IMG/VR virus record: IMGVR_UViG_3300031705_000056
Span: 1-22,805 of that record
DNA: 22,805 nt
From: a virus
Direction: 5' to 3' (one strand)
This document shows, piece by piece, positions 1 through 22,805 of this stretch. Under the pieces are notes generated by a model, which saw nothing but the letters and a program-made list of their open reading frames with translations, ran no database searches and was not told where the DNA came from. A program made the position numbers and the translations under genes. Within the stretch, counting starts at the first letter, position 1. The number at the start of each line of letters is the position of its first letter.

Positions 1-48
1 TCCATTATTTCACTCACAGGAATATATGATAATGATTATCAAGTAGAG

Positions 49-63
49 TGTTACATTGTAACA
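49..63. repeat. 15-bp inverted repeat TGTTACA-T-TGTAACA
   Basis: A perfect inverted repeat with 7-bp arms around a single T. Each arm is the TGTTACA word that recurs across the gene-free region. This is the only place where two copies face each other, which makes it a candidate binding site for a dimeric regulator. A second odd palindrome, GATAATGATTATC, lies just upstream at 28-40. Confidence 0.55.
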
Positions 64-110
64 ATAAGGTAACCCATGCAAGATATTGAATGTATAATTC
101 ATGTTCATAC

Positions 111-171
111 AGTTTAATGCTGAACCATTATTGATAAGCATTAGGAATATAGTTTAATGCTGAACTATTAT
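111..171 (+). repeat. Pair of 21-bp direct repeats, 40-bp spacing
   Basis: Positions 111-131 and 151-171 are identical except for one C/T difference (AGTTTAATGCTGAAC then C or T, then ATTAT in part). The 40-bp period is close to four helical turns. Two copies in AT-rich DNA resemble iterons or a tandem operator, but two copies alone do not settle it. Confidence 0.7.
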
Positions 172-224
172 GTGTCACCGTATTAGATACTCGGCTGGGT
201 GGCATATTCGTCAAGGTACCGGAT

Positions 225-379
225 AGGGCAGGGGTGGATTACCTTATTGTAATTGTACTGACTATCATTCAGTTGCAATATGTAGCAAAAACAATAGTTT
301 ATAGAGTTACAATCACCATTATTTGTATGACAGGGCAGGGGCCTAATTCGTAAAACCCTTATTTATAGGGCAGGGGCCT
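225..379 (+). repeat. Three copies of AGGGCAGGGG; two extended to 13 bp
   Basis: AGGGCAGGGGCCT occurs at 332-344 and 367-379, 35 bp apart. A shorter copy, AGGGCAGGGG, lies at 225-234. These G-rich blocks stand out from the AT-rich surroundings and lead into the G-run cluster at 399-431. Function unknown. Confidence 0.7.
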
Positions 380-398
380 CACCGTAACACATAAAAGA

Positions 399-431
399 GG
401 GGGGCGGCATGGGCCACTGGGGGTGCCGGGG
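399..431 (+). promoter_or_regulatory. G-quadruplex-type sequence
   Basis: Four G-runs lie at 399-404 (6 G), 411-413 (3 G), 419-423 (5 G) and 428-431 (4 G). Loops of 6, 5 and 4 bases separate them, so the stretch satisfies the usual G3+ with 1-7-base loop definition on the + strand. It lies in an otherwise AT-rich gene-free region. Such sequences can fold in single-stranded DNA or RNA and affect replication or transcription; folding here is a prediction. Confidence 0.6.
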
Positions 432-493
432 TAGTACGTATATGTACAAATACACAGAAGTGGTTTTTTAAGTCCCGTATAAAGCCTGTGCAC

Positions 494-499
494 TATAAT
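494..499 (+). promoter_or_regulatory. Perfect -10-like TATAAT without a clear -35
   Basis: TATAAT matches the sigma70 -10 consensus exactly. No TTGACA-like hexamer lies 16-18 bases upstream, and there is no extended TG motif. In AT-rich DNA this can occur by chance, so it is a weak promoter candidate for the rightward genes. Confidence 0.25.
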
Positions 500-573
500 A
501 CACAATGTAAACCCATAGAAAGTAAGTCCGATGCGGTCCTATCTAGTTAATCTCTACGATAGTGTTCACTGAT

Positions 574-590
574 TGTTACAATATGTTACA
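574..590 (+). repeat. Tandem TGTTACA words one helical turn apart
   Basis: TGTTACA occurs at 574-580 and again at 584-590, exactly 10 bp apart, so both copies face the same side of the helix. The same word appears next to each perfect palindrome downstream (755-761 and 811-817). This arrangement suggests cooperative protein binding. Confidence 0.5.
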
Positions 591-680
591 GTTGTATCAC
601 AATGTGGTACATAATGTGTCATTATTCATTTTAGGGGTTGTGGGGGTACTTTCTTTAACTATAACTACGTAGTAGTAGTA

Positions 681-953
681 GAGAGTAGCTACATTTCTTA
701 GTAATAAATAAAAACAAGTAATAAATAAGAAGAGTAGCTACTCTATATAAGAGTTGTTACATAAAGGTCAGTGGAAGAGGAAGAGTAGCTACTCTATAGT
801 AGTAACTCTATGTTACATTAAAGTATAAATAGCCTCTTGTAGTTTGTATTCTTATGAAGTATACTGTTTATAGTAACAGAACTCGTAACAACTAATAATA
901 ATAGAGAACGTTACAACGAACTGGTACGTGTTGCACTCTATGTAGCTACTCTC
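681..953. repeat. Four GTAGCTAC-centred sites, two perfect 14-bp palindromes
   Basis: AGAGTAGCTACTCT, its own reverse complement, occurs at 731-744 and 782-795, 51 bp apart. Both copies continue as ATA and are followed 10-15 bases later by TGTTACAT. Two half-versions flank them in opposite orientation: GAGAGTAGCTAC at 681-692 and its exact reverse complement GTAGCTACTCTC at 942-953. The last site ends just before the first gene. An 11-bp GTAATAAATAA direct repeat (701-711, 718-728) lies between the first and second sites. The layout looks like an operator array for a dimeric DNA-binding protein, or an origin. Confidence 0.65.
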
Positions 954-1019
954 CTCATGCGTAGTTTGCGGCACGTACCATATTTCCCCCCTATTAAAGT
1001 AATAAAAGTGTTGACTATC

Positions 1020-1277
1020 ATGTCTAAACGCATACAACTATATGCATCTGATTCCGTATTAGAAGATTTCTACTCTGCATTAGCAAACAATGATGCTAGA
1101 GCTTTCTCGCGTGTACATATTCCTCGTAGTGACGTGTTCTACGTTAGAGAGCATCTACGTTCTGTATTCCCAGATAAAGAATTAACCTTAGATTACGTAG
1201 AGCGGTGTATGTACCTTGAAGGTATGCTAAAGAAACATGATGTATTAGACCCTGACAGGAAAAGACACTATGAGTGA
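1020..1277 (+). CDS. Hypothetical small protein, first gene of the late block
   Basis: An 85-residue protein starting MSKRIQLYAS. I do not recognise the family. It is mixed charged and probably helical, with no signal peptide or membrane segment. The frame stays open up to 957, but the extra N-terminus (MRSLRHVPYF...) runs into the palindromic sites and neither start has a strong ribosome-binding site. I therefore prefer the ATG at 1020. The 3' end overlaps the next gene by 8 bases, which indicates co-transcription and probably coupled translation. As the first gene after the control region it is the one most directly exposed to regulation there. Confidence 0.6.
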   Translation: MSKRIQLYASDSVLEDFYSALANNDARAFSRVHIPRSDVFYVREHLRSVFPDKELTLDYVERCMYLEGMLKKHDVLDPDRKRHYE

Positions 1278-1548
1278 CATTAAGAAGAAACCTGCTAAGA
1301 AGAAACGTAACTACACCATGAGTGGTGAAGGTAAATATGACAAGTCACCTAAGCGTATGGCTGATAACCGTGGCCGTAAGAAGGCACGTTATGCTATGGA
1401 GAAGGGTGGAGCCGTAACTAAGGGTGATGGTAAGGATGTTGACCATAAGGATGGTAATCCTCGTAATAATGCTAAGTCTAACTTACGTGTACAGTCTGCA
1501 AGCACTAACAGAAGCTACCCTCGTAACAAGAAGGCTGGCAAGGCCTAA
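1270..1548 (+). CDS. HNH-endonuclease-like basic protein
   Basis: 92 residues, very rich in lysine and arginine. Residues 57-81 carry an HNH-like core: VDHKDGNPRNN, then SNLRV and STNRS, with Asp58-His59, Asn67 and Asn71-Leu72 in the pattern of the HNH family. The classical zinc-binding cysteines are absent, and the first 50 residues are a basic, low-complexity tail. HNH proteins near terminase genes of tailed phages can take part in DNA packaging or cleavage; here the terminase lies 3.5 kb downstream, so that role is only plausible. An AGGAAAAG ribosome-binding site precedes the start, which overlaps the upstream gene. It contains a KGGAV word also found in the 886-aa virion protein. Confidence 0.75.
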   Translation: MSDIKKKPAKKKRNYTMSGEGKYDKSPKRMADNRGRKKARYAMEKGGAVTKGDGKDVDHKDGNPRNNAKSNLRVQSASTNRSYPRNKKAGKA

Positions 1549-1590
1549 GCACAATACATAGTTTTAATCTAATTAGCTGGAAAATAGGTA

Positions 1591-1869
1591 ATGGCAATAG
1601 AATACAGGGGTGAGACGTTTGAAGGTTACAACAAGCCTAAGCGTACCCCTAAACATCCTTCTAAGTCCCATGCAGTACTTGCCAAGGAAGGTGACACCAT
1701 TAAGCTCATCCGCTTTGGTGAGCAGGGAGCCTCAACAGCAGGCAAACCCAAGGAGGGTGAATCTGACCGCATGAAGGCTAAGCGTAAGAGCTTTAAGGCT
1801 AGACACGGTAAGAACATTGCCAAGGGTAAGATGAGCGCAGCATACTGGGCAGATAAGGTTAAGTGGTAA
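1591..1869 (+). CDS. Conserved small basic phage protein (function unknown)
   Basis: 92 residues. The N-terminus (AIEYRGETFEGYNKPKRTPKHPSKSHAVL) and the C-terminus (KARHGKNIAKGKMSAAYW, then ADKVKW) have the look of a strongly conserved family that I recall from marine phage genomes, where it has no assigned function. The protein is basic, with no membrane segment and no obvious catalytic motif. The end AYWADKVKW could be a binding surface. It follows the HNH-like gene after 42 bases and is abutted by the next small gene, which starts two bases after its stop. Confidence 0.75.
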   Translation: MAIEYRGETFEGYNKPKRTPKHPSKSHAVLAKEGDTIKLIRFGEQGASTAGKPKEGESDRMKAKRKSFKARHGKNIAKGKMSAAYWADKVKW

Positions 1870-1870
1870 C

Positions 1871-2017
1871 ATGTCTTTGTACGAAAACATTCATAAGAAG
1901 AAAGCCCGTATTAAAGCGGGTAGCAAGGAAACAATGCGTACTCCTGGAAGTAGGGGTGCTCCTACTGCAGCTAACTTTAAAGCAGCAGCTAAAACAGCAA
2001 AGGTTAAAAAGAAATGA
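1871..2017 (+). CDS. 48-residue basic small protein
   Basis: A short frame, MSLYENIHKKKARIKAGSKE and on to a KVKKK end, 48 residues. I support it as a gene for three reasons. It fills the space between neighbours exactly: it starts two bases after the upstream stop and ends in an ATGA overlap with the next start at 2014. Its composition matches the surrounding lysine-rich proteins. The MSLYxNI...PGxxGAPTAxxFxxAAKTAK pattern is one I recall from marine phage genomes. Function unknown. Confidence 0.7.
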   Translation: MSLYENIHKKKARIKAGSKETMRTPGSRGAPTAANFKAAAKTAKVKKK

Positions 2018-2220
2018 AAAGTGGATACCATAAAATGCCAAATGGTAAGATGATGAAAGATGAGGAAATGAAACCTAGTTCTGGATACAGCCATGGTGGA
2101 ATGACTAAGAAAAAGCCTAAGAAACCTACACGGGGTATGAGGGCAGGTTACGCTCATGGTGGATTAGCTTGTGGTGCAGATATGAAGCCAGCAAACCCTA
2201 TCAGTACAAAGCGTTCTTAA
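2014..2220 (+). CDS. Small Gly/Lys-rich protein with HGG motifs
   Basis: 68 residues containing two related segments, GYSHGGMTKKKPKK near residue 24 and GYAHGGLACG near residue 45. Much of it is low complexity and probably disordered. The HGG(M/L)xKKK pattern resembles the KGG motifs of the 886-aa virion protein, whose C-terminus reads GFAKGGLMKKK. It starts inside an ATGA overlap with the 48-codon gene and ends one base before the next gene. I do not recognise a function; a capsid-associated or DNA-binding role would fit the charge but is speculation. Confidence 0.65.
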   Translation: MKSGYHKMPNGKMMKDEEMKPSSGYSHGGMTKKKPKKPTRGMRAGYAHGGLACGADMKPANPISTKRS

Positions 2221-2221
2221 C

Positions 2222-2476
2222 ATGAAGTATTATCAAAAGTACCAGACTGCACTAGAGGCTGCAGGGTATCGTGTAGATGAGCATGGCTATGTATGGGATT
2301 CTAGAGGTAATCAATCAGCTGGTGAAGACAACTACGGCAATGTACAGAGTAAAGACCCTAACGTTACAGATATCTGTATTGCAGAAGATGCTAAGCCTAA
2401 GAAGAAGCCTAAACCGCCTAGCAAGAAGGGCAAGATTACAAGTGGTGACACATGGGTTAAATGGGTTGATGAGTAG
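2222..2476 (+). CDS. Hypothetical small protein
   Basis: 84 residues. The first half is a mixed, probably folded segment (YYQKYQTALEAAGYRVDEHG, then YVWDSRGNQSAGEDNYGNVQ). The second half has a lysine/proline run (KPKKKPKPPSKKGK) and ends in TWVKWVDE. There is no signal peptide or membrane segment. The start lies one base after the previous stop with no ribosome-binding site of its own, so translation is probably coupled. It is the last gene of the lysine-rich cluster; an 84-bp gap follows. Confidence 0.65.
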   Translation: MKYYQKYQTALEAAGYRVDEHGYVWDSRGNQSAGEDNYGNVQSKDPNVTDICIAEDAKPKKKPKPPSKKGKITSGDTWVKWVDE

Positions 2477-2575
2477 CGGGTAGCGGGTATGCAAACTTGT
2501 ATATGTAATATACGGATATTATAGGTATAACTATGTGAGTCTAGCAAAGACTTAACACACATGGAGTTACCAAAA
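2477..2575 (+). promoter_or_regulatory. Intergenic spacer with weak promoter-like elements
   Basis: This is the first real gap after the small-gene cluster. It holds a tandem AGCGGGT pair near 2475-2488, a short perfect hairpin GTATAT-gta-ATATAC at 2499-2513, and a TATAAC (-10-like, 5 of 6) at 2526-2531. No good -35 is correctly placed for it; TTGTAT at 2498-2503 with TATAGG at 2520-2525 is an equally weak pair. A promoter for the DUF1127/exported cassette is possible. Confidence 0.25.
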
Positions 2576-2791
2576 ATGGAACTAGTATATACAGCCCCTA
2601 CCAAAGCATTCGTACTTATCAAAATAGCCCTTAAATCACTACATAAGTTTTTCTTAGCTTTAGGTGCTTCTATTGCTAAGTCACAACAACTTAGAGCCGA
2701 CTATTGGATACTGCAACATATGAGCGACAGAGACTTAAAGGACGTTGGTATTACTCGTGGCGAGATTAAAGCACGATTTGACAGTAAGTAA
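2576..2791 (+). CDS. DUF1127-type small protein (YjiS-like)
   Basis: 71 residues from the ATG at 2576, which has a GGAG Shine-Dalgarno at 2563-2566 nine bases upstream. An in-frame ATG at 2561 lacks one. The C-terminal 30 residues, RADYWILQHMSDRDLKDVGI then TRGEIKARF, match the DUF1127 pattern (L..L.DR.L.DIG.TR.EI). DUF1127 proteins are small, mostly alphaproteobacterial, and some are RNA-binding and tied to stress responses. The N-terminal half is hydrophobic/basic. In a phage this could be an acquired host gene that acts on host RNA or physiology. The motif is visible; the function is inference. Its last bases overlap the next gene. Confidence 0.7.
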   Translation: MELVYTAPTKAFVLIKIALKSLHKFFLALGASIAKSQQLRADYWILQHMSDRDLKDVGITRGEIKARFDSK

Positions 2792-3011
2792 GAAAATCCT
2801 TGCAATTATACTATTGGGGAGTATAACTACTAGTTGTAGTACTTCCTCACTAGTCCTTCCTATGTCCTGCCCTAAAGATAATAAGAAATGTCAGCGGAAC
2901 TTAGATGCACAAACTCTATCATACATTGGCCAAGATAAAGCAGCCGTACAGCTTATGTGTAGCGACCCTGATCTTCGTAATGTTATTGGCGAGGATTGCA
3001 GTAGGGAATGA
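2778..3011 (+). CDS. Small predicted lipoprotein
   Basis: From the TTG at 2778 the product is 77 residues: MTVSKKILAIILLGSITTSC, a basic start, a hydrophobic core and a lipobox-like TTS-Cys with Ser at +2, which would favour outer-membrane sorting. Mature residues include three further cysteines and the segment DAQTLSYIGQDKAAVQLMCS. No ATG exists in frame; the frame remains open to a TTG at 2745. The start overlaps the end of the DUF1127 gene and the 3' end overlaps the next gene's signal-peptide region by 107 bases. It is possibly an outer spanin-like or surface lipoprotein; I am unsure which. Confidence 0.55.
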   Translation: MTVSKKILAIILLGSITTSCSTSSLVLPMSCPKDNKKCQRNLDAQTLSYIGQDKAAVQLMCSDPDLRNVIGEDCSRE

Positions 3012-3609
3012 TGTTACAGGTGATTTTAGTAATAACTATCAAGATTCAATAGTAGATAGTAATAACGAAGAGAGTGCTACTACTAACAACTACAATGCCA
3101 CAGGCGCTGGTAGTGCTGCCCCTGTAATGAGTGCAATAGCACCTACTATTATGGGTGCAGGTGGTAACGACAGTTGCTTAATGCCTCTTACTACAGGTAT
3201 TCAGGTTACAATGTTTGGTTTTAGTACAGGTGGAGCTATACAGGATGAGGCTTGTAACAGACGTAAGAACGCTAGGCTATTAGGAGCACCACAGCAAGTG
3301 GGTGGACTAGGCCTGCAAGTTTCAGCTATTAGTATTCTCTGCCAAGACCCCGTTGTCTTTCGTAGTATGATGTTAGCAAATACACCCTGTCCCATTAATG
3401 ACATTAAGACAGGTAAGTTGCTCATGGGGAGAGCAGCAATACAGAAGTACAGGGATAATCCATCTGTTTACATAGTTGGTTATATTCTTGACATAAAGTT
3501 TTGGAATATCCTTTTAAGGGTGGGAGAGGAAGACACAGATGAAGGTATTATTGAAGACAATGCTCCTAGGCTCAGCCTTAGTGACCGTTTCCGCAGTAGC
3601 AAACGCTAA
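2905..3609 (+). CDS. Predicted secreted phage protein
   Basis: The mature part from about residue 35 (NDVTGDFSNNYQDSIVDSNN...) carries NNYNATGAGSAAPVMSAIAP, a CNRRKNARLLG segment, LQVSAISILCQDP and a terminal LSLSDRFRSSKR. I recall similar proteins upstream of the terminase genes in marine phages, without known function. Residues 17-34 (LCVATLIFVMLLARIAVG) read as a signal peptide in frame with the mature part. The start could be ATG 2905, TTG 2926 (MAKIKQPYSLCV...) or ATG 2980; 2905 has a weak CGGA upstream. Whichever is used, the signal peptide is encoded over the 3' end of the lipoprotein gene in another frame. Several cysteines suggest disulphides in the periplasm. Confidence 0.6.
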   Translation: MHKLYHTLAKIKQPYSLCVATLIFVMLLARIAVGNDVTGDFSNNYQDSIVDSNNEESATTNNYNATGAGSAAPVMSAIAPTIMGAGGNDSCLMPLTTGIQVTMFGFSTGGAIQDEACNRRKNARLLGAPQQVGGLGLQVSAISILCQDPVVFRSMMLANTPCPINDIKTGKLLMGRAAIQKYRDNPSVYIVGYILDIKFWNILLRVGEEDTDEGIIEDNAPRLSLSDRFRSSKR

Positions 3610-4363
3610 CCAAGACCATACTCTAACGGGGCAGCAGAAGATTGATCAGCTTATTGCCTCTATTGGTGATATACAATCTCGTATTATAGATAGTGGTGTT
3701 CGTACTGTAGGTGCCGTAGGTTATGCCGCTATTGGTGGTGTTGTTACTGATGGCGCGATGAATGAAGGTCTTATTACAGCAGATGAATTAGGTGCTTACC
3801 TAAATGCTAGGGCAATGGTTCTTACTCATGACTACGCTATTGCTACCACAGCAGAGCAGTTATTCATGCAGGAACATGCAGCTAATATGAATGGTCTTAA
3901 TATAGCAGTAGACAATCTTACTGTAGCAACATCTGTAATAATGTCAGCAGTAGAAGTTGCCAATATTGCAGTTGACGCAGACACTAAGCCTGAGCAAGTA
4001 GCACTACAGGGTCTGGTAGCTACTGATGAGTACAGTATTGATGCTGTAGAGGTTAATACTTACAATGAAGCTGTTACAGCAGTAGAACAGTTTGCACAGC
4101 AGGCTGGTGCTTTTATGTCTGCAGCTAATAATAATGATCTGACAGCAAGTATTGACTCTTATGCTACTCAAGGTAACTTCTTGGTTGGTAGCTACACAGC
4201 TATTACGTACACACAAAGCGTTGATGAGTTTGTAATTACATGGGCTGACTCTGGGTTTAACTCTGGTTGGCAGGGTTACTTAAGCCCTGATATGAAGAAC
4301 GCAGGTGAGCTATATGCAGCAGGTGAATACATTAATGAATATGGCGGTTATCCGACACAATGA
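3539..4363 (+). CDS. Predicted exported helical protein
   Basis: 274 residues with a textbook Sec signal peptide, MKVLLKTMLLGSALVTVSAV then ANA, likely cleaved before NQDHT. The mature protein is alanine-rich and mostly helical, with no recognised domain. A strong Shine-Dalgarno (GAGAGGAAG) fixes the start at 3539, even though this lies 71 bases inside the preceding gene. As with the previous pair, the signal peptide is therefore encoded in an overlap. It ends in an ATGA overlap with the coiled-coil membrane protein. Function unknown; it is part of an exported/membrane cassette that may act at the host envelope or on the particle. Confidence 0.65.
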   Translation: MKVLLKTMLLGSALVTVSAVANANQDHTLTGQQKIDQLIASIGDIQSRIIDSGVRTVGAVGYAAIGGVVTDGAMNEGLITADELGAYLNARAMVLTHDYAIATTAEQLFMQEHAANMNGLNIAVDNLTVATSVIMSAVEVANIAVDADTKPEQVALQGLVATDEYSIDAVEVNTYNEAVTAVEQFAQQAGAFMSAANNNDLTASIDSYATQGNFLVGSYTAITYTQSVDEFVITWADSGFNSGWQGYLSPDMKNAGELYAAGEYINEYGGYPTQ

Positions 4364-5040
4364 TGGACTTTTCATTTAACATTGCAGGGTATAACATTAA
4401 GGGTTGGATGGTGGCTGTAGCCCTTCCAATTCTTTCTTCCATTGCAGGGGGTGTTTACTGGTCTTATGATACACTGCAGCGTTTCTATGGTGTAGAAAAA
4501 GGTATTCAACTAGTCGCAGTTAAGTCTAAAGCATTTGACGCCAAAGCAGATGAATTAACTACACTTATTACTTCTGTTGAGACTAAAGCCCAGAGAGAGA
4601 TTGCTACTGTAAATGCTGAACTTAATATAGATTTACAGGAAATAAACAATACTCTTAATTCTAAGATGCTAAGTCTTAATGCACTAGCTGTTACTGAGTT
4701 ACAGTCCCTTGAAGCAAGTCTTACATCTCTTATACAGAACCTAGAAGCTAGTACAAATACTAATAATAAAGGTTTAGATGCACGTCTTACTTCTCGTATT
4801 CAAACTCTTGAGCAAGCCATACTAGATAATGATGTACGTGGTTTAAACGAGAAGCTTGCAAAGCTATCTACAAACATGACTCAGATTCTTGAACAGCAGA
4901 AAGTTCTTTTAGACTTGCGTAGTCAGGTAGATAAAGCTACAACTATTACAGATGGACTAGGCAATACACTTGATACTCTAGAAACAGAGGTCAATGACAT
5001 ATGGAAAGCATATGATGAACTAGTCGATAATCCACTATAA
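4360..5040 (+). CDS. Single-pass membrane protein with coiled coil
   Basis: 226 residues. Residues 16-34 (WMVAVALPILSSIAGGVYW) form one membrane segment near the N-terminus. The rest, about residues 45-220, is a long heptad-rich helical stretch (ELTTLITSVETKAQREIATV onward; LRSQVDKATT near the end). The shape, an N-terminal anchor plus coiled coil, is that of an inner-membrane spanin or of a holin-associated protein, but no endolysin or holin is visible nearby, so this is only a structural analogy. The start codon sits in an ATGATGG overlapping the upstream stop. A ten-base gap with AAGGAA leads into the terminase genes. Confidence 0.6.
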   Translation: MMDFSFNIAGYNIKGWMVAVALPILSSIAGGVYWSYDTLQRFYGVEKGIQLVAVKSKAFDAKADELTTLITSVETKAQREIATVNAELNIDLQEINNTLNSKMLSLNALAVTELQSLEASLTSLIQNLEASTNTNNKGLDARLTSRIQTLEQAILDNDVRGLNEKLAKLSTNMTQILEQQKVLLDLRSQVDKATTITDGLGNTLDTLETEVNDIWKAYDELVDNPL

Positions 5041-5050
5041 GGAATACACT

Positions 5051-5422
5051 ATGGCACGTAGCCTCACAGAAAACCAACAGAAGTTCCTAGAAGTATTGTT
5101 TGATGATGCAGGCGGTGATGTTGTATTAGCAAAGCGTCTTGCAGGGTATAGTGAGAAAACGCCTACACGTTTAATTGTTGAAGCCCTTAAAGATGAGATT
5201 GCAGATGCCACACGCTCCTACTTCTCTCGCTCTGCACCAAAGGCCGTTATGGCTCTTGTTGGTGCTCTAGCTGACCCTACTGAGTTAGGTATAAAAGAGA
5301 AGATGGCTGCAGCTAAGGACTTGCTTGATCGTGCTGGACTTGGTAAAGTAGAAAAAATGGACGTTACTTCTAATGGAGGTGGTATCTTTTATCTGCCACC
5401 AAAAGAAGGTAACAACGAGTAA
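5051..5422 (+). CDS. terS: Terminase small subunit
   Basis: 123 residues. The N-terminal half (TENQQKFLEVLFDDAGGDVV, then LAKRLAGYSEKTPTRLIVEA) has the helix-turn-helix layout of small terminases that recognise phage DNA for packaging. The middle (APKAVMALVGALADP...KMAAAKDLLDRAG) resembles the oligomerisation region of these proteins. The end GGGIFYLPPK is typical of the marine phage family as I recall it. A ribosome-binding site AAGGAA lies upstream. It is followed directly by a second DNA-binding-like protein and the large subunit, the expected order. The assignment rests on motif shape and context. Confidence 0.75.
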   Translation: MARSLTENQQKFLEVLFDDAGGDVVLAKRLAGYSEKTPTRLIVEALKDEIADATRSYFSRSAPKAVMALVGALADPTELGIKEKMAAAKDLLDRAGLGKVEKMDVTSNGGGIFYLPPKEGNNE

Positions 5423-5424
5423 CA

Positions 5425-5847
5425 TTGCCTAGATATGATTTTGATAGAGACTTAGGGTTTTGGGAGTTACCAAAGCCTTTTAAGGGCAAACAGAAAGAGT
5501 GGCACGTAATAGCACGTGTTACTTTGAGGCAGGTACCTTTTGGTTACAGAATACACCCAGAGGATGACAATCTTTTAGAGCCTATTTCTGAAGAACTAGA
5601 AGCATTAGAGCTTGCAAAGCGACATTTAAAGCAGTACTCTTACCGAGAAGTAGCACAATGGCTAAGTAAGACTACAGGACGTTACATCTCACACATGGGA
5701 TTGCATAAGAGAGTTAAAGTTGAGCAAAGACGTAAGACATCAGCTGCAATTAAACGCAAGCTTGCCAGAAGGCTCCAAGAAACGCTCACGCAAATCGAAA
5801 AGCTTGAAGAAGGCCGTGTCGGAAGCTACAGTATCCGCGAAGATTGA
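5425..5847 (+). CDS. Conserved protein of the packaging module, HTH-like
   Basis: 140 residues starting at a TTG three bases after the terminase small-subunit stop. The N-terminus YDFDRDLGFWELPKPFKGKQ is followed by ALELAKRHLKQYSYREVAQW and LSKTTGRYISHMGLHKRVKV, a clear helix-turn-helix-like segment similar to resolvase-type HTH. A basic tail of arginines and a short coiled coil follow. I recall this family sitting between small and large terminases in marine phages. It may help the small subunit bind DNA or may itself define the packaging site. Its 3' end overlaps the large-subunit frame by up to 128 bases. Confidence 0.65.
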   Translation: MPRYDFDRDLGFWELPKPFKGKQKEWHVIARVTLRQVPFGYRIHPEDDNLLEPISEELEALELAKRHLKQYSYREVAQWLSKTTGRYISHMGLHKRVKVEQRRKTSAAIKRKLARRLQETLTQIEKLEEGRVGSYSIRED

Positions 5848-7300
5848 AGAGAAGCATTCCGTTCCTGCTACACCCAAGGCAGACGCTTTTGACGTTGAGT
5901 TTGCACAAGAGGTTGTTTTTAAGCCAAACCCTGGCCCACAGACAGATTTTCTAGGTGCATCAGAGCGAGAGGTTCTATATGGAGGTTCAGCAGGTGGTGG
6001 TAAATCATATGCTATGCTTGCAGACCCTTTACATGGTTTAAATCATCCTAACTTTTCAGGATTACTTGTACGACATACTACAGAAGAACTAAGGGAACTT
6101 ATCCAGAAATCTCAGGAGCTATACCCTCGTGCCGTACCGGGAATCAAGTGGTCAGAGCGTAAATCACAATGGACTTCTCCTCAGGGCGGTAGGCTCTGGA
6201 TGTCTTACTTGGATAAAGATACAGATGTTACCCGTTACCAAGGGCAGGCATTTAATTGGATCGGTTTTGACGAACTTACACAATGGGCTAGCCCTTACGC
6301 TTGGGACTATATGAGAAGTCGCTTAAGATCGGCACATTCTAATGAAATTGGCCTCTACATGAGAGCCACTACAAACCCCGGAGGAAACGGTCATAGCTGG
6401 GTTAAAAAAATGTTTATTGATCCGGGCGCGTCAAGTAAAGCGTTCTGGGCAACACATGTTGAATCGGGTGAAACAATTAGGTTCCCCAAAGGACATAGTA
6501 AAGAAGGTCAGCCTCTATTTAAAAGACGCTTTATTCCTGCCTCTTTATTCGATAATCCGTACTTGGCTGAGTCGGGAGACTATGAAGCGATGCTTCTTTC
6601 TCTTCCTGAGCATCAGCGTAAGCAGTTACTGGAAGGTAATTGGGATGTTAATGAGGGTGCCGCTTTTCCAGAGTTTGATCGAAAGATACACGTTATTGAA
6701 CAATTCGACATCCCTGAGTCTTGGACAAGGTTTCGGGCTTGTGATTATGGGTATGGTTCTTACACTGGTGTTGTTTGGTTTGCTGTAAGCCCTGATGAAC
6801 AACTAATCGTATATCGTGAGATGTATAACTCTAAAGTTACTGCTTCTGATCTTGCAGATTTGATACTTGAAGCTGAAGCAAGTGATGGTGGCATACGTTA
6901 TGGAGTTCTTGATAGCTCTCTATGGCATAATCGTGGCGATACAGGCCCTTCACTGGCTGAGCAGATGATCCACAAGGGGTGCCGCTGGCGTCCATCAGAC
7001 AGGTCACGTGGCTCTCGTATTGCAGGAAAGAACGAAATACATAGGCGATTACAGGTTGATGATTTTACAGAAAAGCCACGTATTGTGTTTATGAACAACT
7101 GCACTAACATTATTGCACAACTACCTAGTATACCACTGGACAAGAGAAACCTAGAAGACGTTGATACCAACGCAGAGGATCACTTATATGACGCTCTACG
7201 TTATGGAATTATGACAAGACCACGAAGCAGCATATGGGATTTTAACCCAGAAAAACAACGCTCAGGTTTCCAAGCATCAGACCCCAGCTTCGGCTATTAA
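5720..7300 (+). CDS. terL: Terminase large subunit (ATPase-nuclease)
   Basis: 526 residues from a TTG at 5720. The Walker A motif GGSAGGGKS is at 88-96, Walker B FNWIGFDE at 178-185 (Asp184, Glu185), and the coupling motif ATTNPGG at 216-222. The RNase H-like nuclease has its acidic residues in RACDYGYG (Asp342), GVLDSS (Asp398) and AEDHLYDALRYG (Asp487/Asp491). This motor pumps DNA into the procapsid through the portal and cuts the concatemer. The first 60 residues are a basic, low-complexity tail overlapping the preceding gene; a GTG at 5816 is an alternative start. The length is normal for the family. The portal gene follows after 11 bases. Confidence 0.93.
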   Translation: MSKDVRHQLQLNASLPEGSKKRSRKSKSLKKAVSEATVSAKIEEKHSVPATPKADAFDVEFAQEVVFKPNPGPQTDFLGASEREVLYGGSAGGGKSYAMLADPLHGLNHPNFSGLLVRHTTEELRELIQKSQELYPRAVPGIKWSERKSQWTSPQGGRLWMSYLDKDTDVTRYQGQAFNWIGFDELTQWASPYAWDYMRSRLRSAHSNEIGLYMRATTNPGGNGHSWVKKMFIDPGASSKAFWATHVESGETIRFPKGHSKEGQPLFKRRFIPASLFDNPYLAESGDYEAMLLSLPEHQRKQLLEGNWDVNEGAAFPEFDRKIHVIEQFDIPESWTRFRACDYGYGSYTGVVWFAVSPDEQLIVYREMYNSKVTASDLADLILEAEASDGGIRYGVLDSSLWHNRGDTGPSLAEQMIHKGCRWRPSDRSRGSRIAGKNEIHRRLQVDDFTEKPRIVFMNNCTNIIAQLPSIPLDKRNLEDVDTNAEDHLYDALRYGIMTRPRSSIWDFNPEKQRSGFQASDPSFGY

Positions 7301-7311
7301 GGAAAAAGAAC

Positions 7312-9444
7312 ATGGCAGAGATTAACGAACTTTCGTTTGAGACAGACGATGTAACAGCAGCAGAGGATACCAAGGATAGCATCTTTAAAGAAGCTTCTAG
7401 TGTTGTTAGTTTTGTACAGTCACGGTTCTCACGCTCTGAAGACTCAAGGCGTTCAGATGAAGATCGTTGGCTTAAAGCTTACAGAAACTACCGTGGCCTC
7501 TATAGCTCTAGCGTAAAGTTTACTGATACTGAGAAGTCTCGTGTGTTTGTTAAAGTTACTAAGACTAAGACACTTGCTGCTTATGGTTCTATCACAGATG
7601 TACTATTCGGTAACAACAAGTTCCCTATGACTGTTGACCCTTCTATTCTTCCAGACGGGGTAGCAGAAGCAGTACACATTAATATTGACCCTGCTGCTGC
7701 ATCTGCTGGTAAAGCCTTAGATGCTGTAACACAACAGCCTGCTCCTAGGCCTTACCTTATTGGCCCTGACACTAAGCTACTTCCCGGAGAAACACTTAGT
7801 ACCCTATCTGAACGATTAGGTCCTCTTTCAGGTAAGCTAGGACCAGTTAGTGATAAGCTAATTGAGGGTGACGGTACTACACCAAGCACAGTTACTTTTC
7901 ATCCTGCATTGATTGCAGCTAAGAAGATGGAAAAGAAGATACATGACCAGCTAGATGAATCAGGTGCATCTGTTCACCTACGTTCTATGGCTTTTGAGAT
8001 GTCTCTACTTGGAACAGGTGTCATGAAAGGCCCCTTTGCTATAGATAAAGAATATCCTAATTGGGATGAAGAGGGTGAGTACTCCCCTATAGTTAAAACA
8101 GTACCACAGACAAATCACGTATCATGCTGGAACTTCTACCCTGATCCAGAAGCAGCTTCTATGGATGATGCAGAATACATCATTGAACGCCACAAGATGT
8201 CACGCACACAATTACGTGGACTTAAGAACCGCCCATACTTCATGAAAGATGCTTTGGCCACGGCTATAGATAAAGGCCCTGACTATGTGCAGAAGCACTG
8301 GGAAATGGCTATGGAAGATGATGAAACCACACCTGATTCAGAACGCTGGGAAGTATTAGAGTTCTGGGGTTTCGTGGACGTAGCTATACTTGAAGTTCAT
8401 GGTGTTAAGATACCACGTGAATACAAAGACTTAGATGAACTTAACTGTAATATATGGGTTTGTAATGGTGAAGTGCTTCGTTTTGTACTTAACCCATTCA
8501 AGCCTACACGTATTCCATACTATGCAGTACCCTATGAGCACAATCCTTATAGCTTCTTTGGCATTGGTATAGCTGAGAATATGGATGACACACAAACTTT
8601 AATGAACGGTTTTATGCGTTTAGCGATTGATAATGCTGCACTTTCTGGCAATCTTATCATTGAGATAGACGAAACTAATCTCGTTCCCGGACAAGACCTT
8701 TCAGTATACCCCGGAAAAATCTTTAAACGCCAAGGGGGCGCTCCCGGACAGGCAATATTTGGCACCAAGTTTCCCAATGTAGCCCAAGAAAACATGCAAC
8801 TCTTTGATAAAGCACGAGTACTTGCTGATGAATCTACTGGTTTCCCTAGTTTTGCTCATGGGCAAACAGGAGTTTCAGGTGTCGGAAGAACAGCTTCTGG
8901 CATTAGTATGCTCATGTCTGCTGCTAATGGTTCTATTCGAGCAGTAGTAAAGAACGTTGATGACTATCTTATACGACCAATGGGTAAAGCATTCTTTGCT
9001 TTCAACATGCAGTTTGATTTTGATGAGACTATTCGGGGTGACTTAGAAGTTCGTGCCTCTGGTACAGAAAGCCTTATGGCTAATGAAGTACGCTCACAAA
9101 GGTTGATGCAATTCCTGCAAGTAGCACAGAACCCAGTACTAGCTCCTTTTGCTAAAATGGACTACATAATTCGTGAGATTGCTAAGTCTATGGACCTTGA
9201 CCCTGATAAGGTTACCAACTCTATGCAGGATGCCGCTATCCAAGCAGAAATCCTCAAAGGCTTTCAGGCCCCTCTCCCTGCCGCTACAGGCCCTGAAGGC
9301 GCTCCAATGCCCCAAGGTGGCCAAGAACCTCAAGGACAAGGCCCAGCAGGCGTACAGGACACCACAGGAAGCGGTGGCGCTCAGATGGGCATAGGTACAG
9401 CACCAACTCCGGGCGAACAAGGGTTCAGTGGCAATGTCGCTTAA
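7312..9444 (+). CDS. Portal protein (P22-like)
   Basis: 710 residues, close to the 725 of P22 gp1, preceded by AAGGAAA. It forms the dodecameric ring at one capsid vertex through which DNA passes. Typical segments are DRWLKAYRNYRGLY (51-64), the wing/stem region with VKTVPQTNHVSCWNFYPDPE, RIPYYAVPYEHNPYSFFGIG, and SGVGRTASGISMLMSAANGS before the C-terminal helices. Residues about 125-197 look like an insertion of low complexity containing three heptapeptides, LSERLGP, LSGKLGP and VSDKLIE (165-185). The last 50 residues are rich in Gly, Pro and Gln and probably disordered. The 3' end overlaps the next small gene by 17 bases. Confidence 0.9.
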   Translation: MAEINELSFETDDVTAAEDTKDSIFKEASSVVSFVQSRFSRSEDSRRSDEDRWLKAYRNYRGLYSSSVKFTDTEKSRVFVKVTKTKTLAAYGSITDVLFGNNKFPMTVDPSILPDGVAEAVHINIDPAAASAGKALDAVTQQPAPRPYLIGPDTKLLPGETLSTLSERLGPLSGKLGPVSDKLIEGDGTTPSTVTFHPALIAAKKMEKKIHDQLDESGASVHLRSMAFEMSLLGTGVMKGPFAIDKEYPNWDEEGEYSPIVKTVPQTNHVSCWNFYPDPEAASMDDAEYIIERHKMSRTQLRGLKNRPYFMKDALATAIDKGPDYVQKHWEMAMEDDETTPDSERWEVLEFWGFVDVAILEVHGVKIPREYKDLDELNCNIWVCNGEVLRFVLNPFKPTRIPYYAVPYEHNPYSFFGIGIAENMDDTQTLMNGFMRLAIDNAALSGNLIIEIDETNLVPGQDLSVYPGKIFKRQGGAPGQAIFGTKFPNVAQENMQLFDKARVLADESTGFPSFAHGQTGVSGVGRTASGISMLMSAANGSIRAVVKNVDDYLIRPMGKAFFAFNMQFDFDETIRGDLEVRASGTESLMANEVRSQRLMQFLQVAQNPVLAPFAKMDYIIREIAKSMDLDPDKVTNSMQDAAIQAEILKGFQAPLPAATGPEGAPMPQGGQEPQGQGPAGVQDTTGSGGAQMGIGTAPTPGEQGFSGNVA

Positions 9445-9631
9445 GAAGCTCGTAAACGATAAAGAACTATGGGATGCATTTACTCAAGAGTTAGAAGGGT
9501 GCATCTCACAGCAACACAAAAGTATTGAGAATATATCTGACCCTGTTGAAATGTATCGCTCTCAAGGTAAAATCTCAGCATACCGTAACTTGAAGTATTT
9601 AAGGGACAAAGTGAACATGGACAATGGCTAA
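9428..9631 (+). CDS. Hypothetical small protein between portal and virion protein
   Basis: 67 residues from GTG 9428 (MAMSLKKLVNDKELWDAFTQ...), or 65 from the ATG at 9434. It is charged, probably two or three helices, ending RNLKYLRDKVNMDNG. It overlaps the portal end (17 bases) and the next start (8 bases), so it sits in a fully coupled run. I recall similar short proteins just after marine phage portals, without a known role. Position suggests a head or connector accessory factor, but nothing in the sequence proves it. Confidence 0.6.
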   Translation: MAMSLKKLVNDKELWDAFTQELEGCISQQHKSIENISDPVEMYRSQGKISAYRNLKYLRDKVNMDNG

Positions 9632-12284
9632 TGTAGATGCACAAACTGATGCGGCTATGGCTGAATCACTTGTTAATAAGCCTGTTAGAGGTGACAGGGC
9701 TGGTGTTATAGCCAGTGGTAAAGTTAAGGATGAGAAATCACCAACCTTATTAGACGCCGCTACCTTTGTTGCTGAGATGACACCTATCATTGGTGACGTT
9801 ATGGCAGCTAAAGATGTCTGGGACGAGATACAACGGGAAGATACTAACTGGGGCTATGTTGGTGCCTTAGGTGGTGCAGCCATCATAGGTCTTATACCTG
9901 GATTAGGTGATGCAGCAGCTGCAGCTATTAAGGCTGGAGCTAAGAAGGGCCTAGGTATTGCAAAGCGTATTGAGGTTGATCCTAACGCAATGGGTTCTGG
10001 TCTTGGTAATGTACGGTTAAAGCCTGAAATAGATGATGTAGCAGAAGCTGCTGCTCTCTTAGATAGTACTGAAGCTATTTCGACATGGCGAAAAGCTAAT
10101 AAGATACCAGAGAGTAAACGCCAAGCAAATACAGAAGCCGCTAAAGCCGCTGCAGAAGATTTATATCAAGGCAATATTACTTCTAAAGAAGCTAGGCGTA
10201 TTCTTAAAGAAGAACTGCCTGTTACTTCTATATACACAGCAGAGACAATGCCCTCATTTCCTACTGTTACACAGGTAGCAGGCTCCTTAGGTAAGAAGGT
10301 ACAAAAGACAGGTGTCATAGGAGTAAAAGGTTTTGAAATCCCTGCAGGCACTCGTGTGGGTTCTAGGTTAGATATACCTGCATATAACGACTACGATACT
10401 TGGGTGGTATCTATTCACGATGGAAAGAATGATGTTAAAGGCTCTGTACTAGGTTATGGCCAAGCTGTTCGCCTTAAAAACATTAAGTTTGGTTCTGAGT
10501 CAGAAATTGCCTTGGATATTGCTAGAGGTAAAGCACGTTTAAAAGGCTCTAAAGCAGGAACAGATGTTCCAGAAAAATCTATGCCCAAAGCTACTATTGC
10601 TCGTGTATATGGTGACTATGTACCAGAAGACCCTTATGCCCTTCAGGAGCAGGCACGTAAGCTTTTGTCTGACCCTGAGTGGACACAGGTAGGTATGAAT
10701 CCTTACAGGCAGAGTAACTTCTACGATAAGAGTACAGGAATGCCTGTGTTTGAGGCTGATGAGGTCATTCAAATAGGCCCATTAGTATTAGCTAGGGGGG
10801 TAAAGAAGCCTACTAGAGCACAATTAAGAGAGCTTGCTGTTAGAACTAAAGACGGTAAGATTAGACTATTCAACAAGGGTGGAGCAGTAATGAATGAGCA
10901 AATGGACATGGCTTTCGCAATAGGCGGTTTAGCAGAAGACGTAGACCCAGTGTCAGGCAATGCTGTACCCGTAGGGTCTATGCCAGAAGAAGTACGAGAT
11001 GATATCCCTGCTCAACTGAGTGAGGGTGAGTATGTTGTACCTGCTGATGTAGTACGCTTCTTTGGTGTTAAGTTCTTCGAGGATATTCGTGCTGAAGCTA
11101 AACAAGGCTATGCTCAGATGGAATCTGATGGTCGTATTGGTGGTGAGCCTGTTGGTGGTATGGAGATGGGTGGTGATGAGTTACCCTTTGATGTATCAGA
11201 ACTAGAGATGGTTGACGATAGTGAGCCAGAGCAACCTATGATGAATAAGGGTGGTTACATCTCTGGTTATTCTGATGGAGGTTATAACCCTTACGCATCC
11301 TCTACAGGTGGTTTTGAGATACGCACTTTCCTTGGTCCAGATGGTCAAAAGGTCTTTGTACAGTTTATGAATGGTGAGCCTCTTACACCTGTTCCTGCAG
11401 GGTTTACTCCTGAAGGTGCCGCTGCAGAGCAAGTAGCTGAACAGGTTGCCACATCTGCTGCTACAGGTACTACTTCGGCGGCTGGTGTTCCAGACTCTTA
11501 TTATGCACCGGGTGGAGACAACGATCAAAATAACTTTAGGGATGAAATGGTTGTTGGTGAATCTATTGATTGGACCACAGCACAGCCTGATAAGTTTCTA
11601 GAAGTTTATGGTCAAATGACAGGTGTTGGTAACAAGTTTGCAGGTGCTGCTACTGTCTTTGGTGGATTAGGTCTTGGCATAGCTATGAAGGGCATTATGA
11701 AACTACAGGCTAATGCTATGCTTAGTGGTGTAACCGCTCAGATTGATGCTCTTAATGAATCTGGTGAAGATGCTACAAAGCTTGAAGAAGTACGCTTCAT
11801 CATGCAAGGTAAAAACGCTGATGGCTCCGAAAAAGAAGATGATGATGGCCGTAACTTTATGGAGAATATAACATCAGGTGATACCTATAAAGGCAATAGC
11901 TTTACAGAGTCTATTGCTAACATGTTTACTCCAGGAGATGGAAAACAGTACATAAATGGTATCCTTTACGATACAAAGGGGGAAACAAATAAACGAATAG
12001 AGCCGGGTATTATGAACAGTACTTCTAATGACACAGCTGCACCTGTTGTTGAAACTAATAGCAACGGCGGTGGAAACAACGGCGATAGCAACGGCAATGA
12101 CACTGTTCCCATAGTTGTACCTCCCAAAGCGACTAGGCCTGCTGTAGTACTTCCTCCTGCTTCTACATACGACAAAATGGTCGAGAATAAAAAAGCAAAA
12201 GCAAAACTAGCAGACATAACAAGTGGTAAAAACACTACTGGTAAGACTGGATTTGCTAAAGGTGGATTGATGAAGAAGAAATAA
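9624..12284 (+). CDS. Large virion-type protein with pretoxin-like hydrophobic segment
   Basis: 886 residues between portal and scaffold. Residues 50-107 (AEMTPIIGDVMAAKDVWDEI through GALGGAAIIGLIPGLGDAAA and KAGAKK) are hydrophobic/glycine-rich and resemble the membrane-associated 'P(I/V)GD...PGLGDA' segment before toxin domains of polymorphic toxins. Residues 240-390 hold a folded region ending WTQVGMNPYRQSNFYDKSTG with ADEVIQIGPLVLARG, a module I recall from large multi-domain phage proteins. Residues 460-510 (AQLSEGEYVVPADVVRFFGV, then KFFEDIRAEAKQGY) form another recurring marine-phage segment. A second Gly-rich hydrophobic stretch is at 669-690 and an Asn/Gly/Pro linker at 810-845. KGG motifs recur at 418, 542 and 879. 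It may be an ejected or internal virion protein; no catalytic residues are assigned. Confidence 0.65.
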   Translation: MANVDAQTDAAMAESLVNKPVRGDRAGVIASGKVKDEKSPTLLDAATFVAEMTPIIGDVMAAKDVWDEIQREDTNWGYVGALGGAAIIGLIPGLGDAAAAAIKAGAKKGLGIAKRIEVDPNAMGSGLGNVRLKPEIDDVAEAAALLDSTEAISTWRKANKIPESKRQANTEAAKAAAEDLYQGNITSKEARRILKEELPVTSIYTAETMPSFPTVTQVAGSLGKKVQKTGVIGVKGFEIPAGTRVGSRLDIPAYNDYDTWVVSIHDGKNDVKGSVLGYGQAVRLKNIKFGSESEIALDIARGKARLKGSKAGTDVPEKSMPKATIARVYGDYVPEDPYALQEQARKLLSDPEWTQVGMNPYRQSNFYDKSTGMPVFEADEVIQIGPLVLARGVKKPTRAQLRELAVRTKDGKIRLFNKGGAVMNEQMDMAFAIGGLAEDVDPVSGNAVPVGSMPEEVRDDIPAQLSEGEYVVPADVVRFFGVKFFEDIRAEAKQGYAQMESDGRIGGEPVGGMEMGGDELPFDVSELEMVDDSEPEQPMMNKGGYISGYSDGGYNPYASSTGGFEIRTFLGPDGQKVFVQFMNGEPLTPVPAGFTPEGAAAEQVAEQVATSAATGTTSAAGVPDSYYAPGGDNDQNNFRDEMVVGESIDWTTAQPDKFLEVYGQMTGVGNKFAGAATVFGGLGLGIAMKGIMKLQANAMLSGVTAQIDALNESGEDATKLEEVRFIMQGKNADGSEKEDDDGRNFMENITSGDTYKGNSFTESIANMFTPGDGKQYINGILYDTKGETNKRIEPGIMNSTSNDTAAPVVETNSNGGGNNGDSNGNDTVPIVVPPKATRPAVVLPPASTYDKMVENKKAKAKLADITSGKNTTGKTGFAKGGLMKKK

Positions 12285-12353
12285 CACTACCAGACTACCA
12301 CTATAATTATAAGGCTACCCAGCTACGGCTGGCCCCAACACAAGGATAAAAAC
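12285..12353 (+). promoter_or_regulatory. Gap before scaffold gene with UACG-tetraloop hairpin
   Basis: A hairpin CCAGC-UACG-GCUGG lies at 12319-12332. The loop and its C-G closing pair fit the very stable UNCG class, but no U-run follows, so it is not a good terminator; it could protect or process the mRNA. The ribosome-binding site AAGGAT before the scaffold start at 12354 lies just downstream. Confidence 0.45.
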
Positions 12354-13292
12354 ATGTCGGAAGCCCAACTGCAGACTAATTCTGCGTCACACCAACGTAA
12401 TGCAAACCGTGTTAAAATGGATGAAGAGGAACTAAAAGCCCTACTCAAAGAAGCGGGGGTAGATACAGAGGCCCCAGATGAAGACGCTGAAGAAACCACC
12501 CAAGAGGAACCCAATAGCACGGAGCCTGTCGAACCCATTGTTCAGGCAGAGAGTAGTCCCGAACAAGAAGAAGAACCAAAAGCTGAAGCACAAGATGAAG
12601 ATTTAAGTTCAGAGGAAAAGAACTTCAAGAAACGTTATGGTGATCTTAGGCGGCACTCTCAAGAGAAAGACAAAGAGTTCCAAGCAAAGGTGGATAAACT
12701 AACATCTCAACTTGATGCTGCATCAAAGAATGAGCTTGTACTACCTAAGTCTGAAGATGAAGTAGAGGCTTGGGCTAAGAAGTATCCTGATGTTGCTGGT
12801 ATGGTAGAGGCTATTGCTGATAAGAAAGCTAATGAACGTTCATCTGAGCTAGATAGTCGTCTTAAAGAAGTTGAGAAGCTACGCACACAGGCTCGTAAAG
12901 AGAAGTCCGAAGCAGAGCTTATGTACCTGCACCCAGACTTTGCAGACATCCGTGAAGATGATACATTCCATAAATGGGCAGAAGAACAACCCAAAGTGGT
13001 ACAAGATGCATTATACGATAATATGGATGACGTTAAGTCTGTAGCACGTGTACTAGACCTGTATAAGTCAGATAAAGGCATTAAGACAACTAAAATAACT
13101 TCCACTGCTGATAAGGATGCAGCTACCTCAATTAAAGGTAAACGCACCGTAGTGGATGCAAATGACTCTTCAACCTATCTAAGAGAATCACAGATAGCGA
13201 AGATGTCTATTAAAGAATACGAGAAGCGACAAGATGAAATCATGGACGCTCAACGTAAAGGCAAGTTTATTTACGATATGTCAAAGAATTAG
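12354..13292 (+). CDS. Capsid scaffolding protein
   Basis: 312 residues directly upstream of the major capsid gene. Residues 20-85 are extremely acidic and low complexity (DEEELKALLK, EDAEETTQEEPN). Next come a charged coiled coil (about 85-120 and 155-195), then MYLHPDFADIREDDTFHKWA and VQDALYDNMDDVKSVARVLD, and a basic C-terminus (SIKEYEKRQDEIMDAQRKGK). The acidic, helical build with a basic end that can bind the capsid shell is that of scaffolds of P22/T7-type phages, which organise the procapsid and are removed before packaging. Sequence similarity between such families is low, so the call rests on composition, order and these marine-phage motifs. A consensus-like -35 begins two bases after its stop. 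Confidence 0.82.
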   Translation: MSEAQLQTNSASHQRNANRVKMDEEELKALLKEAGVDTEAPDEDAEETTQEEPNSTEPVEPIVQAESSPEQEEEPKAEAQDEDLSSEEKNFKKRYGDLRRHSQEKDKEFQAKVDKLTSQLDAASKNELVLPKSEDEVEAWAKKYPDVAGMVEAIADKKANERSSELDSRLKEVEKLRTQARKEKSEAELMYLHPDFADIREDDTFHKWAEEQPKVVQDALYDNMDDVKSVARVLDLYKSDKGIKTTKITSTADKDAATSIKGKRTVVDANDSSTYLRESQIAKMSIKEYEKRQDEIMDAQRKGKFIYDMSKN

Positions 13293-13293
13293 T

Positions 13294-13321
13294 TTGACAT
13301 TACTTGATTAGTAGATAAAAC
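13294..13321 (+). promoter_or_regulatory. Candidate promoter for the major capsid gene
   Basis: TTGACA, the exact sigma70 -35 hexamer, lies at 13294-13299. TAAAAC (4 of 6 to the -10 consensus) lies at 13316-13321 after a 16-base spacer. It starts two bases after the scaffold stop and lies 240 bp upstream of the capsid gene. The -10 is imperfect, so the call is moderate. Confidence 0.45.
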
Positions 13322-13326
13322 TATAG

Positions 13327-13371
13327 GCATGTACAGTGTTATTGTGGACAACATAACTCTGACATGCTTTT
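13327..13371 (+). terminator. Long imperfect hairpin followed by UUUU in capsid leader
   Basis: The arms pair as GCATGT/ACATGC, CAG/CTG and GTTAT/ATAAC (14 bp in all) with one bulged A and one T-T mismatch around a 10-base loop. The stem spans 13327-13367 and TTTT follows. It could be an intrinsic terminator with partial read-through, or a leader structure that stabilises the capsid mRNA if the promoter just upstream is used. Confidence 0.5.
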
Positions 13372-13538
13372 AACTAAGCACTCCCACACAAAAAAGAACT
13401 ACCTCAGATTATAGGCCCAGCGCTCCAAGGATGGCAATTCTAAGAGCAAAGCTGACTACCCTAATAAGAAGAGCCTCTTTTCAGTGAATATGTAGTGTCT
13501 ATTTCTTACAAGCCACATATCTTTGAAAGGATTTTCTC
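13372..13538 (+). other. Remainder of the capsid gene leader
   Basis: No frame of note is present. The stretch ends in GAAAGGA, a strong ribosome-binding site ahead of the capsid ATG at 13539. I see no tRNA and no further hairpin that I can support. Confidence 0.5.
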
Positions 13539-14594
13539 ATGGCTATAGCATCCGCTTCAGGCGGCTTTAACGGTAACTTTTCTCCTGTTATCTATTCTAA
13601 GCAAGCACAAATTGCACTGCGTAAAGCAGCTGTAACTAATGCAATCACAAACAACTCTTACTTTGGTGAGATTGCTAACCAAGGCGATACAGTTCGCATT
13701 CAGAAAGAGCCAGACGTAACTGTCAATGCTCTTCAGCGTCACACTGCCATCACTGCTGAAAAGCTTGATGACACAGACTTCTCCTTGACCATCGACAAAG
13801 CAAACTACTTTGCATTCAAGATGGATGACATCGAAGAGCAGTTTTCCAACGTTGACCACGCTTCTTTGGCTGCTGATCGTGCAGCATATAAGATGGCTGA
13901 CGCAATGGACGTAGACTGCTTGTCATACATGACAGGTCACACTACTGCTGGCGAGTTCATCACCACTGTTAATGGCGAAGCACAGCACCCAACAGCCGCA
14001 GCCTTAAATGGCGAATCACTTAAAGTCAACCAGCTAGACGCTATTGCGTTTGGTAACTTGACTATTGCTGGTTCCGCTACTGTTGGTGATTCTATCCCGT
14101 TGGCTCCACGCTTGCCGGGTGCAACTGCCCTGTCAGCAACAACTGTATCTCCATTGACTGTACTTGCCCGTATGGCTCGTAAGTTGGATACACAGAATGT
14201 AGATGCCCGTGGGCGTTATGTGATCCTCGACCCGGTGTTCATTGAAATGCTGAAAGACGAAGATTCACGTATGTTGAATGGTGACTTCGGTGGTGCTGGT
14301 CTGCAGAATGGTCTAGTGTTGAACAATATCCACGGCTTCCGTGTTTATTCGTCCAATTCTTTGCCAGCAAAAGGCACTGGTGCTGGTACTTCTGGTACAA
14401 CTGCACAGAACGATCACTACGGTATCATATTGGCTGGTCAGGACGAAGCTGTTGCTTCTGCTGAGCAAATCAATAAGGTAGAGAACTACCGTGACCAAGG
14501 TAGCTTTGCAGACATCGTTCGTGGTATGCATCTATACGGTCGCAAGATTCTGCGCCCAGAGGCACTGATCACAGCACGTTACAACGCTGCTTAA
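13539..14594 (+). CDS. Major capsid protein
   Basis: 351 residues, immediately after the scaffold gene. The opening MAIASASGGFNGNFSPVIYS, then KQAQIALRKAAVTNAITNNS, YFGEIANQGDTVRIQKEPDV and FSLTIDKANYFAFKMDDIEE match the N-arm and early core that I know from major capsid proteins of marine podoviruses with an HK97-type fold. Near the end, FADIVRGMHLYGRKILRPEA is the usual closing strand. There is no protease or decoration domain. GAAAGGA precedes the start. The gene stands alone: a 246-bp leader before it and a GC-rich hairpin after it. Its codons favour C-ending forms (GAC, ATC, TTC) more than the neighbours, as expected for the most abundant product. Confidence 0.88.
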   Translation: MAIASASGGFNGNFSPVIYSKQAQIALRKAAVTNAITNNSYFGEIANQGDTVRIQKEPDVTVNALQRHTAITAEKLDDTDFSLTIDKANYFAFKMDDIEEQFSNVDHASLAADRAAYKMADAMDVDCLSYMTGHTTAGEFITTVNGEAQHPTAAALNGESLKVNQLDAIAFGNLTIAGSATVGDSIPLAPRLPGATALSATTVSPLTVLARMARKLDTQNVDARGRYVILDPVFIEMLKDEDSRMLNGDFGGAGLQNGLVLNNIHGFRVYSSNSLPAKGTGAGTSGTTAQNDHYGIILAGQDEAVASAEQINKVENYRDQGSFADIVRGMHLYGRKILRPEALITARYNAA

Positions 14595-14607
14595 TCTAAC
14601 TAAAGTC

Positions 14608-14640
14608 GGGGCTGGCCTAGTGCTGGCCCCTTCCCTCTTA
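14608..14640 (+). terminator. GC-rich hairpin after the capsid gene
   Basis: The arms GGGGCTGGC (14608-14616) and GCTGGCCCC (14622-14630) form nine pairs, two of them G-U, around a 5-base loop. TTCCCTCTT follows instead of a clean U-run. It is probably an inefficient terminator or a 3'-end-protecting structure that lets tail genes be made at a lower level. Confidence 0.6.
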
Positions 14641-14657
14641 CCTTAAGGCATACAACA

Positions 14658-15374
14658 ATGGCTACTTATATTACATTAGTAAATGATTTGCTTCGTAGGC
14701 TTAACGAGGTTACTATTAACGCCACAGACTTTGATTCAGTAAGAAATATACAAGCTATAGCTAAAGACGCTATAAACTCATCAGTGCGCGAAATGCTACA
14801 AGAAGCCCAAGAGTGGCCCTTCACAATAGTTACATACACACAAGCATTAACAGTAGGCACAGGTACTTATGACTTCCCTGCAGACTTTTCTAAGGTAGAT
14901 TGGGAAACCTTTTACCTTAAGTCTTTGGATGGATCATCCCCTGCCCCTCTCCCTATTGTAACATATGAAATGTATCTTCGCGCTCATAGGGCTTCTGACG
15001 ACACCAGTGGCGTATCTGGGTACAGCCTACCTGCAATTATATACAAAACACAAGAAGATAAGTTTGGTATTACACCTCTTCCTGATAAAGCCTACTCTAT
15101 TGAATACCGCTACTGGAAGTATCCAGAAGACTTGCTGCTCTCTTCTGATGTTTGTATAGTACCCTCTAGGTTCAAACATATTGTTATTGATGGAGCTATG
15201 ATGTATATGATGCGTTTTCGCTCTAATGAACAGTCTGCTAATATACACCAAGACAAGTTTATAAAAGGCATTAAGTCTATGCGTAGGTTAATTGTTGATA
15301 GTCCTACCCAGCTATATTCTACTGTTACGGGTGGATTGCAGAGTTCAACTATACCTAAGAAGAGCTTCTTCTAA
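14658..15374 (+). CDS. Head-tail adaptor / P22 gp4-like tail accessory protein
   Basis: 238 residues starting MATYITLVNDLLRRLNEVTI, then an N-terminal helical bundle (INSSVREMLQEAQEWPFTIV), a beta-rich middle (GTYDFPADFSKVDWETFYLK; YKTQEDKFGITPLPDKAYSI; EYRYWKYPEDL), and a helical end. This layout is that of the adaptor family bound under the portal in short-tailed phages (P22 gp4 and the tail-tubular-A group). It closes the portal and is the platform for the next tail protein. AAGG lies nine bases before the start. The next gene begins on the base after its stop. The fold assignment is by pattern and order, so the exact family is open. Confidence 0.75.
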   Translation: MATYITLVNDLLRRLNEVTINATDFDSVRNIQAIAKDAINSSVREMLQEAQEWPFTIVTYTQALTVGTGTYDFPADFSKVDWETFYLKSLDGSSPAPLPIVTYEMYLRAHRASDDTSGVSGYSLPAIIYKTQEDKFGITPLPDKAYSIEYRYWKYPEDLLLSSDVCIVPSRFKHIVIDGAMMYMMRFRSNEQSANIHQDKFIKGIKSMRRLIVDSPTQLYSTVTGGLQSSTIPKKSFF

Positions 15375-16913
15375 ATGGATAACCTAAAAACGCTCGTCAC
15401 GGTTTGTTCAGGTGGCCTTGTCACCAATACAGACCCTCTAACTCAAGCTAGTGCTATGTCGGGTAGTGCTATAAGAATGATTAATTATGAGCCTGCCCTT
15501 TCGGGTGGCTATCGCCGTATTAGTGGCTACCAGAATGACTATGGTACAGTGGCAGGCTCAGGGCCTGTCTTAGGCGTTAATGTAAATGGTAACATAAATG
15601 ATGGTATTTTTGCTTGTAGAAAACCCTTTTCTGGGTATAACTATCTACATAAATGGAATGATACTTCATCAAGCTGGGATGCTGTAGTATCCGCAGGAAC
15701 ACCAGATGTGACAAACGTAAGCCGTGTACGTTTCATTAACTACAACTGGGCAACTGAGGATATGATTCTTACAGATGGAGTCAACCCTGCTGCAATATAT
15801 GATGGTACTACTTACACTGCCATAACACATGCTAATGCCCCCAATAACCCATTATACGCAGAAGAGTTTGCTTCTCATGTATTCCTAGCTGGTGATTCAA
15901 CTAATCCTCAGACCCTTCACTTTAGTGCACCTTTAAACGCTACAGACTATACCCCTGCCAATGGTGCAGGTGTTATTAACGTAGGGTACAAAGTAACAGC
16001 CATTAAGAAGTTTCGTAATGAGTTGTTTATATTTGGTGCTAATACTATTAAAAAGCTAGTTGGTAACAGCCTAGCTAACTTTGTGTTACAGGGTGTAACA
16101 TCTAACCTTGGCTGTGTTGCCCCTGACTCAGTAGTTGAGTTTGGTGGGGACCTACTCTTCTTGGGGCCAGACGGTATTCGACCTATTTCTGGTACTGACC
16201 GCATTGGTGACGTTGAGCTTGCTCCTGTATCTAAAGAAATCCAAGGTATCTTTGATAATTACTACTTGTCTGAGCAGATCACAGACGTAAGCGTTGTTGT
16301 TATACGTAGAAAGTCTCAGTTTAGGTTCTTCTTTAAGAATGACGCATCTCTATCCCTCATTGGGGCCATTCGTAAGAGCCAAGATAAAAAGAGTATCTTT
16401 GAGTACAGCCAGCTTACAGGCATTACAGCCAACTGTGTAGCAAGTGGTTTCATTGGTCAATTTGAGCACGTCATTCATGGCGATGCTGTAGGTAAGGTTC
16501 ACAGACAAGAGCGTGGTATCTCCTTTGAAGGCAACGATATCTTTAGTCTCTACCAGACGCCATACTATTACATGGAAGACCCAGAAGTACGTAAGAACGT
16601 TTACGATATTCATACGTATCTAAAGTCTGAGGGTAATACAGAAGTCTTTGTAGGTGTATACTACGACTATGACGATATAAACACAAACAACCCCACAACA
16701 TATGATTTCTCTACTGAAGGTGCTGCAGCTATATATGGCACAGCTATTTATGGTGCAGGTGACATCTATGATGGTAATCCTTCCCCTAAGACACAAACAA
16801 ATGTATCTGGTTCAGGCAAATCTGTTTCCGTTAGTTACGTTACGAACAATCAAAGAGCAAGCCATACCATACAAGCTATAACGCTTACGTATGGCATTGC
16901 AGATAGGAGATAA
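15375..16913 (+). CDS. Tail tubular B / P22 gp10-like stabilisation protein
   Basis: 512 residues, similar in size to P22 gp10 (472). It is beta-rich throughout: SGSAIRMINYEPALSGGYRR, NYNWATEDMILTDGVNPAAI, ASHVFLAGDSTNPQTLHFSA, TAIKKFRNELFIFGANTIKK, LGCVAPDSVVEFGGDLLFLG, PDGIRPISGTDRIGDVELAP. These segments are characteristic of the propeller-like hub of short tails, which keeps packaged DNA in and anchors fibres. The end of the protein (about 400-512, VFVGVYYDYDD...) looks like a separate beta domain. It starts directly after the adaptor stop with no gap. The fibre gene follows with a GTG start 4 bases after the stop. Confidence 0.8.
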   Translation: MDNLKTLVTVCSGGLVTNTDPLTQASAMSGSAIRMINYEPALSGGYRRISGYQNDYGTVAGSGPVLGVNVNGNINDGIFACRKPFSGYNYLHKWNDTSSSWDAVVSAGTPDVTNVSRVRFINYNWATEDMILTDGVNPAAIYDGTTYTAITHANAPNNPLYAEEFASHVFLAGDSTNPQTLHFSAPLNATDYTPANGAGVINVGYKVTAIKKFRNELFIFGANTIKKLVGNSLANFVLQGVTSNLGCVAPDSVVEFGGDLLFLGPDGIRPISGTDRIGDVELAPVSKEIQGIFDNYYLSEQITDVSVVVIRRKSQFRFFFKNDASLSLIGAIRKSQDKKSIFEYSQLTGITANCVASGFIGQFEHVIHGDAVGKVHRQERGISFEGNDIFSLYQTPYYYMEDPEVRKNVYDIHTYLKSEGNTEVFVGVYYDYDDINTNNPTTYDFSTEGAAAIYGTAIYGAGDIYDGNPSPKTQTNVSGSGKSVSVSYVTNNQRASHTIQAITLTYGIADRR

Positions 16914-16916
16914 ACC

Positions 16917-19370
16917 GTGGCAGGTTATACAAGACAGTCTACAGCAGATATCATTCCCACAGCAACTTTACGGGCTGCACCTATTAATGCAGAGTACAAC
17001 GCTATTAGAGATGCCTTCCAGCAATCTGGTGGCCACAAACATGATGGTAGCGCAGGTGAAGGCGAATACGTTCCTATCATTGCTGACTTGGATGCTAAAA
17101 ACAAAGTACATATTGACACAGCTTCTAATACAATAGACTTCTACGTTGAAGTATCTAGTGTTCCTGTAGAACAGATCAGTATTCGTGACGGTGTTCTTCG
17201 TCCTATTACAGATAATGATATAGACCTTGGTGCTACAGGTGCTGAGTTTAAAGACTTATACATTAACGGTATTGGTTACATTGATACACTTGCCATACAT
17301 GAGAATGCTACTGTAGCTGGTACGCTTAATATCACTGGAGTTGTTACTGCAACTGCGGGTGTCTTAGCTAACCTTACAGGTAATGTTACGGGCAATCTTA
17401 CAGGCGCTAGTTCTGGTGATCACTCAGGTTCCGTTACAGGTACTGGTGACAACATTGTAATCGGTAACACTACACCAGTAGCAGGTACGTTTACTACCCT
17501 AGCTGCAAACACTAGCTTAACTGCAGCAACTGCTGACATTAACGGCGGCTCTATTGATGGTGCAACTGTAGGTGCGTCTACACCCTCTACTGGTGTATTT
17601 ACTACCCTAGCTGCAAACACTAGCTTAACTGCTGCCACTGCTGACATTAATGGTGGTACACTTGACGGTGTTACTATTGGTGCTACTACTGCAGCCGCTG
17701 CAAGCGTAACAACCCTAAGTGCTACAGGTAGTGCTACACTAGCTACCGTAGATATTAATGGTGGTACTATTGATGCGACAAATGTAGGTGCTACTACAGC
17801 GGGTTCAGGTGCTTTCACTACAGTATCTGCTTCAGGAGATATTACAGGTAACGTAATTGGTAACTTAACTGGTAATGCAACAGGTAACTTAACTGGTAAT
17901 GTTGTCGGTAATGTTACGGGTGACCTTACAGGCAACGTAACTGCGGCCTCTGGTACATCTTCCTTTACCAATGTGACCATTAATGGCACACTTAATATGG
18001 ATGCAGCTACTGCAGCTACTATTGAAAACTTATCTGCCCCTGTTAATGCAAATGATGCAGCTACTAAAACATACGTAGACACAGAGGTAGCTAACCTTGT
18101 AGACTCTGCCCCCGGTGCACTTAATACACTAAATGAACTTGCTGCAGCACTAGGTGATGACGCAGCCTTTTCCAACACAGTGACAACAAGTATTGCTGCT
18201 AAGCTACCCCTTGCTGGTGGTACAATGTCTGGTGCCATTGCTATGGGGTCTAATAAGGTAACAGGTGTTACTGATCCTACAGCTGCACAGGACGCTGCAA
18301 CAAAAGCCTACTCTGATACAAAGGATGCCTTGCAAGTATCTAAGAGTGGTGATACAATGTCAGGGAACCTAGCAATGGGTTCTAACAAGGTTACTGGCCT
18401 TGCTACAGCAACTGCTGCAGGTGACGCTACAAATAAATCTTACGTTGATGGGTTACTTGGTAGTTCAACAGCAGCTGCAACAAGTGCAACTAATGCAGCT
18501 ACCTCTGCAACTAACGCAGCTACATCTGAGGCTAACGCAGGCAACTCTGCTACTTCCGCCGCAGGTAGTGCCACTAACGCAGCTGCTTCTTTTGACTCCT
18601 TTGATGACCGTTACCTTGGTGCTAAAGGTACAGCGCCTTTATTAGACAATGATGGTGACGCACTTATTACTGGTGCATTATACTTTGATACTGGTACTTC
18701 CACTATGAAAGTCTACACAGGCGCTGGATGGGTAAGTGCTGGTTCATCTGTAAATGGTACATCTGATCGTTCAAACTATATTGCAACTGCAGGACAAACT
18801 GTTTTTGCTGCTACATATGATGCTGGTTTTGTGGATGTTTGGCTTAATGGTATTAAGATAGTAGAGGGTTCTTCTAACGATTTTACAGCTTCTACAGGAA
18901 CTAACATAACGCTTACGACAGGTGCAGCTGTAGGGGACTCAGTAAGTATTATCGCTTATGGTACATTTGTACTGGCTGATAACTACACTAAAATACAGTC
19001 AGATACCCGTTACTACCTACGGTCTCTGCTTTATACACAGACACAGGTAGACGCAGGTTTTGTAGATCAGACATCTGGTACTGGATCAGCTAACATTCCT
19101 GTAGGTACTACTGGTCAGCGTGATGCAAGCCCAGCTACAGGTCAACTACGTTTTAACTCTACCGACACAGGTTTTGAAGGCTATGACGGTAGTGTGTGGG
19201 GTAGCATTGGTGGTGGTGCAGCAGATGGCATCTTCTACGAAAACGATCAGGCGGTAGCAGCTAACTACACAATAGTTGCAACCAAGAATGCTATGACGAC
19301 AGGGCCAATAACTATTAATAGTGGGGTCACTGTTACAATCGAGACAGGCGCAAGATGGGTGGTTTTATAA
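16917..19370 (+). CDS. Tail fibre protein, long repetitive shaft
   Basis: 817 residues from GTG 16917; AGGAG at 16905-16909 supports the start. The N-terminal 125 residues (AGYTRQSTADIIPTATLRAA...GGHKHDGS...GATGAEFKDLYINGIGYI) are the recurring virion-attachment part of marine phage fibres. The shaft (130-360) is built of Gly/Thr/Asn repeats such as LTGNVTGNLTG and TSLTAATADINGG. Two SGDTMSG/AGGTMSG-type segments (LAMGSNKVTGLATATAAGDA, then TNKSYVD) follow, of the kind common in trimeric fibres. An Ala/Thr/Asn coiled-coil-like run (477-520) precedes a C-terminal domain (VDVWLNGIKIVEGSSNDFTA...) and an end, TIETGARWVVL. Probably a trimeric fibre carrying receptor-binding parts. Confidence 0.85.
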   Translation: MAGYTRQSTADIIPTATLRAAPINAEYNAIRDAFQQSGGHKHDGSAGEGEYVPIIADLDAKNKVHIDTASNTIDFYVEVSSVPVEQISIRDGVLRPITDNDIDLGATGAEFKDLYINGIGYIDTLAIHENATVAGTLNITGVVTATAGVLANLTGNVTGNLTGASSGDHSGSVTGTGDNIVIGNTTPVAGTFTTLAANTSLTAATADINGGSIDGATVGASTPSTGVFTTLAANTSLTAATADINGGTLDGVTIGATTAAAASVTTLSATGSATLATVDINGGTIDATNVGATTAGSGAFTTVSASGDITGNVIGNLTGNATGNLTGNVVGNVTGDLTGNVTAASGTSSFTNVTINGTLNMDAATAATIENLSAPVNANDAATKTYVDTEVANLVDSAPGALNTLNELAAALGDDAAFSNTVTTSIAAKLPLAGGTMSGAIAMGSNKVTGVTDPTAAQDAATKAYSDTKDALQVSKSGDTMSGNLAMGSNKVTGLATATAAGDATNKSYVDGLLGSSTAAATSATNAATSATNAATSEANAGNSATSAAGSATNAAASFDSFDDRYLGAKGTAPLLDNDGDALITGALYFDTGTSTMKVYTGAGWVSAGSSVNGTSDRSNYIATAGQTVFAATYDAGFVDVWLNGIKIVEGSSNDFTASTGTNITLTTGAAVGDSVSIIAYGTFVLADNYTKIQSDTRYYLRSLLYTQTQVDAGFVDQTSGTGSANIPVGTTGQRDASPATGQLRFNSTDTGFEGYDGSVWGSIGGGAADGIFYENDQAVAANYTIVATKNAMTTGPITINSGVTVTIETGARWVVL
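17490..17632 (+). repeat. 35-bp exact direct repeat within fibre gene, 108-bp period
   Basis: Positions 17490-17524 and 17598-17632 are identical and in frame, 108 bp (36 codons) apart, encoding FTTLAANTSLTA. Exact identity at synonymous positions suggests a recent internal duplication in the fibre shaft. Confidence 0.75.
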
Positions 19371-20519
19371 ATGGCTATTATACTTAACGGAACGACAGGT
19401 ATTACAACCCCTGACATTGACAGTACAGCAGCGCCTGATTTTAATGGCACTAACATTACTAACATACCAGCAGCACAGCTAACAGGCGCACTACCTGCTA
19501 TCTCTGGTGCTTCACTTACAGGTATTCCATCACCCGTATTAGCAAGTCAATCAGAGGCAGAAGCGGGTACAGACAGTACTAAGTTTATGTCTCCTGCCCG
19601 TGTTACACAGCAAATCACAGCAGCTTTAAAAACAGTTGGAGGCACTTCCCTTATAGGTAGTGGCGATATTCCAGTAGCTGATGCCGCTGCTGACTACGGA
19701 ACTACTGTTTACACTAGTACTGGTAGCTTCACCGCATCTACAGATATGACTATAATTGTACAGGCTGTAGGCGCAGGTGGTTCTGGTGCTGTTGCAAGCC
19801 ACACTTCCCCAACCTATGAAGGTGCCAACTATTCAGGCACAAATGACCATGCACAAGGGGGTGCTTCTGGGGCCTATTCATCAAAGTTATTAGTTCTACA
19901 AACGGGGGATACCATCAACTTTACCATTGGTTCTGGTGGGGGTAGAGAGTCTGTTAATACTGCTGGTACTGCACAGGGCAATGCGGGTGGCGCTACTACC
20001 GTAACTGGTTCAAACTTAGGTGCAAGTAATGTTAACCTTAGCATGACATGTGGAGGCGGTGCTGGTGGTGCTGGAAGCATATCAACCAACACCCCTACTA
20101 TTGCAGCAGCAGCTACTGCGTCTGGTGGTGATACTAACAGGGATGGCACCCCATCTCACAATACGGAGTCTGGCGGTGTTGGGGGAGCTACACCTCCCAT
20201 AGACGCTTTTGGTGGAACCTACGCTGTTAGCATGTCTGGCGGCAACCTACACGTAGCTATTGATGGTTTCAACAGCCCAGTACAAACCCTAGCAGCAAGA
20301 GGTTTAATTCTTGATGCGGCTACTAAACCCGGCGGGGGGCAGGGTATAAAAGGTAGAACTATTAATAGTAATGGCCAAATAACTCTTCAGGCATCTAGAG
20401 GGACACTAGGTTCTGGAGGTGCAAGCTCTTACCGATATAGAGTTTATGGAACAGGTTATTTCTTTAGTGGTATAGGTGGTGACGGGTTTGTAGCAATATC
20501 TCAGAAAAGGAGCGTTTAA
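19371..20519 (+). CDS. Tail fibre protein with glycine-rich tip
   Basis: 382 residues starting on the base after the preceding stop. The N-terminal 75 residues (MAIILNGTTGITTPDIDSTA, then PAAQLTGALPAISGASLTGI) form a short adaptor shared with the other fibre genes. From about residue 115 (TVYTSTGSFTASTDMTIIVQ, AVGAGGSG...) the chain is glycine-rich, with GGASGAYSSKLLVLQTGDTI, NFTIGSGGGRE, MTCGGGAGGAGS and GGVGGATPP. This pattern recalls the glycine-rich receptor-binding tips of phage adhesins. The end YFFSGIGGDGFVAISQKRSV closes a beta fold. Receptor recognition is inferred. Confidence 0.8.
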   Translation: MAIILNGTTGITTPDIDSTAAPDFNGTNITNIPAAQLTGALPAISGASLTGIPSPVLASQSEAEAGTDSTKFMSPARVTQQITAALKTVGGTSLIGSGDIPVADAAADYGTTVYTSTGSFTASTDMTIIVQAVGAGGSGAVASHTSPTYEGANYSGTNDHAQGGASGAYSSKLLVLQTGDTINFTIGSGGGRESVNTAGTAQGNAGGATTVTGSNLGASNVNLSMTCGGGAGGAGSISTNTPTIAAAATASGGDTNRDGTPSHNTESGGVGGATPPIDAFGGTYAVSMSGGNLHVAIDGFNSPVQTLAARGLILDAATKPGGGQGIKGRTINSNGQITLQASRGTLGSGGASSYRYRVYGTGYFFSGIGGDGFVAISQKRSV

Positions 20520-20521
20520 TA

Positions 20522-20854
20522 ATGTCAAACCTAGCTCAACTAACAGACGGGGTTATTACAAACCTCATCGTAGTAGACCCCGATAGCATTCCCGCAGCTT
20601 ACAGTGCTTGGCCTGAAGTCAAATATCAAAAGATTGGGGATACTTATGACGCATCAGTTGAGACTGCGGGTGCTTTAGCATTGACTACAAAGGAAGCTAG
20701 AGCTTTTCGTGACTCCTTGCTATCTAAAACAGATTGGTGGGCTGTAGCAGACCGAACAATGACTGATGCAGAGACTGTATATCGTCAAGCTCTTCGTGAT
20801 GTCCCTACACAAGCTGGATTTCCTACCACTATCACTTGGCCCAATGAGCCATAA
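20522..20854 (+). CDS. Tail fibre assembly chaperone-like protein
   Basis: 110 residues. The C-terminal half LTTKEARAFRDSLLSKTDWW, then DAETVYRQALRDVPTQAGFP and TTITWPNEP, matches the 'R..LL..TDW...YRQALRD.P.Q.GFP..I.WP..P' signature of phage tail-assembly chaperone-type proteins, found next to fibre or tail genes. The N-terminal half (NLAQLTDGVITNLIVVDPDS) also fits. It would help fold or attach the neighbouring fibre proteins; whether this group acts as a chaperone or as a virion component is not settled by sequence. It starts two bases after the upstream stop. Confidence 0.75.
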   Translation: MSNLAQLTDGVITNLIVVDPDSIPAAYSAWPEVKYQKIGDTYDASVETAGALALTTKEARAFRDSLLSKTDWWAVADRTMTDAETVYRQALRDVPTQAGFPTTITWPNEP

Positions 20855-20893
20855 ATGAGTAAAATAGCAATCACCCCTGAGGTAACACCATGA
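20855..20893 (+). CDS. 12-codon leader-like ORF, copy of next gene's start
   Basis: ATG at 20855 encodes MSKIAITPEVTP and stops at 20891-20893, overlapping the ATG of the next gene at 20890. Aligned from their ATGs, the two starts agree at 24 of 33 bases, and the protein starts are alike (MSKIAI.P vs MSKITI.P). It is most likely the remnant of a duplicated fibre-gene start, which may now couple translation into the real gene. It may not be functional. Confidence 0.4.
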   Translation: MSKIAITPEVTP

Positions 20894-22515
20894 GTAAGAT
20901 AACAATAGACCCCAATGGAACAGGTACAGGTACGTTTTCCATTGCTTCACCTAATAGTGACACTAGTCACACTCTAACACTTCCTGATAGTACAGGTGAG
21001 TTGCTTAACGCTGAGAGTAGCTTGAATGCTACTAAACTAACTGGCAACATAGCAGCATCCCAACTTACAGGAGCCTTGCCAGCTATCTCTGGTGCTTCAC
21101 TTACAGGTATCGAAACTGCATCCTTTAAAAATACCTACATTGGTGGTGCTACTTACGTAGTCACAGTTGCAAGTGTATTAGGTGTTAACAAGTATCACAT
21201 TGCTGGAGTGGCTAACCCAACCCTGAGCTTCTTTAAAGGAAACGCATACGTCTTTGATCTGTCTGATAGCACAAACACTGGTCACCCATTACGCTTTAAG
21301 AATGCTGCTGGTACCTCATACTCTACTGGGGTTGTGGTTACTGGAACACCGGGGCAAGCAGGGGCTAAAGTTACAATAACTGTTGCAGCTAGTGCTCCCG
21401 TTGCACTACGCTATTATTGTACTGTTCACGGAAATGCAATGGGTAACACTATTGCTGTAGCAGTAGGAGGAGTTCTTGATGTTGGTACGTTTAACTTCTT
21501 TGACCATGGATCATTAAGGGCGAATAATGCAGTTTCTTTCACTAGCGTTCCTACCAACGCTAACTGGAGATACAGCTACATCAACAACTTCATATCTAAT
21601 TCTTACGACCTAACTACTGGATTGTATAGTGGTCAAGCACTAGAGACCATAGGTAACCAAGACTCTGACCCCGGTGGGCTGGCATTTAAGCCTGATGGAA
21701 CAAAGATGTACATTACAGGCTTTCAGAATGATAGCATATACGAGTATGACTTAAGCAAAGCTTGGGACGTGTCCACAGCTGTCTACTTACAGCTGTTCTC
21801 AGGTTTTGGTTTGCAAACCACTAGACCAGAGGGTATATTCTTTAAGCCTGATGGTTTAGTGCTGTACATGGTAGGAAGCATGAACCCTGACTCCGTTTAT
21901 TCTTATAACCTAAGCACAGCTTGGAATGTTACTACAGCCGTGTATAATAATACCCTAGACCTCAGTAGCAGAGAGACATCCTTACGGGATATCCACTTCA
22001 AGTCTGATGGCACAGCGTTCTACGTACTTGGTTCTACAAGTGACAGAGTAGAAGAGTATACTATGTCTACAGCTTGGAATGTTGCAACTGGTACTTACTC
22101 AGGTCAAAGCCACTACGTTGGTGGTGTGGACGGTTCACCAAATGGTCTATTTATAAACCCTACTGGCACAGAGTTATTCGTGTGTGGAGCAGGTGGTGAT
22201 AGAGTCTATCAGTACACCCTGAGCACTGCCTTTCTTTTTTCATCAGCCACTCTGACAAAAAGCTTTGACGTAACGTCTCAATCGACAGAACCACAAGCAG
22301 TTACCTTCGACCCAGATGGTTATAGTATGTTCCTTTTGAGTAACGTCCCAACCGCCGTACACTCTTACCAAGTAGGAGTAGGGGTAGCAATAAATCTACC
22401 ATCATCAGTTGTAGGTTCGCGAACAAAGGCAGGTAACGGGGACAGGGTAACCTATGAGTTTTTCACATCAGATGGTGGCACAACCGTTAACTTAATAGCA
22501 GAGGAGAAAGTATAA
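20890..22515 (+). CDS. Tail fibre protein with cupredoxin-like and propeller-like domains
   Basis: 541 residues. Residues 1-75 are the short fibre adaptor (SKITIDPNGTGTGTFSIASP, then LTGALPAISGASLTGI). Residues about 88-195 look like a cupredoxin: KYHIAG, LSFFKGNAYVFDL, GHPLRFK with His132, then RYYCTVHGNAMG with Cys177, His180 and Met184, the order of type-1 copper ligands. Residues 239-497 hold five units of about 52 residues, each with an FxPDGxxxYxxGxxxDxVYxY core (positions 266, 318, 370, 422, 473); four of the units are preceded or closed by AWDVSTAVY-like segments. This is a propeller-type repeat. The C-terminal 45 residues are a small beta tail. Ligand pattern and repeat are visible; copper binding and receptor use are inferred. 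Confidence 0.8.
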   Translation: MSKITIDPNGTGTGTFSIASPNSDTSHTLTLPDSTGELLNAESSLNATKLTGNIAASQLTGALPAISGASLTGIETASFKNTYIGGATYVVTVASVLGVNKYHIAGVANPTLSFFKGNAYVFDLSDSTNTGHPLRFKNAAGTSYSTGVVVTGTPGQAGAKVTITVAASAPVALRYYCTVHGNAMGNTIAVAVGGVLDVGTFNFFDHGSLRANNAVSFTSVPTNANWRYSYINNFISNSYDLTTGLYSGQALETIGNQDSDPGGLAFKPDGTKMYITGFQNDSIYEYDLSKAWDVSTAVYLQLFSGFGLQTTRPEGIFFKPDGLVLYMVGSMNPDSVYSYNLSTAWNVTTAVYNNTLDLSSRETSLRDIHFKSDGTAFYVLGSTSDRVEEYTMSTAWNVATGTYSGQSHYVGGVDGSPNGLFINPTGTELFVCGAGGDRVYQYTLSTAFLFSSATLTKSFDVTSQSTEPQAVTFDPDGYSMFLLSNVPTAVHSYQVGVGVAINLPSSVVGSRTKAGNGDRVTYEFFTSDGGTTVNLIAEEKV

Positions 22516-22805
22516 TGAGCACAATTAAAGTAGATACCATAGTAGATGAAACTGGTACTGGTGCTCCTAACTTCTCTCAGGGTGCAACTGTTACAGGTAA
22601 CGTCACAGCTACAGGTAACGTCACAGCTACAGGTACAATATCGGCTACTGGAACAGTAACAGGGGGTTCATTTAATGGCAGCGGCTCTGGTCTAACAGGT
22701 ATTCCTACATCAGCTATTACAGGATTTGCAGCTGCAATACCTGCTCCATTTGCACCCGTGTCAGTAACTGGTACCACGCCTTCACTGGATGTTGGTACTT
22801 ACAAC
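22515..22805 (+). CDS. Tail fibre-type protein, partial (runs off window)
   Basis: 97 codons are present with no stop before the window end. Its ATG overlaps the upstream stop (TAATG) and GAGGAG lies eight bases upstream. The start MSTIKVDTIVDETGTGAPNF is the fibre adaptor type of the other genes, followed by GATVTGNVTATGNVTATGTI, SGSGLTGIPTSAITGFAAAI and so on. It contains a perfect 18-bp tandem repeat (22593-22628) encoding TGNVTA twice. It is the fourth fibre-type gene in a row; its distal part cannot be judged. Confidence 0.8.
   Translation, partial: MSTIKVDTIVDETGTGAPNFSQGATVTGNVTATGNVTATGTISATGTVTGGSFNGSGSGLTGIPTSAITGFAAAIPAPFAPVSVTGTTPSLDVGTYN
22593..22628 (+). repeat. 18-bp tandem repeat, two copies
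   Basis: ACAGGTAACGTCACAGCT occurs twice head to tail, in frame, adding one TGNVTA unit to the fibre. The exact identity points to slippage. Confidence 0.85.

Follow-up and report, generated by a model that had tools for sequence, protein, structure and literature searches.

A conserved cassette of four exported proteins next to the terminase genes of marine phages: a candidate spanin-like lysis module

Introduction

What do four consecutive genes for exported proteins do directly 5' of the terminase genes of a marine phage? The question is raised by a 22.8 kb fragment (the window, i.e. the whole stretch of DNA that was analysed) from a marine phage near Roseobacter phage CRP-207 of the HMO-2011-type group, in which genes A, B, C and D follow one another on the plus strand at positions 2778-5040. 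A sequence-only reading had proposed that their products act at the host envelope – in lysis, as a spanin-like pair or in superinfection exclusion – or are delivered as an envelope-spanning complex. Based on gene content, export signals, conservation and genomic neighbourhood, we propose, with a rough probability of 0.6, that A to D constitute a late, multi-part, spanin-like module which disrupts the host outer membrane at lysis.

Phage release from Gram-negative cells ends with the disruption of the outer membrane. This function is of a known kind; for the cassette itself, the libraries and papers searched describe no function, and existing annotations of its genes read hypothetical, 'OmpA family' or 'lysozyme' (the last wrongly, see below). 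In a survey from 2018, no spanin was found in about 13% of the genomes, many of which are marine cyanophages (PMC6139136). HTVC023P, in which we find the module, is the type phage of a group called the most abundant pelagiphages in the ocean (PMC12753301). If our interpretation is true, a missing lysis step can be named for a large part of the marine phages in the form of a concrete, testable system, and spanins are not limited to one or two proteins.

Gene layout and export signals

The features of the locus are given in Table 1. A and B as well as B and C overlap in different reading frames, C and D by four bases; the gene of the large terminase subunit (E 2e-60) has its 3' end at 7300.

Table 1. 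Genes of the module and flanking landmark in the window.
Feature	Position	Strand	Remarks
A, small lipoprotein, 77 aa precursor, o-spanin-like	2778..3011	+	TTG start; predicted lipobox TTSC; four further Cys
B, exported protein, 234 aa	2905..3609	+	Ser/Thr/Asn-rich linker; domain with four invariant Cys; PHROG 20531
C, exported, mostly helical protein, 274 aa	3539..4363	+	predicted signal peptide; small C-terminal beta sheet
D, N-terminal membrane anchor and periplasmic coiled coil, 226 aa, i-spanin-like	4360..5040	+	Cys-free; C-terminal NPL motif
Terminase small subunit, flanking landmark outside the module	5051..5422	+	PHROG 2538, E 2e-4

A single home-made rule set was used to call export and anchor signals in the 24 genes of the window and the 75 CDS of CRP-207; the signal-peptide and lipobox predictions for A to D combine these simple rules with conservation. 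A possesses a weak ribosome-binding site and the signal sequence MTVSKKILAIILLGSITTSC followed by STSS, with the lipobox cysteine at residue 20. B carries the hydrophobic signal peptide LCVATLIFVMLLARIAVG followed by ND, and C, which is preceded by a good Shine-Dalgarno sequence, carries MKVLLKTMLLGSALVTVSAVANA followed by NQ; in D, a transmembrane stretch at about residues 15-35 precedes the coiled coil. The rule set assigns signals to all four proteins, and clear ones in the window only to them: the other 20 genes yield two weak signal-peptide calls (2561-2791 and 15375-16913) and one weak internal hydrophobic stretch (9624-12284). In CRP-207, signal-peptide calls are confined to B, C and D, the A gene being unannotated there. 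The composition described by the sequence-only reading – a lipoprotein, two signal-peptide proteins and an anchored coiled coil, encoded consecutively on the same strand – is confirmed by the sequence and the rule set.

The gene at 2561-2791, directly 5' of the module, encodes a DUF1127 protein (Pfam E 1.6e-7), a member of a small basic family that recurs in relatives.

Conservation and distribution of the cassette

The region of A to D is a conserved cassette. Homologs of B are present in 11 annotated phages, i.e. CRP-207, CRP-810, six pelagiphages (including the myovirus Mosig), the T7-like phage S28C10 and two metagenomic phages. The module is carried by roseophages, by podo- and myovirus pelagiphages and by many metagenomic contigs. 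According to scans of metagenomic viral contigs, the A-D arrangement is kept in at least hundreds of phage loci. Among the matches listed, a D-type gene occurs in 166 of the 171 B loci with at least 2.5 kb of sequence downstream of B; the remaining five are alphaproteobacterial chromosomal homologues.

Not all members are distributed equally. A was found in at least 82 loci, which belong without exception to the roseophage type or to relatives of it, and its lipobox and four further cysteines are conserved in the alignment; the pelagiphage versions consist of B-C-D with no recognisable A. C varies by group: it is helical in the roseophage type and longer, with an acidic region, in the pelagiphage type, where binding-like beta domains are found on it in some cases.

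Overlapping small lysis genes are often left unannotated. The A gene of CRP-207 (L002, about 1728-1940) is present but missing from the annotation. One metagenomic locus (L234:9318-10796) contains three extra exported genes between C and D; two of them look pilin- and chaperone-like by eye, and a Pfam search of these fimbria-like genes gave no match.

Features of the four proteins

A and B are linked by their cysteines. Four non-lipid cysteines are present in 66 of 67 A proteins scored among the matches listed, and a profile comparison aligns the cysteine motif of A with the conserved domain of B over 37 columns (probability 95%, E 1.8e-8); the B profile also detects A in CRP-810. The common motif probably arose by duplication. 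The four cysteines of the B domain are invariant, as is expected in an oxidising compartment. B belongs to PHROG 20531 (phrog_20531; E 4.5e-8 for the window protein, 2.8e-18 for HTVC023P gp45), a family that has itself neither function nor context. In the AlphaFold model of B, the domain at residues 85-205 is predicted at good confidence, and the comparison with the PDB gave no fold match at E <= 0.001.

Long Asn/Thr-rich tracts of up to several hundred residues are observed in the B homologues of several metagenomic loci (L065-L090, L240, L242), and a hydrophobic C-terminal tail in 12 of 216 B proteins among the matches listed. Exported B-domain proteins are furthermore encoded on alphaproteobacterial contigs (L249, L238, L245, L248, L250, L251), several of them from Hyphomonadaceae and one a complete chromosome; here the cysteine domain lies behind long Asn- or Gly-rich repeats, and D is absent nearby. 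Reading B as a host gene on the basis of these homologues was considered and dropped, as it yielded no function.

C of the roseophage type is modelled by AlphaFold with a mean pLDDT of 85. Comparison with the PDB gave no confident match, the best being to generic long helices (SH3BP5, E 0.1), and comparison with BFVD gave three matches at E <= 0.001, all of them unnamed or uncharacterized phage proteins. D ends in the motif NPL or NPM in 170 of 182 cases, as against 11 of 3174 other ORFs, and is free of cysteine in 178 of 182 (both among the matches listed). Most D homologues possess an N-terminal hydrophobic stretch, and the mean charge is more positive N-terminally of it; the rule set finds no lipobox in D.

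For A, C and D, PHROGs and Pfam gave no convincing match to any named family; the closest approach for D is a PHROG Rz-like match at E 0.4. The earlier statement that no system of such composition has been described therefore stands for the databases searched, where B matches only the function-unknown phrog_20531.

In public records, the D homologues CRP-207 gp73 (L002:3292-3873) and CRP-810 gp51 (L003:9375-9797) are called lysozyme. We examined D as an endolysin and rejected the idea: Pfam and PHROG searches reveal no muralytic domain in CRP-207 gp73, CRP-810 gp51 or the D of the window. Judged by domain content, the published label is wrong.

Linkage to holin and endolysin genes

The neighbourhood of the module was counted in 82 loci that remained from the matches listed after greedy dereplication at 80% identity. 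Within three genes of the module, 41 of 443 gene positions belong to six holin and endolysin families; at larger distances, the figure is 12 of 777 (odds ratio 6.5, p 5e-10). Some of the holin families, namely hol25, hol26 and EF-hand 2TM, were assigned by topology only. For the four families named in Pfam or PHROGs (GH24, GH19, M15, 3TM holin), the counts are 23 of 443 and 9 of 777 (p 4e-5); because positions were taken as independent and families were chosen from the neighbourhood list, both p values are indicative only.

Several gene orders illustrate this linkage. A GH19 endolysin, a putative holin and a transmembrane coil precede A-B-C-D in two loci (L021, L031); GH24 and a 3TM holin precede B-C-D in L187; and in L037, L039 and L050, D is followed by an EF-hand 2TM protein, a holin and GH19. 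In S28C10, which is T7-like, the tail-fibre genes are followed by a putative holin, then by B-C-D and finally by the terminase, a position which we take to be the slot of genes 17.5-18.7 in T7. The linkage is common, not universal: the window fragment contains no recognised holin or endolysin, in CRP-810 holin and endolysin lie some 23 kb from the module, and in HTVC115P, HTVC202P and Baldr both are located elsewhere in the genome.

A small protein with two transmembrane segments and an EF-hand-like start (CRP-207 gp72, CRP-1 gp56, CRP-9 gp72, CRP-345 gp69, CRP-810 gp33) recurs in lysis cassettes both with and without the module. It is a candidate for a holin or lysis regulator that belongs to no family.

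Replacement by unimolecular spanins in relatives

The strongest evidence for a role in lysis is the replacement of the module by unimolecular-spanin cassettes in close, HMO-2011-type relatives that lack B. Immediately 5' of the small terminase gene lie, in this order, EF-hand 2TM, endolysin and unimolecular spanin (gp54) in CRP-1, and EF-hand 2TM, unimolecular spanin and endolysin in CRP-345; both cassettes sit at the site of A-B-C-D in the window. CRP-1 gp54 combines a lipobox with a transmembrane segment at the C-terminus, and its homologues are annotated as spanin in CRP-345 (gp68) and in cobavirus ICBM1. In CRP-9, EF-hand 2TM, endolysin and unimolecular spanin directly follow the gene family that precedes the module in CRP-207, where this family is followed by A-B-C-D and the EF-hand 2TM gene. 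Hence, two genomic sites are occupied either by the module or by a unimolecular-spanin cassette, and the EF-hand 2TM gene is a neighbour of both. Furthermore, B and the unimolecular spanin co-occur in none of the 31 genomes searched.

Neither B nor the unimolecular spanin was found in CRP-2, CRP-603, HMO-2011 and CRP-212. In HMO-2011, the small terminase gene is immediately preceded by a GH24 lysozyme; at the site of the CRP-207 module, CRP-2 and CRP-603 possess a small TM-plus-coil gene. No match to Rz (PF03245) above cut-off was obtained in 11 module-bearing phages.

The unimolecular spanins, to which T1 gp11 and the ICBM1 spanin also belong, presumably perform the same task as the module. 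They differ from it in architecture: lipobox and C-terminal transmembrane segment are united in a single protein, as opposed to the four separate ones of the module, and in A, which carries the lipobox, the rule set detects no second hydrophobic segment.

A proposed spanin-like envelope module

The topologies of A to D are suited to span both membranes, and we favour a bridging function. According to this model, A, exported and lipidated, would have its anchor in the outer membrane, D would have its own in the inner membrane, the coiled coil lying in the periplasm, and B and C would be soluble periplasmic partners that link the two. B carries the cysteine motif of A, and the conserved NPL end of D may serve as a docking site. 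Once holin and endolysin have cleared the peptidoglycan barrier, the assembled bridge would disrupt or fuse the outer membrane and release the virions. We infer that the four proteins form a complex and disrupt the membrane, and likewise which proteins are partners and what B and C contribute. A stricter version, a true three- or four-part spanin that is widespread among dominant marine phages, with B and C as obligatory links between lipoprotein and coiled coil, is tentative and less likely than not. The same reserve applies to its evolutionary corollary, namely that the lipoprotein gave rise to, or came from, the cysteine motif of the periplasmic part.

We also compared the module with two-component spanins such as lambda Rz/Rz1 and T4 PseT.3/PseT.2. 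Common to both are a cysteine-bearing outer-membrane lipoprotein (A by rule-based prediction; missing in the pelagiphage versions that lack A), an N-anchored, type II inner-membrane protein with the coiled coil usual for i-spanins (D), overlapping genes and linkage to holin and endolysin genes. The cysteine pattern agrees as well: at least one partner has periplasmic cysteines in 507 of 528 surveyed cases, and a cysteine-free i-spanin with a cysteine-bearing lipoprotein is the commonest kind of pattern (PMC6139136), as in D (none) and A (four). The differences concern gene arrangement and homology. In the 2018 survey, genes of i- and o-spanins are embedded, overlapping or adjacent, with distances of up to about 1 kb (PMC6139136), whereas A ends at 3011 and D starts at 4360, a gap of about 1.35 kb which is wider than in any surveyed pair and is occupied by two genes, the conserved B and C. 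Moreover, a domain is common to A and B, and the searches revealed no homology to known spanins (PF03245, PHROG Rz-like). For these two reasons – arrangement and homology – we do not class the module as a two-component spanin.

Alternative explanations

The gap between A and D is one of the points that count against the bridging model, as are the pelagiphage versions without a recognisable A and the phages whose holin and endolysin lie away from the module; another is that a pure lysis role explains neither the long Asn/Thr tracts of B nor its bacterial chromosomal homologues. A further one is a second small TM-plus-coil protein, XhlA-like, whose gene lies directly upstream of A in L018, L020, L021, L031, L140 and L145 and which could be the real partner of A. 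A and this neighbour would then form an ordinary spanin, and B-C-D a separate periplasmic accessory, e.g. for endolysin regulation or cell-wall handling, as might be expected from pelagiphages that carry B-C-D without A. However, no XhlA-like gene is found beside A in the window, in CRP-207 or in most loci of that type, and the common A/B motif ties A to B-C-D, so that we give this division of labour little credence.

It is likewise improbable that envelope-located A to D mask receptors or exclude superinfecting phages by blocking their adsorption or DNA entry late in infection. Superinfecting phages are blocked by Llp, a small lipoprotein of phage T5, and such a role would be compatible with A as a small cysteine-containing outer-membrane lipoprotein, with variable linkers in B, with the binding-like domains on some pelagiphage C proteins and with the position of the module after tail-fibre genes in CRP-810 and S28C10. 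Yet lysis genes are enriched nearby, the site alternates with spanin cassettes, and masking could do without an inner-membrane coiled coil whose C-terminus is strictly conserved. Of the proposed host-envelope functions, the lysis and spanin-like branch thus gains support from the neighbouring holins and endolysins and from the unimolecular spanin at the same sites, whereas superinfection exclusion gains no positive support.

Functions as surface fibre or virion component are less likely than these two alternatives. An extracellular appendage or surface display, similar in spirit to pelagiphage curli (type VIII secretion), is quite improbable, even though long Asn/Thr-rich repeats are frequent in B, the exported Asn/Ser/Thr-rich proteins occur in the same phage groups, and curli genes are possible in HTVC023P-type phages (PMC9599517). 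The curli cluster was found in nine genomes and differs in gene content (PMC9599517); B-C-D occurs almost always without it, in a different operon and with a much wider distribution. Curli fibres proper were rejected, as neither A-D nor the pelagiphage B, C and D have a Pfam match to CsgG, CsgF or curlin. That A to D are virion or entry proteins with misleading N-termini is hardly credible: the module does sit among late structural genes, but lipobox and signal peptides are conserved in all types, and no phage structural family was matched. Delivery with the virion is unlikely for proteins with predicted signal peptides; a literature search for proteomic data on virions of phages that bear the module yielded no usable result.

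A non-coding region of the window

The near-palindrome AGTAGCTAC has seven matches in the window (both strands), as compared with a chance expectation of 0.5 in the whole window, and six of the seven lie within the non-coding positions 684-950. This stretch is possibly a regulatory or origin region.
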